From Achromobacter insolitus (GTDB lineage Bacteria > Pseudomonadota > Gammaproteobacteria > Burkholderiales > Burkholderiaceae_B), in assembly GCF_002209555.1 (NCBI RefSeq), contig NZ_NJIF01000004.1:62001-126000 (forward strand): a DNA stretch of 64,000 nt, in the 5' to 3' direction. Position 1 is the first letter of the stretch, and every line of letters starts with the position of its first letter. The notes under the pieces were generated by a model. It worked only from the letters and a program-made list of their open reading frames with translations, was not told the origin of the DNA and did not search any database. Made by a program: the position numbers and the translations under genes. Below are positions 1 to 64,000 of the stretch, piece after piece.

Positions 1-702
1 GTTGCCGGCGGCGGCGAATTGCCCGGTATCGGTGCGCAGGTCGGTAATCAGGCCCGCCGAACGCGCCCGCACCTGCGTGTTGGCCAGGTCCAGTTCGGCC
101 TTCTCCAGGGCCGCCGCCGCGCTGCGCAGCTTGGCATTGTCTTCCTCGCTGCCGCCCTCCTGTTCGCGCGCGCGCTGCACCTCTGCGCGCGCCGCCGCGA
201 CCTGGCTGATGGCCTGCGCCAGGTTCGCCCGCGCGATTTCCAGGCGCCGCAGCGAGACGGTTCCCTGGTCTTCGCGGTACAGCCTTTCAAGCCGGGTGCT
301 GTCCTGGCGCGCCTTCAACTCATTCGCTTGCGCGGCGCGCAAGGAGGCCTGCGCCGAGTCGATGCCGGCGGTGCTGGCGCCGATCTGCCTGCGCGTGGAT
401 TCCAGTTCGGCGCGGGCGCGGTCCACGGCAATGCGGTAATGCTCCGGATCCACATCGAACAGAACCGCGCCGGCCTGGACGTCCTGGTTGTTGCGCACAT
501 ACACCCGGGTCACCCGTCCTGACACTTCGGATGCCACCGGCACCACGAACGCCTGCACACGCGCCTGCTGCGTGTACGGGGTATAGCGGTCGGCCAGCAG
601 ATACCAGGCCAGGCTCAGCACGATGAGCAAGACTGCCCAGCGGACGCCCTTTTTCGCGGGATCCGGCGCGGGCGCGGCAGTCGGAGGCGGGGTGTCACTC
701 AT
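1..702 (-). CDS. HlyD/EmrA-type membrane fusion protein of an efflux system, 3' end outside window
   Basis: Reads from an ATG at 702 to the window edge without a stop, giving 234 residues. A short cytoplasmic N-terminus is followed by one membrane anchor (about residues 21-37, VRWAVLLIVLSLAWYLL). Next comes a lipoyl-like half (VSGRVTRVYVRNNQDVQAG) and a long Ala/Gln/Arg-rich coiled-coil hairpin (about residues 85-200), then the second lipoyl half (ITDLRTDTGQFAAAGN). This is the usual order in periplasmic adaptors of the HlyD/EmrA/YibH family. It overlaps the end of the upstream outer-membrane factor gene by 8 nt, so the two are cotranscribed. The inner-membrane pump is probably just outside the window. 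Substrate unknown. Confidence 0.9.
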   Translation of the reverse strand, partial: MSDTPPPTAAPAPDPAKKGVRWAVLLIVLSLAWYLLADRYTPYTQQARVQAFVVPVASEVSGRVTRVYVRNNQDVQAGAVLFDVDPEHYRIAVDRARAELESTRRQIGASTAGIDSAQASLRAAQANELKARQDSTRLERLYREDQGTVSLRRLEIARANLAQAISQVAAARAEVQRAREQEGGSEEDNAKLRSAAAALEKAELDLANTQVRARSAGLITDLRTDTGQFAAAGN

Positions 703-2242
703 TGGGTCGCACCTTTTGCGCGGGTAAGGCTGCGGCGCCGGCAGGCACCGGCTCGGACAGCAGGTCGCCCCAATTGGTGCGCTGCTGCATCTGTTCACGG
801 GCCGCCGGGTCGAGCACCGGCTCCGGGCTGTACCACCCTCCTCCGAGCGCCTTGTACAGCGCGATGAGGTCGCTGACCGCGCCCCCGCGGTTCACGACAT
901 AGGCATCCTGCTGGACCGCGAGCGCCTGCTGCGCGTCCAGCACGCGCTGGAAATCGGTATAGCCTTCGCGGTAGAGAGCGTTGGCCAGGTTGAGCGAGCG
1001 TCCGGCAGCCTGCGCGGACTGTTGCAGGATGCCGTCGCGCTCCAGCGCCTTGATCAGGCCGCTGGCCGCATCATCGGCCTCGCGCGCAGCCTGCCGCACG
1101 TCGTCCTGGTAGGCCACGATCAGTTGCTGCAACCGCGCGTCCTGGACGCGCACATTATTTTGCAGACGTCCATGGTCGAACACGTTCCAGCTGAGGACGG
1201 GCCCCGCCAGCAGCGCCGTGCCACCCGCCGTCCCCGCCAATGACGTGGCCGACCAGGCAATGCTGCCCAGCAGGGTCAGCGAAGGATAGAGGTCCGCCTC
1301 GGCCACGCCCACTTGCGCCGACTGCGCGGCAATACGCAGTTCCGCGGCCCGGATGTCGGGACGGCGCAACAACAGGTTGGCGGGCACGTCCTGGAGCACC
1401 GCGCGATCGATCAGCGGAACGACCGCCGTCTTGTCATCCAGCTCGGGCATGGGACCGGGCGGCCGGCCGATCAGGATGGCCAGGGCGTTGCGGGTCCGCA
1501 TGATCTGGCTTTCGAATTCGGGAATGGTACCCAGGGTGCTCAAGTACTGCGTCCGGGCCTGCTGCAGATCGAGTTCGTCGGTTTCGCCGCTGCGAAACAG
1601 CTTTTGGGTGATCTCGTAGCTGCGCTTCTGGATGCCGGCGTTCTCGCGCGCGATACGCAGCCGCGCCTCGGCCGTCCGCAGCGCGTAATAGCTCTCCGCC
1701 ACTTGGGCGTGCAGCAGCACCAGCACGTCGTCGCGATTGGCCTGGGCCTCGAAGTACAGGGCATCGGCCGACTCGATGGCGCGGCTGAAACGCCCCCAGA
1801 AGTCCAGCTCCCAGCCGATGTCGAACCCGGCGCTGTATTGCCAGAAACTGCTGGGCCGCGGATTGCCTTCGGCCGAGCGCGAGGACCGGTGCTGATACAG
1901 GGCATTGGCGCCGACCACCTGGGACTGCGGATAGCGGCCGCTCTGGGCGATGCCGAGCTGGGCGCGAGCTTCCATGATCCGCAGGCCGGCGATCTGCAGG
2001 CCGGCATTGTGCGCGTCGGCCTGGGAGATCAGGTATTCCAGGATGGGATCCTCGAAAACCTGCCACCACTGCCGGGCGTCCGGCTGCAATTGCTGGCGAC
2101 TGGCCTGCCGCAGCGCGGGCGTGCTCCAGTCGGCCGTCCAGCTTGTGCGCTGGGGCTCGAAGTCCGGCCCTACACGCATGCAACCACCCAGGCACAGCGT
2201 GCCGATCAGCAGCAGCCGATTCCAACAAGTCAGCGGCGACAT
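695..2242 (-). CDS. RND efflux outer-membrane factor lipoprotein (NodT/OprM family)
   Basis: 515 residues. A lipoprotein signal ends in a lipobox (LCLGGC, Cys21), so the mature protein is lipid-anchored in the outer membrane. Two OEP (outer-membrane efflux protein) repeats follow, including the family signatures WWQVFEDPILEYL near the N-terminus and LLRRPDIRAAE in the second half. The length fits TolC-like trimeric channel subunits. It lies upstream of, and overlaps by 8 nt, a HlyD-type adaptor gene, so it is the first gene of an efflux operon read leftwards. The ATG at 2242 directly precedes the signal peptide. Drug or metabolite specificity cannot be read from the sequence. Confidence 0.93.
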   Translation of the reverse strand: MSPLTCWNRLLLIGTLCLGGCMRVGPDFEPQRTSWTADWSTPALRQASRQQLQPDARQWWQVFEDPILEYLISQADAHNAGLQIAGLRIMEARAQLGIAQSGRYPQSQVVGANALYQHRSSRSAEGNPRPSSFWQYSAGFDIGWELDFWGRFSRAIESADALYFEAQANRDDVLVLLHAQVAESYYALRTAEARLRIARENAGIQKRSYEITQKLFRSGETDELDLQQARTQYLSTLGTIPEFESQIMRTRNALAILIGRPPGPMPELDDKTAVVPLIDRAVLQDVPANLLLRRPDIRAAELRIAAQSAQVGVAEADLYPSLTLLGSIAWSATSLAGTAGGTALLAGPVLSWNVFDHGRLQNNVRVQDARLQQLIVAYQDDVRQAAREADDAASGLIKALERDGILQQSAQAAGRSLNLANALYREGYTDFQRVLDAQQALAVQQDAYVVNRGGAVSDLIALYKALGGGWYSPEPVLDPAAREQMQQRTNWGDLLSEPVPAGAAALPAQKVRPNE

Positions 2243-2603
2243 CGGGTAACGGGTCCGTCAAGAGCCTAACCGCCATGGTCCACGACGCAGCCCGATCCAG
2301 GCAGGGCGCTGCGTGGCCGCCTCGGTCCGCGCCGCAACTGTCCGGCTTTACTGCCGGTTGCGCAAGCGCCGGACGGTCAAAATCGAAGGGTACCTTTTCG
2401 CCTCAGCGAGATGCCATCGGTTGAACGATCAGTACTTTGCGTGCGAGTTGATTCTATTGGCCTTTTTCGCTTCCCGCCAGAGGCTCCTGTCTCGGCAAAA
2501 AAGACTGCCCCCAAGCGGCTTGTGTACAAGCGCGGCAAGTTGGCGCTACATTCAAAAAGCGAGTGTTCCGACCGTTTCCCCGCAGCGATTCTGGAGTGCC
2601 ATC
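2243..2603. other. Intergenic region between divergent efflux and PPK2 genes
   Basis: About 360 bases without a supported gene. The PPK2 reading frame stays open through most of it, but that stretch has no family similarity and codes for an unusually Cys/Arg-rich tail, so I leave it non-coding. It must hold the promoters of both divergent units. The one clear element is a short palindrome at 2518-2531. Confidence 0.5.
2518..2531. promoter_or_regulatory. Short palindrome upstream of PPK2, possible operator
   Basis: GCTTGT-GT-ACAAGC: perfect 6-bp arms around a 2-bp centre, 73 bp before the PPK2 start codon. A bound regulator is inference only. Confidence 0.3.
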
Positions 2604-3425
2604 ATGACAGCTCAGAAGAAGGCAGCAGCAGAGGACAAGCAGCCGGCGCCGGCCAAGCTCTCCGGCAAAAAGTACGCCGAGGAACTGGCCCGGCTGCACG
2701 TGGAGCTGGTCAGGCTCCAGGAATGGGTCAGCCAGACGGGAGCCAAGGTCTGCATCATTTTCGAAGGGCGCGACGGCGCCGGCAAGGGCGGAACGATCAA
2801 GGCGATCACTGAACGGGTCAGCCCGCGGGTCTTCCGGGTGATCGCCCTGCCCGCCCCCTCGGACCGCGAGAAAACGCAGATGTACATGCAACGCTACCTG
2901 CCCTATCTACCCGCGGCGGGCGAGGTCGTGATCTTCGATCGCAGCTGGTACAACCGGGCCGGCGTCGAGCGTGTGATGGGGTTCTGCACGAAGGACGACG
3001 TCAAGATATTCCTGAAGGGCGTGCCGCTGGTCGAACGGGCGATCGTGGGCTCAGGCATCATCCTGCTCAAGTATTGGCTTGAAGTCAGCGAAGAAGAGCA
3101 GACGCGCAGGCTCCAGGCCCGCATTACCGACGAGCGCAAGGTCTGGAAGCTGACCAAGATGGACCTCGATTCCTACAGCCGCTGGTACGACTACTCGCGC
3201 GCCCGCGACGACATGTTCGCGGCGACCGACACCAGCGTTTCGCCATGGTTCGTGGCGCAGTCCGACGACAAAAAGCGGGTGCGCCTGAACATCATCAGCC
3301 ACCTGCTCGCCCATATTCCCTACAAGCGCATGCGGCGAGCCAAAGTAAAGCTGCCCAAGCGGCAAAAGGCCGGGGGCTACCGCGATCCGGGGCATCCGCT
3401 GCGCCTGGTTCCAGCAAAGTATTGA
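2604..3425 (+). CDS. ppk2: Polyphosphate kinase 2 family protein
   Basis: 273 residues. PPK2 enzymes transfer phosphate between polyphosphate and nucleoside mono- or diphosphates in the cytoplasm. Visible motifs are the Walker A loop EGRDGAGKGGTIK, the lid-type segment SWYNRAGVERVMGFC and the Walker B-like VVIFDRSW. The length suits a one-domain (class I-like) PPK2. The ATG at 2604 is chosen because GGAG lies 7 nt upstream and similarity to the family begins soon after (KKYAEELARLHVELVRLQEW). The frame stays open 97 codons further upstream without family features. Whether it prefers ADP, GDP or AMP cannot be decided here. Confidence 0.93.
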   Translation: MTAQKKAAAEDKQPAPAKLSGKKYAEELARLHVELVRLQEWVSQTGAKVCIIFEGRDGAGKGGTIKAITERVSPRVFRVIALPAPSDREKTQMYMQRYLPYLPAAGEVVIFDRSWYNRAGVERVMGFCTKDDVKIFLKGVPLVERAIVGSGIILLKYWLEVSEEEQTRRLQARITDERKVWKLTKMDLDSYSRWYDYSRARDDMFAATDTSVSPWFVAQSDDKKRVRLNIISHLLAHIPYKRMRRAKVKLPKRQKAGGYRDPGHPLRLVPAKY

Positions 3426-3482
3426 GCGGCGCGGGCGGAGCCCATTCTCGCCCGCCCGGCGGTTCCCACAGGAGAAGCGACC

Positions 3483-3737
3483 ATGGCTGCCCTACTGATC
3501 AACCATGTGGACGACAGCACTTCCGACGAAGACATCAGGAGTTTCCTGGTGAAGTATGGCTTTCCGCCCTTCGACCGCATCCAGCGCGTGCCCAGCACGG
3601 GCGACCGGCCGGCCGTCCTGGTGACCTTCGACGGCGCCAGCCCGGAAGAACTGCGCGTGCTGGTGCCCCGGATCCATCAGGTGTTCTGGAAAAACCACAC
3701 GATCGCGGCGCTGGTCATGCGAGAGCCCATTGAGTAA
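3483..3737 (+). CDS. Small RNA-recognition-motif-like protein
   Basis: 84 residues with a good ribosome site (AGGAG) 8 nt before the ATG. The layout is a short beta strand (ALLINHV), a helix (DEDIRSFLVKYGF), a second strand with a loop, then AVLVTFDGASPEELRVLVPRIHQVFWKNHTI. This matches a beta-alpha-beta-beta-alpha-beta RRM fold, with the VLVTF strand in the place of RNP1. It follows ppk2 on the same strand at a 57-nt distance, so cotranscription is possible. RNA binding is inferred from fold resemblance only. Confidence 0.7.
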   Translation: MAALLINHVDDSTSDEDIRSFLVKYGFPPFDRIQRVPSTGDRPAVLVTFDGASPEELRVLVPRIHQVFWKNHTIAALVMREPIE

Positions 3738-3884
3738 AAGACCGCATCAGGCCTTGCGGCGCCGTGGCCGCATCGCAACGGATTGTGCTTTTCTAAGGGT
3801 TTCCCCCAGGATTTCCGCTGTCGATTTCCAGTCCTCTGGTACGTCGTGTCAGTACGCACAACTTTTTTGAAAGGCGAACTCACC

Positions 3885-4331
3885 ATGACTACCGGAACCG
3901 TTACCCTTCACCGCGTGATGCGCGCACCGGCCGAACGCATATACCGGGCTTTCCTGGAGCCCGACGCGATCGCGCGCTGGCTCCCCCCTTACGGCTACAC
4001 CTGCCTGGTCCATGAGCTCGACGCCAAGGTGGGCGGCATGCACAAGATGTCGTTCCGCAATTTCGGCACCGGCCACAGCCACAGCTTTGGCGGGGAGTAC
4101 CTGGAACTGGAGCCCGGCCGGAAAATCCGGTATTCGGACCAGTTCGACGACGCGAACCTGCCCGGCCGCATGCAGACCACCGTCACCTTGCGGCAAGTCG
4201 CGTGCGGCACGGAGGTAAGCATCGTGCAAGAGGGCATTCCGGCGGCGATTCCACCTGAAATGTGCTACCTGGGCTGGCAGGAATCGCTGGCGCAATTGAT
4301 GCGTCTGGTGGAGCCGGAAATTCCGGAATGA
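3885..4331 (+). CDS. SRPBCC/AHSA1-type START-like domain protein
   Basis: 148 residues, one SRPBCC (Bet v 1-like) domain. The family hallmarks are VTLHRVMRAPAERIYRAFLEPDAIARWLPP at the N-terminus, a strand rich in GG/GEYLELEPGRKIRYS, and the C-terminal helix GWQESLAQLMRLVEPEIPE. Such proteins bind hydrophobic ligands or act as Hsp90-activator-like or polyketide-cyclase-like proteins. The true role is unknown. The ATG at 3885 is chosen because the domain begins there; the open frame extends 34 codons upstream without similarity. It converges with the methyltransferase gene at 4366. Confidence 0.85.
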   Translation: MTTGTVTLHRVMRAPAERIYRAFLEPDAIARWLPPYGYTCLVHELDAKVGGMHKMSFRNFGTGHSHSFGGEYLELEPGRKIRYSDQFDDANLPGRMQTTVTLRQVACGTEVSIVQEGIPAAIPPEMCYLGWQESLAQLMRLVEPEIPE

Positions 4332-4365
4332 ATGCCGGAATGCGGCACACCGGGCTTGCCCGGCG

Positions 4366-4950
4366 TCACTTCTTTCTTGCAATGAACTGCACCACGCACG
4401 CCGGGCCCGTGTGGAATATCCCCTCCACCACGTCCCGTTCGATTTCGCGCGACAGCAACACCTGACAATTCGCAAAGTCCTGCTCCAGGTCCGCGCGGGC
4501 CATGAGCATGTCGGCATCAGGGGGGCCGCCCGTGCCCCGGCCCAGTTGCGCCTTGCGGTATGCCTCCAACAGGAAAATGCCGCCCGGTTTGAGGGACCGT
4601 TCCACCAGGCGGTGCAGCCTCTTGCGCACCGGGCTAGGCGTGTGGGCGAAAATCGACACGACGGCGCCATACGATTCCGGCGGCGGTTCATACGCGGCCA
4701 AATCGGCGGCTTCGGTACGGATCGACACGCCCTTCGCGGCCGCCAGCCTGTGCGCCTTGGCGAGTCCGACGGCAGAGCCGTCCACGCCCAGCACATCCAG
4801 GCCCAGGCAGGCCAGGAAAACGGCGTTGCGCCCCTCTCCTTCCGCCAGGCTGAGCACCGGTCCGGCCAGCAACCCCGCGTTCTCGGCGAGGAAAGCGTTC
4901 GGTTCCGTCCCATACACATATTCATCAACGGCGTAGCGTTCATCCCACAT
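4366..4950 (-). CDS. Class I SAM-dependent methyltransferase (TehB-like)
   Basis: 194 residues. It starts MWDERYAVDEYVYGTEPNAFL, a typical beginning of small TehB/thiopurine-type methyltransferases. The SAM-binding motif I is VLSLAEGEGRNAVFLA, motif II is VLGVDGSAVGLAKA and the post-I region reads GAVVSIFAHTP. A late LKPGGIFLLEAY strand is also present. All Rossmann elements are there, so it should be functional. Substrate unknown. It is monocistronic and convergent with the SRPBCC gene. Confidence 0.88.
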   Translation of the reverse strand: MWDERYAVDEYVYGTEPNAFLAENAGLLAGPVLSLAEGEGRNAVFLACLGLDVLGVDGSAVGLAKAHRLAAAKGVSIRTEAADLAAYEPPPESYGAVVSIFAHTPSPVRKRLHRLVERSLKPGGIFLLEAYRKAQLGRGTGGPPDADMLMARADLEQDFANCQVLLSREIERDVVEGIFHTGPACVVQFIARKK

Positions 4951-5050
4951 TCCTGGACTCCCAGAGGTTTCGTCAAGGCCGGCCGCAAGAAAGGATTCCT
5001 GTCCGGCCCGCGCCAGAAAGCAGCAAGTCTTGCACTTGAAGTCGACTTGA

Positions 5051-5374
5051 GGTCAAGCGGATCGTGCTGCCGAACTCGGCCGCCGCCTGGACGCGCTGAT
5101 CGAGCTCGCCGTTGCCGGCGTGCACAAGGCAGTGAAGTGGAATTCGCCGCTATACGGAGTGGAAGGCCAGGGATGGTTCCTGGGCATCCATTGCTACGCC
5201 AAGTACGTCAAGGTGGCGTTCTTCCGCGGCGCCAAGCTGCGGCCCCTGCCCCCTGGACCGTCCAAGAGCCAGGACACACGCAACCTCGACATCCGCGAGG
5301 ACGACGCATTGGACGAAGCGCAGTTCATGGCCTGGGTGAAGCAGGCCAGCGAGCTGCCGGGCGAGCGCATGTGA
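5051..5374 (+). pseudogene. 5'-truncated DUF1801 protein remnant
   Basis: The frame is open from just after a TGA at 5048-5050 to 5374. It encodes the conserved second half of a DUF1801 protein (RRLDALIELAV, KAVKWNSPLYG, WFLGIHCYAKYVKVAFFRG, then LDEAQFMAWVKQASELPG). Full-length members have roughly 40-60 more residues before this point. No ATG exists in the open stretch; the first possible start is a GTG at 5120, which falls inside the domain and lacks a clear ribosome site. The upstream bases do not restore the missing part in another frame, so I read it as a decayed gene. A short functional version starting at the GTG cannot be excluded. Confidence 0.6.
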
Positions 5375-5388
5375 GCTCAGGCACGGGC

Positions 5389-6297
5389 CTATTGCGGCGC
5401 GTACTGGCCCAGCAATTCGGCGACCCAGTCGATGAAAACCCGCAGTTTGGCGCTCACGTGCCGGTTGGGCGGATACGCAACGTACATCGGCATGGAGTCC
5501 AGGCGCCAATCCTCGAACAACGGGATCAGTTCGCCCCGCTCGACGTGGCCACGAGACATGTAGTCGGGCAGCCAGAGCACGCCCATTCCTGCGAGGCCTG
5601 CCGCCAGATAGGCGTTGCCGTCGTCGACCGCCAGCACGTAGCGCCCCTGCACCTTGACGCTTTCTCCATCGCGGCGCATGGCGTACGGCAAAGCCTTGCC
5701 GCTGCGCGCCCACAAAAAGCCCACGATACGATGATGCGTGTTCTCGAGATCGCGCGGATGCGCGGGCGCGCCGGCGCGCTTCAGGTAATCAGGCGCCGCG
5801 TAGACGCCGAGCCGCAGGTCCCCCACACGCCGCGCCATCAGGGACTGGTCGGTCAGTTCGCCGCCGCGCACCACGCAATCCACGTTCTCGCCGATCAGAT
5901 CGACGATCCGGTCGCTCACGCCCATGTCCAACTGGATGTCCGGGTATTGCGCATGAAAGGCCGGCAACGCGGGCACCAGGATCATGCGCGCCAGCGGACT
6001 GGGCACGTCCACCCGCAGGCGCCCCCTCGGGAGCGCGGAGGCGCCGGACAGGCTGGTCTCGGCATCGTCCATATCGGCCAGTAATCGCAGCACGCGTTCA
6101 TAGTAGACGGCGCCGTCGGCCGTCACGTTGACCTTCCGGGTGGTGCGGTTCAGCAGCCTGACGCGCAGGCGCGCCTCCAGTTGCTGCACCAATTGCGTCA
6201 CGCTGGTCTTGCTCATGTGCAGGGTTTCGGCCGCCTTGGTGAAGCTGCCGGTTTCCACCACGCGGGCGAACGCTTGCATCGCATCGAAACGGTCCAT
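5389..6297 (-). CDS. LysR family transcriptional regulator
   Basis: 302 residues. The N-terminal winged helix-turn-helix (MDRFDAMQAFARVVETGSFTKAAETLHMSKTSVTQLVQQLE, about residues 1-60) is followed by a linker and a periplasmic-binding-protein-like effector domain (about 90-295). It belongs to the large CrgA/AaeR-like subgroup that begins MDRFDAMQ. It is divergent from the RidA gene at 6438 with a 140-bp shared control region, so that gene is a likely target. Effector unknown. Confidence 0.9.
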   Translation of the reverse strand: MDRFDAMQAFARVVETGSFTKAAETLHMSKTSVTQLVQQLEARLRVRLLNRTTRKVNVTADGAVYYERVLRLLADMDDAETSLSGASALPRGRLRVDVPSPLARMILVPALPAFHAQYPDIQLDMGVSDRIVDLIGENVDCVVRGGELTDQSLMARRVGDLRLGVYAAPDYLKRAGAPAHPRDLENTHHRIVGFLWARSGKALPYAMRRDGESVKVQGRYVLAVDDGNAYLAAGLAGMGVLWLPDYMSRGHVERGELIPLFEDWRLDSMPMYVAYPPNRHVSAKLRVFIDWVAELLGQYAPQ

Positions 6298-6437
6298 CTC
6301 TGCTCCCGCTTTCCGGATTATTTGGATTCTACAAACAGTGATGGTTGGACTTGCGCGTTTATCGCGGACGCCACGCCACCTAAAGTGCCTACATCGTCAA
6401 TGCCGGGCCGGATTCGGCCCATCGATGGAGACTCACA

Positions 6438-6842
6438 ATGAGCAAACGCGACGTTGTTTTTCCCGCCGGGCGCCATGCCCTCTATGAACGCCACCGCTAC
6501 TCCCCCGCGATCCGTTCCAACGGATTCCTGTTCGTGTCGGGACAGGTAGGCAGCCGCGAGGACGGCACGCCGGAGCCGGACCTGCAGGAGCAGGTGCGAC
6601 TTGCATTCCGCAATTTGCAAGCCATCCTGGCAGCGGCCGGCTGCAGCTTCGATGACGTAGTCGACGCGACGGTGTTCATGGTCGATCCGGCCTCCAGGAT
6701 GGAGACCATCTGGCAGGTGGTGCCGGAATACTGGGGCGCGGCGCCCTACCCGACGCTGACAGCAGTGGGCGTGACCTGGCTCAGCGGCTTCGATTTCGAA
6801 ATCAAGGTGATCGCGAAGCTGCCGCAAGCCGCCCAGGACTGA
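6438..6842 (+). CDS. RidA family (YjgF/YER057c/UK114) protein
   Basis: 134 residues, one Rid domain. Signature segments are SNGFLFVSGQVG near residue 33, LQEQVRLAFRNLQAILAAAG, DVVDATVFMVDP and YPTLTAVGVTWLSGFDFEIKVIAKL. RidA proteins hydrolyse reactive enamine/imine intermediates. This one lacks the exact C-terminal IEIEAIA motif with the arginine used by archetypal RidA (it has GVTWLSGFDFEIKVIA), so it probably belongs to another Rid subgroup with an unassigned substrate. It is divergent from the LysR gene at 6297. Confidence 0.9.
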   Translation: MSKRDVVFPAGRHALYERHRYSPAIRSNGFLFVSGQVGSREDGTPEPDLQEQVRLAFRNLQAILAAAGCSFDDVVDATVFMVDPASRMETIWQVVPEYWGAAPYPTLTAVGVTWLSGFDFEIKVIAKLPQAAQD

Positions 6843-6857
6843 CCCCTGGCTGTTCGC

Positions 6858-7505
6858 TCACACTACGCCGACCCGGATCACGCCGGCAATGGTCTCTGCC
6901 GCCTGCTGCAAAGCGGGGACCATATCGGCCTCCAACCGGTTTCCTTCCACCTCTGGGGCGGCAACCGATATTCCCACCGACAGCAGGCGCGAACCCGCCC
7001 GCGGCACGGGCACCGCGACCGACACCTGGTTGCTGTCCGGATAATCGAACCGGGTCCACTGCCCTGGAGCCAAGGCCAAGCCGCCGGCCAGCGCGCTGGC
7101 CGGCGGCAGCACGCTACCCACGCGCAGGTTCATCACCACAAGGCGGCGGCGTTCCGCTGGCGCCATGGCGCGGCCGATGATGATTACGCCTTCGGGGTTG
7201 GCCTCGCCCAGATTGGATGTGCCTGAATAGGCGTCGGCCAGTTTCTGCAGGATCTCTTGCACGGTGTCCGTCACGCCCAGGCTCTCCATGGCGGCAAATC
7301 CCAGCTCGAACACCAACGGCGTCAGGCGCCAGCGACTGTCTTCGCGCGCGGCATAACCCTCTTCTTCCAGCGTCTGCAGGAACCGCAGCACGGTCGCGTG
7401 CGGCAGGTCGACCGCGCGCGCCAGTTCGGCCAACGTGGGCCGTCCGTTGCCGCGGAAGGCCCGCATGATGGATAGACACCGCTGTATCGATCTATTATTC
7501 TTCAA
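6858..7505 (-). CDS. IclR family transcriptional regulator
   Basis: 215 residues. The N-terminal winged helix (RPTLAELARAVDLPHATVLRFLQTLEEEGY) is followed by an IclR effector domain with the usual DTVQEILQKLAD and RVGSVLPPASALAGGLALA regions. The frame begins at a TTG (7505) with AGGTGA just upstream; an ATG at 7466 is an alternative but would clip the N-terminal helix. The putative ribosome site lies inside one arm of an inverted repeat (7508-7542), so the protein probably represses itself and the divergent Bug/dioxygenase operon. Confidence 0.88.
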   Translation of the reverse strand: MKNNRSIQRCLSIMRAFRGNGRPTLAELARAVDLPHATVLRFLQTLEEEGYAAREDSRWRLTPLVFELGFAAMESLGVTDTVQEILQKLADAYSGTSNLGEANPEGVIIIGRAMAPAERRRLVVMNLRVGSVLPPASALAGGLALAPGQWTRFDYPDSNQVSVAVPVPRAGSRLLSVGISVAAPEVEGNRLEADMVPALQQAAETIAGVIRVGVV

Positions 7506-7507
7506 TC

Positions 7508-7542
7508 GTTCACCTACTAAACGTATTGATCACTAGGTGAAC
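7508..7542. promoter_or_regulatory. Inverted repeat, probable IclR operator
   Basis: GTTCACCTA at 7508-7516 and TAGGTGAAC at 7534-7542 are perfect 9-bp inverted arms with a 17-bp spacer. They sit in the gap between the divergent iclR-type gene (start 7505) and the Bug gene (start 7600). The left arm touches the iclR-type start. Binding is inferred from position and symmetry. Confidence 0.65.
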
Positions 7543-7599
7543 AATACACATAAACGATGCTTCCGGCAAGACCGGCGAGCCAGGGAAGGAGACATATCA

Positions 7600-8568
7600 A
7601 TGAAACGCATCGCACTCGCCTTGGCGGCGGGTCTCGTGTTCTGTACGGGATCCGCCGCAGCGCAAGCAACGTGGCCGGCGCAGCCGGTCAAATGGATCGT
7701 GCCCTACCCGCCGGGCGGATCCACGGACATGCTGGCCCGCCTGGTCAGCCACAAGCTGGGAGAACGGCTGGGCCAGCCCGTCATCGTCGAGAACAAGGCC
7801 GGAGCCGGCGGCAACGTGGGCACCGATTTCGCCGTCAAGCAGCCCGCCGACGGCTACACCATCGTGATGGGCAATATCGGCCCCATCTCCATCAATCCCG
7901 CTCTGTATCCGGACCTGCCCTACAAGCCGCAGCGCGACCTGGCGCCGGTGACGATGCTGATGAGCGTGCCGAACCTGCTGGTCGTGAATCCATCGCTGCC
8001 CGTCCGTTCGGTACAAGAGCTGATCGCCTACGCGAAGAAAAACAAGGAACCGCTGGATTACGCCACGCCTGGCGCGGGTACCTCACTGCACCTGGCGGGC
8101 GAACTGTTCGCCTCGTCCGCGGGCGTGCGCCTGACACATGTGCCGTATCGCGGCAGCGCGCCCGGTCTGAACGACACGGTGGCCGGCCACGTGCCCATGA
8201 TGTTCGACAACATGCCCTCGGCGCTGCAACTGGTAAAGGCCGGCAAGCTGCGGGCGTTGGCGATCACCAGCACGGCACGTTCGCCGCAGCTGCCCGAGGT
8301 GCCGACCATGGCCGAGGCCGGCCTGCCCGGCTACGAGATCGCCGGATGGTTCGGCGTGCTGGCGCCGGCGGCCACGCCCAAACCCATCATCGAACGCCTG
8401 AACCAGGAATTGCTGGCCGTGTTGGCGATGCCCGACGTGCGCGAACAGATAAACGCCATGGGCGGCATCATTTCGGCCGAAGGGCCGGCGGACTTCGGCC
8501 GCTACATCGCGGCAGAAACCGACAAATGGGGCGCGCTGGTCAGCAAGGCGCAGATCAAGCTTCAATAG
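7600..8568 (+). CDS. Bug family (TctC-like) periplasmic solute-binding protein
   Basis: 322 residues with a Sec signal peptide cut after about residue 22 (GSAAAQA). The Bug fold is shown by VKWIVPYPPGGSTDMLARLV near the N-terminus, VIVENKAGAGGNVGTDF, THVPYRGSAPGLNDTVAGHV and LPEVPTMAEAGLPGYEI. Such proteins capture carboxylates and similar small acids for TctAB-type transporters or for sensing. No TctA/TctB gene lies nearby, so it is an orphan receptor. The ATG at 7600 has AAGGAGA 8 nt upstream. It is the first gene of an operon with the dioxygenase at 8582. Confidence 0.93.
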   Translation: MKRIALALAAGLVFCTGSAAAQATWPAQPVKWIVPYPPGGSTDMLARLVSHKLGERLGQPVIVENKAGAGGNVGTDFAVKQPADGYTIVMGNIGPISINPALYPDLPYKPQRDLAPVTMLMSVPNLLVVNPSLPVRSVQELIAYAKKNKEPLDYATPGAGTSLHLAGELFASSAGVRLTHVPYRGSAPGLNDTVAGHVPMMFDNMPSALQLVKAGKLRALAITSTARSPQLPEVPTMAEAGLPGYEIAGWFGVLAPAATPKPIIERLNQELLAVLAMPDVREQINAMGGIISAEGPADFGRYIAAETDKWGALVSKAQIKLQ

Positions 8569-8581
8569 CAAGGAGACAAGC

Positions 8582-9457
8582 ATGACCACGTATCGCCATC
8601 TGGAAATCCGCCCGATCGCCGGCGCGCTGGGCGCCGAAATCCACGGCATCGACCTGTCACGGCCGCTGTCGGACGATCAGTTCGACGAGGTACGCACCGC
8701 GCTGCACGAACACCTGGTGGTTTTCTTCCGAGACCAGCAATTGACCCCGCAGCAGCACATCGATTTCAGCTCGCGCTTCGGCGAGCTGCTGGAAGTGCCG
8801 TTCGTGCGGGCGCTGGACGGGCACCCGACCATCCTGCCCGTCATGAAAGGCAAGTCGGAAACCACCCGGCGCCTGTTCGGCGGCCTGTGGCATTCGGACA
8901 TGAGCTATGCCGAAGAGCCGCCGCTGGGCTCGGCGCTGTATGGCCGCGTCATTCCGCCTTATGGCGGCGACACCATGTGGGCCAATATGTATCGGGCCTA
9001 TGACGCGCTGTCCGACCGCCTCAAGCAGATCCTGGACGGCTTGGGCGCGGTGCACAGCGCAGTCCGTTCCTATGGCGCTGGCGGCGCCGTGGTCAACAAT
9101 GGAGACCCCGCTCACAAGATGGACGTGCGCACCGACGACCGCGCCGCGAGCGAAGTGGTCCACCCTGCGGTGCGCGTGCATCCGGCCACAGGCCGCAAGG
9201 CGCTGTACGTGAACAGCACCTACACGCTGCGCTTTGACGGCATGACGCAGGAAGAAAGCGAGCCTCTGCTGCAGTTCCTTTACCGTCATGCGGCGCGGCC
9301 GGAATTCACCTGCCGCTTCCGCTGGGCGCCGGGCTCGCTAGCGCTGTGGGACAACCGCTGCACCCAGCATCTGGCAATGAACGACTACGACGGCTTCGAC
9401 CGCGAAATGCACCGCACTACGATCTCGGGCGACAGGCCGATTGCGGTCGCGCGCTAG
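8582..9457 (+). CDS. TauD/TfdA family Fe(II)/2-oxoglutarate-dependent dioxygenase
   Basis: 291 residues. The facial triad is visible as His104-x-Asp106 (GLWHSDMSY) and His263 (CTQHLAMND), with Arg278 as the likely 2-oxoglutarate anchor. Family relatives cleave taurine, alkylsulfonates, aryloxyacetates or related acids by hydroxylation. It begins 13 nt after the Bug gene with AAGGAG upstream, so the two are cotranscribed and presumably act on the same compound: capture in the periplasm, then oxidation in the cytoplasm. The substrate cannot be named from the sequence. Confidence 0.93.
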   Translation: MTTYRHLEIRPIAGALGAEIHGIDLSRPLSDDQFDEVRTALHEHLVVFFRDQQLTPQQHIDFSSRFGELLEVPFVRALDGHPTILPVMKGKSETTRRLFGGLWHSDMSYAEEPPLGSALYGRVIPPYGGDTMWANMYRAYDALSDRLKQILDGLGAVHSAVRSYGAGGAVVNNGDPAHKMDVRTDDRAASEVVHPAVRVHPATGRKALYVNSTYTLRFDGMTQEESEPLLQFLYRHAARPEFTCRFRWAPGSLALWDNRCTQHLAMNDYDGFDREMHRTTISGDRPIAVAR

Positions 9458-9480
9458 GCCTCCAAGCCGCCCGCAATGGT

Positions 9481-9960
9481 TCAGCGCGGCGGCTTCAGCG
9501 GCAGCAGCCGCCGATAGCCTTGCGGCAACGGCTGCGCGGCGTGCTCCGCCACGGTGCGCGCCAGCCGTTGCGCCAATTCCGGCGGGAAAGGCTTGGCGCG
9601 CCGCGTATCCAGGTCCACGTGCAAGGAAAGCTGTTCCATCGTGGCCGCCACGTAGCCATCGCGGGTCTGCATGAGTTCCATCAGGCAAAGCAGCCGCTTG
9701 TCGTCGGCTTCCAGCAGGCGGATGCGCAGCGCCAGCGGATCGCCCGCCAGCACTTCGCGCAGATAGGCCACGTGTACGTTCATCGTATAGATGCCGCAGC
9801 GCGTGGCCTCGGTGTAGTCCAGCCCCACCCCGACCTCGCGCAGCAGCTGAAAGCCGACGCGGTCGAAGATGCCTACGTAGTGGGCCGCGTTCATGTGGCC
9901 GTACTCGTCGATCCAGGCGGGATCCACGCTGAGAGTCGTGGACGGCAGCGCTAATGTCAT
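9481..9960 (-). CDS. Hotdog-fold acyl-CoA thioesterase (4HBT family)
   Basis: 159 residues. The 4HBT signature is clear: WIDEYGHMNAAHYVGIFDRVG, with the Asp/Glu-x-x-GHMN element that holds the catalytic acid, and the strand YTMNVHVAYLREV. The C-terminal extension (PPELAQRLARTVAEHAAQPL) resembles the thioesterase half of carnitine/betainyl-CoA thioesterases, so a small CoA-ester substrate is plausible. It converges with the dioxygenase gene and is probably monocistronic. Confidence 0.85.
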   Translation of the reverse strand: MTLALPSTTLSVDPAWIDEYGHMNAAHYVGIFDRVGFQLLREVGVGLDYTEATRCGIYTMNVHVAYLREVLAGDPLALRIRLLEADDKRLLCLMELMQTRDGYVAATMEQLSLHVDLDTRRAKPFPPELAQRLARTVAEHAAQPLPQGYRRLLPLKPPR

Positions 9961-10057
9961 GGGTTTCCTCGGAGTGGGTTCCGTTCAGCCCATGACCTTA
10001 GCCGACGCCGGCTGGCGGATCAATTCGCGGCGATGCCGGCGCGGGCCACGGACGCCC

Positions 10058-12505
10058 TCAACCGCGTCGCACCCGGTACAGGGCCACGCCGCCGGCCGCC
10101 GGCGCGGATGCCCAGTCTCCCGCCCCCGACATTTCGCCTATCGGCCCGCGAAACGTTCCCGCCACGCGTACGCCGCCTTGCGACCGCAGTTCCACCACCA
10201 GTGTGGAACCATCGGCCATCCTGGCCAGGGCGACGGGCGCATCCGCGAATCCCGGGACCCTCCATAACGACACCAGACCCGGCAGCGCGGCATGCAAAGC
10301 ACGGCCTGGATCGCCCGGAGGCAGCGGCTGCGGATTCAGCGACACTTCACCCCCCGGAGGCAGCGGCTGCGGATTCAGCGATGCCGCGGCTCCCGGAGAC
10401 AGGCGCTGCCGGCCCAGGGACCCCACTACGCCCGGCGGCAACGGTTGTGGGTTGAGCGCGGCCATGCCGGCAAGATTGGCGCTCGCGGCATGGGTTGGCG
10501 GTGCGCTCGCCGCGCCGGGAATGTCGAGCGTTTCGCGCCGTAGCAGCGTAACGGTATTGAGCCGGCCGATTTCATGCACGGAAACCTGGTCGCGCAACCG
10601 GGTGGTCAGCACCGCACCGCCGCCCGCTGCGGTGTCGAGCCGGTGCGGACCGGCAGCCGGCACGCTGGCCTGCCCGGCGAGCACGGCGGCCTGGACCTCG
10701 AAGTGTCCGGCGATGCCACGCCGGTTCACGCGAATGAGGCTGGCTGGTTCCTGTTGCGCGGAAAGCGGACGCAATACCGGTACCACGGCACGCCCGCTAC
10801 TATCGGCGGCAACCTCCACGGCATGATCGCGCGAACGATACTGGATCAGTTCACCCGGTTCCAAACCGTGCAGGCTCACGATCTGCACGTCCAAGCCGCT
10901 CGCCTTGCCCAGATAGGTCTGCCAGTCCGGCGTTTCCAGGGGCGGCGGCTGCATATTGTGGTTCAAACCGTGCCCCCGCCCCCAATTGATACCGTAGGCG
11001 TCGTGTTCTCCCTCCGGGATGTACAGGCAGTTGTCGATGTAGGACACGTGCGCATTGGTGACGTGGCCGTTGGCGTCCAGCTCCACATCCGGCGGCGTTC
11101 CCAGATCGATCAGCCGGACCCCGCGAGCGGTGCGCACGATGAAACGCACAGGCTCGTTGATACCCTGCGCGATGGCAGAGGGCACAGTCACATCTATCTG
11201 TTGCGTCTCGTCCACCGTGCCGCTTGGGGGACGCGACATGTACGTTGCGATCCAGCTCCCCGGCGCAACCACTTCCACGTCGCAAAACGCGCCGCAGCCC
11301 TCCATCCATACGCTGCCGCCTGTGCTCACCTCATCCAGCGTGACCGTCTTGCGGGGCGCCCCGCTGCCGGTCCTGGCCAGGATCGAACAGATGTCCAGCC
11401 GGTATGGGAGGCCGAAGGGGTGCACCGAGGGCTGCAGCGTGTCCTTGCCCGGATCCAGCGGCAAGCGCACCGGTCCGCCCAGGGTCATGCCTTCGGGCGC
11501 CGCCATGACGGTGGCATAGACGCAGCGGGCTCCACCGAAGGCCAGTTCAGGCAAGGGACTGTCTATGTAGAACGCCTGCTTGCCTACGGGCGTGCCGCCG
11601 AACCTGGCGGGATCCATGGCATCGGCGATTCGGTCCTCAACCATGTTATCGATGAAGCCCGGCACCAGGTCGCCCAGATTGATGTGCAGGGACCATCGCA
11701 CCGTAGTACGCAGGAATTTGGTAATGGTGGGCGTCAGCGAAAAATCGCAACCCAATGTGCCGTCGACGTCGCCAGCGAAGGGATCGGGCACCTGCGCCTT
11801 GCCACGGTAATCGATGTCCACGTGGGGCACCGCGCCGGCAGGCCGCCAATGCGCGGCGATGGCCAGGGATGGAACGCGGTCCTGCAATCCGGTGGGCACC
11901 CTTGAACTGGCCAGACGCTCGACCGCGGAACCGTCCAGGAACAATCCCCATTCGTGGCCGCCGAACAGGCGGCTGCGGGCGCTGCCCGCGGGCTCGAAGC
12001 GGATGGCGACGACAGGGCCGGCCAATTCGACTCGTGCCGAACTGGGGGACGGCATGCCCAGCTGGGTAAGCGCGGCGCTCAGGTCCGCCGCCGCGGGCGA
12101 GTCGACCGCCTTGATGATGGCCTCCCTCGCCGGGGCCGCTGCATCCCCCAGGGCTGCGCCCATGGCGCCCAGATCGGCATCGACGCAGCGCAGGGAAACG
12201 GCGGAGCCGGCCGCGGCCAGCTCCAGAGTTACTCCCACCCTCCCCGCCGGGGTCGACGCCCCGGCCGGCGCGGCATTGGGCGCGGCCATTACCGCGGCCC
12301 GCGGCGCCACGTAGACATCAATGGGAATTCGCAGATGCACGGCGGAGCCGGCGGCAAGCACTTCCGCCGCCTCCGCTGCCACGTCTGCATGGTCGATGTA
12401 CGCCGCTCCTACAGGTGCGAAACAAGTTGCGCGCAGCCTGGCCTGCACGGCGCGAACGGCAAGGACGCCCAGAACGGACGCCTGGATCTGTAACTCGATG
12501 CTCAT
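10058..12505 (-). CDS. Uncharacterised 815-residue protein with LNPQPLPPG repeats
   Basis: I do not recognise a named family. The ATG at 12505 follows GGGAGAG at a good distance; the open frame extends 57 codons further without support. There is no signal peptide or membrane segment. The first half (to about residue 330) alternates strands and amphipathic helices, with a stretch NLGDLVPGFIDNMVEDRIAD that recalls lipid-binding TULIP folds; this is only a guess. The middle (about 340-600) is beta-rich. Around residues 679-731 there are four tandem 13-residue units built on LNPQPLPPG (one degenerate), then a small C-terminal beta domain. It is monocistronic. The gene style (large, soluble, beta-rich, no known domain) resembles the giant pair at 43593-52424. 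Confidence 0.75.
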   Translation of the reverse strand: MSIELQIQASVLGVLAVRAVQARLRATCFAPVGAAYIDHADVAAEAAEVLAAGSAVHLRIPIDVYVAPRAAVMAAPNAAPAGASTPAGRVGVTLELAAAGSAVSLRCVDADLGAMGAALGDAAAPAREAIIKAVDSPAAADLSAALTQLGMPSPSSARVELAGPVVAIRFEPAGSARSRLFGGHEWGLFLDGSAVERLASSRVPTGLQDRVPSLAIAAHWRPAGAVPHVDIDYRGKAQVPDPFAGDVDGTLGCDFSLTPTITKFLRTTVRWSLHINLGDLVPGFIDNMVEDRIADAMDPARFGGTPVGKQAFYIDSPLPELAFGGARCVYATVMAAPEGMTLGGPVRLPLDPGKDTLQPSVHPFGLPYRLDICSILARTGSGAPRKTVTLDEVSTGGSVWMEGCGAFCDVEVVAPGSWIATYMSRPPSGTVDETQQIDVTVPSAIAQGINEPVRFIVRTARGVRLIDLGTPPDVELDANGHVTNAHVSYIDNCLYIPEGEHDAYGINWGRGHGLNHNMQPPPLETPDWQTYLGKASGLDVQIVSLHGLEPGELIQYRSRDHAVEVAADSSGRAVVPVLRPLSAQQEPASLIRVNRRGIAGHFEVQAAVLAGQASVPAAGPHRLDTAAGGGAVLTTRLRDQVSVHEIGRLNTVTLLRRETLDIPGAASAPPTHAASANLAGMAALNPQPLPPGVVGSLGRQRLSPGAAASLNPQPLPPGGEVSLNPQPLPPGDPGRALHAALPGLVSLWRVPGFADAPVALARMADGSTLVVELRSQGGVRVAGTFRGPIGEMSGAGDWASAPAAGGVALYRVRRG
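10314..10469 (-). repeat. Four 39-bp tandem repeats inside the 815-residue gene
   Basis: Period 39 bp (13 codons). Units start near 10314, 10353, 10392 and 10431. Units 1 and 2 are identical over 29 bp. Unit 4 is close, and unit 3 is degenerate (LGRQRLSPG in place of LNPQPLPPG). Encoded consensus: A/S-LNPQPLPPG plus variable residues. Confidence 0.85.
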
Positions 12506-12930
12506 GTGAACTCTCCCGGACGAAGTTTCGACGGGACGCGCGAAGTGGGCCCGTCTCGCATACACGCGCACACCTGGCCGGCGCGATGCCCTGGAAAGAA
12601 CGAAAGCGCCGGCTTCCTGCTTGTGACAGCTGTTGAAACGACCTGGCGATGCAGAGGGAATTCGGAGGCAGTACATCGTATGAACGATGCATTGGCCAGT
12701 CTACTCACGGCGGCACTAGTCCGCCAGGACGGCAGACACAAACCGATTGACCGATACGGCGCCGCGCCGCCCGAAAAATGGTCCATCCGCGCACCGCCGC
12801 CACGGCGATAGGCGAACGGCGCGTTATGCCGCACGCTGGCGGACAGGCGTAAATAGACAAGTTCGCGTCTTGATTCTCAAGGCGACGCTGATAAACGCGC
12901 AGGGTGCGCGCTCAAGGCCGGGGAACCAAG
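12506..12930. other. Intergenic region, no supported gene
   Basis: About 425 bases between the divergent 815-residue gene and the membrane-protein gene. Short open frames here have no ribosome sites or family features. It must carry promoters for both sides. A weak candidate for the right-hand gene is the TTGATT...GATAAA pair near 12870-12895, whose spacing is too short to be convincing. Confidence 0.4.
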
Positions 12931-13485
12931 ATGAATATCCTGTTGGCGTTCACGCCATTCATCATGTTTGTCATCATAGAAAGAACCGTCGGGGTGCTGG
13001 AAGGACTTGCTGCCGGCACCTTCGTATCCGCCGGGCTGGTGCTGCGCGACTGGCTCAGCCCCGAGCGGCGCGTCAAACTCCTGGAGACGGGCACGCTGCT
13101 GCTCTTCATGGGACTGACCCTGTACGCGCCCATGGCGGACGGCGACTCCTGGACCATCGCCCAGGCACGCCTGCGGGTCGACGCCGGCATGCTGGCCCTG
13201 GTGTTGCTGACCCTGGCGTTGCGCCGGCCGTTCGCGCTGGAATACGCACGGGAAAAGGAACCCGAGTACGTCTGGCGGAACCGGCGCTACGCCCGCATGA
13301 ACTATGCAGTAACGGCGGCGTGGGCGCTGGCCTTTGCAAGCATGACGGCGGCCGACGCGCTGCTGTTGTACAAGCCGCAGCTGCCACAGGCCATCGCCAT
13401 CGCGGTGACGGTGGCGGCGCTTGCAGGAGCAATGAAATTCACCGCTTGGTATCCGGACAGGGTGTCGGCTACAACACTCAGGTAA
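12931..13485 (+). CDS. Small integral membrane protein of unknown function
   Basis: 184 residues. About five hydrophobic helices: residues 2-18 (NILLAFTPFIMFVIIER), 22-38, 52-65 (TGTLLLFMGLTLYA), 86-97 and a C-terminal pair around 125-170. A polar loop (EYAREKEPEYVWRNRRY) sits between. The layout recalls YciB/septation-protein-like small membrane proteins, but no diagnostic motif is seen. The ATG at 12931 is preferred over an upstream GTG because GGGGAA precedes it and the first helix starts immediately. It is followed 17 nt later by the acetyltransferase gene, so they probably share a transcript. Confidence 0.7.
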   Translation: MNILLAFTPFIMFVIIERTVGVLEGLAAGTFVSAGLVLRDWLSPERRVKLLETGTLLLFMGLTLYAPMADGDSWTIAQARLRVDAGMLALVLLTLALRRPFALEYAREKEPEYVWRNRRYARMNYAVTAAWALAFASMTAADALLLYKPQLPQAIAIAVTVAALAGAMKFTAWYPDRVSATTLR

Positions 13486-13502
13486 CCCCCACCCGGGAGA
13501 CC

Positions 13503-13958
13503 ATGATGTCCCCTCCAGGAAACGACGTCGAAGTCGTGCTGGCCACGCAGGCCAGCGACGCGCTGGTTGCGGCGTTCGCCCGCCTGCTGCCGCAGTTGTC
13601 CAGGACCGCCGCGCCGCTCTCGCGCGAGGCGCTGGACGAAATCATCCGCTCGCCCTGCAACCATTTGTTCATCGCGACCATGGGCGGCGACAAGCGCATC
13701 GTGGGCACGCTCACGCTGGTGCACTTTCGCATACCCTCGGGCATGCGGGCGTGGATCGAGGATGTGGTAGTGGACGAACAGGCCCGCGGCTTGAAGGTCG
13801 GCATGGCGCTCACGCGGGCCGCCATCGCCAAAAGCCGCGAACTGAAAGCCAAGACACTGGATTTGACCTCTAACCCGGGCCGGCTGTCGGCGCATCATCT
13901 GTACGAGTCAGCGGGCTTCGTCATGCGCGATACGCGCGTGTACCGGCACCAGGGCTGA
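13503..13958 (+). CDS. GNAT family N-acetyltransferase
   Basis: 151 residues with a single GNAT fold. The core strand and pyrophosphate-binding loop read WIEDVVVDEQARGLKVGMALTRAA (motif A, R/Q-x-x-G-x-G/A variant QARGLKVG). LDLTSNPGRLSAHHLYESAGF is the usual motif B. Two adjacent ATGs (13503, 13506) follow GGGAGA. It transfers acetyl from acetyl-CoA to an amine; the substrate is unknown. Likely in operon with the membrane protein upstream. Confidence 0.88.
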   Translation: MMSPPGNDVEVVLATQASDALVAAFARLLPQLSRTAAPLSREALDEIIRSPCNHLFIATMGGDKRIVGTLTLVHFRIPSGMRAWIEDVVVDEQARGLKVGMALTRAAIAKSRELKAKTLDLTSNPGRLSAHHLYESAGFVMRDTRVYRHQG

Positions 13959-13964
13959 TGGCCG

Positions 13965-14945
13965 CTACTGAAAGTGGTAGCGCTCGCGGTAGCCCACTGG
14001 CGACATGCCGCAGTACTTGCTGAATATGTCGCGAAAGGCCTTGGTATCGTTGTAGCCGACTTCGTACATGACTTCCGCCACGCTCTTGCGCGAGGTTTCC
14101 AGGCGCTTCTTGGCGGCCTCGACGCGCACGCGCTGGACGTACTCCACGATGCTGTTGCCGGTGGCCTGGCGGAACCGCCGCTCCAGGGTGCGGCGCCCCA
14201 TGGCATGGCGGTCCGCCAGTTCCTCGACGGTGATCCTTTCCGTGTAGCGGCCTTCGATGTAGTCCTGGACCGCGCGCACGACCTCGTCGGCGTGGGCCTT
14301 CTGCCCTACGAATACCGAGAACGGCAACTGGCTCTGGCGGCTCCAGTCGAGCTGAAAATACTTGGCGCACCAGATGGCGGTGTCGCGGTCGGTGTACTTC
14401 TCGATCAGGTGCAGCACGAGGTGGGCGGCGGAGAAGGCGCCTCCGCTGGTGTAGATGCCGTTGTCCGCCATGACGATGCGATCGCTGACCCATTGCACGC
14501 TGGGAAACAGGCTGGCGTATAGGTTTTGCGCCACCCAATGGACCACCGCCTGCTGGCCGTCCAGGACGCCGCCCGCCGCCAACAGCGCTGCGCCCATGCA
14601 CAAACTGGCGACTTCGCCGCCCTCGCGGTGATGCCGGGACAACCATTCGATCAGTTCGCGGTTGGACAGCACCGCGTCGGACACCGAACCCAGCAATGGC
14701 GGCGCGATGCAGATATCGATGTCGTGGGCATCGGCGAGCACCATGTCGGCCTGCACCGTGATGCGGCCGTCGTCCAGCCGGACTTCGCGCGTTACGGCGA
14801 GCGTACGCACGGTGAACCGGGGTTCGCGCCCGTGCGCGGCCAGGTACTCGTTGGCGACCAGAAAGCCATGCCGGGCGGTTTCCAGCGAGGCGATATTCGC
14901 CCCCAGGGGCAAGAGGAACGCGACGTTTTTCATCCTGCAGAGCAT
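13965..14945 (-). CDS. GlxA-type AraC regulator with DJ-1/PfpI-like domain
   Basis: 326 residues. The N-terminal half is a class I glutamine amidotransferase/DJ-1-like domain (VAFLLPLGANIASLE...; nucleophile-elbow-like GGEVASLCMGAALLAAGG). The C-terminal third is an AraC double helix-turn-helix (ITVEELADRHAMGRRTLERRFRQATG... and SVAEVMYEVGYNDTKAFRDIFSKYCGMSPVGYR). GlxA-like regulators often sense amino-acid or quaternary-amine metabolites. A second ATG at 14933 (MKNVAFLL) may be the true start. It is divergent from the DUF1428 gene at 15117. Confidence 0.9.
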   Translation of the reverse strand: MLCRMKNVAFLLPLGANIASLETARHGFLVANEYLAAHGREPRFTVRTLAVTREVRLDDGRITVQADMVLADAHDIDICIAPPLLGSVSDAVLSNRELIEWLSRHHREGGEVASLCMGAALLAAGGVLDGQQAVVHWVAQNLYASLFPSVQWVSDRIVMADNGIYTSGGAFSAAHLVLHLIEKYTDRDTAIWCAKYFQLDWSRQSQLPFSVFVGQKAHADEVVRAVQDYIEGRYTERITVEELADRHAMGRRTLERRFRQATGNSIVEYVQRVRVEAAKKRLETSRKSVAEVMYEVGYNDTKAFRDIFSKYCGMSPVGYRERYHFQ

Positions 14946-15116
14946 ACGCCTGCCAGCTGTCGCAATCCACCCTCAAGATTGTCGCAATCGCCTATCTGAG
15001 ATCGCCGCCGATCCCGATACAGTGACACTTGCCGGAATGCGATCCGGACCGCGCCAGGGGCGGCTTGCGGGAGTCCCGGGCGGGAAACAGAACAACGTGG
15101 ATCAAAGGAGTCACTG

Positions 15117-15473
15117 ATGGAAAAGTACATAGACGGTTACCTTCTGGCCGTGCCCAAGGCCAACCTCGAAACGTACCGGAAGATGGCGCAACAAGCGCAG
15201 GCGGTCTGGCTGGAGTACGGCGCGCTGGACTACCGCGAATGCGTTGCCGACGACATCGACAAAGAAGGTTTCGGTTCATTCAGCGCGGCCGCCGGGGCGC
15301 GCGAGGGGGAGACCGTGGTGTTCGCCTGGATCACCTACGCCAGCAAGGCGGACCGGGACCAGATCAACGCCAAGGTCATGTCGGATCCGCGCCTGGCCGA
15401 GAACTGCTGCGAAGGGGTGTTTGACTTCAAGCGCATGTGCTGGGGCGGCTTCACCACGCTGGTAGGTAACTGA
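15117..15473 (+). CDS. DUF1428 family protein
   Basis: 118 residues, the usual length for DUF1428. The conserved blocks are YIDGYLLAVPKANLETYRKMA, WLEYGALDYRECVADD, VVFAWITYASKADRDQIN and FDFKRMCWGGFTTLV. The fold is a ferredoxin-like alpha/beta dimer; no function is established. Start ATG with AAGGAG at 15106. It is probably cotranscribed with the VOC gene 54 nt downstream and may be controlled by the divergent AraC-type regulator. Confidence 0.9.
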   Translation: MEKYIDGYLLAVPKANLETYRKMAQQAQAVWLEYGALDYRECVADDIDKEGFGSFSAAAGAREGETVVFAWITYASKADRDQINAKVMSDPRLAENCCEGVFDFKRMCWGGFTTLVGN

Positions 15474-15526
15474 GGCGAGCGGGAATCCTTCCCGCCCTCT
15501 GCAAGCTGGATATTCTGGAGACACGC

Positions 15527-16030
15527 ATGGCAAACCCTGCAAGCAAACCCATCCCCGAAGGCATGCACACGCTTACCCCGCACATTGTGTGCGAAGGCGC
15601 GGCGCAAGCCATCGATTTCTATAAAAAGGCCTTCAATGCCGAGGAGCTGGCCCGGCTGCCGGGCCCCAACGGCAAGATCATGCATGCCGCCATCCGCATC
15701 GGCGACTCGGTCATGATGCTGATGGACGACTTCCCCGAATGGGGCAGCCTCGGTCCCAAGGCGCTCAAGGGCACGCCCGTCACCTTGCATCTTTACGTGA
15801 ACGACGTGGATGCCGCCATGAAGCAGGCAGTGGCGGCAGGCGCCCAGGTGACGATGCCCGTGGCGGACATGTTCTGGGGCGACCGCTACGGCCAGGTCGT
15901 GGATCCTTGCGGGCACCGCTGGTCCATCGCCACCCACAAGTTCGACCTGACGCCGGAGGAAGTCCAGCAGAACATGGCGAAGATGGGCCCGATGGAAGGC
16001 TGCGGCGACCCGTCCAGGAAACAGGGCTAA
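15527..16030 (+). CDS. VOC family (PhnB-like glyoxalase/bleomycin-resistance) protein
   Basis: 167 residues. Two beta-alpha-beta-beta-beta modules: LTPHIVCEGAAQAIDFYKKAFNAEELARLPGPNGKIMHAAIRIGDSVMMLMDD, then VTLHLYVNDVDAAMKQAVAAGAQVTMPVADMFWGDRYGQVVDPCGHRWSIATH. The final GDRYGQVVDPCGHRWSIATH is typical of PhnB-like members, which bind a metal or small ligand but have no agreed reaction. It follows the DUF1428 gene on the same strand. Confidence 0.92.
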   Translation: MANPASKPIPEGMHTLTPHIVCEGAAQAIDFYKKAFNAEELARLPGPNGKIMHAAIRIGDSVMMLMDDFPEWGSLGPKALKGTPVTLHLYVNDVDAAMKQAVAAGAQVTMPVADMFWGDRYGQVVDPCGHRWSIATHKFDLTPEEVQQNMAKMGPMEGCGDPSRKQG

Positions 16031-16061
16031 CGTCCCTGCCCGCGGAAGCGGGAAAAGAACG

Positions 16062-16583
16062 CTATGCGGCGGGCTGCGGGTAGGGCCCCAGGAAATCCAG
16101 CTTGCCGATCTTCACGCCCGCATGGCGCAGGATGGCGTATGCCGTCGTGACGTGGAAGTAGAAGTTCGGCAGCGCAAACGTCAGCAGATAGTCGTCGCCG
16201 CGGAATTCCTGCTTGAAGTCGCCGAAGGCAAGCGAGACCTTGCGGCCCTCGGCCCCGTCCAACTTGTCCGCCGCCACCTCTTGCAGATAAGCGATGGTGG
16301 CGGCGATGCGTTGCTGCAATTGCTCGAAGGTGGATTCCTCGTCAGGGAATTTGGGAGCCTCCACGCGCGACAGGCGCTGCACGGCGAACTTGGAAGCGTC
16401 GCTGGCGCGCTGGACCTGGCCGCTGAGCGGATACATGTCCGGCGCCAGCCTGGCGTTGATCAGTTCGGCCGGATCCATTCCGGCGGCCGCGGCGTGGTCG
16501 GCGGCCTTTTGCAGCAGCGCGGCCAGCACGTTCAGGCCGCGGACGAAGGCAGGCACGCTGGCCTGGTACATGGAAAGTGGCAT
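16062..16583 (-). CDS. DUF1993 family protein
   Basis: 173 residues. The family pattern is clear: MPLSMYQASVPAFVRGLNVLAALLQKA at the start, LINARLAPDMYPLSGQVQ, FPDEESTFEQLQQRIAATIAYL and FYFHVTTAYAILRHAGVKIGKLDFLG at the end. It is predicted to be a four-helix DinB/YfiT-like bundle. No reaction is known. The ATG at 16583 is chosen over an upstream GTG because the conserved MxLSMYQ start lies there and GGAG is 9 nt before it. It converges with the VOC gene. Confidence 0.9.
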   Translation of the reverse strand: MPLSMYQASVPAFVRGLNVLAALLQKAADHAAAAGMDPAELINARLAPDMYPLSGQVQRASDASKFAVQRLSRVEAPKFPDEESTFEQLQQRIAATIAYLQEVAADKLDGAEGRKVSLAFGDFKQEFRGDDYLLTFALPNFYFHVTTAYAILRHAGVKIGKLDFLGPYPQPAA

Positions 16584-16710
16584 GGCAGGAACTCCGGACA
16601 GGAACAAGGCGGCCGGCGCAGGACGCGCCGGCGCGCCAGGATACGCTGATCTTACTGCCCTGCCGTGACCGGGTTGCGGGCCTGCATGTCCCGGCAGCGC
16701 GCGCCCGGGC

Positions 16711-17793
16711 CTATTCCGCCGGCTCGCGAGCCAGGCGCCGCTGCCCCTTGAAGAAGCGCCAGATCAGCGCCGAGGCGTCGGGGCCGCTGCGCGCGTGGTA
16801 ACGCACCGAGGCGTCGCCACCGCTCCAGGCGTGCTCCACGAGCGTGATCTCGCACAAGCGCAACACCGTCCGGCTGCCGCGCAGCATATCCACGCGGCGG
16901 TAGGATTTGTCGGTGCCCAATCCCAGCACGCGTTCGACCGGCACGCTGTCGGGCGGCAGATCGTTCAAGGCGCGGAATTGTTCGAACAATTGCCTGGCAT
17001 TGCGCGGCGCCACCGTCGGATCGAGTTGCCCTTGCAGGATCATGGCAGGCATGCCCAGCCGGAACACCGCCGGGTCCGCGACTTTTTCCAGCAGCGGCAG
17101 CAGCGGCTTGAGCGCGCCGCGCCGCATCGTGCCGATACCGCCGGTGGCGCTGTGGGCATCTCCCGCCACCGGACCGGAATGCATGGCCACGGCGGCGATC
17201 AGGCGCGGATGCCGCAAGGCCACCAGCGCGGCCATGCCGGCTCCGGCGGACAGGCCCGCGATATACACGCGTTCGGGGTCCAATGCGTGCTTGGCGCACT
17301 CCGCGCGGATCAGCGCGGCGATCAGATCGGCTTCCGCGCCACCATGCGCGTCATCTGGCTGGAACCAACGCCAGCAGCGCTGCACCTGGCGGGCCATTGA
17401 TTGCTGCGGATACAGCACCATGAAGCCACCCGCGTCTGCCCATTGGTTCATGCGCGAACCGCGGGCGAAGGACAAGGAGGTCTGCCGGCAGCCATGCAGC
17501 ATCACCACCAACGGCATGCCGGAGCGTTGCGCGCCCGCGGGCGTATAGCGCGCAAAAGTGAGCCGGCGCCCGTGACCGTCGGAAAACTGCCTCGACGCTT
17601 CCCAGCGGCCTGCTCCAAGCGCGGGCGCGGCGGCGCTCCGGGTGGCGGGCGCTGCGGCGGACTTGGCCGTCCTGCGCTTGGGCGCGCCACGCTTTTTGGC
17701 GGGCTTGGGAACCGCCATGCGCATTGCGGCGCGCTGCAATTTGCCGATCTTTTTCGCGGCCTTGAAAAACAAATTGGTAAAACTGCGCGCCAT
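16711..17793 (-). CDS. PHB depolymerase family (type 1) alpha/beta-hydrolase with basic N-terminal tail
   Basis: 360 residues. The catalytic part resembles LpqC/short-chain-length PHA depolymerases: LVVMLHGCRQTSLSFARGSRMN (oxyanion region), the lipase box GLSAGAGM around the nucleophile Ser, an Asp in ILQGQLDPTVAPRNARQL and a His in EHAWSGGD. There is no secretion signal. Instead, about residues 10-55 are Lys/Arg/Ala/Pro-rich (KPAKKRGAPKRRTAKSAAAPA), like a histone H1 or phasin tail. That suggests an intracellular enzyme tethered to polyanions or PHB granules; this is inference. Activity on PHB itself is not proven by sequence. Confidence 0.85.
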   Translation of the reverse strand: MARSFTNLFFKAAKKIGKLQRAAMRMAVPKPAKKRGAPKRRTAKSAAAPATRSAAAPALGAGRWEASRQFSDGHGRRLTFARYTPAGAQRSGMPLVVMLHGCRQTSLSFARGSRMNQWADAGGFMVLYPQQSMARQVQRCWRWFQPDDAHGGAEADLIAALIRAECAKHALDPERVYIAGLSAGAGMAALVALRHPRLIAAVAMHSGPVAGDAHSATGGIGTMRRGALKPLLPLLEKVADPAVFRLGMPAMILQGQLDPTVAPRNARQLFEQFRALNDLPPDSVPVERVLGLGTDKSYRRVDMLRGSRTVLRLCEITLVEHAWSGGDASVRYHARSGPDASALIWRFFKGQRRLAREPAE

Positions 17794-17998
17794 GGATAGG
17801 GCCTGTTCACCTGCGTTTGCTTGCGCGCTGAATGTATCACACCGTAACTTATAGACAGCGCTTTATTTCTCCTGACCCTGCAGCCTGGTTGCCGTAGATC
17901 AAACGGGCAGCGCGACGCACTCGGCAGGCCGGCCTGCCCGCTTGAGCCGCCGCACCAAAGCGCCTAAGGTGTAGACCTGATCCAACCAAGACGCATTC

Positions 17999-18643
17999 AT
18001 GTTTCCCAACGACAGACCCCAGACCCTGGGCGAGGAAATCGCCAACGCCATCAGCCACGGCCTCGGCGCCGCGGGCGCCCTGGCCTCCGCCCCCATCCTG
18101 ATCCTGGCCGCCGTGCGCCAGGGCGACGCCGCCTTCATTGCGGGCGCCGCGGTCTTCGCCGCGACCATGTGCCTGCTGTATCTCGCGTCAACCATCTACC
18201 ATGCGCTGCCCAAGAGCCGCGCAAAGCAGCTCTTCAACGTCCTGGACCATTCCGCCATCTATCTGCTGATCGCGGGTACCTACACGCCCTTTGCCCTGGG
18301 AGCCTTGCGCGGGCCCTGGGGCTGGACCCTGTTCGGCCTGGTGTGGGGCATGGCGTTGCTGGGCGTGGGGCTGAAGGCCAGCAAGCGGCTTAACCGCCCG
18401 GCCATTTCCACAGGGCTGTATCTCGCGATGGGCTGGCTGGTCATCATCGCAGTCAATCCCCTGATCGAACGCGTGCCCACGGGCGGTTTGTGGTGGCTGG
18501 TGGCAGGGGGGCTCGCCTATACCGGCGGCGTCGCGTTTTTCATCCTCGACAACCGCTGGCGCTACAGCCATTTCATCTGGCATTTGTTCGTGCTTGCCGG
18601 CACGGTATGCCACTTCTTCGCGGTGCTCTGGTACGCAGCCTGA
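17999..18643 (+). CDS. Hemolysin III (PAQR/HlyIII) family membrane protein
   Basis: 214 residues with seven predicted helices. HlyIII motifs are TLGEEIANAISHGLGAAGALAS at the N-terminus, STIYHALPKSRAKQLFNVLDHSAIYLLIAGTYTPF in the middle and SHFIWHLFVLAGTVCHFFAV at the end. The conserved His and Asp residues expected to bind zinc are present. Family members are PAQR-like putative hydrolases of the inner membrane. It starts at ATG 17999 and appears monocistronic. Confidence 0.93.
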   Translation: MFPNDRPQTLGEEIANAISHGLGAAGALASAPILILAAVRQGDAAFIAGAAVFAATMCLLYLASTIYHALPKSRAKQLFNVLDHSAIYLLIAGTYTPFALGALRGPWGWTLFGLVWGMALLGVGLKASKRLNRPAISTGLYLAMGWLVIIAVNPLIERVPTGGLWWLVAGGLAYTGGVAFFILDNRWRYSHFIWHLFVLAGTVCHFFAVLWYAA

Positions 18644-18661
18644 AGACCGCCATGCCCGGAG

Positions 18662-19849
18662 TCAGCCGCGGCCGGATCCTTTCGGCTGCGGCATGGCCAG
18701 CAGGCCGCGCTTCATCAGCGCTTTCATACCTGGCACGAGCAACGCCCCGCCAAACATCAGATCGCGCCACAACCCCGGCCCCGACGCCTGGAAGCAAGGC
18801 GTCAAGCCGCGGCTCAGGGTCTGGTACAGGCGCGAAGGCATGAGCCGGCTGCGGGCGTAGCGGGCCGGCCCCCTGTCGGCGCCGTGCTGCCCCAGGGCGC
18901 GCGCCAACGCCAGCGCGTCCAGCACCGCCAGCGTGGTACCCAAACCCAGCTGGGGGCTCATCGCGTGGCCTGCGTCGCCCACGGCGCAATATGGGCCCGA
19001 CGCCAATCCGCGCGGCCAGGTGTGGCGGTAGGTGGCCACCGCCAGGTCGTCATGCCGCGAGATCTGGTCCACGACGGGCGCGGCCTCGGGCCACAGGGAC
19101 AGCATGCGGTCCTTCCAGGCGCCTATGGGCGCCGCACGCCAGGCCGGCAAAGCGTCATGCCGGATGCTCCAGAACAGTGACAGGCGCACACCCTGAGGAC
19201 CGATCTCGGTAGGCAGTAAGCCCATCATTTCGCGGGTGCCGCGAAAACGCTGCAACAGCTGCGTCGCGCCGCTCCAGCCTGGCGCCCAGAACTGGCCCCA
19301 CAACGCGCCCCATGCATAGACGCGTGAACTCGCCGCCAGCCCCACCTGCTCGCGCAGCGCGGAAGCGGCGCCATCGGCCACCACGAACACATCGAAACTG
19401 GATTCGGCCCGGGCCGCGCCCGCGCCATGCGTCACGAGCGCCCTGCCCTCGCGAGTCTCCAGCGTGGTCACAGGACAGCCGAATGAGAATTCCGCCCCCG
19501 CCCGCCGGGCGGCCTCGAACAGCACCCCGCCCAGCGCCGCCCGCGTCACCGCCCGCGCGCCGTCGCCGACGTAGTCGATGTCCACGACCCGCCAGCCGCG
19601 GTGCGACAGGCCCAGCAGGCGGTCGATCGGCGCGCCCACATTCAACGCCGCGACGTCGACCCCCAGCGACTTGAGCGCGCGCACGCCGGGCGGCTGCAAC
19701 AGCAGGCCAGCGCCGAGCGTGGTGAATTCCTGGTGCTTTTCGAAGACGCGCACCTGATGGCCGGCTTGCGCCAGCGCCAGCGCGGCGGCCAGGCCTGCGC
19801 TGCCGGCGCCGGCGATGCCTATGGATAGCGGCGGTTGCGTAGTCGTCAT
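18662..19849 (-). CDS. FAD-dependent monooxygenase (PHBH-type)
   Basis: 395 residues. The N-terminal dinucleotide-binding motif is IGIAGAGSAGLAAALALAQAGHQVRVFEK, the middle has the DG-type segment FDVFVVADGAASALREQVG, and the GD motif is YCAVGDAGHAMSPQLGLGTTLAV. Together these define the p-hydroxybenzoate-hydroxylase-like class A flavin monooxygenases, which hydroxylate aromatic or related compounds using NAD(P)H and O2. The start at 19849 (MTTTQPPLSIGI) puts the FAD motif at the N-terminus as usual. It converges with the hemolysin III gene. Substrate unknown. Confidence 0.9.
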   Translation of the reverse strand: MTTTQPPLSIGIAGAGSAGLAAALALAQAGHQVRVFEKHQEFTTLGAGLLLQPPGVRALKSLGVDVAALNVGAPIDRLLGLSHRGWRVVDIDYVGDGARAVTRAALGGVLFEAARRAGAEFSFGCPVTTLETREGRALVTHGAGAARAESSFDVFVVADGAASALREQVGLAASSRVYAWGALWGQFWAPGWSGATQLLQRFRGTREMMGLLPTEIGPQGVRLSLFWSIRHDALPAWRAAPIGAWKDRMLSLWPEAAPVVDQISRHDDLAVATYRHTWPRGLASGPYCAVGDAGHAMSPQLGLGTTLAVLDALALARALGQHGADRGPARYARSRLMPSRLYQTLSRGLTPCFQASGPGLWRDLMFGGALLVPGMKALMKRGLLAMPQPKGSGRG

Positions 19850-19912
19850 GGAATGGCGTAAACCGGCTGCCCGGAGGGGCTGCCGCGGGAGCCGGCATAG
19901 TACCAAGCGCCC

Positions 19913-20680
19913 TTAGGCCTCGCGCAGATACTCCGTGGGCGGGCGCCCCAGCACCCGCCGGAACATCGTGGAGAACGCCGCCGGGCTCAGGTAGCCGAAA
20001 TCCAGCGCGATGGAAGTCACCGAGTCACCAGAGGCCAGGCGTGACAGGGCCAGCACCACGCAGGCTCGCTGGCGCCATTCCGAGAACGCCATGCCGGTCT
20101 GCTGGCGGAAATGGCGGCTGAACGTGCGCGGACTCATGTGCAGCCGCTCTGCCCAGGCTTGCGGCGCGGCGCGTGCATCCGGCGCCGCAATGAAGGCCTT
20201 GCACAAGGGCGCCAGGCGCTTGTCGCGGGGCAGCGGGATGTGCAGGGGCAGTACTGGCGCGCGCTCGACCTCGTGCAGCAACAGGGCGGCCAGCGCGCCG
20301 TCACGCCCCGCCGGATCGTAGGCGGCGGGCATGTCCACGGCGTCGAGCAACAGCTGCCGCAAGAGCGGCGACACCTCGATCACCTCGCAGGCCTGCCGGT
20401 CCGCGCGCGCCGCGCCCGGCTCGATGTAGGCGCTACGCGTGCTGACGCCCAGCATGCGGACCTGGTGCGCCACGCCTGCCGGAATCCACACCGCCCGCTG
20501 CGGCGGCACCACCCAGTTGCCGTCTCGCGTGACCACGTGCATGACGCCGGTCGCCCCATACAGCAACTGCGCGCGACGGTGCGCATGGGCGGGCAGCAGC
20601 CGGCCGGGAGGATAGTCATTGCCGATGGCGACGACGGCGCGGTCCAGGTGATCGTAGTGGTCGATATGAGTATTGCGCAT
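19913..20680 (-). CDS. AraC family regulator with cupin sensor domain
   Basis: 255 residues. The N-terminal cupin (PPGRLLPAHAHRRAQLLYGATGVMHV...WVVPPQRAVWIPAGVAHQVRM) is followed by a C-terminal AraC DNA-binding domain (AERLHMSPRTFSRHFRQQTGMAFSEWRQRA and SVTSIALDFGYLSPAAFSTMFRRVLGRPPTEYL). This layout is that of NimR/YdeC-like regulators of neighbouring exporters. It is divergent from the TauE/SafE exporter at 20810 with 129 bp between, so that gene is the obvious target. Confidence 0.92.
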   Translation of the reverse strand: MRNTHIDHYDHLDRAVVAIGNDYPPGRLLPAHAHRRAQLLYGATGVMHVVTRDGNWVVPPQRAVWIPAGVAHQVRMLGVSTRSAYIEPGAARADRQACEVIEVSPLLRQLLLDAVDMPAAYDPAGRDGALAALLLHEVERAPVLPLHIPLPRDKRLAPLCKAFIAAPDARAAPQAWAERLHMSPRTFSRHFRQQTGMAFSEWRQRACVVLALSRLASGDSVTSIALDFGYLSPAAFSTMFRRVLGRPPTEYLREA

Positions 20681-20809
20681 CGCGGGCTGCTACCGTGGCA
20701 ACGTGCCGATTGGCCGAAATTCAAACATTATTGTCCCATCCTCGAAAGCGGGCCACGCCCGGCGGCCGTATCGTGGCTGCTTTCCCTCTTTCCTTATGAG
20801 GATGCAGGC

Positions 20810-21622
20810 ATGCTTTATCTGGTTCTGGCCCTGTTCGGCTGTTTGAGCGGCGTGACCACGGTGCTGTTCGGCTTCGGCGGCGGCTTCGTGGTAGTGCCCG
20901 TGCTGTATGCGGTGCTGACGACCGCGCATGGCGCGCAGGATGCCATCGGCTCGGCGGCCATGCATATCGCGGTGGCCACATCCACCTGCGTCATGATCGT
21001 GAATTCGGTGGCGGCAACGCGCAAGCACCAGCGCGCCGGCAACATCCTGCGCGCCTATGTCTGGCCCCTGGCCGGTTTTATCGCCGCAGGCGCGGCGCTG
21101 GGCGCGCTCGCCGCCACTCGCGCAAGCGGCGACCTGATGCGCTACGCATTCATTGCCTATCTGGCCGTGACCATCCTGGATTGCCTGCTGCGCCAAGGTT
21201 TCATGGCGCAGCAGGACGAACGCCCCCGCCCGCTGGACCGCGGCGTCCTCGTGGGGGGAGGCGTGATCATTGGTGCGGTCGCGACCTTTCTCGGCGTAGG
21301 CGGCAGCGTCATGACCGTCCCCCTGCTGCGGCGCCGCGGCCTGCCCATGGCCAAGGCCGCGGCAATGGCCAATCCGCTGACCCTGCCCGTGGCGCTGGTG
21401 GGCACGCTGGCCTACATGGCAACGGCGGCCAGCCTGCCCGCCCCGCTGGCGCCGTGGATCGTGGGCTATGTGGACCTGCTGGCGTTCGCGGCGCTTGCGC
21501 TGGGATCGCTGGCGGGCATCCGGCTGGCCGCGCCGCTGATCCCGCGAATTCCGGATCGCCTGCACGCTCGCGTCTACGTGCTGCTGCTTGCGCTGGTAAT
21601 GCTGAGCATGCTGGCCGTCTAG
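20810..21622 (+). CDS. TauE/SafE family sulfite/organic-anion exporter
   Basis: 270 residues with about eight membrane helices in two homologous halves. Each half begins with the family signature GxGGGxxxxP (FGFGGGFVVVPVL near residue 21; FLGVGGSVMTVPLLRRRGLP in the second half). The ATG at 20810 starts the first helix. Members export sulfite, sulfoacetate or other small anions, or take them up. Control is probably by the divergent AraC-type gene. Confidence 0.92.
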   Translation: MLYLVLALFGCLSGVTTVLFGFGGGFVVVPVLYAVLTTAHGAQDAIGSAAMHIAVATSTCVMIVNSVAATRKHQRAGNILRAYVWPLAGFIAAGAALGALAATRASGDLMRYAFIAYLAVTILDCLLRQGFMAQQDERPRPLDRGVLVGGGVIIGAVATFLGVGGSVMTVPLLRRRGLPMAKAAAMANPLTLPVALVGTLAYMATAASLPAPLAPWIVGYVDLLAFAALALGSLAGIRLAAPLIPRIPDRLHARVYVLLLALVMLSMLAV

Positions 21623-21832
21623 AACCCGTCCCGCAAAAAATTAAAGAAACATCGCGGCCAGCAGCGACTACGAAATCGCGCAAAACGTTTCCGCCGCGTC
21701 CCCGGGCGCGCCCTCCCGGCGCGCGCCCGCATCCCGTGGCCTGCCGACACAGGAAAACACATCGCGAAACTTGCCCCCGCGCCTCCCGGCTCGGCATCAT
21801 GGTCCGACATTCAACCGGAACAAGGAGGTTTC

Positions 21833-22240
21833 ATGCAGCGTTCCACTTACGCATTCCTGTCCGCCGCCCTGCTGGCGACGGCGCTGTCCGGTGCCCCCGC
21901 CCTTGCGCAACAGGCCAGTCAGGGCCAGCCGCAGGCTCAGCAACGTATGGCGCCCCCGCCCGCGATCCAGCCGACCGATCAGCAATTGCAGCGCTTTGCC
22001 TCGGCATCGCAGAAGATTTCCGGCGTTGTCGACGAATACCGTCCCAAGGTCGACGCCGCCAAGACCGACGAGGCCAAGCAAAAGGTCGTGGAAGAAGCCG
22101 ACGCCAAGATGGTGAAGCTGGTGCAGGCCGACGGCTTGAGCGTCGAGGAATTCAACGGCATCGGCCAGGCCGTGCAGCAGGACCCCCAGCTCAAGCAGCG
22201 CCTGATGAGCATGAGCAAGGGTGCGCCCGCCGGGAAGTAA
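21833..22240 (+). CDS. Secreted DUF4168 protein
   Basis: 135 residues. A signal peptide (about residues 1-25, cut at ALA-QQ) is followed by a Gln/Pro-rich linker and a small helical DUF4168 domain (QLQRFASASQKISGVVDEYRPKVDAA... KMVKLVQADGLSVEEFNGIGQAVQQDPQLKQRL). AAGGAGG lies before the ATG. It is probably a periplasmic protein of unknown function. Transcription should end at the hairpin at 22308-22344, which lies inside the convergent MerR gene. Confidence 0.9.
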   Translation: MQRSTYAFLSAALLATALSGAPALAQQASQGQPQAQQRMAPPPAIQPTDQQLQRFASASQKISGVVDEYRPKVDAAKTDEAKQKVVEEADAKMVKLVQADGLSVEEFNGIGQAVQQDPQLKQRLMSMSKGAPAGK

Positions 22241-22297
22241 AGCTCTCCGAGAGCCAGTGTCTGCCCCGTGGATGCGCCGGTGTCCGCGGGCCAGCCG

Positions 22298-22756
22298 CTA
22301 ACCTTGGCGCCATCCCTCCTGTTCAGGACGGATGGCGTTTTTTTGTTTCGACCCGGCCGCCCTGCTCTGTTTCACCCTGCCCGCGGCCGCCTTCAGCAGC
22401 CGCTGGAAAGTCGGGCATTGCGCGTGGTTTGCCGCGGGGCATTCCGCGGCGTGGCGCAAGCCGTGGCTCATCGCCCGCAAGCGCTTGACGGTCGCGTCTA
22501 TGCTGTCGGCCTTGGCCAACAACAGGTTTCGGTCGACCCGCCATGCTCCCTCCGGCGAAAGCATGGCCTGGATCTCGTCCAGCGACAGGCCGCCGGCCTG
22601 CCCCAGCGCGATCAGGGCCAACTGATCTAGCACCCCGGGCGCAAATCGTCGGCGCTCGCCGGCGGCGCTGACCGCCTTGATCAAGCCTTTGCTTTCATAG
22701 AAACGCAGCGTCGAGGCCGGCAAGCCCGTGCGCCGCGCGACATCCGAAATATCCAT
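22298..22756 (-). CDS. MerR family transcriptional regulator
   Basis: 152 residues. The MerR winged helix is at the very start (MDISDVARRTGLPASTLRFYESKGLIKAVSAAGERRRFAPGVLDQLALI). A dimerisation helix and a C-terminal Cys/His cluster (CPAANHAQCPTFQRLL) follow, which could bind a metal or sense redox state. The last residues are a Lys/Gln/Arg-rich tail encoded over a terminator hairpin used by the opposite strand. A MerR-type promoter with a 19-bp spacer at 22779-22809 faces the divergent DUF2938 gene, the likely target. Confidence 0.92.
   Translation of the reverse strand: MDISDVARRTGLPASTLRFYESKGLIKAVSAAGERRRFAPGVLDQLALIALGQAGGLSLDEIQAMLSPEGAWRVDRNLLLAKADSIDATVKRLRAMSHGLRHAAECPAANHAQCPTFQRLLKAAAGRVKQSRAAGSKQKNAIRPEQEGWRQG
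22308..22344 (+). terminator. Intrinsic terminator for the DUF4168 gene, inside merR-type CDS
   Basis: Stem CGCCATCC / GGATGGCG (22308-22315 with 22330-22337) has an inner stem TCCTG/CAGGA and is followed by seven T. It is oriented to end transcription from the gene finishing at 22240. Confidence 0.85.
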
Positions 22757-22778
22757 GCCGCGCCTCCTTCTTGACCCA

Positions 22779-22809
22779 TTGACTTAAAGTTGACTTGAAC
22801 TTCTATCAT
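22779..22809 (+). promoter_or_regulatory. MerR-type promoter with 19-bp spacer and central dyad
   Basis: The -35 TTGACT (22779-22784) and -10 TATCAT (22804-22809) are 19 bp apart, the overlong spacing typical of MerR-activated promoters. A dyad AAGTT-GACTTG-AACTT (22787-22802) is centred in the spacer. It points to the DUF2938 gene at 22848 and lies beside the divergent MerR gene. Confidence 0.8.
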
Positions 22810-22847
22810 GCCTGCGAACGATGGACTCATCAATCGAAGGACAGGAA

Positions 22848-23342
22848 ATGGTATCGATGGAAGCAACGGCAAGAATCATCCTGATCGGGGTCGGGGCGAC
22901 CGCCGTGATGGACCTGTGGGGCCTGGTCCAGAAAGGCTTGGGCATACCCACGCTGAGCTACGGGCTGGTCGGGAGATGGGCTGGGCACCTGCGCCGGGGC
23001 AAGTTCGCGCATGCCAATATCGGCCGGGCCGAGCCGATCGCAGGCGAGGTGCCGCTGGGCTGGGCGATCCACTACGCGGTGGGCATCGTCTTCGCCGCGC
23101 TGCTGGCCTGCGTCCAAGGCGAGGCATGGTTGCGCAACCCGACGTGGCTGCCTGCCCTGGCCGTGGGCGTGGCGACCGTTGTCATCCCGTTTTTCGTGAT
23201 GCAGCCCGCCATGGGCCTGGGCCTGGCGGCGGCGCGCGCACCCTCGCCCCGGAAGGCCCGCGCGCGCAGCCTGGCGACACACGCGGTGTTCGGATGCGGC
23301 CTCTATCTGTCTGCGGTCTTGCTCCAGCAAGTGTGGGCATGA
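22848..23342 (+). CDS. DUF2938 family membrane protein
   Basis: 164 residues, about four helices: IILIGVGATAVMDLWGLVQKGLG, WAIHYAVGIVFAALLACV, WLPALAVGVATVVIPFFVMQPAMGLG and a last one at AVFGCGLYLSAVLLQQV. The family pattern (GATAxMDLW at the start; FAHANIGRAEPIAGEVPLGWAIHYAVGI) is intact. The ATG at 22848 has AAGGA 6 nt upstream. It is probably induced by the divergent MerR-type protein through the promoter at 22779-22809. Function unknown. Confidence 0.88.
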   Translation: MVSMEATARIILIGVGATAVMDLWGLVQKGLGIPTLSYGLVGRWAGHLRRGKFAHANIGRAEPIAGEVPLGWAIHYAVGIVFAALLACVQGEAWLRNPTWLPALAVGVATVVIPFFVMQPAMGLGLAAARAPSPRKARARSLATHAVFGCGLYLSAVLLQQVWA

Positions 23343-23436
23343 TCGACAAGTAAGGCAACCGTCAGCCGCCAGGCCTGCGCAAGCGGTTATCCTGTTTCCG
23401 GATTTCCTTACCGACACGCAGAAGGAGCGCAGTATC

Positions 23437-24138
23437 TTGACCACGGATCTCACTCTCTATGACCTGGCGGGCGCCGACGCATCGCTGCGTTTCAGCCCGC
23501 ACTGCTGGAAGACCCATATGGCGCTGGCGCACAAAGGCCTGACGGCCACGACCGTGCCCTGGCGCTTCACGGAAAAAGAAGCGATAGATTTTTCCGGCCA
23601 GAAGCTCGTGCCTGTGCTGGTGCACGGCACCCATGTCGTCAGCGATTCCTGGCAGATCGCGTGCTACCTCGAAGACCACTTCCCCGAGCGGCCCTCGCTG
23701 TTCGGTGGCGCCACCGGCCGCGCGCTGAGCCTGTTCGCGAATTCATGGGCCGACACCACCCTGGTGCCGACCCTGGCGCGGCTGCTGCTGCCCAGCATCC
23801 ATGGCCTGATCCATGAAAAAGACCGGGACTATTTCCGCGCCACGCGGGAAAAGCGCTTTGGCAAGCTGGAGGATCTGCCCGCAGGCTACGACGAACAGGT
23901 CGCAGCACTGCGCGCCGCATTGCTGCCGTTGCGGCAGATGCTGGGCAAACAGCCCTATCTGGCGGGCGAGCAGCCGGCCTATGCCGACTATGCAGTGTTC
24001 GGCATGTTCATGTGGGCGCGCTGCACCAGCACGTTGGAACTGCTGGCCGAGGACGATCCCGTCCATGCCTGGCGCGAACGGCTGCTGGACGCGCATGATG
24101 GCATGGCCCGCAGCGCGCCGACGGCCGCGCAACCCTGA
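23437..24138 (+). CDS. Glutathione S-transferase family protein
   Basis: 233 residues. The N-terminal thioredoxin-like domain (LTLYDLAGADASLRFSPHCWKTHMALAHKGL; cis-Pro region KLVPVLVHG; VVSDSWQIACYLEDHFP for glutathione gamma-glutamyl binding) is followed by an all-helical C-terminal domain from about residue 95. It starts at a TTG (23437) preceded by GAAGGAG; no ATG fits. Such enzymes conjugate or reduce electrophiles with glutathione; the partner is unknown. It converges with the ABC permease gene. Confidence 0.9.
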   Translation: MTTDLTLYDLAGADASLRFSPHCWKTHMALAHKGLTATTVPWRFTEKEAIDFSGQKLVPVLVHGTHVVSDSWQIACYLEDHFPERPSLFGGATGRALSLFANSWADTTLVPTLARLLLPSIHGLIHEKDRDYFRATREKRFGKLEDLPAGYDEQVAALRAALLPLRQMLGKQPYLAGEQPAYADYAVFGMFMWARCTSTLELLAEDDPVHAWRERLLDAHDGMARSAPTAAQP

Positions 24139-24170
24139 AGCGCGGCCGCGCCTGCCGACACCGGCGGCGC

Positions 24171-24928
24171 TCAGGTCTTCAGCCGGTAGCCAGTCTTGAA
24201 GATCCAGCGCACGCCGATCAGGCAGGCCAGCAAGAACACCAGCGTCATGCCCACGCTGACGCCGACGTTGACGTCCGCCACGCCATAAAAGGCCCAGCGG
24301 AACCCGCTGACCAGATACACCACCGGATTGAACAAGGTGGCGGTCTGCCAGAACGGCGGCAGCATCTTGATGGAATAGAAGGTGCCGCCCAGGAAGGTCA
24401 GCGGGGTAATGATCATCAGCGGGATGATCTGCAGTTTCTCGAAGCCGTCGGCCCAGATGCCGATAATGAAGCCGAACAGGCTGAAGGTCACGGCGGTCAG
24501 CACCAGAAAGCCCAGCATCCAGAATGGATGCGCCACTTCGAACGACACGAACAGGCGCGCCGTGGCCAGCATGATGAGTCCCAGGATGATGGACTTGCTG
24601 GCGGCGGCTCCGACATAGCCCATGACGATCTCCACATAGGAGATGGGCGCCGAGTGGATTTCATAGATGGTGCCCGAGAACCGCGGCATGTAGATGCCGA
24701 AGGACGCGTTGGCGATGCTCTGCGTCAACAGCGACAGCATGATCATGCCCGGCACGATGAATGCCCCGTAGCTCACGCCGTCGATTTCGACCATGTGCGA
24801 GCCGATGGCCGAACCGAACACCACGAAGTACAGCGAGGTGGAGATCACCGGCGACAGCACGCTCTGCATGAGCGTGCGCCATGCGCGGGCCATTTCAAAC
24901 AGGTAGATAGCGCGGATGGCGTAGAAGT

Positions 24929-24932
<4 letters not shown>
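24171..24932 (-). CDS. ABC-2 type transporter permease (YadH-like)
   Basis: 253 residues with six predicted helices and the ABC-2 signature FxPxxYxVxGFRWxFYG ([18 protein letters not shown]) near the C-terminus. The N-terminus ([40 protein letters not shown]) matches YadH/NodJ-like exporters. It overlaps the upstream ATPase gene by 4 nt (ATGA), so together they form one exporter. The substrate is unknown (polysaccharide, lipid or drug in relatives). Confidence 0.93.
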
Positions 24933-25852
<920 letters not shown>

Positions 25853-25955
25853 ACGCGCCCCCGACTAGATGGATAGCCAGGGATTTTAACCGTCACGCCT
25901 GACAGGCTTGTTCGGCGTGACGGAACAGTGTGTTTGACCGCTGAGCAAGTTCTGC

Positions 25956-26885
25956 TCAGCGTCCCCAGCGCAGAACCAGAGGATCGAGCCGGCGGGCGGT
26001 CTCAAGCAACCCCTGGCGGACCTCCTCCCGCATGGTGGGCAGCGGGTGCCGGGGCGCCTCGCAAGCGATCACGCCACCGGCTTTCATCAAGGCCTTGGCG
26101 CTGAGAATGCCACCCTGCCGGTTTTCGTAGTTGATCAGGGGCAGCCAGCGCTCGTACAGGCGGTAGGCCTCGTCGCGCTTGCCTGCGCGGTGGGCCTCGA
26201 TGATGGGACGCAGGCCGTCGGCGAAGCCGCCGCCCGTCATCGAACCCGTGGCGCCGGCATCCAGGTCTGGCAGCAGGGTGATGGCTTCCTCGCCGTCCCA
26301 AGGCCCTTCCACCGCGGCGCCGCCCAAGGCGATCAGGTCACGCAGCTTGGACGCCGCGCCCGCGGTCTCGATCTTGAAGTACGCCACGTGTTCGATCTCG
26401 CGCGCCATCCGCGCCAAAGCCGCGGCCGACAATGGCGTGCCCGCCACCGGGGCGTCCTGGATCATGATGGGGATGTCCACCGCGTCGGACACGCGTTGGA
26501 AGAAGCCCGCCACCTGTTCTTCCGATACCCGAATCGTCGCGCCATGGTAAGGCGGCATGATCATCAGCATCGCGGCGCCCTGCTCCTGCGCCCGGCGGCT
26601 GCGCGCTGCGCAGACCTGGGTACTGAAATGCGTGGTGGTCACAATGACGGGCACGCGGCCGGCCACGTGTTCCAGGATGGTACGCGTCAGGATTTCGCGC
26701 TCGTCGTCCGACAGCACGAACTGCTCGGAGAAGTTGGCCAGGATGCAAAGGCCGTCCACGCCGGAGTCGATCATGAAGTCCACCGCCCGCTTCTGGCTGG
26801 GGAGGTCCAGTTCGCCCGATTCGGTGAAGGTGGTGGGAACGACAGGGAAGATGCCGCGGTAGCGCGGATTTTCGTAGGTTGCCAT
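25956..26885 (-). CDS. Dihydrodipicolinate synthase/KDG-aldolase family protein
   Basis: 309 residues, a (beta/alpha)8 class I aldolase. The Schiff-base Lys is in HVAYFKIETAG, the TT pair sits in FPVVPTTFTESGELD, and PPYH near residue 115 is in the usual place of the catalytic Tyr. Members condense or cleave pyruvate-containing acids. It is last in the operon Bug - PdxA2-like - rhamnonate-dehydratase-like - aldolase. In this context it probably splits a 2-keto-3-deoxy sugar acid into pyruvate and an aldehyde; this is inference. The gap to the upstream gene is 2 nt. Confidence 0.9.
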   Translation of the reverse strand: MATYENPRYRGIFPVVPTTFTESGELDLPSQKRAVDFMIDSGVDGLCILANFSEQFVLSDDEREILTRTILEHVAGRVPVIVTTTHFSTQVCAARSRRAQEQGAAMLMIMPPYHGATIRVSEEQVAGFFQRVSDAVDIPIMIQDAPVAGTPLSAAALARMAREIEHVAYFKIETAGAASKLRDLIALGGAAVEGPWDGEEAITLLPDLDAGATGSMTGGGFADGLRPIIEAHRAGKRDEAYRLYERWLPLINYENRQGGILSAKALMKAGGVIACEAPRHPLPTMREEVRQGLLETARRLDPLVLRWGR

Positions 26886-26887
26886 GT

Positions 26888-28060
26888 CTATTCGATGATG
26901 TTGAAGTTCTTGAGGTATTCCGTCTTGAGCGTCAGGCCCAGCCCGGGCTTGTCGTCCTCGAGGTCGATGAACCCCTCCTTGGCCACCGGCTCGCCGTCGA
27001 AGATGTAATAGAACAGCTCATTGCCGACTTCCACGTCGAACATCGGGAAGTATTCGCTCATGGGCGAGGCCAACGTGCTCATCGTCAGGTGGTAATTGTG
27101 CATCTGGCCTGCGTGCGGAACGACCGGCACACTGTAGGCCTCGCACAATGCGTTGATTTTGTGCGCCGCCGTGATGCCGCCCACGCGGTTGGTGTCGTAC
27201 TGCACCACCGACACTGCCTTGCGGTCCAGCAGCTGCTTGAAGCCGTACAGCGAAAACTCGTGCTCGCCGCCGGAAATCGGGATCGAGGTCAGCTGGTTCA
27301 GCTCCGCATAGCCGTCGATATCGTCGGCGATGACGGGCTCCTCCAGCCACCGGGGTTCGAATTTCTCCAGCTTGGGCAGGATGCGTTTGGCGTATTCCAG
27401 GTTCCAACCCATGTAGCACTCGAGCATCAGATCGGTGTCGTAGCCGATCACTTCGCGCACCGCCTCCACCGACTTCAGGTTTTCCGACACGCCCTTTTGC
27501 AAGTGCGCCGGACCATAGCCAAAACGCATCTTGAAAGCCGTAAAGCCCTGGTCCAGATAGGTCTGCGCCTCTTCCTGCATGGCTTTCAGGTCGGTGCGAT
27601 AAAGCTTGGAGTAGTAGACCGGGATTTTTTCCTTGGTGCGCCCGCCCAGGAGCTTGAAAACAGGCTTGTTCACGGACTTGCCCAGGATGTCCCAGATGGC
27701 CAGGTCCACGGCCGAAATCGCGGCCATGGTCACGCCTTTGCGGCCCCAGGCATGGGTAGCGCGGTACATGCGCTGCCACAGGTATTCGTAGTCCCAAGGA
27801 TCCTGCCCGATCACGAGCGGAGCCAGGTACTGGTCGATGATGGCCTTGGCCACGCGCGGCGCCAGCGCCACGTTGCCCAGGCCCACGATACCGTCGTCCG
27901 TTTCCACCTCGACCACGGTCCAGCCGTGGAAGCGGAAGGTGCTCATGGTTTCCTGCCTGGAATACAGCAGGTCCATGGCATTGGAGCAGAAGTTGCCCTG
28001 CGGCGGCACGGTCTTGCCGGTCCATTCGTAGACGCGGGCGCGGACGGATTTGATCTTCAT
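26888..28060 (-). CDS. Enolase-superfamily sugar-acid dehydratase, L-rhamnonate dehydratase-like
   Basis: 390 residues. The N-terminal capping domain begins [13 protein letters not shown] with the [12 protein letters not shown] loop, and a TIM barrel follows. Metal-ligand strands read [16 protein letters not shown] and ISGGEHEF; a catalytic His lies in [14 protein letters not shown] and a Lys in AFKMRFGYG. This arrangement and the start are closest to L-rhamnonate dehydratases (RhmD), which dehydrate a 6-deoxy sugar acid to its 2-keto-3-deoxy form. Other acid sugars remain possible. The ATG at 28060 follows GGAAACCC. It is part of the sugar-acid operon. Confidence 0.88.
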
Positions 28061-28104
28061 GTGGGTTTCCTGCTTGGAATCGAGGTAGGGAATGAAACGT
28101 CGCG

Positions 28105-29139
28105 TCAGCCGGCAGACGAACGCGATGCACGGTGCGAGAGGCCCATCCGGCAGGCTATGAGGAAGGCCTGCCAGGTCGCATCCAGGTTGGCCCGGCCCTG
28201 GCCGGCGATGTCGTAGGCGGTGCCGTGCGCGGGCGTAGTGATCGGGATGGGCAGGCCGCCCTGTACCGTCACGCCGCGCGAGAAGCCCAGAAGCTTGATC
28301 GCGATCTGGCCCTGGTCGTGATACATGGTGACGATGGCCTGGAATTCGCCGGCCTGCGCCTTGAGGAAGATCGTGTCCGCGGGGAATGGCCCTTGCACCG
28401 GCAGGCCCTCTTCGTTCAACTGCCGCACGGCCGGCGCGATGATGTCCACTTCTTCCCGGCCGCAAGTGCCTCCGTCGCCGCCATGCGGGTTGAAAGCGGC
28501 CACTGCCACGCGCGGCTCGGCCACGCCGTTGGCCTGCAGCGAACGATAGATCAGGCGCGTGGCGTCCTTGATGCCGTCGACACTGAGCGCCGCCGCCGCA
28601 TCCTTGAGCGGAATGTGCGAGGACACGCGCGAGGTCCACAAGTCCCCCAGCGTGTTGAACTCGCAGAAATAGCCGGTCACGCCCAGGTACTGCGCGAAGT
28701 GATGCAGCTCGTCGTCGTGCCCCAGGCCGCCCAGCTTCATCGCGTACTTGTTCAGGGGCGCGAAGCAGATGGCGTCGACGTGACCGTCACGCGCCGCGTC
28801 CATGCAGGCGTTGAGCACCCGCAGCACCGACGCCCCGCCCGCGGCCTCGGCCTGGCCCACGCGCACCTGGCCGGGTTCGATGGTTTCCATCCCCAGCCAG
28901 GCGGGCGCGCCGGTGTCCGGCCGGTCGCGCACCGCCTCGAAGCTGTCCACGGCTTGCGTGGCAACCTGCACGCCTGCCACCCGCTGGCCCTCGCGCCACA
29001 GCCACTCGTCGCCAACCAAAACGATGTTCGCGAGTTGCGTGGCTTGTGGCCTGGCCAGGAGGCGGGCGATCAGTTCGGCGCCGATGCCGGCGGGGTCGCC
29101 CAGCGTCAGGGCGATGACGGGTTTCTGCTGCGTGCTCAT
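28105..29139 (-). CDS. PdxA family 4-phosphate dehydrogenase (PdxA2-like)
   Basis: 344 residues. PdxA hallmarks are [16 protein letters not shown] at the start, [12 protein letters not shown] in the middle, and the metal-binding His residues in [18 protein letters not shown] and [11 protein letters not shown]. PdxA makes the B6 precursor from 4-phosphohydroxythreonine. Paralogues in sugar-acid operons (PdxA2) oxidise 4-phospho-D-erythronate or -threonate. Its place between a Bug gene and a rhamnonate-dehydratase-like gene supports the second role. The partner DUF1537 kinase usual for PdxA2 is absent here, so the substrate is uncertain. Confidence 0.9.
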
Positions 29140-29146
29140 GTCTGGG

Positions 29147-30121
29147 TCATTCCACGGAAATGTTGTTCTTCTTGATGATGCCGGCGTAGCGCTGGTTCTC
29201 GGACTTGTGGAACTGCGCGAATTGCTCCTGGCTCATCGGGTTGATGTCGGCGCCGATCGCCTGCAGGCGGGCCTGCGTGTCGGGCAGCGCCAGAATGCCG
29301 TTGACGGCGTCATGGATGCGTTTCTGATTGGCGGCAGGCGCGGCGCCGGGCATGTAGATGCCATACCAGGCACTCATTTCCACGCCGGGCACGCCGGCTT
29401 CGGCCATGGTGGGCACATCAGGCAACTGCGCATTGCGCTTGGCGCTCAGCACGGCCAGCGCGCGTACCTTGCCACTTTTGATATGAGGAATCACCGAAGA
29501 CGCGGTTTCGAACGCGATCTGCACCTGTCCGCCCATCAGGTCCACCAGCGCCGGGCCACTGCCGCGGTAGGGAATGTGGATCATCTGCACGCCAGTGGCG
29601 TCCTTGAACAGTTCCGCAGCAATGTGCTGGGTACTGCCCGAGCCGCTGCTGGCGAAGTTGTAGGTGCCCGGCTTGCTCTTGAGCAAGGCGATCAGCTCCT
29701 GCACCGACTTGGCTGGCACGTCGTTATTCACCACCAGGATGTTGGGCACCGCCCCCACGAACACGACCGGGACCAGATCGCGGTCGTTGTCATAACCCAG
29801 CTTCAACAGGTGCGGCGCGATGGCGTGGGCAGTGGATACCCCCATCACCATGGTGTGGCCGTCCGACGACTTGGCCGCCAGGTCCGCCGCCAGCGTATTG
29901 GATGCGCCCGGCTTGTTCTCGACCACCACGGTCTGCTTGAGCAGCGGGCCCAGCTTGTCGGCCACGGCACGCGCCATGGCATCGGTGCCGCCGCCCGGCG
30001 CGGACCCTACCAGCAGGCGCAGGGGCTTGTTGGGCCAGTCGGCGCCTTGCGCCTGGACGGGCGCCAGGGCGGACAGGCACAGGGCGCCGGCCGCGATCGC
30101 GGCCAATAGCCGAGTCTTCAT
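29147..30121 (-). CDS. Bug family periplasmic solute-binding protein
   Basis: 324 residues. The signal peptide is cut near residue 24 (APVQAQG). Bug features are LRLLVGSAPGGGTDAMARAVAD, VVVENKPGASNTLAADL, IHIPYRGSGPALVDLMGGQV and LPDVPTMAEAGVPGVEM. It is the first gene of the sugar-acid operon (GGAGACAACC before the ATG at 30121), and probably binds the acid that the downstream enzymes degrade. No TctA/TctB partners are nearby, so the membrane part must be encoded elsewhere. Confidence 0.93.
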   Translation of the reverse strand: MKTRLLAAIAAGALCLSALAPVQAQGADWPNKPLRLLVGSAPGGGTDAMARAVADKLGPLLKQTVVVENKPGASNTLAADLAAKSSDGHTMVMGVSTAHAIAPHLLKLGYDNDRDLVPVVFVGAVPNILVVNNDVPAKSVQELIALLKSKPGTYNFASSGSGSTQHIAAELFKDATGVQMIHIPYRGSGPALVDLMGGQVQIAFETASSVIPHIKSGKVRALAVLSAKRNAQLPDVPTMAEAGVPGVEMSAWYGIYMPGAAPAANQKRIHDAVNGILALPDTQARLQAIGADINPMSQEQFAQFHKSENQRYAGIIKKNNISVE

Positions 30122-30196
30122 GGTTGTCTCCTTGGTTGGTGTCTTCTTGCCCTATGGATGGGCAATCTCTTGTGGATGCATCTTAGAAAGAAGCTT

Positions 30197-30216
30197 AGTT
30201 TCCGTAAAATGAAACT
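30197..30216. promoter_or_regulatory. Inverted repeat in the LysR/Bug intergenic region
   Basis: AGTTTC at 30197-30202 and GAAACT at 30211-30216 are perfect 6-bp arms with an 8-bp AT-rich spacer, between divergent genes starting at 30121 and 30250. A plausible LysR or promoter operator; inferred from position. Confidence 0.45.
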
Positions 30217-30249
30217 TTTGCACCAACCGTTCACCTGAGGCGATCAATC

Positions 30250-31182
30250 ATGGAACGCGCCATACACGTCCCTGCGCTGCTGGCCCGACTGCGGATGCGG
30301 CAGATCGTCCTGCTGCTGGCGATCGAAGAGCGCGGCACGCTGCGCGCCGCCGCCAACCAGCTCAATATGACCCAGTCCGCGGCCAGCAAGATGCTGCACG
30401 AACTGGAACTGGCCATCGGCCAGCCGCTATTCGGACGGGTGGGCCGAGGACTGGCGCTGACCGCGGCGGGCGAATGCGTGATGGGGTACTTCCGCGGCAT
30501 GCGCGGCACGGTCTCGTCGCTGGCGCGCGAGCTGGATGAGTTGCGCCTGGGCAGCGCGGGCAAGCTGTTCATTGGCAGCATCATGGCGGCTTCGCCCGGC
30601 CATCTGACCGACGCCCTGCTGCGCCTGAAGCAAACCTATCCGCTGCTGGCGGTGGAGATTTCCACCGGCACCAGCGACCTGCTGATCGGCCGCATGAACG
30701 AAGGCAAGCTGGACGTGGTGATAGGCCGCATGCTGACCCTGTCGGACAGCCAGTACGTCTTTCGTCCGATCGGCGACGAGGCGTTGTCGGTGATCGCGGC
30801 GGTGGACCATCCGCTGGCCGGACGCAAACGCGTGAACTTCGACGCCATGCTGGCCTATCCGTGGGTCCTGCAACCGCACGGCAGCCCGATGCGGGACGTT
30901 ATCGAGCAGGAGTTCCATGCGAACAATGCCAGCACGCCCAAAGGGCTGATCGAATCGGCATCCATCCTGACCACCACCAACCTGGCGATGAAATCAACGA
31001 TGCTGGGCGTGATTCCCGAATCGGTGGCGAGCCGGTACGCGGCGCATGGCCTGCTGGCGATCCTGCCCTACCAGATTCGGCAGCGCCTGACGGCCTTTGG
31101 CAGCATCGTGCCCCGCGACCGGCCGCTGAGCGCGGCGGCGCGCCATTTCGTGGGATTGCTGCATGGCGACGTCGCAGTTTGA
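30250..31182 (+). CDS. LysR family transcriptional regulator
   Basis: 310 residues. The helix-turn-helix lies around residues 25-60 (TLRAAANQLNMTQSAASKMLHELE), preceded by a short extension, then the effector domain from about 95 (GKLFIGSIMAASPGHLTDALLRLK). The subgroup resembles GbpR/PecT-like galactose- or sugar-acid-linked regulators. It is divergent from the Bug/PdxA2/dehydratase/aldolase operon and very likely controls it. The inducer is probably the acid that operon degrades. Confidence 0.92.
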   Translation: MERAIHVPALLARLRMRQIVLLLAIEERGTLRAAANQLNMTQSAASKMLHELELAIGQPLFGRVGRGLALTAAGECVMGYFRGMRGTVSSLARELDELRLGSAGKLFIGSIMAASPGHLTDALLRLKQTYPLLAVEISTGTSDLLIGRMNEGKLDVVIGRMLTLSDSQYVFRPIGDEALSVIAAVDHPLAGRKRVNFDAMLAYPWVLQPHGSPMRDVIEQEFHANNASTPKGLIESASILTTTNLAMKSTMLGVIPESVASRYAAHGLLAILPYQIRQRLTAFGSIVPRDRPLSAAARHFVGLLHGDVAV

Positions 31183-31291
31183 GACCACGCAACGCAAGGC
31201 GGAATACCCCCCATGCCAAGGGCGAAAACCAGCTGCTGCACAGTACAATCGCGTATTGCGCATCGCGCGTTTTTTATTTTGAGGTCCATCC

Positions 31292-31633
31292 GTGAGCGCA
31301 TTGCCCGCCTGTCCAAAATGCCAGTCCGAATACACCTATGAAGACGGCGCCGCGTTTGTCTGCCCGGAATGCGCGCATGAATGGACGGCACAGGCCGCCG
31401 AAGCCACCGAGGACGCGGGCAAGGTCTACCGCGATTCGGCAGGCAACGTGCTGCAGGACGGCGATACCGTCACCGTCATCAAGGACCTGAAACTCAAAGG
31501 TTCCGGCGGCGTGATCAAAATGGGAACCAAGGTCAAGGGCATCCGACTGGTCGACGGCGACCACGACATCGACTGCAAGATCGACGGCTTCGGAGCGATG
31601 AGCCTGAAGTCTGAGTTCGTGAAGAAGGTCTAG
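31292..31633 (+). CDS. yjdM: Zinc-ribbon protein YjdM (PhnA family)
   Basis: 113 residues. The N-terminal zinc ribbon has two CxxC knuckles (CPKCQ and CPECA). The conserved C-terminal PhnA/KOW-like domain is [66 protein letters not shown]. Despite the historical name PhnA it is not a phosphonoacetate hydrolase; the role is unknown. It starts at a GTG (31292) preceded by TGAGG. Monocistronic. Confidence 0.93.
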
Positions 31634-31673
31634 CGCCGCCGTCCGCCCCGGGCCGCGGCAGCGCCGCGCCCGG

Positions 31674-31910
31674 CTACAGATCCTCGGGTTCCTCGGGCTT
31701 GGGCATCAGGTACGCCGTCAGCGTGCTGGACAGCCCCGCCATCACCCACAACACGAAGAAAGAGACGGTATAGAAGCCCGTGCGTCCCGTCGGGACATGC
31801 CCGAAGATCGCCACGTCCAGGGGATCGATCAGGGCGAAGATCAGCGCGCTCCCCGCCGCGGCCGCCATGAAGGACGGCCACAGGATCCACATCAATGATC
31901 GCAAGCCCAT
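31674..31910 (-). CDS. Small membrane protein at the end of the cco operon
   Basis: 78 residues with two predicted helices (WILWPSFMAAAAGSALIFALI and GFYTVSFFVLWVMAGLSSTLTAYLM) and an acidic tail. The ATG at 31910 has GGGGAGAAC upstream, 17 nt after the short fixH stop. The genetic linkage to ccoG/fixH suggests a part in cbb3 oxidase assembly. No family name is known to me. Confidence 0.75.
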   Translation of the reverse strand: MGLRSLMWILWPSFMAAAAGSALIFALIDPLDVAIFGHVPTGRTGFYTVSFFVLWVMAGLSSTLTAYLMPKPEEPEDL

Positions 31911-31927
31911 CTGTTGTTCTCCCCGGG

Positions 31928-32137
31928 TTACGGATTGGCGCTGGGCGCAACCTGCTCGATGACCAGGCCGCGCTTGACCACGCCTTCCTGGATTGGCTGG
32001 TTGCTGAAGTTGGTGAAAGCGAAGTAGATGGTGACGAAGCACCCTATCATGGCCGCAAACGGGCCGGCCATGAGGATCCAGGGCCAGGGTTCGCGGTACC
32101 AGGGCTTGGTGGCTTTGGCGGGTTGGACGGCGGTCAT
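31928..32137 (-). CDS. fixH: Short FixH-like protein
   Basis: 69 residues. The N-terminal FixH part is present: PWYREPWPWILMAGPFAAMIGCFVTIYFAFTNF, one membrane helix with the PWPWxLMAGP signature. After it only about 25 residues remain (QPIQEGVVKRGLVIEQ), so the periplasmic beta domain of standard FixH (about 150-170 residues) is missing. The ATG at 32137 with GAAGAGGA upstream is preferred over a TTG at 32161 that overlaps the ccoG stop. It follows ccoG, as in other cco clusters. FixH helps oxidase maturation. Confidence 0.8.
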   Translation of the reverse strand: MTAVQPAKATKPWYREPWPWILMAGPFAAMIGCFVTIYFAFTNFSNQPIQEGVVKRGLVIEQVAPSANP

Positions 32138-32157
32138 GGGTATGTCCTCTTCAATGC

Positions 32158-33648
32158 TCAATCAGGTACGTAGAAACTGGCGGCCTCGTCGGTCTCGACC
32201 GGTCGGTTCTCGCCATCCTGGCCGCGCGCGCGCAGCGTAATGGCATGGGCGCCCGGCTGCGTGCCAGCTGGCGCGCGGATGACCATGGGCACCAATTTGT
32301 TGGCCGCGGCTTCGACCTCGACGGTGTCGGAACCCTGCTGGCCAGCCAGCACGGCCAGGCCCGGCACGCCTTCAGCCGACAGGCGCAGCGTCAGGGGCGT
32401 ATCCGACGTGTTGATCAGTTGCAGGCGGTACACGTTTTCGATCATGCCGCCGGCCACTTCGCGTCCCAGCGCGCCCCGATCACGGATCACATCCACCCGC
32501 AAGGGGTTGCGCATGGCCAGGGACACCACGAAAGCGACGGCCAGCGCCAGGATCAACGTGCCGTAGATCAGCACGCGCGGACGCAGCAGGTGGGAGCGCG
32601 CGCTCTTGGCGGACAAACCGTCCAGCATGGCGCGCTCAGAGGTGTAGCGAATCAGCCCCGGCTCGTACTGCATCTTGTCCATGACCTGTTCGCAGGCGTC
32701 GATACAGGCGCCGCAGCCTATGCACATGTATTGCAGGCCGTCGCGGATATCGATGCCCGTCGGACAGACCTGCACGCACAGGCTGCAATCGACGCAGTCG
32801 CCCAGGCCGGCCGCCTTGTGGTCCACCTTGCGCGAGCGGCCGCCGCGCGGATCGCCGCGGCGCTTGTCGTAGGTGACGACAAAGGTGTCGGGATCCACCA
32901 TCACGCTCTGGAAGCGCGCGTAGGGGCACATGTACTTGCATACGGATTCGCGCATGAAGCCGGCGTTGCCCCAGGTGGCAAAGCCATAGAACAGCATCCA
33001 GAACCACTGCCAGGGGCCCAGCTGCAGGGCGAAAAGCTCATGCCCCAATTCGCGGATAGGCGCGAAATAGCCGATGAAAGTAGAGCCCGTCCACCAGGCC
33101 AGCGCGATCCACAGGAAATGCTTGGTGAACTTCAGGCGCGCCTTGCGCCAGGACCAGGGCGATTCATCCAGGCGAATGCGCGCCACCCGGTCGCCCTCGA
33201 CCTTGCGCTCTATCCACATGAAGATTTCCGTGTAGACGGTCTGCGGACAGGCATAACCGCAGAACAGGCGCCCGGCCACCGCGGTGAAGAGGAACAGCGC
33301 CAACGCCGAGATCACCAGCAGCACCGCCAGGTAAACCACGTCCTGCGGCCACAGCACCAGGCCGAAGAGATAGAACTTGCGAGCGCCCAGATCGAACAGC
33401 ACGGCCTGGCGGCCATTCCATTGCAGCCAAGGCAGGCCGTAGAAGATCAGCTGGGTGAGAAAGACAAACGCGATGCGCCAACGGGCGAAGATGCCGCTGA
33501 CGGATCGCGGATAGATTTTGCTGCGCACGCCCGCCAACGTCTGCTCCAGGGTCTCCGTCCCGGGACGTGGCGGCCGAACATGCGGCCGCCAGGGCGGCGG
33601 GTCACCGTCAGGCGAAGTGCCGACCCTTGCGGCTGACCCATCTTCCAT
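32158..33648 (-). CDS. ccoG: Cytochrome c oxidase accessory protein CcoG (FixG/RdxA)
   Basis: 496 residues. There are about five membrane helices, a polyferredoxin-type segment with two 4Fe-4S cysteine sets (CVDCSLCVQVCP and CIGCGACIDAC), and a C-terminal Ig-like domain (from about residue 380). CcoG reduces copper during cbb3 oxidase assembly. It lies 87 nt after ccoP, in the conserved order. Length and motifs are normal for the family. Confidence 0.96.
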   Translation of the reverse strand: MEDGSAARVGTSPDGDPPPWRPHVRPPRPGTETLEQTLAGVRSKIYPRSVSGIFARWRIAFVFLTQLIFYGLPWLQWNGRQAVLFDLGARKFYLFGLVLWPQDVVYLAVLLVISALALFLFTAVAGRLFCGYACPQTVYTEIFMWIERKVEGDRVARIRLDESPWSWRKARLKFTKHFLWIALAWWTGSTFIGYFAPIRELGHELFALQLGPWQWFWMLFYGFATWGNAGFMRESVCKYMCPYARFQSVMVDPDTFVVTYDKRRGDPRGGRSRKVDHKAAGLGDCVDCSLCVQVCPTGIDIRDGLQYMCIGCGACIDACEQVMDKMQYEPGLIRYTSERAMLDGLSAKSARSHLLRPRVLIYGTLILALAVAFVVSLAMRNPLRVDVIRDRGALGREVAGGMIENVYRLQLINTSDTPLTLRLSAEGVPGLAVLAGQQGSDTVEVEAAANKLVPMVIRAPAGTQPGAHAITLRARGQDGENRPVETDEAASFYVPD

Positions 33649-33735
33649 TTGCTGCTCCCTGCTGTAAGTCTGGTGACATGAGGGCAGCGCCAGCGCGGCC
33701 CTTATCCCTGCGCTGTGCTGCCCGCTGTAATGCCT

Positions 33736-34701
33736 TTACTTCGTTGCCGTTGCCGGCGGGGCGTTTGCCGTCGCCACGCTGGCGGTAGCGTCAGGCTTGT
33801 TCGACAGGCCCCAGACCCATGCCGTCAGGATCTTGATCTGTTCGGGCGTCAGGATGTCCTGGTGCGCCGGCATGCGGTTGTCGCGACCGTCGAGGATCGT
33901 CTTGACGATGGTGGCGTCAGAGCTGCCGTAGAGCCAGACGTCGTCAGTCAGGTTCGGCGCGCCCAGCGCCTGGTTGCCCTTGCCGTCGACACCGTGACAG
34001 GCCACGCAATAGTTCGCGAATTCCCGCTTGCCGCGAAACACGCGAACCGGATCGGCCGTCAGGCCCGACAGCGAACGCACGTACTGCGCGATGTCGCCAG
34101 CGGTCTTGGCGTCGATTGCAGCCTTCCATGGCGGCATCACCCCAACGCGGCCTTGCGTGATGGTCTGCGTGATGGCTTCGGGCGAGCCGCCATGCAGCCA
34201 GTCGCCGTCGGTCAGGTTGGGAAAGCTGGGGCCGCCCTTGGCGTCCGAGCCATGGCATTGCGCGCAGGTGTTCAGGAACAGGCGCTGGCCGATTTCACGG
34301 GCACCCGGATCCTGGGCGATCTGCGGCACGTCCATGGTTTCGAAGCGCGCGTAGATCGGACGCACGGCCTCGGCCATCTTGGCCTGCTGCTGCGCAACTT
34401 CCTGCGTGCTGCTGTAACCCAGCTGGCCCTTGTACTCGCCCAGGCCCGGCATGAAGAACAGGTAGCCCAGGGCGAACGCGCAAGCCAGCAGGTACATCCA
34501 GGTCCACCAGCCGGGCACCGGGTTGTTCAACTCGGTCAGGTCGCCGTCCCAGACGTGGCCCGTGTCCTCGACCTTGCCGTTGGCCGGCTTGGTGCTGAGC
34601 CAGCGGCGCTGGGTGTACAGCAGCCAGACGCACCAGACCACGCCGCCGACGGCGACGATCGAGATGAAATACCCCCAGAAGCCATTGACGAAATCGCTCA
34701 T
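33736..34701 (-). CDS. ccoP: cbb3-type cytochrome c oxidase subunit III (diheme cytochrome c)
   Basis: 321 residues. Two N-terminal helices (FWGYFISIVAVGGVVWCVWLL and WTWMYLLACAFALGYLFFMPGLG) are followed by two cytochrome c domains with CAQCH and CVACH heme sites. Distal Met ligands lie in GVMPPW and NRMPAH. It passes electrons to CcoO/CcoN in the inner membrane. It overlaps ccoQ by 4 nt (ATGA). Confidence 0.97.
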   Translation of the reverse strand: MSDFVNGFWGYFISIVAVGGVVWCVWLLYTQRRWLSTKPANGKVEDTGHVWDGDLTELNNPVPGWWTWMYLLACAFALGYLFFMPGLGEYKGQLGYSSTQEVAQQQAKMAEAVRPIYARFETMDVPQIAQDPGAREIGQRLFLNTCAQCHGSDAKGGPSFPNLTDGDWLHGGSPEAITQTITQGRVGVMPPWKAAIDAKTAGDIAQYVRSLSGLTADPVRVFRGKREFANYCVACHGVDGKGNQALGAPNLTDDVWLYGSSDATIVKTILDGRDNRMPAHQDILTPEQIKILTAWVWGLSNKPDATASVATANAPPATATK

Positions 34702-34874
34702 GACCGATTCGCTCCATCTTGTTGTCCCTGCCCGAATTCATCGGGCAGTGCGAACGGCAGCATGGCCGATTCGCGGTTGGCGCTCTGGCGGCCGCGCGAG
34801 CAGGCCCACCAGACAATGCCGAAAAATGTTGCCATCGAGACCGCCGTGACGGCCGCGCTCAGGTAGCCCAGCAT
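34698..34874 (-). CDS. ccoQ: cbb3-type cytochrome oxidase subunit CcoQ
   Basis: 58 residues: one membrane helix (AAVTAVSMATFFGIVWWACS) followed by a polar tail, as in CcoQ/FixQ. It overlaps ccoP by 4 nt at its end and begins 2 nt after the ccoO stop. CcoQ stabilises the oxidase. It is easily missed because of its size. Confidence 0.9.
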   Translation of the reverse strand: MLGYLSAAVTAVSMATFFGIVWWACSRGRQSANRESAMLPFALPDEFGQGQQDGANRS

Positions 34875-34876
34875 GA

Positions 34877-35596
34877 TCAGCCTCCCGTGGCCGCTTGCGC
34901 GGCCGGCTGCGCGGCGGACTGGGCGGCCTTCTTGGCCGCTTCCGCCTGTTTGGCCTGCTCGGCCTGCTTGGCCTTGCGCACGCCCACGCCCAGCCCTTGC
35001 AGGTAGGCGACCAGCGCGTCTTCCTCGGTCTTGCCTTCGATCGCCTTGGGCGCCGCGGCGATTTCCTCGTCCGTGTAAGGCACGCCCAGCTTGCGCAGCG
35101 CGCTCATGCGCTCGCTCACGTTCTCGCCGGTGATGACCGTTTTCTCCAGCCAGGGATACGCGGGCATGTTGGACTCCGGCACGACCTTGCGCGGATCGCG
35201 CAGGTGAATGCGGTGCCAGTCGTCGGAGTAGCGTTCACCCACGCGCGCCAGGTCGGGACCGGTGCGCTTGGAGCCCCACAGGAAGGGATGATCGAAGACC
35301 GATTCCGCTGCCACCGAATAGGAGCCGTAGCGCTGCACTTCGGCCGCCAGCACCCGCACCTGCTGCGAGTGGCAGCCGACGCAGCCTTCGCGGATATAGA
35401 CGTCGCGGCCCATCAGGCGCAGCGGGCTGTAGGGTTCCACCCCGGCGACGGGTTGCGTCGTGCTGTGCTGGAAGAACAGTGGCACGATCTGGACCAGGCC
35501 CGCGAAGGACACCACCAGGATGCTGGCGATGATCATCCAGCCAATGTTCTTCTCGAGCGTCTGGTGGGAAAAGAAACCAGATTTGTTGTTGGCCAT
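34877..35596 (-). CDS. ccoO: cbb3-type cytochrome c oxidase subunit II (monoheme)
   Basis: 239 residues. An N-terminal anchor ([25 protein letters not shown]) precedes a periplasmic cytochrome c domain with the heme site [12 protein letters not shown] and distal Met region [10 protein letters not shown]. The C-terminal Lys/Ala/Gln-rich tail (about 35 residues) is extra. The ATG at 35596 has GAGGA upstream. Placed between ccoN and ccoQ as usual. Confidence 0.97.
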
Positions 35597-35606
35597 GATG
35601 TCCTCG

Positions 35607-37094
35607 TCAAACAGTGGCCGGCACGGCGGTCGCGGGGACCGGCTGGCGTGCGGCATGGGGATCGTCTTGCGGAATGGCGGGGTTGACCGGGCGCGCGCCG
35701 CGCACCGTCATCCACACGTTCCACGCCATGACGAACACACCCGACAGGAACAGCGTGCCGCCGAGCAAGCGGATCAGGTAATACGGCACACGCGTCTTCA
35801 GTTCTTCGACGAAGCTGTAGACCAGCGTGCCGTCGCTGGCGGTGTCGCGCCACATCAGGCCTTGCTGCACGCCGGCGATCCACATGGCGGCGATGTACAG
35901 CACCACGCCGATGGTCGCGATCCAGAAATGCAGTTCGATGGCCTTGACGCTGAACATCTTCTCGCGGCCATACAGGCGCGGGATCAGGTAGTAGAGCGAT
36001 CCGAAGGAGATCATGGCGACCCAGCCCAGCGCGCCCGAGTGCACGTGGCCGATGGTCCAGTCCGTGTAGTGCGACAGCGCGTTGACCGTGCGGATCGACA
36101 TCATCGAACCTTCGAAGGTCGACATGCCGTAGAACGACAGCGCCGTGACCATGAACTTGAGGATAGGATCGGTGCGCAGCTTGTACCAGGCGCCCTGCAG
36201 GGTCATGATGCCGTTGATCATGCCACCCCAGGACGGCGCGAGCAGGATCAGCGAAAACGTCATGCCCAGCGACTGCGTCCAGTCGGGCAGCGAGGTGTAC
36301 AGCAGGTGGTGCGGGCCCGCCCACATGTAGGTGAACGCCAGCGCCCAGAAGTGGACGATGGACAGGCGGTACGAATAGATGGGGCGGCCGGCCTGCTTGG
36401 GCACGAAGTAATACATCATGCCCAGGAAGCTGGTGGTCAGGAAGAAGCCCACCGCGTTGTGGCCATACCACCATTGCACCATGGCGTCCTGCACGCCCGA
36501 GTAGGCGGAATAGGACTTCCACATCGACACCGGCATCTCGATGTTATTGAAGATGTGCAGGATGGCGATGGTCAGGATGTACGAGCCGAAGAACCAGTTG
36601 GCCACGTAGATGTGCTTGGTCCGGCGCTTGATGATGGTGCCGAAGAACACGATGGCGTAGGCAACCCAGACCAGGGTGATCAGGATGTCGATGGGCCATT
36701 CCAATTCGGCGTATTCCTTGCTGCTGGTGAAACCCATGGGCAAGGTGATGGCGGCGGCGACAATGACGATCTGCCAGCCCCAGAACGTGAACGCGGCCAA
36801 CGGGCCGCAGAACAGGCGCGCCTGACAGGTGCGCTGGACCACGTAGTAAGACGTTGCGAACAGCGCGCTGCCGCCGAACGCGAAAATCACGGCATTGGTG
36901 TGCAACGGACGCAGGCGGCCGTAGCTCAACCATGCGGTGTCAAAATTCAGCTGCGGCCAGATAAGCTGTGCAGCGAGAAAAACGCCCACAGCCATGCCGA
37001 CAATACCCCACACTACCGTCATGAGCGCGAACTGCCTCACGATCTTGTAGTTGAAGGTGTCGGCCTTGCTTGCGATTGCGGCGCAATCGTTCAT
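35607..37094 (-). CDS. ccoN: cbb3-type cytochrome c oxidase catalytic subunit I
   Basis: 495 residues with about 12 helices. Heme and CuB ligands are visible: His in [21 protein letters not shown], the [13 protein letters not shown] pair and HVHSGALGW. The ATG at 37094 follows AGGGGAAG. An FNR-box promoter sits 67 bp upstream. It is the O2-reducing, proton-pumping core of a high-affinity oxidase used at low oxygen. Confidence 0.97.
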
Positions 37095-37125
37095 CGCCCT
37101 TCCCCTAAAGTAACAGATAGCTCCA

Positions 37126-37174
37126 GGCTGCAATGATGGGACTAGTCACTCAAGGCAGCGTTGATCTGGATCAA
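37126..37174 (-). promoter_or_regulatory. FNR/ANR-dependent promoter of ccoN
   Basis: A perfect FNR box TTGAT-N4-ATCAA (37161-37174) is centred 41.5 bp from a predicted start at 37126, with CATCAT (4/6) at the -10 position (37133-37138). This is the class II FNR layout, giving a 32-nt leader before ccoN. Confidence 0.85.
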
Positions 37175-37243
37175 GCATCTCGTTACATGGTGGGGAACGC
37201 AGCGCCGGCGCAACGGGTCATGGCGCCGGGTCAAGCACCGCGC

Positions 37244-37405
37244 TCAGCCGCGGCTGGCCGGTCCGCTGTCGTCGTCGAGCAGGATGGCGCGGCCGGCATC
37301 GTCGGTGTCGTCGTACTGGCCGTTGAAAACGGCCCACCACAGCGACACGCCGATGGCCAGCACGAACAGCAGGGATAGAGGCAGGAGCAGATAGAGGATG
37401 GTCAT
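37244..37405 (-). CDS. ccoS: cbb3 oxidase assembly protein CcoS
   Basis: 53 residues: one N-terminal helix (ILYLLLPLSLLFVLAIGVSLWWAV), then the conserved NGQYDDTDDAGRAILLDDD of CcoS/FixS. It overlaps the ccoI-like gene by 4 nt (ATGA). CcoS is needed for inserting cofactors into CcoN. The ccoN FNR promoter follows downstream. Confidence 0.95.
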   Translation of the reverse strand: MTILYLLLPLSLLFVLAIGVSLWWAVFNGQYDDTDDAGRAILLDDDSGPASRG

Positions 37406-38376
37406 TGCGCTGCTTCCAGCGCGGCGCCCGCCGCCAGGTCGCCCGACCAGTCGCGGCGGCACAGGCGCCACGAGTTGTAGGCGACAGCCAGCGAAGAGAC
37501 CAGCATGGTGATTGCGGCCAGCCACGGCGTGACCCAGCCGACCAGTGCCAGCGGCGTCATCAGCAGATGCCAGATCAGCGAGCCGTACAGGTTCTGCCGC
37601 GCCTTGCGGCGCGCCTCGCCCAGCAACTCGTCCAGCGCCGCATCGGGCATGTACGGATGGGCGGCCAGCGCCGAATGCGCCGACGCCATGGCGGTCGGCA
37701 CCGCCATCGACATGGCGCAGGGGCAGCTCATCACCAGGAGCGCCACCATCACGGGGATGCTGTGCGCCGGGTCGATGTAGGCCCAGGCAGCCGCGGCGGC
37801 CAACGCCAGCGCGACCTGGATCATGACAAAGCGCGACGCCAGCCGGTCGGCGCGCGCGCCCAGGTCCAGGCGCTGCGCTTCAACGCGTTCGTGGCGCAGC
37901 CCCGCTGCCGCGCCGCCAAACGACTGGCGGGCGCACAGTTCCAGGTAGCGCGCCGTCAACAGAAAGGCCACGAACATCGTGACCGAATCGAAGTACACCT
38001 CGCCCCGCCCGGTATAGGTGGCGTGAACGCTGGGGATGAAGGCGGCGACGATGCCCAGGGCCACCGGCACGTCCATGCCGGCGCGCCCATGGCGCAGGTT
38101 GTCGCCCGCGTGGCGCCAGATTGGCCAGGCCGAATAGACCACCACCGGCACGGTCAGCGCAAAGCTGGCCCAGTTCATCAGCACGATGGCCCAGTCCAGC
38201 GTTTCCAGCGCGTCGGCGGGCATGCTTTCGTGGCGCAGGTAGCCGGGCCAGGCGAACATCATCACCTGCATCATCGCCAGCCACGCCAGCGACAGGCGCA
38301 CCAAGGCATGGCGGCGCTGCTGGCGGTCAGCGGCGGACAGGCTGGCCGGGACGGCGAAAATCGATTTTGCTCGCAT
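37402..38376 (-). CDS. CcoI-like P-type ATPase membrane domain lacking catalytic domains
   Basis: 324 residues, less than half of a normal CcoI. All eight helices are present, and the metal-site motif SCPCAMSMAVPTAMA has CPC at residues 218-220. PGMDVPVALGI-type (AGMDVPVALGIV) and GRGEVYFDSVTMFVAFLLTARYLE blocks match CcoI, as does the C-terminal ARRKARQNL...WVTPWLAAITMLVSSLAVAYNSWRL. Missing are the N-terminal heavy-metal domain, the TGE actuator domain (it should lie at about 150-180) and the whole DKTGT phosphorylation/nucleotide region (about 240-252). It cannot hydrolyse ATP. The frame is intact and the gene sits in the conserved ccoI place with ccoS, so it looks selected rather than decayed. 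Start 38376 is discussed with its promoter. Confidence 0.85.
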   Translation of the reverse strand: MRAKSIFAVPASLSAADRQQRRHALVRLSLAWLAMMQVMMFAWPGYLRHESMPADALETLDWAIVLMNWASFALTVPVVVYSAWPIWRHAGDNLRHGRAGMDVPVALGIVAAFIPSVHATYTGRGEVYFDSVTMFVAFLLTARYLELCARQSFGGAAAGLRHERVEAQRLDLGARADRLASRFVMIQVALALAAAAAWAYIDPAHSIPVMVALLVMSCPCAMSMAVPTAMASAHSALAAHPYMPDAALDELLGEARRKARQNLYGSLIWHLLMTPLALVGWVTPWLAAITMLVSSLAVAYNSWRLCRRDWSGDLAAGAALEAAQ

Positions 38377-38424
38377 GCGCCGATGGTAATCAGCGCGCCG
38401 CAAGCACGCCTTGATCTGGATCAA
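38376..38424 (-). promoter_or_regulatory. FNR/ANR-dependent promoter of the ccoI-like gene
   Basis: The box at 38411-38424 is identical to the one before ccoN, including its central four bases. A 4/6 -10 (TACCAT, 38383-38388) has the same spacing. The predicted transcription start coincides with the A of the ATG at 38376, and no Shine-Dalgarno sequence is seen, so the message may be leaderless. Confidence 0.8.
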
Positions 38425-38485
38425 GGCGGACCGGGCGGGTTTGCCCGGGCAACGTGCAGGACCGCCCCTCTCGCGGCCGGCCGGG

Positions 38486-39754
38486 TCAGGGGCGCCGTTG
38501 GCGCAGCACGTCCACCACTGCCCGCATCAAGCTGGCCAGTTCGTCTTCGGCGATGGTCAGGGCCGGGGTCAGGTAGACCACATTGCCGAACGGCCGGACC
38601 CAGACTCCTGCGTCGACCAGACGCCGCTTCAGCGCTTCGCGGTCGGTGATGCCATCCAGTTCGACCACGCCGATCGCGCCCAGCACGCGCACGTCGCGCA
38701 CCCAGGGCAACTCGCGGCAAGGCTCCAGGCCGGCAGCCAGCGCCGTGGAAATCGCCTGCGCCTGCGCCAGCCGTGGCTCGCTCTCGAACAGGTCCAGCGA
38801 GGCGTTGGCCGCGGCGCAGGCCAGCGCGTTGCCCATGAAGGTAGGGCCATGCATCAAGGCATGAGACGGATCATCGGACCAGAAGGCCTCGAACACCCGG
38901 CTGCTGGCCACCGTGGCGGCCAGCGGCAAGGTGCCGCCCGTCAGCGCCTTGGACAAGGTGACGATGTCGGGCCGGATGCCGGCCTGCTCGAATGCGAACA
39001 GCGTGCCGGTTCGGCCGAAACCGGTGAAGATCTCGTCAAAGATCAGCAACAGGCCGTGCCGGTCGGCCAGGCGGCGCAGGCGCCGCAGCACCTCCGGATC
39101 ATGCAGCAGCATGCCGCCCGCGCCCTGCACCAGGGGCTCGACCAGGATGCCGGCCAGCCGCGCGCCATGGATTTCCAGGTGGGCCTCCAGCGCTGCCAGT
39201 TCGCCCTCGGTGCGCGGCAGGTCAACGATGTCGTGCTCGGCCAGCATGCCCCGGTACAGGCTGTGCATGCCTTCGTCCGGATCGCATACCGCCATGGTGC
39301 CGAAGGTGTCGCCGTGATAGCCGCCACGGAATGCCAGGAAACGGCTGCGGCCCCGCTCTCCCTGGTTCAGCCAGAATTGCAGCGCCATCTTCATGGCGAC
39401 TTCCACGGCCACCGAGCCGGAATCCGTGTAGAAGACCCGGTCCAGTCCCGGCCCGAGCATGCCGGCCAGCCGGCGCGCCAGGTTCAGCGCCGGCTCGTGG
39501 GTCAGTCCGCCGAACATGACATGCGGCATGGCGTCCAACTGCGCGCGCACCGCTTGCGCGATGTGCGGATGGTTGTACCCGTGGCATGCGGTCCACCAGG
39601 ACGCCACGCCATCGATCAGGCTGCGGCCGTCGGCCAGTTCCAGCCGGCTGCCGTGGCTGCGCACCACCGGCAGCGGCGGCGTCGCCGTCTTCATCTGCGC
39701 ATAAGGGAGCCAGATATGGGGTTGGCCCCGGGCCATCCAGTCGGGCGTGTGCAT
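38486..39754 (-). CDS. bioA: Adenosylmethionine-8-amino-7-oxononanoate aminotransferase
   Basis: 422 residues, class III aminotransferase. Conserved parts are HIWLPYAQM at the start, DGVASWWTACHGYNHPHI, YTDSGSVAVEVAMKMALQFW, the cofactor Asp in LLIFDEIFTGFGRTG and the PLP lysine in TLSKALTGGTLPLAA. It converts KAPA to DAPA in biotin synthesis, using SAM as amino donor. It is divergent from bioF at 39899, so the bio genes share a control region. Confidence 0.96.
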   Translation of the reverse strand: MHTPDWMARGQPHIWLPYAQMKTATPPLPVVRSHGSRLELADGRSLIDGVASWWTACHGYNHPHIAQAVRAQLDAMPHVMFGGLTHEPALNLARRLAGMLGPGLDRVFYTDSGSVAVEVAMKMALQFWLNQGERGRSRFLAFRGGYHGDTFGTMAVCDPDEGMHSLYRGMLAEHDIVDLPRTEGELAALEAHLEIHGARLAGILVEPLVQGAGGMLLHDPEVLRRLRRLADRHGLLLIFDEIFTGFGRTGTLFAFEQAGIRPDIVTLSKALTGGTLPLAATVASSRVFEAFWSDDPSHALMHGPTFMGNALACAAANASLDLFESEPRLAQAQAISTALAAGLEPCRELPWVRDVRVLGAIGVVELDGITDREALKRRLVDAGVWVRPFGNVVYLTPALTIAEDELASLMRAVVDVLRQRRP

Positions 39755-39851
39755 GATTCACCTCTCGATACCTGCGCCGCGCCCAGGCCCGCCCTACGGA
39801 TGCGGCCGGAACGGAAGCGGCGGCGCCTCCACTACAATGGCCCGCATTCTA

Positions 39852-39883
39852 CGGCCTGGCGGGGATATATCCCGGTCAGGCCG
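39852..39883. promoter_or_regulatory. Large dyad between bioA and bioF
   Basis: Outer arms CGGCCTG (39852-39858) and CAGGCCG (39877-39883) flank an inner palindrome GGGATATATCCC (39862-39873); both are centred on the same point. It lies 16 bp before the bioF start. It does not match known BirA or BioR sites. It could be an operator or an mRNA hairpin over the leader. Confidence 0.55.
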
Positions 39884-39898
39884 CTGCCGGAAAATTAG

Positions 39899-41089
39899 AT
39901 GTCCAAGCTGGATCCGCTTTTCTCGTCCGAACTGGCGCGTGCCGAAACGCGCCGCGTGCGCCGCCGCCTGCGCACGGCCACCGCAGCCGCCCCGGGACGC
40001 CTCGTCCTCGAGGGCGAACCCGTCCTGAACTTCTCCAGCAATGACTACCTGGGCCTGTCCCGGCACCCGCTGCTGGTCGAGCGGTCGCGCGAATGGGCGG
40101 CCCGCCACGGCGCAGGCGCCCAGGCCTCGCGCCTCGTAACCGGCAACCTGGACCTGCACGAGCAAGTGGAGGCCAAGCTTGCGCGGCTCAAGGGCACGGA
40201 GGCGGCGTTGCTGCTGGCCTCGGGCTGGCAGGCCAACGCCGCCGTGCTGCCCGCGCTCCTGCGCGCGGCTGCCGGCCAGGGCGAGGTCGAGGTGTACGCC
40301 GACAAGCTCAACCACGCCAGCCTGCACCACGGCTGCCAGGCCGCAGGGGTCAAACAGATCCGTTTCCGGCACAACGACCTGGATCATCTGGAAAGCCTGC
40401 TCGCGGCCCGGGCGCCCGCCGAAACCGGCGGCAAACCGGTGGCGCGGTTCATCGTCACCGAGAGCGTGTTCAGCATGGACGGCGACCGCTGCGACGTTGA
40501 GCGGCTTGCAGGCCTGGCGGACCGGTACCGCGCGTTCGTCTACCTGGACGAAGCCCACGCCACCGGCGTCCTGGGTCCGCGCGGCATGGGACTGGCTGGA
40601 CTGGCGCCGGGCCGCATCGACCTGGCCATGGGCACATTCAGCAAGGCGCTGGGCGGATTCGGCGCGTATGTTGCCGGTTCTCGCGCCCTGTGCGACTACC
40701 TGGTCAACGCCTGCTCCGGTTTCATCTACACGACGGCGCTGCCGCCCGCGGTGCTGGGCGCCATGGACGCGGCGCTGGACCTGGTGCCTACGCTGGATGC
40801 CGAACGCGCCCGCCTCGCTGCCGCGGGCGACAATCTGCGCGCCGCGCTGCGTGGCATGGGACTGGACACCGGCGCGTCCTCCACGCAGATCGTGCCGGCC
40901 ATCGTGGGTGACGAAGACCGCGCCCTGGCGCTGGCTGCCGCGCTGGAACAGCGCGGTCTCCTGGCCGTGGCCATCCGGCCGCCTACCGTCCCCGCCGGCA
41001 CCAGCCGCTTGCGCGTCACGCTCAGCGCCGCGCACCGCGACGTGGACGTGGCGCGGCTGATCGATGGCTTCGCCGCCGCGCTGGCGTGA
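39899..41089 (+). CDS. bioF: 8-amino-7-oxononanoate synthase
   Basis: 396 residues, alpha-oxoamine synthase. Motifs are NFSSNDYLGLSRHP, HGAGAQASRLVTGN, the cofactor Asp/His region YLDEAHATGVLGPRG and the PLP lysine in MGTFSKALGGFGAYV. It condenses pimeloyl-ACP/CoA with alanine to form KAPA. It overlaps the bioH-like gene by 4 nt (ATGA), so bioF, bioH-like and bioCD form one tight operon. Confidence 0.97.
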   Translation: MSKLDPLFSSELARAETRRVRRRLRTATAAAPGRLVLEGEPVLNFSSNDYLGLSRHPLLVERSREWAARHGAGAQASRLVTGNLDLHEQVEAKLARLKGTEAALLLASGWQANAAVLPALLRAAAGQGEVEVYADKLNHASLHHGCQAAGVKQIRFRHNDLDHLESLLAARAPAETGGKPVARFIVTESVFSMDGDRCDVERLAGLADRYRAFVYLDEAHATGVLGPRGMGLAGLAPGRIDLAMGTFSKALGGFGAYVAGSRALCDYLVNACSGFIYTTALPPAVLGAMDAALDLVPTLDAERARLAAAGDNLRAALRGMGLDTGASSTQIVPAIVGDEDRALALAAALEQRGLLAVAIRPPTVPAGTSRLRVTLSAAHRDVDVARLIDGFAAALA

Positions 41090-41769
41090 TGGCTGCTGCC
41101 CCGATGCAAGCCGCCGTTACCCGCCCCACCCTGCTCTTCGTACATGGCTGGGCCTTCGACGCCTCGGTCTGGGCGCCGCTGCGCGCCGGCCTCCGGGATT
41201 GGCCGCAAGCTTTTTTTGACGCCGGCTACTTCGGGTCTGGCCAGGAGCCGGACATTGGCGGCCCGGTAATCGCCATCGGCCACTCGCTGGGTGTGCTGCG
41301 CCTGCTGCGCCAACTGCCGCCAGGCTGCCGGGGCCTGGTGTCCATCAACGGCTTCCCGCGCTTTGCCGCTGGTCCCGGCTACGAGGGCGTGGCGCTCCGC
41401 TTGCTGGACCGTATGTCCAAACGGCTGTCGACCGACCCCGTCCCGGTGCTGCGCGACTTCCGCCAGCGCTGCGGCGACGCGTCCGATTTCGACGCGCCGC
41501 GGCTCGCGCCGCTTGCGCGCGATCTGCAGGCCCTGCGCGAGGAAGACCGGCGCGACGCCCTGGCGGCATTGCCCGTGCCGCTGCTGGTTCTTGCTGGCAT
41601 GGAGGATCCCATCGTTCCGGCGCCCATGACACAGGCAGGCTTTGCCGGCTTGGCCAACGCGGAGATCCATGGCCGCGAAGGCGGCGGCCACCTGCTGCCC
41701 GTGTCGGACGCGCCCTGGTGCGCGGCACGGATCCGCGCCTTCATTGCCCGCCTGGCGGACGCCGCATGA
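41086..41769 (+). CDS. bioH: BioH-like pimeloyl-ACP methyl ester esterase
   Basis: 227 residues, alpha/beta-hydrolase. The oxyanion region is LLFVHGWAFDASVW, the nucleophile elbow GHSLG, the acid Asp in VLAGMEDPIVP and the catalytic His in GREGGGHLLP. It is shorter than E. coli BioH (256), and similarity outside the motifs is modest. The assignment rests on its place between bioF and bioC, with ATGA overlaps at both ends. Its job would be to remove the methyl ester from pimeloyl-ACP methyl ester, ending the BioC step. Confidence 0.8.
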   Translation: MMAAAPMQAAVTRPTLLFVHGWAFDASVWAPLRAGLRDWPQAFFDAGYFGSGQEPDIGGPVIAIGHSLGVLRLLRQLPPGCRGLVSINGFPRFAAGPGYEGVALRLLDRMSKRLSTDPVPVLRDFRQRCGDASDFDAPRLAPLARDLQALREEDRRDALAALPVPLLVLAGMEDPIVPAPMTQAGFAGLANAEIHGREGGGHLLPVSDAPWCAARIRAFIARLADAA

Positions 41770-43202
41770 CGCTGGCCCCGCGCAACGCCAGGATCGGAGC
41801 TCGCTTCAGCGCCGCCGCCCAGGCCTATGAAGACCACGCGTCCGTCCAGCGCCTGGCGGCCGAACGGCTGGCCAGCGATATCGCCCTGCTGCCGCTGCCC
41901 CGGCGCCCGCGCATCCTGGAGATAGGCTGCGGCACCGGCCTGCTGACGCAAGCGCTGGCGCGGCGCATCGGCCCGGCGGACTGGACAGTGACCGACATCG
42001 CCCCCGGCATGCTGGCGGTGGCGCATAGCGGCCCGCCCTTGCCCGGCCAGGCCCGCTACCAGTTGCTGGACGGCGAACATCCGGACGGGTTGCCGGGCGG
42101 CTACGACCTGATCTGCTCCAGCCTGGCGGTGCAATGGTTTTCCGACCTGAACAAAGGCCTGGGCCGGCTGGCCGCGCTGCTCGCGCCGGGCGGCTGCCTG
42201 GCCGTGGCAACGCTGGCGGAGGATACGTTTCACGAATGGCGCGCCGCGCATGCCGCGGCCGGCCTGACTCCCGTCACGCCGCGCTATCCGCCTGCCGCCG
42301 CCATCCATCCGGACGGGGGCAAACTGGCGGGTGGCGTGCGCAGCGAACGGCTGATACAAAATCATCCTGACGGGCTGCGTTTCCTGCGCAGCCTGAAAGG
42401 CATCGGCGCCACCACGCCCGCTCCCGGCCGCCCGCCTCTTGGCGCTGCGCAGCTGCGGCGCGTGCTGGCGGCGTTTGACGAACAAGGAGCCGGGGCGACC
42501 TACCACCTGGCCTACGGTATGTGGAAAAAACCGAACAAGCACCCCACCGGGGTTTTCGTGACCGGCACCGACACCGGCATCGGCAAGACCCTGGTATCCG
42601 CGATCCTGGCGCGCGCCTGGAACGCCGACTACTGGAAACCCGTCCAGACGGGCGTGGCGGAAGAACCGGGCGACACGGAAACCGTGGCGCAACTGGCCGG
42701 GCTGCCGCCCGAACGCCTGCACCTGCCCGCGTACGTGTTGCAGGCGCCGCTATCGCCCTGGGCGGCCGCCACGCTTGAAGACACCATAGTCGATGCGACC
42801 AGCATCGTCCCGCCCGCCACGCCAGCGCCATTGATCGTCGAGGGCGCCGGCGGCCTCTACGTGCCGATCGACGATACCCACATGATGATCGACCTGATCG
42901 CGCGGCTGGACATGCCCGTGGTGCTGGCCGCGCGCAGCGGACTGGGCACCATCAACCACACCTTGCTCAGCCTGGAGGCGCTCAAGCGGCGCGGCATTCC
43001 CGTGCTGGGCGTCATCATGAGCGGACCGCTATCGGCGGGCAACAAGGAAGCCATCGAGCGCTTCGGCGAGGTGCGCGTGCTGGCCGAGATCCCGCCCCTG
43101 TCCAAGGTCGACGCGCAGACCGTCGACGCGCTGGCCAGCGGCATTCCGTCGCTGGCGGAATGCCTGCAGGCGCTGGGCGACGCGCCTGCCGTAACCAGCT
43201 AG
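41766..43202 (+). CDS. bioCD: Fused BioC-BioD: malonyl-ACP methyltransferase / dethiobiotin synthetase
   Basis: 478 residues in one frame. Residues about 1-250 are BioC: RIGARFSAAAQAYEDHASVQ, SAM motif ILEIGCGTGLLTQALA, LICSSLAVQWFSDL, and the terminal RSLKGIGATTPAPGR and TYHLAYGMWKK. From about residue 257 comes BioD: P-loop GVFVTGTDTGIGKTLVS, YWKPVQTG, LIVEGAGGLYVPI and VLAARSGLGTINHTLL. The joint is a short PNKHP linker with no stop. A Met at residue 252 could also start a separate BioD. It covers the first (BioC) and the third-from-last (BioD) steps of biotin synthesis. It overlaps the bioH-like gene by 4 nt. Confidence 0.93.
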   Translation: MTLAPRNARIGARFSAAAQAYEDHASVQRLAAERLASDIALLPLPRRPRILEIGCGTGLLTQALARRIGPADWTVTDIAPGMLAVAHSGPPLPGQARYQLLDGEHPDGLPGGYDLICSSLAVQWFSDLNKGLGRLAALLAPGGCLAVATLAEDTFHEWRAAHAAAGLTPVTPRYPPAAAIHPDGGKLAGGVRSERLIQNHPDGLRFLRSLKGIGATTPAPGRPPLGAAQLRRVLAAFDEQGAGATYHLAYGMWKKPNKHPTGVFVTGTDTGIGKTLVSAILARAWNADYWKPVQTGVAEEPGDTETVAQLAGLPPERLHLPAYVLQAPLSPWAAATLEDTIVDATSIVPPATPAPLIVEGAGGLYVPIDDTHMMIDLIARLDMPVVLAARSGLGTINHTLLSLEALKRRGIPVLGVIMSGPLSAGNKEAIERFGEVRVLAEIPPLSKVDAQTVDALASGIPSLAECLQALGDAPAVTS

Positions 43203-43230
43203 CGGGTAGCGCTGCTGCCACCCGCCCAGC

Positions 43231-43259
43231 TTCCGGCCCCGCTGTTTCCGGGGCCGGAG
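43231..43259 (+). terminator. GC-rich hairpin after bioCD
   Basis: CCGGCCCCG (43233-43241) pairs with CGGGGCCGG (43249-43257) around a 7-nt loop; flanking TT/AG extend the stem. There is no T run, so it is a weak intrinsic terminator or an RNA 3'-end stabiliser. Confidence 0.55.
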
Positions 43260-43479
43260 CCGTTACGCATTCGTACAAAATAAATTCCGATGGCGCACAC
43301 CCGTCCCCCATGCGGATGGATACCGGCGCACCCGTTTTCCCGCCTACGGATGGCAACCAAAGTCTCATGCAACGCATGAACTCCCCGAGTGAAGGCGCTC
43401 GTTTTCTACACCTTTCAGCCACATCCAGATGGCGAAACCAAGGCCATGGCGGCCGCTTACTCCAGGCGCCGGCACGTTG

Positions 43480-43507
43480 TTGACTACTAACGCAACACAA
43501 CGATAAT
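43480..43507 (+). promoter_or_regulatory. Sigma70-type promoter of the giant gene pair
   Basis: TTGACT (43480-43485), a 16-bp spacer and GATAAT (43502-43507): 5/6 matches in both boxes. The predicted start is near 43514, about 79 nt before the ATG at 43593. Confidence 0.75.
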
Positions 43508-43592
43508 TTTCGCGACATTGGCAGTTCGATTCGCAGGTAGCTGGACGTGCAGGATTGAGTTCCTGGGTTTCCTTATTTGCAGGAGAACTGGC

Positions 43593-46500
43593 ATGGTCAC
43601 CAGAAGGCTGAACATTCCTGTCCTGGCCCCAAATCCCAACCGCAATTTCTTCGACGGCACCCGCCCCGGCCAAGCCGTGTTGCGGCCCGCCGATATGCTG
43701 GCCTTGCGGCTGGAACTGCGCAACCTGGCGGTAACGCCGGGCCAGCCGCCGCGACTGAAGAAAGCCGGCGACGGGGCCGCCACGCTGATCGTCCACTTCC
43801 CGCCGCAGTCGATCACCGAAGAGACGTTCTTCGAAAGGCCGCCCCCCGCCACCGCCAATCAGCCCCCGCCCCGCCCTACGCCGGACAAACCCGAGCCCGT
43901 CGGCGGCGTGGAAACCCCAACAGGCCCGCCCGTGCGCGCGCGCATTGCCGGAGAATCCCGGCTGGCCTTTGCCATTCCCGACGGCTTTGACGTGCCGTAC
44001 ACGCTGGAAGGCGTGCTGGCGGCGATGGAGACCCTGCCCCTGACGGTCGCCGCCAACGCGCGCCCGCCCGGCCCCAGCGCACCGCGCCTGGACCTGCGCG
44101 ACCTGTTCGACAAACGCATCGACAAACTCTCCCCAGTGCAACGCGCGGCGCTGTCGAGCTTCGCACTGCGCAATGTGCGCATCGCCACGCAGCAGAACGC
44201 GCCCGGCACCCTGTTGCTGCGCCAGGCCGGTGGCGCCGCCGGGCTGCGCGCACTGCGCCTGGGCGGCATGACGCCCGCCCGCGAATTGCAGCGCACCAGC
44301 GCCCTGATCGAGATTCTCCGGCGCGGACCCAAGCCTGCGCTGCCCGCCGCGCAGCAGACCGCGATCGAACTGCCGTGGCGCCTGATCCTCAGTCCGCATG
44401 CGGATGAGCGCTGGCGCCACGCCAAGGCCCCTGCGACTTCCACCGCCACCCAACATACCGAGCTCTGGCACACCCAATTGCTGGCCGCGCCGCCACAGGA
44501 CAGCGCGACGGCGCCACGGCCGGATGATGCCCGGCCCAACGTGCGCGCGGTGTGGGCGCTGGGAGGCGAAGGCACGACCAAGCCGATGCAATCGGCGTTT
44601 CCGGTGCCGACGCAAACCTATCTGCCCCAACCGAATACCTCGCCCTTCCGCATGCCGATGGACGACTTCGACCGCTACCAGATCGCGCACCTGTCGTCGA
44701 ACTTTTCCGTCGCCAACTACACGCCGCAGCCGGTGGAGGCCAGACTGTTGATGCTCTCGGCGCTGGGCGCCTGGCTGGACTCGCGCGGCAACTGGGACGC
44801 GCCCGGCCTATCGCTGGAGGAATGGACGCATCGAGGCGCCATGGGCCGCGACCACTACGTCCGCGTCGTCTACAAAGGCCTGCTGTTTCCTTTCGGCCAC
44901 CGCGCCGCGCTGGTGAAGGTCAGCGAACGCAAGTTCCACCGCGGCACGCCCGGCAATACTGCCTATCTGCGCCAGCGCCTGTTCATCATCGTGCGCCAGC
45001 GAGAACGCGTGTACGCGGACCCCGACCTGCAGGCACGCGACGACGCGGGCAATCTGATCTTCCTGCATCGCCAGATGCCGTTTTCCAGTGTGCGCATCCT
45101 CACCACCGTCACGCCCAGCCTGGATACGCCGACCTCCCCGGACAGCAATATCGAGGGCCTGGGACAATTGCTGTTCTGGCCGTGCATAGAGAAAATTCCC
45201 TTCCGCTTCGCCTGTTCGGCCACCGACATCGACGGTCGCAACGTCCAGTTCGACCTGCCCATGATCTTCATGGACGGCGGCCGCGCCTGTCCGCGCAAGC
45301 TCAGCGGCCAATGGCTGACGCCGGATTACGGCAATGCCGAAGCATTCGCGAAGCAGGCGCGGGATGCCTGGCGCAAACCCGAGGTAAGCGACCGCCGCAC
45401 CGCGCAGTTCAAGCAACAGCGGGTCACGCTGGCGTCTCCGCTCAAGCCCGGCGACACCGCCGCGCAAGTCGAGACTATCGAGTTCGACGGCCTCGTCGAT
45501 CCGGGCAATACCCAGCTACGCGCGTACAGCGACTCCCTGAACGGCCCCTTGTTCTATCCAGGCATCAAGCGCGCGGAAATCCGCATCGCCGCGCTGGCCG
45601 AACTGACGGGCAGCGACGGCAATAGTGTGCTCAGCTGGAACGACCACTACCTGCGCTTCGGATTCGATTCCGCCAACGTCGGCCAGGTCTTCGGCGACAT
45701 AGACGCCAACCCGGTCTACCGCGGCGATGCCGTGCTGAACTTCTCGGCGCAGGGCGACCGCGCCGGCGGATTCGTCCAGCCGAATCTGCGTCCCTCGGCC
45801 CTGTCGCGCATGGCCGGGCCGGTCAGCGGCAAGGTGACGGACTTCGTGGCCGGCAAGATGAACGGGCCGGACATCTTTCCCAAGGCTCTGTCCTCGGACC
45901 TGCCCCTGCCGCTGCTGTTTGGCTGCATCCCGCTGGGCGACGTCATCGAAGCCGTGTCCAATGCGGCGGGCACGCCGGAGCAGGTGCCGCGCTTCATCTC
46001 GGAAGCCTGTTCCCAGCTCGAGAGCCTGGTCAACGAAATGGGCCGGCTGTATGGCTTGGTGGCGGACCTGGCGCAACAGCCAGGGCGCATCGCCGAGGCT
46101 GCCTTGCAGGTGCTGAAAGCCACGCTGGAAGATTTGCTCAGCCAGGCCCAGGCTTACGCGCAAGACCTGGTCCAGGACGCGCGCGCGCGCCTCAACGGGC
46201 TGATGGCCGCGCTGGACGCTGTGCGCACGCAAGTCGCGCTGCTGGCCGGGCTGTCCTTCGACGCCGCGCCCGCCCTGCCCGGACTGCCCGCTGTGCTCAC
46301 CGCCGCGCGCAATGCGGCCCAGGCGCTGCGCACTGCGGCCGACACGCAGGTCAATGGCGTGGGCTTGCCCGATGGCCTGCGGCAATCGTTGCGCCAGGCG
46401 GCCAACACCGCCTTGACGCTGCTGGATGGCGTGGGCGTGGTGCCAGTGCTGCTGGTGCAAGGCAAGGCCTTGTACGACGCGCTGGATGCCGTGGTGGGCC

Positions 46501-47771
46501 ACCCCGACCAATTGGACGAACTATTCGCCGACGCCGCGACACTCACGCCCCGCCTTCAGGCCATCAAGGACGCGGTGCAGCCGCTATCCGACACCATCGG
46601 GACGGCGCGTTTGCTCGAAGGCGCGCCGCGCCAGATCGCGCAGACCGCCCTGCAAGCGGTCAAGCTGGCGGTGGACGCCGTGCTGGCAAGCGCCGAGCTG
46701 CTCGACTTGCTGACCGGTGACGAGCTCACCGTCCGCTTCGATTGGAACCCGATGATCAAAAGCTGGTCGATCAAGCCCGGCGACCCGCCCCTGTTCCGCG
46801 TCAACGATGCACGCGGCTTCCGGGTCGCCGTGGAGGCCCGCATCCGCAAGAACGGGCAAAGCGCGCCGAAGATATCGGTCGTCTGCTCCCTGAAGGACTT
46901 CGACCTGGTCCTGATCGCGCCCGCCAGCTTTCTGGAACTGAACTTCGAAAAGATCGAGTTCCGCATCGACACGGCCGCGAAGATGGACGTGGACGTGCTG
47001 CTGACCGACATCAAGTTCGTCGGTCCCTTGTCCTTCGTGGAGACATTGCGCGATCTGATTCCGCTGGATGGGTTCTCGGACCCGCCCTACCTGGACATCT
47101 CGGCCAAAGGCGTGGACGCGGGCTTCGACCTGGCCCTGCCGGCCGTGGCCATCGGCGTTTTCAACCTGTCCAACCTGAGCCTCGGCGCGGGCTTTACCAT
47201 ACCTTTCATCGGCCAGCCCCTCGCAGTGCGCTTTAATTTCTGCACGCGCGAGCAGCCCTTCAACCTGTCGGTATGCATGTTCGGCGGCGGCGGGTTTTTC
47301 GGCATCACGCTGGATCCCAGCGGCATCCAGCTCATGGAGGCCGCCTTCGAGTTCGGGGCCAGCGTGTCGGTGAACCTGGGGGTGGCCTCCGGCGGCGTGC
47401 ACGTCATGGCGGGCATCTATTTCCGCATGGAAAAGAATGCCTGCTCTCTGGCCGGCTACTTCCGCATGGGCGGCTGCGTCAGCGTGCTGGGCATCGTCAG
47501 CATTTCCATCGAAATCTACCTGGAACTGCGCTACGAGTTCGAAAGCGGCAAGTGCGCAGGACGCGCCACCATCACCGTCGAAATCGAAGTCTTCATGTTC
47601 TCGATGAGCGTGTCCCTGTCCTGCGAGCGCAAGTTCGCCGGGTCCAATGGCGATCCGGGCTTCCGCGACCTCATGGGACCGCGCCCCGACCTGCCGCTGG
47701 CGCAGGAACTGGCGCAGATCGATGACGACACCGCGTACGCCTGGCGCGAATACGCCGAAGCCTTTGCCTGA
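43593..47771 (+). CDS. Uncharacterised 1392-residue protein, first of a giant gene pair
   Basis: I do not recognise a named family. GGAGA precedes the ATG; there is no signal peptide. Regions: 1-650 is mixed alpha/beta with a Pro-rich linker (about 88-112) and many charged residues; 650-800 continues globular. About 800-1042 is almost all helix, Ala/Leu/Gln-rich with coiled-coil character (from ISEACSQLESLVNEMGRLYG). About 1046-1350 is a dense run of beta strands, with alternating hydrophobic residues and Gly/Cys-rich turns (MFGGGGFFGITLDPSG, VASGGVHVMAGIYFRME, VSISIEIYLELRYEF, VEIEVFMFSMSVSLS). This resembles a beta-barrel or beta-helix with an amphipathic face. The C-terminus is acidic. The next gene starts 9 nt later, so the two products are made together and probably act together. 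Confidence 0.8.
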   Translation: MVTRRLNIPVLAPNPNRNFFDGTRPGQAVLRPADMLALRLELRNLAVTPGQPPRLKKAGDGAATLIVHFPPQSITEETFFERPPPATANQPPPRPTPDKPEPVGGVETPTGPPVRARIAGESRLAFAIPDGFDVPYTLEGVLAAMETLPLTVAANARPPGPSAPRLDLRDLFDKRIDKLSPVQRAALSSFALRNVRIATQQNAPGTLLLRQAGGAAGLRALRLGGMTPARELQRTSALIEILRRGPKPALPAAQQTAIELPWRLILSPHADERWRHAKAPATSTATQHTELWHTQLLAAPPQDSATAPRPDDARPNVRAVWALGGEGTTKPMQSAFPVPTQTYLPQPNTSPFRMPMDDFDRYQIAHLSSNFSVANYTPQPVEARLLMLSALGAWLDSRGNWDAPGLSLEEWTHRGAMGRDHYVRVVYKGLLFPFGHRAALVKVSERKFHRGTPGNTAYLRQRLFIIVRQRERVYADPDLQARDDAGNLIFLHRQMPFSSVRILTTVTPSLDTPTSPDSNIEGLGQLLFWPCIEKIPFRFACSATDIDGRNVQFDLPMIFMDGGRACPRKLSGQWLTPDYGNAEAFAKQARDAWRKPEVSDRRTAQFKQQRVTLASPLKPGDTAAQVETIEFDGLVDPGNTQLRAYSDSLNGPLFYPGIKRAEIRIAALAELTGSDGNSVLSWNDHYLRFGFDSANVGQVFGDIDANPVYRGDAVLNFSAQGDRAGGFVQPNLRPSALSRMAGPVSGKVTDFVAGKMNGPDIFPKALSSDLPLPLLFGCIPLGDVIEAVSNAAGTPEQVPRFISEACSQLESLVNEMGRLYGLVADLAQQPGRIAEAALQVLKATLEDLLSQAQAYAQDLVQDARARLNGLMAALDAVRTQVALLAGLSFDAAPALPGLPAVLTAARNAAQALRTAADTQVNGVGLPDGLRQSLRQAANTALTLLDGVGVVPVLLVQGKALYDALDAVVGHPDQLDELFADAATLTPRLQAIKDAVQPLSDTIGTARLLEGAPRQIAQTALQAVKLAVDAVLASAELLDLLTGDELTVRFDWNPMIKSWSIKPGDPPLFRVNDARGFRVAVEARIRKNGQSAPKISVVCSLKDFDLVLIAPASFLELNFEKIEFRIDTAAKMDVDVLLTDIKFVGPLSFVETLRDLIPLDGFSDPPYLDISAKGVDAGFDLALPAVAIGVFNLSNLSLGAGFTIPFIGQPLAVRFNFCTREQPFNLSVCMFGGGGFFGITLDPSGIQLMEAAFEFGASVSVNLGVASGGVHVMAGIYFRMEKNACSLAGYFRMGGCVSVLGIVSISIEIYLELRYEFESGKCAGRATITVEIEVFMFSMSVSLSCERKFAGSNGDPGFRDLMGPRPDLPLAQELAQIDDDTAYAWREYAEAFA

Positions 47772-47780
47772 GGAGCGTCC

Positions 47781-50700
47781 ATGGCCAAGCAAACGATAGT
47801 CTGGACCGTGATTCCCAACGGCCGCGTGCCTGCGGGCGCCGACGCCGGCCGGCTGCGCGTATCCATCGTGGCCTCGCCGCGCCTCACGCCGCAGGCCGTG
47901 AACGAACAGCAGCTGCACGCCTTCGCTGACTGGGTCAACTGGCCGCGCACGCTGGAACGGGTGCGCTTCGTGCTGAATACCGGTGTAGCGGAAATCGAGC
48001 TGGAGCCTCAGGCTCAGGCCGACGCCGCGCTATGGGAACGGCTGCTGCCCAAGACCACGCCCGTGTCGGGTTTCGTGTTCCGCGACATGAGCAAGGTCAA
48101 TCTATTTTCATATTCGGTGGCCGGCGTGCTGGGGCTGACCCGCAAACACTACGGCAGGCTGGCCGTGCAAGCCACGGGGACGCCGCCCACCCTGCTGCCG
48201 TGGCGCGACGCGCATCCCGGCCTGAAGGACATGCTGGGCGACTGCGGCACGCGCACGACTTTCATTTCGCTAGGCGACCGGCGTGTCGAGATGCCGCTAC
48301 CCGGCTTCGACCGATTCTTCGACGACGGCGGGGACGGCCCCGAGCGCGTGCTGCGCAGCCAGGTCTATGGTCCCCACAGCATCTACGAAGGCCGCGCAGC
48401 GGCGCCGGGGGTCAACGCCGAGGGCAATCCGCAGCCCGTCGTCAGCTTTCCGCTGCGCGCTTTGCCCACTCGCTGGAATGACGGCGGGCTAGCCAACGCC
48501 GACCAGAATCTGATGAGGCAATGGAACTCGCAGGCCGAGTACACCCTGTTTCAGGCCAACCGTTTCTACCGCCGCGACCCGCCCACCGCGCAGCAGCAGG
48601 GCATGCGCCGGCCAAGCGGCGAGAACGTGCCCGCCCCGCCCGCCATCCCGGAGATGGATTTCCACGCCATCGTCGCGTCCTATGGCGACTATCCCGCGCT
48701 GCTGCGCCAATTGGGGCTGGTCATCGACTGCCTCTTGCCCGCGGACTCGCCGCTGGACCAGCAACTGGCGGCGGCGCCTGCCGCGCAGGGCCGCTTCTTC
48801 CTGACCCTGCGCTGGGAAGACGGGCACGACGCCGGCGACGACGCTTGTCCCGCTACCGCGTGGGCCGGCGACCAGGAACGCTTCACCACGCGCCCACGCA
48901 ACCCTTCCGATCACGAACGCGGCATGCTCAAGCTGCGCCGCGCCGACGACAGCTGGAACCTGCTGGAGCCGCGAACCCCCTTCGACGTCTACCAGGTCGA
49001 TCCCGACGGCGCGGCCCTGAAAACCGTGGACTTCGTACTGACTGCCCAGAACCTGATCGCCAAGAGCCTGGCGCTGGGCGCCGACGGTGCGGTGACGTAC
49101 ACCACGGGCGACAAACAGGGCGTGGCAGCGCTGCGTTCCGGCGGCCTGGGCGTGGCGCGGCGCGGCCGCGCTTGGGAAGTCGCGCAGAACGCGGCAGCCG
49201 CTGCCCTGAAGAATGCCGCCCTGTCGGGCGCGCCCGGCAGCATCGTGCTCTACGCCGAAGACCTGTTGCGCGGCTATCGCGTGGACGCGCAGCCGCAGGT
49301 GCCCGGCGACCCGCAACGATGGCGTTCGCTATGCCAGCGCTCCGGCACCTACCGATGCACGGATGGGGGAGCTCCCTTGCAGCTGCCCGATGACGAGGGC
49401 TATGTCAAAGGCGCGTCCACCAGCGGCGGCGCGCAACCCGACGACCACTACCTGCACGAATCCCTGTTCCGCTGGACCGGCTGGAGCCTGGTGGCGCCGC
49501 GCCCGGGACGCACCTTGCGCGACCGCGTCGACCCGGCCAGCGGCGTGCAGGGTGAAGTGCCGGAGGATGTGCAGGACGTGGCCACGGAAAAAGGCAATGG
49601 CCTGGCGGTGAGCTTCGCCGCGGCCAAGGGCAGCCTGCCGCGCCTGCGCTTCGGCATGCCTTACCGCTTCCGCGCGCGCCTGGTGGACCTGGCCGGCAAC
49701 AGTCTCGCGCATGATGATCCTTCGCTGGAACGGGACGGCAACGCCACGCAGCCGGTCGTCTACTGGCGTTTCGAACCGGTGGATCCGCCGGCGCTGGTGC
49801 AGCGGGCCCGCTTGAGCGAAGGCGAATCGCTGGAACGCATGGTGATCCGCAGCAACACCGGCCTGGACCCCGCGGCGTATCGCGACAGCCCGGACTTCAA
49901 GCATGCCCGTCAGCAGCCAGCCTCCAAGGACTTCGAGTATCCCGCGGTCAATGAACGCCACGTAGTGCCGCCCAAGGCGTCGCAGCTGCAATGCGAAACG
50001 CATGGCCTGTTCGACGCAATGATGGGCAGCCCCGCCGGCATCAAGCAGGCCTATGAGATAGCGGCCCGCGATGCGGCCACGCTGTACGACGAGGGACCGG
50101 GCTCAGAGATAGAACTGGTGACGCCGCAGGCGCTGAAAGAGGTGGCCACTACCGAGCGCGTGCCTCCACAATTGCCCAACCCCGAGCATCCCACGGGCGA
50201 ACGACTGGCCGCCGGGCAGTATGTGATCCACCGGGAGGCCCAGGTACTCACGCCCTATCTGCCGGATCCCGCCGCAGGCGGTATCGCCCTGCGCGCCCAG
50301 CCCGGTCACGCCTTGCCCGGTGTCAGCGGCCCCAAGGTGCTGGGCCCCAGCGCCGTCATCGCGCAGACTCCCGCACAGGAACTGGTGCTGCTGGTGGCGC
50401 ACGCGGCGAAATGGCCGGACAGCCTGGGCTTGCGCATTGTGCTGGAAGAACGCCGCGCCACCTTGACCGACCCACCCTGCTCGGAGAGTTACCCCGACGA
50501 CGGCACGCCGGCCTGGGACGAGGCCAAGCGGATCCTGACCTTCTTTCTGCCCAAGGGCCGCATCGCCCGCCTGCGCTACTCCAGCTTCGTGAACCCCGGG
50601 CTGGCCAACACCTTCGGCATCCCCTCCTGGGCCAGCAATGAAGGCGAACGTGCCACGCTGCGTCTGGCGTCGGTGCTGGGCGGCTGCTGGATGGTCACCC

Positions 50701-52424
50701 CCTACCGGCCGCTGGTGCTGGTTCACGCGACGCAGCAGCCGATATGCGACCCCGTGCTGATGCTGGCCGAAGAACCCCAACGCCAGCCGGGCGACGCTCA
50801 TGCGGACCTGTACGCCCGCGTGCGCCTGCACGGTCCCACTACCGGCAAGATTGAAATAGAGGCGGATTGGAACGAATGGGTGGACGACTTGCTCAAGCCC
50901 CGCCCCGAACGGCATGCCGGCCACGGCGTGCTCGCCGAGATTCCCCTGTCGGAAAACTACGCCAACCTTTTCAGCCTGAGCAACGCGGTAAAGGAACAGT
51001 TGAACGCGGACGGGAAGCTGCGCGCGCGGGGAGATCGCCACGAGTTCGGCGACACCCGTTTTCGCCTCATCCGCTACCGTCTTCGCGCTACCACCCGGTT
51101 CCGCGAATACCTGCCGCCATCGCTCTACGAACAGGTGGATAAGGTCACGCGGCTGGGGCCGGTCGCCGACGGGCCCCAGGTCGAAGCGGGTGCGGACGAC
51201 GATCCTGGCGCGCCGGTGCTCAGACGCGACGGCACGGCGCAAAACACCGTCGTGCGCGCCAGCGCGCCGCCGGACGCCCCCGTTCTCACTTATGTCATGC
51301 CGACCTTCCGCTGGCAGGAAACGGCAGGCACCGGGAAACTGGACGTGACACGGCTGGGCAACGGTTTGCGGGTCTGGCTGGAACGGCCCTGGTTCTCCTC
51401 CGGCGACGGCGAACTGCTGGGCGTGGTGATCTATGGCGACGGCCAGAATTTCACCGACATCCCCGACCGTCTGACGCCGCTGGTCACGCAGTGGGGCATG
51501 GACCCGCTATGGGAGACGCCCCAGCCCAAACACAAGACACGCGTGTCGGACTTCTCCGCGCGCGTCGCGGACGAACAAGTCTATCTGCAGGAAATCCCGG
51601 CCCAACCGGTCCACGTGGTCGGACACCGCGTCCGCTGGAGCGAGGAACGCGCGCGCTGGTACTGCGATATCGAACTCGACCCGGGTCGCACCTACATGCC
51701 TTTCGTGCGCCTGGCGCTTGCGCGCTACCAGCCCAACGCCATCGCGTCGGCCAAGCTGTCGCGAGTCGTGCTGGCCGAGTTTTCCCAAGTGCTGCCGCGC
51801 CGCCGCGCGGTGTTCGAGCAAAAACGCGGCAGGCTGACATTCAGCCTGCGCGGCGTCGTCCCCGCGCATGGGCCGATGAAGTTCCCCCTGGATTCCGAAT
51901 ACCTGAATATTTCCTTCATTCCCGGCATCGGCCAGACCGCCGAGAGCGGCCGCAATCGCGTGGAACTGGTGCTGCAGACGCGAGACCCGGCATTGGACAG
52001 CGACCTGGCCTGGAGCGACGCCGCGGTGCTGGCATCGGGCCTGCTGGATCCTTCCGGACCGGCGCCCCAGCCCGCCGGCCCGGGCCCCATTCTCATAGAC
52101 CGCATGCGCGAGCTGCCGATTCTTGAGACCGCCACGCCCACGACGCTTGCCGACCTGTCGCGCCTGGGCGGCGTGGTCGTCGGCCCGGTAGTGCGTTTTC
52201 CCCCGGTGCTAGAAGGTCCCATCCTGGGCGAGCTGCTGGATCCCGTCATCTGGACCGCCAGCGTCGCGCTTCCCGACAGCGGCGGCAAGCCGGCGCGCGT
52301 CGCGGTGCGCGAGTACGAGCGCTACTACACCGACAACACCGTGCCCGAACGGCGCGCCGGCGCCACGCAGCAGCGCCGCGTGGTGGAGGAGCGGCTGGTG
52401 TACACGGCGTTCTTTGCGCTCTAA
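47781..52424 (+). CDS. Uncharacterised 1547-residue protein, second of a giant gene pair
   Basis: I do not recognise a named family. It starts 9 nt after the 1392-residue gene with GAGGAG before the ATG. There is no signal peptide, membrane helix or obvious enzyme motif. It is mostly beta-rich globular, with repeated Arg/Trp/Tyr-rich blocks such as YGDYPALLRQLGLVIDCLLP (near 310), FGMPYRFRARLVDLAGNSL (near 625), FVRLALARYQPNAI (near 1307) and a conserved-looking end YERYYTDNTVPERR...VVEERLVYTAFFAL. The blocks RARLVDLAGNS and FVRLALARYQP look like structural beta-sandwich elements. Tight coupling to the previous gene implies a two-component assembly. Cytoplasmic or non-classically released; unknown. 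Confidence 0.8.
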   Translation: MAKQTIVWTVIPNGRVPAGADAGRLRVSIVASPRLTPQAVNEQQLHAFADWVNWPRTLERVRFVLNTGVAEIELEPQAQADAALWERLLPKTTPVSGFVFRDMSKVNLFSYSVAGVLGLTRKHYGRLAVQATGTPPTLLPWRDAHPGLKDMLGDCGTRTTFISLGDRRVEMPLPGFDRFFDDGGDGPERVLRSQVYGPHSIYEGRAAAPGVNAEGNPQPVVSFPLRALPTRWNDGGLANADQNLMRQWNSQAEYTLFQANRFYRRDPPTAQQQGMRRPSGENVPAPPAIPEMDFHAIVASYGDYPALLRQLGLVIDCLLPADSPLDQQLAAAPAAQGRFFLTLRWEDGHDAGDDACPATAWAGDQERFTTRPRNPSDHERGMLKLRRADDSWNLLEPRTPFDVYQVDPDGAALKTVDFVLTAQNLIAKSLALGADGAVTYTTGDKQGVAALRSGGLGVARRGRAWEVAQNAAAAALKNAALSGAPGSIVLYAEDLLRGYRVDAQPQVPGDPQRWRSLCQRSGTYRCTDGGAPLQLPDDEGYVKGASTSGGAQPDDHYLHESLFRWTGWSLVAPRPGRTLRDRVDPASGVQGEVPEDVQDVATEKGNGLAVSFAAAKGSLPRLRFGMPYRFRARLVDLAGNSLAHDDPSLERDGNATQPVVYWRFEPVDPPALVQRARLSEGESLERMVIRSNTGLDPAAYRDSPDFKHARQQPASKDFEYPAVNERHVVPPKASQLQCETHGLFDAMMGSPAGIKQAYEIAARDAATLYDEGPGSEIELVTPQALKEVATTERVPPQLPNPEHPTGERLAAGQYVIHREAQVLTPYLPDPAAGGIALRAQPGHALPGVSGPKVLGPSAVIAQTPAQELVLLVAHAAKWPDSLGLRIVLEERRATLTDPPCSESYPDDGTPAWDEAKRILTFFLPKGRIARLRYSSFVNPGLANTFGIPSWASNEGERATLRLASVLGGCWMVTPYRPLVLVHATQQPICDPVLMLAEEPQRQPGDAHADLYARVRLHGPTTGKIEIEADWNEWVDDLLKPRPERHAGHGVLAEIPLSENYANLFSLSNAVKEQLNADGKLRARGDRHEFGDTRFRLIRYRLRATTRFREYLPPSLYEQVDKVTRLGPVADGPQVEAGADDDPGAPVLRRDGTAQNTVVRASAPPDAPVLTYVMPTFRWQETAGTGKLDVTRLGNGLRVWLERPWFSSGDGELLGVVIYGDGQNFTDIPDRLTPLVTQWGMDPLWETPQPKHKTRVSDFSARVADEQVYLQEIPAQPVHVVGHRVRWSEERARWYCDIELDPGRTYMPFVRLALARYQPNAIASAKLSRVVLAEFSQVLPRRRAVFEQKRGRLTFSLRGVVPAHGPMKFPLDSEYLNISFIPGIGQTAESGRNRVELVLQTRDPALDSDLAWSDAAVLASGLLDPSGPAPQPAGPGPILIDRMRELPILETATPTTLADLSRLGGVVVGPVVRFPPVLEGPILGELLDPVIWTASVALPDSGGKPARVAVREYERYYTDNTVPERRAGATQQRRVVEERLVYTAFFAL

Positions 52425-52455
52425 AGGCCCCTTGCGCCGCGTGCGGAGGGGCGCC

Positions 52456-53655
52456 CTAGCCCAGCGCGCCGCTTGCTCGCAGGCGCGCGGCCTGTCCGGC
52501 ATCGATGCCCGCCTCGGCGAGCACGTCCTCACTATGCTCGCCGAAGGCCGGCGCCGCCCGCGGCGCCGACGCCCCGCTGCGGCCATACTTGATCGCGTGT
52601 GCAAAACCCTGGTAGCTGCCCACCACCGGATGCGTGAAAGTCGAGATCATCCCTTCCGCCTGGACCTGCGGGAAATCGAACATGTCTTCCACGCCGCGCG
52701 CCGCGGCGCAGGGCACGTCCTCGCCGAACAGAGCTTCCCATTGCAGCGCGGTCCTGCCGCGCAACGCCTCGCGCAGCAAGGGCACGATTTCATCACGATG
52801 CTCGGCGCGCTTGCGCACGGAGTCATAACGCTCGCTGGCCGCCAGCGCATGCAACCCCGTCTTGGAGCACAATGCCTGCCAGAAGTGCGGCGTATTCGCG
52901 GAAATGTACAGGTAGCCCTCCCCGGTGGGATGGATGCCCGTGATACCGCCGGAGCGCATGTCGCGGCCAATATTCCGAGGCTCGCCCTCGGCCCATACCA
53001 GGCGTGCCGATTGCAGGGCCAGCGCGCTGCGCAGCAAGGACACGCCCACGTATTGGCCCCGCCCGCTGCGCTCGCGTTCATACAAAGCGGATGCCACACC
53101 CGCCGCCACCAAGGCGGATGCATAGTAGTCGACGACCGAACCGTATAGCACTTCCGGCGGCCCATCCGAACTGCCTTGCAGCGCGCACATCCCGGTCATG
53201 GTCTGGAGCACCTGGTCGTAGCCCGCCTTGTCTTTCAGCGGCCCGGTCTCTCCGTAGCCGCTGACCGCACAATAGATCAGCCGCGGATTGATCTCCACCA
53301 GCTGCTCGTAGGCAATTCCCAGGCGCGGCGGCACTCCGGGCCTGAAGTTATGCACCAACACATCGGCGCGCTCGACGAGTTCGCGCAATACGGCCCGGGC
53401 GTCGTCCTGCTTCAGGTCCAGCACAATCCCGCGCTTGCCCCGGTTCACGCCCAGGAAGGCGCGGCTTTCAGCCTCCAGCGTCGAAGGATATTTGCGCAGG
53501 TTATCGCCCGCGGGCGGCTCCACTTTGATCACGTCCGCCCCCTGGTCCGCCAGCAATGCACAGCCGTAGGGGCCCGCGATGTAGGCGCTCAGGTCCAGGA
53601 CCCGCACGCCTTCCAGCGGGCCAGCGCCACCTTGCGTCGACGCGGCGGCTCTCAT
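52456..53655 (-). CDS. CaiB/BaiF (class III) CoA-transferase
   Basis: 399 residues. Family features are LEGVRVLDLSAYIAGPYGCALLADQGADVIKVEPP, FLGVNRGKRGIVLDLK, DVLVHNFRPGVPPRLGI, and the catalytic Asp176 in YGSVVDYYASA. It moves CoA between an acyl-CoA and a free acid. It overlaps the CoA-ester lyase gene by 4 nt (ATGA) and is last in the operon Bug - lyase - CoA-transferase, so it probably activates the acid that the Bug protein binds. The acid is unknown; malate, citramalate or itaconate types are candidates. Confidence 0.92.
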   Translation of the reverse strand: MRAAASTQGGAGPLEGVRVLDLSAYIAGPYGCALLADQGADVIKVEPPAGDNLRKYPSTLEAESRAFLGVNRGKRGIVLDLKQDDARAVLRELVERADVLVHNFRPGVPPRLGIAYEQLVEINPRLIYCAVSGYGETGPLKDKAGYDQVLQTMTGMCALQGSSDGPPEVLYGSVVDYYASALVAAGVASALYERERSGRGQYVGVSLLRSALALQSARLVWAEGEPRNIGRDMRSGGITGIHPTGEGYLYISANTPHFWQALCSKTGLHALAASERYDSVRKRAEHRDEIVPLLREALRGRTALQWEALFGEDVPCAAARGVEDMFDFPQVQAEGMISTFTHPVVGSYQGFAHAIKYGRSGASAPRAAPAFGEHSEDVLAEAGIDAGQAARLRASGALG

Positions 53656-54515
53656 CGTGCCTCCCCGGCCGCGGCCATGCGCAGCACCGCCTCGGCGCGG
53701 CGCAGAAACGGGCCGTCGATCATCCGGCCGTCCACGACGAAAGCGGCAACGCCCCTGGCGTCGGCCTCGCCGGCGGCTTGCACCACGCGCTGTGCGTGAG
53801 CGATTTCTTCTTCGGTCGGCCGGAAGGCGGCATTGGCCAAGGCTACCTGGCTGGGATGGATGCAGCTTTTGCCCATGAACCCCAGCCGGCGCGCCAATTC
53901 GGCCTCGGCCTGAAATCCCGCTGTATCGGCGATATCGGCAAAGGCAGAGTCATATGCGAATACCCCCGCTTCCGCGGCCGCCAATCGCACTGCCAGCATC
54001 GCCTGGCGCACCGCGCCCGGCTCGCGCCGGTCGATGCCCGCAGGCTCGAACAGGTCTCCCAGCCCTAGCTGCAGCCCTGCCACGCAGGGATGCGCGGCCG
54101 CCAGCGCGGCCGCCCGGCGCAATGCCCTCGGCGATTCGATATTAAGCAGCAACCCCACGGGATGCTCCACGCCGTTGGCCAGCCGCGCCTGATCGAGCGC
54201 GCCCGCTGCCGCCTGCACATCCGCCACGCATTCCACCTTGGGCAGGTTCACCAGGCTCAAGCCCTTGCGCACCACGGCGCGCAGGTCCGCGTGGAAATGA
54301 TTCGAGTCCAGTGCATTGACGCGCACGATCAAGGTCTTGCCAGCCGCGCCGGCCTCGGCGGAGGACAGCAAACCCGCCAGATGCCCGCGGGCTTCTTCCT
54401 TGCGCGCGGGCGCCACGGCGTCTTCCAGATCGAACGACAGGGCATCGGCCGGGCCGGCCAGCGCCTTGGCGAACAACTCGGGACGCGATCCCGGAACGAA
54501 TAGTTTGCTTCTCAT
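53652..54515 (-). CDS. HpcH/HpaI (CitE-like) CoA-ester lyase
   Basis: 287 residues. CitE-like motifs are MRSKLFVPGSRPELFAKAL, the metal/acid DALSFDLEDAVAPARK, LLLNIESPRALRRA and GFMGKSCIHPSQVALANAAF. These enzymes split 3-hydroxy-acyl-CoA esters such as malyl-CoA or (S)-citramalyl-CoA into acetyl-CoA plus a keto acid. The ATG at 54515 is chosen because the family starts MRSKLFVPG. It lies between Bug and CaiB genes, consistent with acid uptake, CoA activation and cleavage. Confidence 0.92.
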   Translation of the reverse strand: MRSKLFVPGSRPELFAKALAGPADALSFDLEDAVAPARKEEARGHLAGLLSSAEAGAAGKTLIVRVNALDSNHFHADLRAVVRKGLSLVNLPKVECVADVQAAAGALDQARLANGVEHPVGLLLNIESPRALRRAAALAAAHPCVAGLQLGLGDLFEPAGIDRREPGAVRQAMLAVRLAAAEAGVFAYDSAFADIADTAGFQAEAELARRLGFMGKSCIHPSQVALANAAFRPTEEEIAHAQRVVQAAGEADARGVAAFVVDGRMIDGPFLRRAEAVLRMAAAGEAR

Positions 54516-54546
54516 GCGTAGGCTCTCGAATAGCGGCGATTTCCGC

Positions 54547-55515
54547 TCATTGGATGGATATGTTGCGATCGGCCGCCACCTGTTTCCACTTGGTGGCATC
54601 CGCCTGCACGAGCGCCGCGAATTGCGACGCGGTCAGCTCGGCCGGAACCGCGCTTTCCTCGGCGAACATGGCTCGCATCTTTGGATCGTTGACGATGCCC
54701 CGTATCTCCGCGTTGAGGCGCTCGACCAATGGCGCGGGCGTGCCCGCGGGGGCAAGCACCCCCCACCAGAGTTCGACCGAGTACCCTGGCTGCCCTTCGC
54801 CGATGGTGGGAAGGTCGGGGTAGAACTGCGAGCGCTCCGGCGATGTCACTGCCAGTACACGCAGCTTGCCGCCCTTGAGCAGGGAGGCCGTCGAGGCAAA
54901 ACTGCCAATCACGAAATCCACGCGGCCGCCGGCGAGATCGTTCAGCGCGTGCGACATGCCCTTGTAGGGAACGTGCGTGAAGGTCGTCTTCTCGCCACCG
55001 GCCAGGATCTCGCTGGCCATCTGGTTCACGGACCCCAGTCCCGCGCTGCCATAGGTCAGCTTGCCCGGCTCCTTGCGGCCAGCGGCCAGCAGGTCAGACA
55101 TCGACCGGTACGCGGACTCCTGTCCGACCACCAGGGCCATCGGACTGCGCGCCAACATGGCGACCGGCGCGAAGCTGCGCACCACGTCGTACTTCAGGTT
55201 GGTCTGCACGGCCGCGTTGGTCGTGAGCGTGGATGACGACAGCATCAGCACCGAGCCGTCCTTGGGAGCCCGCGCCACATATTCCGCCCCGATGGCGCCC
55301 CCGGCGCCCGGGCGGTTCTCGACAATGACGGTGGACGCGATCCGGGCTCCCAGTTTTTCCGCCAGTACGCGCGCAAATACGTCGTTGCTGCCGCCGGGCG
55401 GAAACGGCACCACCATGGTTATGGTTGGCGGCAAGGCGGGCGGCGCCGCGGCCGCGCCGGCGGCCAAGCCGGCGGCCAGGCACGTGGCCGCGAAGCCCGC
55501 GAGAATTCTGTTCAT
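54547..55515 (-). CDS. Bug family periplasmic solute-binding protein
   Basis: 322 residues. A signal peptide (MNRILAGFAATCLAAGLAAGAAA) is followed by the Bug fold: ITMVVPFPPGGSNDVFARVLAEKLG, VIVENRPGAGGAIGAEY, THVPYKGMSHALNDLAGGRV and YPDLPTIGEGQPGYSVE. It is first in the operon with the lyase and CoA-transferase, and probably captures their substrate. It is divergent from the LysR gene at 55660. Another orphan Bug protein without TctAB. Confidence 0.93.
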   Translation of the reverse strand: MNRILAGFAATCLAAGLAAGAAAAPPALPPTITMVVPFPPGGSNDVFARVLAEKLGARIASTVIVENRPGAGGAIGAEYVARAPKDGSVLMLSSSTLTTNAAVQTNLKYDVVRSFAPVAMLARSPMALVVGQESAYRSMSDLLAAGRKEPGKLTYGSAGLGSVNQMASEILAGGEKTTFTHVPYKGMSHALNDLAGGRVDFVIGSFASTASLLKGGKLRVLAVTSPERSQFYPDLPTIGEGQPGYSVELWWGVLAPAGTPAPLVERLNAEIRGIVNDPKMRAMFAEESAVPAELTASQFAALVQADATKWKQVAADRNISIQ

Positions 55516-55659
55516 GGCATGTCTCCCTGTCTGCGGTCCGGCGCGCATGCGGTGCATGCCTTGAAGACGCCAGCCGTTCTTGTCTTGTCGCAGGGATACT
55601 AGGCCTGCCGCCTGGTGATATAAAGCGAGGATTCTTAAATCACTACGTGAGGATTTCTG

Positions 55660-56517
55660 ATGAAGATCGAATCTTTCCGTACCCTTAACGCCGTCCTGCG
55701 CGGCGGCAGCTTCGCGGCGGGCGCCGCCGACATGAACCTGTCTCCCAGCGCGGTCAGCCTGCAGATGAAGCAGATGGAGGCGTACTTCGGACAACCGTTG
55801 TTCGACCGTTCCGCACTGCAGGTCAAACCCAACGCCTTCGCCGCCGAAGTGGACGCGGTGCTTCAGGAAGCGCTATCGAGATTGGACGAATTGCGCCGGC
55901 GCAGCACGCCGGAGGTCGAGGGACGCGTCCGGCTGGGCACGATAGAACCCCTGCAAGTCACTTTGCTGCCGCCGCTGCTGCGCGTGCTGCGCGAACGCTA
56001 TCCGCGGCTGGACGTTCGGCTGGTGCGCGGCCGCGCCACCGAATTGACCGAAAAGCTGAAGACGGGCGAAATCGACGCCGCGATCATTGCGCGGCCCGAA
56101 ACCGGCGGTTCCAGCCGTTTGTCCTGGACGCCCCTGTTCCGCGAAAAACTCGTCCTCATCGCCCCGCCCCATTCCCGCGAGAAGACGGTCGCGGAACTGT
56201 TCCAGCAATACGAATGGATCCGCTTCGACAAGACTACCGTCGGCGGCCGCCTTGCCGCGCGCTATGTGGCGCGCCACGCCCCCTATGCGCGATGCCGCAT
56301 CGACTTGCAGTCGCTGGCGGCCCTTACCGCCCTGGTCTCCGAGGGCCTGGGCGTCTGCGTCCTGCCCGAACCCGGTCCCAATCTCCTGGACGTGCATCCG
56401 GTCCGCGTGTTGCAACTGGGCAAGGATGCGCCATACCGCCAAATCGCATTCGTATGCCGTCAGTCGGACCAGGACAACCGGCTCGTGCAGGCCTTGCTGG
56501 ATGGCGCGCAGCGCTGA
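55660..56517 (+). CDS. LysR family transcriptional regulator
   Basis: 285 residues. The helix-turn-helix is at the very N-terminus (MKIESFRTLNAVLRGGSFAAGAADMNLSPSAVSLQMKQME) and the effector domain runs from about residue 85. It is divergent from the Bug/lyase/CoA-transferase operon with 144 bp between, and is its likely regulator. The gene ends before the aceA terminator. Confidence 0.92.
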   Translation: MKIESFRTLNAVLRGGSFAAGAADMNLSPSAVSLQMKQMEAYFGQPLFDRSALQVKPNAFAAEVDAVLQEALSRLDELRRRSTPEVEGRVRLGTIEPLQVTLLPPLLRVLRERYPRLDVRLVRGRATELTEKLKTGEIDAAIIARPETGGSSRLSWTPLFREKLVLIAPPHSREKTVAELFQQYEWIRFDKTTVGGRLAARYVARHAPYARCRIDLQSLAALTALVSEGLGVCVLPEPGPNLLDVHPVRVLQLGKDAPYRQIAFVCRQSDQDNRLVQALLDGAQR

Positions 56518-56535
56518 CCGACTGCGCGCCAGCGC

Positions 56536-56561
56536 AAAAAAAAGGGTGCCCGGAGGCACCC
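56536..56561 (-). terminator. Intrinsic terminator of aceA
   Basis: Read on the minus strand: stem GGGTGCC/GGCACCC with a 4-nt loop (56544-56561), then eight T (56536-56543). It lies 50 nt past the aceA stop. Confidence 0.92.
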
Positions 56562-56610
56562 AAATCCACCCTACAACAGCAACTACAACTGCATAACTCT
56601 CCTGCGATGC

Positions 56611-57930
<1,320 letters not shown>

Positions 57931-58038
57931 GGTGATGCTCCTGGTCAGTGATGGGAAGACTTCAAAAGATTCGCGTCCTGCGTTGCGTGAATCGTTGGAC
58001 AAAGTCTATGCCTCTGCTGCGGAGCAATGCGGGCTTAT

Positions 58039-58052
58039 GTCTTATACAAGAC
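58039..58052. promoter_or_regulatory. Palindrome near the aceA transcription start
   Basis: GTCTT-ATAC-AAGAC, 5-bp perfect arms, just downstream of the predicted aceA start. It has the shape of GntR-type operators and would block transcription if bound. Inferred. Confidence 0.55.
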
Positions 58053-58065
58053 GAAAAATATTATT

Positions 58066-58093
58066 CTTATAAATCATGTAGTTATAAAATCAA
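58066..58093 (-). promoter_or_regulatory. Candidate sigma70 promoter of aceA
   Basis: Minus strand: TTGATT (58088-58093), 16-bp spacer, TATAAG (58066-58071). The predicted start is near 58060, giving a leader of about 130 nt. Confidence 0.55.
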
Positions 58094-58099
58094 TTTCGT

Positions 58100-58114
58100 A
58101 TTGCGAAACGCAAT
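58100..58114. promoter_or_regulatory. Palindrome upstream of the aceA promoter
   Basis: ATTGCG-AAA-CGCAAT, perfect 6-bp arms, immediately upstream of the aceA -35. It overlaps a second symmetry, TTTCG-N5-CGAAA. A candidate activator or repressor site for the glyoxylate shunt. Confidence 0.55.
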
Positions 58115-58254
58115 TATCATCTGTGAAATGGGCTCCCGCTGCCGCGCAGCAACCGCTTTCACATGACGAAGGTTACATTTCACCATGCGGAAAATCAGGC
58201 AATTTGGGGACCGCCTACAATGCGCTCATTCTTCAAGTTTCCGATGACTCCGCT

Positions 58255-59079
58255 ATGACGCTGTCTCACGGCCCGCTGGGCCAGAACGTGGCCTACGCCT
58301 CGCAGTACGATCCCTCGCTGCTCTTCCCCATCGCGCGCTCGCACAACCGCGCGGCCCTGAACCTGGAAGCGGGCAAGCTGCCCTTCACCGGCGTGGACCT
58401 ATGGAACGCCTATGAATTGTCCTGGCTGGACGCCAAGGGCAAGCCGCGCGTGGCCATGGCGACCTTCTCGGTGCCCGCAGACAGCCCGAACATCATCGAG
58501 TCCAAATCCTTCAAGCTTTACCTGAACTCGTTCAACCAGACCCGCCTGGTCAATTCGGCCGCTTTGCGCGGCCGCCTGGAGCGGGACCTGAGCGCCGCCG
58601 CCGGCGCACCCGTGGGCCTGGATTTCTTCCTGCCGCAGCGATTCTCCGAGTTGCAGATGGGCGAGATGGACGGCATCTATATAGACAAGCTGGACATCGA
58701 GATCGACACCTACGAGCCCGCCCCGGAAGTGCTGCGCACACGGCCGGGCGACGTGGTCGAGGAAACCCTGGCTTCGCGCCTGTTGAAATCGAACTGCCCC
58801 GTCACGGGCCAGCCCGATTGGGCCAGCGTGCAGATCCGCTATCGCGGCGCGCCGATAGACCGTGAGTCGCTGCTGCGCTATGTCGTGTCGTTCCGCCAGC
58901 ACGCGGAATTCCACGAGCATTGCGTGGAACGCATCTTCAGCGACATCATGCAGGCCTGCCGGCCAGAGCAGTTGACGGTCTATGCGCGCTATACGCGGCG
59001 CGGCGGATTGGACATCAATCCCTGGCGCAGCAACTTCGAAGCCGGGCCGCCGGCGGACGTGCGTACCGTCCGCCAGTAG
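58255..59079 (+). CDS. queF: NADPH-dependent 7-cyano-7-deazaguanine reductase QueF
   Basis: 274 residues, the long (unimodular, E. coli-type) QueF. The NADPH-binding motif is [15 protein letters not shown], the catalytic Cys181 is in [19 protein letters not shown] and the substrate Glu in [10 protein letters not shown]. It reduces preQ0 to preQ1 for queuosine in tRNA. The ATG at 58255 is the first that fits the family N-terminus (PLGQ...YDPSLLFPI); the frame is open upstream without similarity. It converges with the peroxidase gene, 9 nt apart. Confidence 0.97.
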
Positions 59080-59088
59080 CGCATCCGG

Positions 59089-60090
59089 CTACTTCACAAA
59101 GGGCGCGGGCCGGGGGGTGTCGTCCGCCGACGGCGGCAGCACCGGATACTGAATCGCGGGTTGGTCGCCCGTCAGGGTCTTCAGGAACGCCACGATCTGC
59201 GCATTCTCGTCCGCCGAGAAGGTCCGGCCCAGCTGCAGCCGGCCCATCACATCCACGGCCTGCGTCAGGGTGGCCGCCTCGCCGTCATGGAAGTACGGAT
59301 AGGTCAGCGCAACGTTGCGCAGCGTAGGCACCTTGAAGTTGAAGCGGTCGGCATCCTTGCCCGTCACCGCCGCCCGCCCCTCGGCCTTGTTCTCGGTGAC
59401 GTACGGCGTGACCAGACCCATTTTCTGGAACGAATTGCCGCCTACCGCCACCCCGTTGTGGCAGGCCACGCAGCCGCTGTTCTTGAATAGTTCGTAGCCC
59501 GCCAGCTCTCGCACGGTAAGCGCTTTCTGGTCGCCGCGCAGCCATTGGTCGAAGCGCGAATTCGGCGTCACGAGCGATTCCTCGAACGCGGCCAAGGCGC
59601 CGGTGACCTCATCGATGCCGATCTCGTCCTTGCCAAAGACCTGCTTGAATTCCGCCCGGTAGCCGGGGATGGAGTTCAACACCTGCACGGCCAGTTCATG
59701 GGTGGAGGCCATTTCCATGGGGTTGGCGATGGGCCCGCCAGCCTGCTCACGCAGGTCCTTGGCGCGGCCGTCCCAGAACTGGGCGATGTTCAGGCTGGAA
59801 TTGAGCACCGTCGGCGAGTTGATCGAGCCCTGCTGCCACTTGTGGCCGATGGAGGCTTTGAGATTGTCCGAGCCGCCCATGCCCAGGTTATGGCAGGAAT
59901 TACAGGAAATTGCGCCTGAGCGCGACAGGCGTGGGTCGAAGAACAGCTTCTTGCCCAGCTCCACCCTGGCCGGTTCCTTGATCACCGCAGGCTCGATCGG
60001 CTGTATCGGTTCCTGCGAGGCCGCCATGGTCGAATGCGTCCAACTGCCCAAGGCGATCCCTGCCGCCAGCAACGCGCTTGCCCTTCTCAT
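59089..60090 (-). CDS. Diheme cytochrome c peroxidase
   Basis: 333 residues. A signal peptide (about residues 1-23, ending STMAA) precedes two heme c sites, CNSCH and CVACH, within a MauG/CcpA-type fold (LGKKLFFDPRLSRSGAISCNSCHNLGMGG; YPYFHDGEAATLTQAVDVMGRLQLG). It reduces hydrogen peroxide in the periplasm with electrons from small cytochromes. The ATG at 60090 has CAGGAGAAG upstream, directly after a strong inverted repeat at 60104-60134. Confidence 0.94.
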   Translation of the reverse strand: MRRASALLAAGIALGSWTHSTMAASQEPIQPIEPAVIKEPARVELGKKLFFDPRLSRSGAISCNSCHNLGMGGSDNLKASIGHKWQQGSINSPTVLNSSLNIAQFWDGRAKDLREQAGGPIANPMEMASTHELAVQVLNSIPGYRAEFKQVFGKDEIGIDEVTGALAAFEESLVTPNSRFDQWLRGDQKALTVRELAGYELFKNSGCVACHNGVAVGGNSFQKMGLVTPYVTENKAEGRAAVTGKDADRFNFKVPTLRNVALTYPYFHDGEAATLTQAVDVMGRLQLGRTFSADENAQIVAFLKTLTGDQPAIQYPVLPPSADDTPRPAPFVK

Positions 60091-60103
60091 TGGCTTCTCC
60101 TGA

Positions 60104-60134
60104 GTAATAACCACTTCGATTACATGGTTATTAC
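60104..60134. promoter_or_regulatory. 10-bp perfect inverted repeat before the cytochrome c peroxidase gene
   Basis: GTAATAACCA at 60104-60113 and TGGTTATTAC at 60125-60134, spacer 11 bp, ending 13 bp before the start codon. It is AT-rich in a GC-rich region. It fits a dimeric repressor operator or an RNA stem just before the ribosome site. The regulator is not known. Confidence 0.65.
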
Positions 60135-60199
60135 ATCAGAGCGCCGCCCCTTTCACCTTGCGCGGGGTCAAACCCGCCGGGACCTAAGCCCCGGCCGGT

Positions 60200-61504
60200 T
60201 CAGGAACGCGCGGCCGCCGAGGCCGTAGCCGCGGGTTCCGCGCGCCGCGCCTGCACCGCGATCCACTGCGCCAGGAAGGCCGCGGCGGCGAAGGCCACGC
60301 CTGCGCCCACCCAGGGCCCCTGCCGCAAGCCGGCATCGAGCAGCAGGCCGAACGCGAGCGGGCCCAAGGCCGAGCCCACATCCATGCCGGAGTACACCAG
60401 CCCGTAGACGGAGCCGGTCGATCCCTTGGGCGTGACGCGGCGGATCAGCATGTCGCGCGACGGCGCCGCCACCCCGGAGCAAAAGCCCGCCAGGGCAACG
60501 ACTGGCGCCGCCAGGACCGAGGGCACCAGGCCCAGCGCCAGCACCACCAGGGTCAAGCCCGCCAGGATCAGCGCCACCATCACGGTGCGCTCGGTGCGCG
60601 GATTGGCCGACACCAGAAAGCCGCCTGCAGCCATGCCCACGGCCGAGGCCACCATGTAGCCGGACAGCGCCGAGCTGGCCGCGACCTTGGACAGATCGTA
60701 GAGCTGCCCCAGCAAGGGAATGGTGTAGTTCTGCACCGAAGACAGCGCGATGGAGGTGCAGGCAAAGAACAGGAACGCGCCCCACAGCGCCGGCTTGGAC
60801 AAAAGCGTGGCCAGCGTGGTCAGCACGCTTTCCTGCGGCTTCGCCACGGGCTTGGCGGCGGGCTTGCCGGTATCGGCATCCGCATGGCCGTCCAGCGGCG
60901 ACGGACCGCCGATCAGATCCCGACCCAGCACGGTCAGCAGCAAGACCAGCGCGACCAGGGCGGCCGCGCTATAGGCGGCCACCCGCCAATCCGCCAGCAG
61001 GGTGATGCTGGTCATGAACACGGGCGTCAGCGCCCAGCCCAGGTTGCCCGTGAGGCCGTGCGTGGAGAAAGCGTGCCCCAGGCGCGGCGCGGAAATACGG
61101 TGGTTGATGATGGAATAGTCGGCGGGATGGAAGACGGAGTTGCCAATACCGCCCACCACCGCGGCCGCGATCAGCATGGCATAGCCATTGGCGGATCCGA
61201 TCAGGACCCCGGACAACACAAAGCAGGCCAGCCCGAACCACAGCACCGGCCGCGCACCGATCCGATCCACCACGAAACCCGACGACGCCTGGCCGATGCC
61301 CGACACCACGTAGAAGGTGGACACGAGCAGCCCCAGCCGGGCGAAGTCCAGGCCGAACTCGTTGCCCAGGGAAACATAGAGCGAAGGCAGGACCAGTTGG
61401 AAAAAGTGCGAGGAAGCGTGGGCCACCCCAATCAGCAGGATGATCTTCCAGTCGCGCCGGCGGGCGGCGGCATCCAGGGCCAGGGTATTCGCAGCGGTGT
61501 TCAT
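60200..61504 (-). CDS. MFS transporter
   Basis: 434 residues with about 12 helices. MFS features are the first-loop DRIGARPVLWFG (motif A-like GFVVDRIGARP) and helix-5-type segments (FHPADYSIINHRISAPRLGHAFSTHGLTGNLGW) shared with fosmidomycin/acid-exporter-like members. The central loop (about 200-225) is charged. The substrate is unknown. It starts at 61504; the 230 bases up to pgsA hold no gene that I can support. Confidence 0.9.
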   Translation of the reverse strand: MNTAANTLALDAAARRRDWKIILLIGVAHASSHFFQLVLPSLYVSLGNEFGLDFARLGLLVSTFYVVSGIGQASSGFVVDRIGARPVLWFGLACFVLSGVLIGSANGYAMLIAAAVVGGIGNSVFHPADYSIINHRISAPRLGHAFSTHGLTGNLGWALTPVFMTSITLLADWRVAAYSAAALVALVLLLTVLGRDLIGGPSPLDGHADADTGKPAAKPVAKPQESVLTTLATLLSKPALWGAFLFFACTSIALSSVQNYTIPLLGQLYDLSKVAASSALSGYMVASAVGMAAGGFLVSANPRTERTVMVALILAGLTLVVLALGLVPSVLAAPVVALAGFCSGVAAPSRDMLIRRVTPKGSTGSVYGLVYSGMDVGSALGPLAFGLLLDAGLRQGPWVGAGVAFAAAAFLAQWIAVQARRAEPAATASAAARS

Positions 61505-61734
61505 TGCAGGCGGCCGCGGTCAGCGGCAGGTAGCGCGACGCCTCGGGCGGCGCGGGTTGTCTCCGGCAACGTCCGGGTGTGCCGGGCGTTGGACTCTGAG
61601 GCGCCATGCCGGCCACGCCGGCTGGTCGCTCTTTGTAGGTAACGGCGGCCGCCTTGCGCGAGCCGGACCGCCGTTGTGCAAACCAATATATATGTACTAC
61701 GAGGACAGACTGCAGGGACGGACTACAAGGATGA

Positions 61735-62307
61735 CTACAGGGCCTTTTCGCGGATTGCGGGCCAGGCGCGTTGCAGGTAGTACAGCATCGACCATACCGT
61801 CAGCACCGCCGCCACGATGATCAGCACATCGCCCAGCAGGCGGGAGCTGACGCCGTAGATCGGCTGGTTGTACAGCAGGCAGGGAATCGCCACCATCTGC
61901 GCGGCCGTCTTGAACTTGCCCAATCTGTGCACCGCCACGCTGGCGCTGGCGCCGATCTTGGCCATCCATTCGCGCAGCGCGGAAATTGTGATTTCACGGC
62001 CGATGATGATCAGTGAAATGAAGGCGTCGACGCGGCTGAGGTCCAACAGGACGATCAGGGCGGCGCAGACCATCAGTTTGTCGGCAACCGGATCCAGGAA
62101 GGCGCCAAACGCCGATGTCTGGTTCCAGCGACGGGCCAGCCAGCCGTCGAACCAGTCGGTCAGCGCCGCAATGATGAAAGCCCACGCGGCGAAGGTGTCG
62201 CGAACAGGGACCGACATCCAGCTTTCGGGCAGATAGAACAGCCCGACCACCAGCGGAATCATGGCGATGCGCAGCCATGTCAGGATAATGGGTACGTTAA
62301 TTGGCAT
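61735..62307 (-). CDS. pgsA: CDP-diacylglycerol-glycerol-3-phosphate 3-phosphatidyltransferase
   Basis: 190 residues, four or five helices. The CDP-alcohol phosphotransferase motif DG-x2-AR-x8-G-x3-D-x3-D is intact (FDGWLARRW...AFGAFLDPVADKL). The start INVPIILTWLRIAMIPLVV is typical. It makes phosphatidylglycerol phosphate in the inner membrane and is essential in most bacteria. It lies downstream of uvrC on the same strand, as in many proteobacteria, but a hairpin-rich repeat separates them. Confidence 0.95.
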   Translation of the reverse strand: MPINVPIILTWLRIAMIPLVVGLFYLPESWMSVPVRDTFAAWAFIIAALTDWFDGWLARRWNQTSAFGAFLDPVADKLMVCAALIVLLDLSRVDAFISLIIIGREITISALREWMAKIGASASVAVHRLGKFKTAAQMVAIPCLLYNQPIYGVSSRLLGDVLIIVAAVLTVWSMLYYLQRAWPAIREKAL

Positions 62308-62330
62308 AGTGTACGTATGCTAACAGTAAG

Positions 62331-62403
62331 ACGCCCCCCCGAAGCGCCGGAGGCGCTTCCCCCCCAGGGGGGCGCCGCTGCGGACCGGCGGAGCCGGATC
62401 CGC
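62331..62403. repeat. Hairpin-rich intergenic element between uvrC and pgsA
   Basis: A seven-C run is followed by stem GAAGCGCC/GGCGCTTC (62341-62359), then seven C-A-six G (62359-62372), then a second stem GCGGA-CCGGC/GCCGG-A-TCCGC (62380-62403). Back-to-back GC hairpins with poly-C/poly-G tracts look like a dispersed REP-like intergenic element. Other copies lie outside this window if so. Confidence 0.65.
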
Positions 62404-62484
62404 GCGGCCCGGCTGGCGCTACGCCGGTTGCTGCGTCTGTAACCGAGCAGAGGGTGAGTAACCGCCGGCATTTATGCATGGCGG

Positions 62485-64000
62485 CTACCGCAGGGCTTCA
62501 TAGATGCGGATCGCCAGGTCTTGGGAGATGCCGTCGACCGACGCCAGGTCTTCGATGCTGGCCGAGGCCACGCCGGAGAAGCCGCCGAAGCGGGCCAGCA
62601 GGCGCTGGCGGCGGCGGGCGCCGATGCCTTCGATTTCCTCCAGCCGCGAAACATTGCGCGCCTTGGCGCGGCGCGCCCGCATGCCGGTGATCGCGAAGCG
62701 GTGTGCCTCGTCGCGCACCTGGGCGATCAGCATCAGCGCGGCGGACTCCCCGCCCAGGGCCACCGGCGGCCGGGCGTCCGCGAACACCAGCGTTTCCAGG
62801 CCGACCTTGCGCCCTTCCCCCTTGGCTACGCCCACCAGCGTCTGGATATCCAGGCCCAGTTCCACGAACACCTGGCGGGCAACTTCGACTTGGCCCTTGC
62901 CGCCGTCGATCAGCACCAGGCCAGGCATGGGCGCCTCGCCGTCCGCGACCTTGGCGAAACGGCGGCTCAACACCTGGCGCATCGCGGCGTAGTCGTCGCC
63001 CGGCGTAATGCCAGCGATGTTGTAGCGCCGGTACAGCGACGGCTGCATGTCGTGGTGTTCGAAGACCACGCAGGATGCCTGCGTGGCCTCGCCCGCCGTG
63101 TGGCTGATATCGAAACACTCGATGCGCAGCGCGTCCAGCGCGGCCTCGTCCGTGTCCAGATCCAGCGCCTCGGCCAGCGCCAGCGTGCGCGCGGCGCGGG
63201 CGCCAGACTCCGTCAAGGCGCGGGCCAGGGCCATCTCGGCGTTCTTGGTCGCCTGTTCCAGCCAGGCCCGGCGTGCGCCCTGAGGGCGGGTCAATACGCG
63301 CGACGGGCGTCCGCCGGCCTGCTCCACCAGCAGCCCGATCAGGTCGGGATCCGGCAAGGCATGCGAACAGACCAGCACCGGCGGCATGGCGTTGTCCGTG
63401 TAATGCTGCGCGACAAAGGCCTCCAGCACCTGGGGCGCCGCCTCGCCTTCGGCATGCGCGGGAAAGAAGGGCTTATCGCCCAGATGGCGGCCACCGCGCA
63501 CCATCGCGAGGTTGACGCACACCTTGCCGCCCGCGATCGCCACCGCGATGATGTCGGTGTCTTCGCCGCTGACGTTCTCCATGGTCTGCTGGTGCAGCAC
63601 GCGCGCCAGCGAACCCATCTGATCGCGCAACGCCGCGGCCTCCTCGAAGCGCAGTTCGCTGGCGGCCTGCTGCATCCGGCTTTCGATCTCACCCATCACT
63701 TCCTTGGCCTCGCCATTCAGGAAGCGCACGGCGCGCTCGACGTCACGCTCGTAGCCGGCGGCGTCGATCGCGCCGACACAGGGTGCCGAACATCGCCCGA
63801 TCTGATGCAGCAGACAGGGCCGTGAACGGTTGGCGAAAACGGAGTCCTCGCAGGTACGCAGGCGGAAGACCTTCTGCAGGATCTGGATGGTCTCGCGCAC
63901 GGCCCAGGCGTTGGGAAACGGCCCGAAATACTGCCCGCGCTTGTTCGTCGCGCCGCGGTAATACGCAATGCGCGGCCACTCATGGCCGGTGATCAGCAGG
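62485..64000 (-). CDS. uvrC: Excinuclease ABC subunit C, 5' end outside window
   Basis: About 504 residues to the window edge; the N-terminal ~100 are missing. The visible parts are the end of the GIY-YIG domain ([34 protein letters not shown]), the Cys-rich [18 protein letters not shown], the UVR motif region ([28 protein letters not shown]), the RNase H-like C-terminal nuclease ([28 protein letters not shown]) and the terminal helix-hairpin-helix ([21 protein letters not shown]). It makes both incisions in nucleotide-excision repair. Confidence 0.96.

What the first reader, a model, noticed from the sequence alone, without database searches (positions are those of the whole stretch)
43593..52424. 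Two tightly coupled giant genes of unknown family: candidate undescribed system
An 8.8-kb block carries two genes of 1392 and 1547 codons, 9 nt apart, behind one good promoter, between a biotin operon and a catabolic operon. Neither product has a signal peptide, membrane helix, P-loop, protease, nuclease or toxin motif that I can see. The first combines a globular N-terminus, a ~240-residue helical coiled-coil-like part and a ~300-residue dense beta region with Gly-rich turns. The second is a long beta-rich scaffold. Cells seldom keep nearly 3000 codons without a role, and the reading frames are clean. A two-component structural or surface-binding assembly is possible.
Basis: partly seen in the sequence, partly recalled or inferred. 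Interest (0 to 1): 0.82.

Follow-up and report, generated by a model that had tools for sequence, protein, structure and literature searches.

The report
Giant gene pair of unknown function
Two very large neighbouring bacterial genes belong to an undescribed family that travels as a pair, and distant versions carry an export tag and sometimes sit beside secreted protein-cutting enzymes, which suggests a new kind of two-part exported protein assembly.

Summary
Confirmed. A (43593-47771, 1392 codons) and B (47781-52424, 1547 codons) are intact, 9 nt apart and under purifying selection (dN/dS 0.09-0.26). No family in Pfam, NCBIfam, PHROGs, PADLOC or PDB sequences fits. Of 56 stretches examined, 48 (46 distinct records) hold both genes, A always directly upstream of B; the other 8 are cut by contig ends or too divergent for the B profile.
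New: one diverged group has a twin-arginine (Tat)-like signal on A in 12 of 12 loci with an intact N-terminus, plus 2 loci outside it; control 108 of 1510 ORFs. B shows no N-terminal signal. Two of these 12 loci encode TatA just downstream; 5 of 12 have a signal-bearing protease gene behind B, from four families. The window's clade lacks both. In Achromobacter the pair is accessory (11 of 43 species).
Best reading: A and B form one giant complex, once exported by Tat with B hitch-hiking and working with a swappable secreted hydrolase; the window's form is signal-less. Pairing is shown; complex, export and function are inferred. Structure models gave no believable fold match.

The parts
43203..43592 (+). 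Upstream region that came with the pair (GC 0.579 against 0.66 for the window); holds one sigma-70-like match at 43480-43507
   Evidence: Not present in the empty sites of the 5 Achromobacter genomes opened; promoter scan 1 found, 0.8 expected; GC
43593..47771 (+). Gene A, 1392 codons, no family
44871..45707 (+). A residues about 427-705: best-modelled globular domain (pLDDT mostly 80-95, with a dip near A 446-459)
   Evidence: AlphaFold2
45933..46718 (+). A residues about 781-1042: helical region; the spacer here is the part whose length varies most among relatives (near 0 to 976 residues between core and C-domain where it could be computed)
   Evidence: AlphaFold2; spacer lengths for 17 of 53 rows; domain gaps
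46722..47633 (+). A residues about 1044-1347: well-conserved C-terminal beta domain (GGGGFFG motif), long alternating strands
   Evidence: (low pLDDT here)
47772..47783 (+). A-B junction: 9-nt gap with GAGGAG partly overlapping A's end, then ATG of B
   Evidence: (junction sequence)
47781..52424 (+). Gene B, 1547 codons, no family
50235..51857 (+). B residues about 819-1359: better-modelled beta-rich half (pLDDT mostly 65-90) with the invariant WYCDIELD block

Best explanation
A and B are the two subunits of one giant complex. In the diverged relatives A bears a Tat signal, so A folds in the cytoplasm, binds B (which has no N-terminal signal) and carries it across the membrane as a hitch-hiker. 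There the complex works in the envelope or outside the cell together with a separately exported partner encoded behind B, in several loci a protease of an interchangeable family. The helical part of A is an adjustable-length spacer between a head and the conserved C-terminal beta domain. The window's clade is a reduced form: same two subunits, no signal, no accessory enzyme; it acts in the cytoplasm or leaves by another route. Shown: pairing, order, selection, accessory insertion, Tat-like signals, and tatA and protease genes beside the pair in some relatives. Inferred: complex formation, hitch-hiking, enzyme partnership, site of action.
For: Pairing: A directly upstream of B in 48 of 56 stretches (46 distinct records), other 8 cut or too divergent. 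Tat-like signal: 12 of 12 intact A N-termini of one group plus L022 and L038, against 108 of 1510 control ORFs; 6 of these 12 (G606, G645, L077-L080) were found after the signal had been noticed. B: 0 of 48 B frames has a hydrophobic start and the 3 twin-arginine positives lie at residues 134-178 of the open frame. TatA_B_E genes behind B in L040 and behind its protease gene in G274 (E 2.4e-9 and 2.2e-8). Proteases behind B: trypsin in G246 (53-residue match), astacin in L042, M35 in G274 and L077, C70 in G606, all above Pfam's cut-off; those of G246 and L042 overlap B's stop codon. Hitch-hiker export is an established Tat mode (PMC10924467, passages seen). Purifying selection on both genes. 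Control: none of 10 same-strand genes behind B in signal-less loci is a protease.
Against: The window's own A has no Tat or Sec signal and no enzyme beside it, so the export model is borrowed from relatives with 22-29% identity to it in the C-terminal domain (33 and 41% for L038 and L022; 8 of the 14 signal-bearing rows were in that alignment). The NCBIfam Tat model accepted 1 of 10 N-termini tested. Seven of 12 loci show no protease near B; the signal peptides of the neighbours rest on a hydropathy rule or the eye. A patatin and a phosphoesterase also turn up behind B in signal-less loci. The group's deepest fork has modest support and long branches. The pairs of G307, G535, G559 and G569 and the rows L020, L021, L039, L041 and L082 show no signal either. 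A plus B would be very large for Tat. No structure match supports any assembly; A against PDB could not be run.
Confidence: 0.45

Rival explanations
1. Protease as processor or target: A and B are a precursor or a protease trap. The co-encoded protease either matures the giant proteins or is what they bind and inhibit, as macroglobulins do.
For: Proteases of four families recur behind B; the nearest Foldseek hits of the B model include Salmonella alpha-2-macroglobulin and complement C3/C5.
Against: Those hits have query TM-scores of 0.05-0.10 and rmsd of 25-41, so they are no fold match; the window's clade keeps both genes without any protease beside them; no thioester or bait region was tested.
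Confidence: 0.2
2. Injection or toxin-delivery particle: A is a long shaft with a membrane-active beta end, B a head, the protease or phospholipase the cargo.
For: Variable-length helical part and strongly alternating long strands at A's C-terminus (mean odd-even hydropathy difference 3.35 against 1.80 in A's core); hydrolase genes nearby; weak tail-type names: phrog_184 baseplate hub E 0.17 and a tail protein as best viral Foldseek hit (E 8.4e-6 but TM 0.06, rmsd 60).
Against: No family match to tail, injection or toxin-complex models; no phage or viral-contig relatives; the enzymes carry their own signal-like N-termini; the C-terminal model has low pLDDT.
Confidence: 0.15
3. The signals are incidental: AB is a cytoplasmic scaffold in all clades and the twin-arginine runs are not used.
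For: Signal-less rows outnumber the others in the tree (37 of 51, of which G581, L081 and L035 are cut or split at the N-terminus); the NCBIfam Tat model accepts 1 of 10.
Against: 12 of 12 in one group against 7% in controls, tatA in two of the loci, signal-bearing neighbours.
Confidence: 0.15
4. Selfish or decaying accessory DNA with no host role.
For: Patchy distribution (11 of 43 Achromobacter genomes, 5 of 398 Pseudomonadota genomes by B), clean insertion, plasmid relatives.
Against: dN/dS 0.09-0.26 over nearly 3000 codons; no other gene, hence no mobility gene, in the insert.
Confidence: 0.05

Closest known systems
Tat hitch-hiker complexes (periplasmic NiFe hydrogenases, formate dehydrogenases; PMC10924467, passages)
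   Same: Two subunits, signal on only one of them (in the Tat-signal group)
   Different: No redox or cofactor family found in A or B; much larger; the window form has no signal
Tc (toxin complex) proteins (recalled, not fetched)
   Same: Giant multi-gene products with a helical shaft, a beta-rich partner and a variable enzymatic part
   Different: No such Pfam match in A or B; here the enzyme is a separate gene with its own signal-like start; no homology found
Bacterial alpha-2-macroglobulins
   Same: Large, beta-rich, linked to proteases
   Different: Foldseek match not significant as a fold (query TM 0.08); no sequence match; always paired with A
AsmA/TamB-type lipid-bridge proteins (recalled)
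   Same: Long amphipathic beta meander, envelope location
   Different: No Pfam match; paired with B; helical spacer

Membership tests
Any Pfam / NCBIfam / PHROGs / PADLOC family | Profile match above cut-off to A or B | tested here: not met
   (best: SAM_GIDA_C E 0.15, phrog_184 baseplate hub E 0.17)
Family with a solved structure | Sequence match to a PDB chain | tested here: not met
   (A best E 0.69; B none up to E 1)
Tat-exported proteins | Twin-arginine signal on A of the window | tested here: not met
Tat-exported proteins | Twin-arginine signal on A of the diverged group | tested here: inconclusive
   12 of 12 intact N-termini by a home-made test, control 108 of 1510; but TIGR01409 accepts 1 of 10 tested
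Tat-exported proteins | Export shown to depend on TatC | not testable with these tools
   needs a mutant
Tc toxin complex | Tc-type domains (names recalled) detectable by Pfam | tested here: not met
   no such match in window A/B at E up to 1, nor in 9 large relatives at E up to 0.1
Phage tail or contractile injection system | Homologues in phages; sheath, tube, baseplate genes nearby | tested here: not met
   no phage record, no IMG/VR contig; no such gene noticed in the neighbourhoods by eye, apart from a phage-type lysozyme near G246
Alpha-2-macroglobulin | MG-domain fold plus thioester | tested here: inconclusive
   Foldseek hit 4u48 E 4.9e-5 but query TM 0.08, rmsd 41; thioester not tested

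The most novel reading that the evidence does not exclude
A previously unknown class of exported two-protein giant assembly: a Tat-delivered A-B particle with a length-adjustable helical stalk and an amphipathic beta end that presents or delivers an interchangeable protease or phospholipase, of which the Achromobacter pair is a stripped, signal-less form.
Probability: 0.22. Interest if true: 0.9.

Novelty: categorically new. Interest (0 to 1): 0.72.

Why it matters
About 9 kb of conserved coding sequence, scattered over Proteobacteria and Actinobacteria, has no name. If the export model holds, A plus B would be (to my recollection, no call) among the largest Tat cargoes proposed and a new way to field secreted proteases. 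Even without a function, a constant two-gene pair with a signal-bearing group, tatA genes beside two of them and changing protease neighbours gives concrete, testable handles.

Tried and rejected
Family and PDB-sequence look-ups of A and B gave nothing. A-B homology to each other: none. Viral origin: no relatives in phages or IMG/VR. Foldseek: the B model against PDB had 6 hits at E up to 0.001, all scattered beta-rich or axonemal proteins with query TM of 0.06-0.08; the A model against viral models had 3 hits at E up to 0.001 with TM up to 0.09 and rmsd 35-60, not believed. The G287 hit (31 residues, in a 680-aa ORF that reads like a carboxylase by eye; E 3.6e-6 with the full A profile in the small search) is taken as chance. 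B of the remotest pairs (G307, G535, G559, G569, L081) against the B profile: collinear segments but probability 3% at best, so left open. Literature: DUF6603, a look-alike name from memory, is in no held paper; the listings (at most 10 rows each, open PMC subset) showed no paper on this pair. PMC1550398 was looked at for Tat cargo size (one passage) and gave none.

Full report
Observation. The two genes are present as described. A runs 43593-47771, B 47781-52424; the gap is 9 nt and GAGGAG precedes B's ATG. Both frames are under purifying selection against six Achromobacter relatives (dN/dS A 0.10-0.26, B 0.09-0.24). GC (0.667 and 0.682 against 0.66 for the window) gives no sign of recent foreign origin. 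The promoter is a single consensus match where chance gives 0.8.

No known family. Window A and B have no match in Pfam, NCBIfam, PHROGs or PADLOC at useful E-values and none among PDB sequences. Nine large diverged relatives (5 B, 4 A) scanned with Pfam at E up to 0.1 gave no family except sub-cut-off coiled-coil look-alikes for the helical part of L022. Where the public records list these genes they are called hypothetical proteins (the records carry no annotation there). A and B are not alike.

Distribution and pairing. One scan of GTDB contigs with B gave 22 loci, among them Achromobacter, Rhizobium, Nitrosovibrio, Elioraea, Roseobacter and Mycobacterium. Plasmid records added Cupriavidus, Diaphorobacter, Streptomyces, Ruegeria, Agrobacterium and Sinorhizobium. 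Genome samples gave 5 of 398 Pseudomonadota with B and, with the A C-terminal profile, 7 of 398 (one of these, G287, I take as chance), 6 of 151, 4 of 149 (again counting G287), 3 of 367 and 9 of 299; these counts include the window's own or the centre genomes and overlap. The other 8 are L013, L014 and L023, whose contigs begin inside B; L081, whose contig begins inside A; and G307, G535, G559 and G569, where A is recognised only or mainly by its C-terminal domain and is followed at once by a 1928-2199 aa ORF that the B profile does not match.

Accessory insertion. In Achromobacter 11 of 43 genomes, one a species, carry B. In five of the genomes without it, the only ones I opened, the bioD block is followed after 22-119 bp by the CoA-transferase gene that flanks B in the window. 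The insert is thus about 9.25 kb: a 390-bp upstream region, A and B, with no other gene. L016 carries the pair about 6-7 kb away from the window's site, between an alcohol-dehydrogenase-like and an isocitrate-lyase-like gene, and L005 has it between the same two neighbours (names by eye), so the site is not fixed.

Architecture. Profile blocks show A as an N part, a core, a helical stretch of very variable length and a well-conserved C-terminal domain. The spacer between core and C-domain could be computed for 17 of 53 rows: 109 and 104 residues in L021 and L022, near zero in L020, L038, L039, L041, L042 and L082, and 528-976 residues in nine rows of the signal-bearing group. AlphaFold2 on A 200-1392 (20 sequences) gave mean pLDDT 58, pTM 0.40, with a well-modelled domain at about A 427-705 and helices at 781-1041; the C-terminal beta region is drawn as long antiparallel strands but with low confidence. 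Those strands alternate strongly in hydropathy (13 strands of 7 residues or more, mean odd-even difference 3.35; 8 core strands 1.80; 15 B strands 2.21). B 260-1400 (23 sequences) gave mean pLDDT 62, pTM 0.51, the second half mostly 65-90. Foldseek of B against PDB found no believable match (query TM 0.05-0.10, target TM up to 0.27 in the 50 rows shown), nor did A against viral models. A against PDB could not be run.

Tat-like signals. Long A proteins of a diverged group start with twin arginines (SRRxFLG-like) followed by an uncharged hydrophobic run. With a simple test of my own, 15 of 53 A rows are positive; one (L086) lies before the likely start and is discounted. The control is 108 of 1510 other long open frames of the same loci, real genes and chance frames together. 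On a tree of 51 C-terminal domains 12 of the 14 fall in a 13-row group whose only other row, G581, has no N-terminus; the 12 rows without L042 form a fork of support 100/99, the fork with L042 has 90/55, and many branches are long. L022 and L038 lie outside. The label needs 4 changes (shuffled mean about 12.5). The pattern fits an old signal lost on the way to the window's clade, but rooting and long branches leave this open. Against it: NCBIfam's Tat model accepts only L040 of the 10 N-termini tested. For it: L040 encodes a TatA_B_E protein right behind B, and G274 one behind its protease gene. B has no such signal: of 48 B frames none has a hydrophobic start, and the 3 twin-arginine positives (two of them the same plasmid) lie at residues 134-178 of the open frame.

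The gene behind B. Of the 12 loci of that group, 5 have a protease gene with a signal-like start on the same strand, beginning within about 2 kb of B: trypsin in G246 (a 53-residue match) and astacin in L042 (both overlap B's stop codon), M35 in G274 and, as fourth gene, in L077, C70 in G606. The others have a lipoprotein-like protein and then one with a VWA7_N match just under the cut-off (G259), small proteins with a signal-like or hydrophobic start and no family above cut-off (L079, L080, G335, G645), TatA (L040), or nothing close (L078). L077 also has a zinc-dependent phospholipase C gene upstream. As control, 10 same-strand genes behind B in signal-less loci were scanned: GGDEF, S4, an NAD-binding dehydrogenase, carbonic anhydrase, patatin, GntP permease, thymidylate synthase, Dus, phosphoesterase and one without family, no protease; (25 loci) many have no same-strand gene close by, and genes further off were not scanned. 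The sample is small and was not drawn at random, and signal starts were judged by a hydropathy rule or by eye.

Mechanism. Shown: constant pairing and order, selection, accessory status, Tat-like signals on one partner only, tatA and protease genes beside the pair in some relatives. Inferred: A and B bind each other; B crosses the membrane by hitch-hiking, an established Tat mode (PMC10924467, passages seen); the enzyme works with the complex; the helical part sets a distance. For the window itself, no export signal and no enzyme were found, so its site of action is unknown.

Novelty. The listings of my searches showed no paper on the pair (open PMC subset) and no family model matches, so I rate the system as categorically new, with the reservation that InterPro, UniProt and AlphaFold DB were not available and a deeper fold comparison could still place it.

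Noticed in passing
L003 1-9990: Achromobacter pulmonis ANB-1 carries partial copies of the bioD - A 5' part (A fragments of 234 and 662 aa) before the full A, a sign of local duplication at the insertion point.
   Followed up: no
L035 7637-11981; L079 16278-21816: A in Rhizobium ruizarguesonis TP23 and B in Agrobacterium vitis CG957 are each split over two overlapping frames; described only.
   Followed up: no
L047 and L031 (genome G246): Behind the pair and the trypsin-like gene lies a run with phage-lysozyme/M23, Tubulin_2, two caspase-like C14 and a CHAT protein, a mix reminiscent of conflict systems.
   Followed up: partly
L079 21887-30972: In Agrobacterium vitis the pair and one small gene are followed by dpdE-dpdH genes; L078 and L080 lie near restriction- or methylase-type genes.
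   Followed up: no
L005 and L016 against the window: Within Achromobacter the pair sits at two different sites, about 6-7 kb apart where both flanks are seen (L016), and the two site groups fall apart in the protein tree.
   Followed up: partly
L036 4171-7645: In Cupriavidus metallidurans CH34 the genes just upstream look like DUF692/DUF2063 and an ECF sigma/anti-sigma pair (names recalled by eye, no call).
   Followed up: no
L033 6456-8135: Behind the M35 and tatA genes of G274 lies a 559-aa DUF4403 protein with a lipoprotein-like start.
   Followed up: no
L081 7157-8938: In the remote pair of G852 the gene behind the B-like ORF has an Extensin-like_C domain.
   Followed up: no
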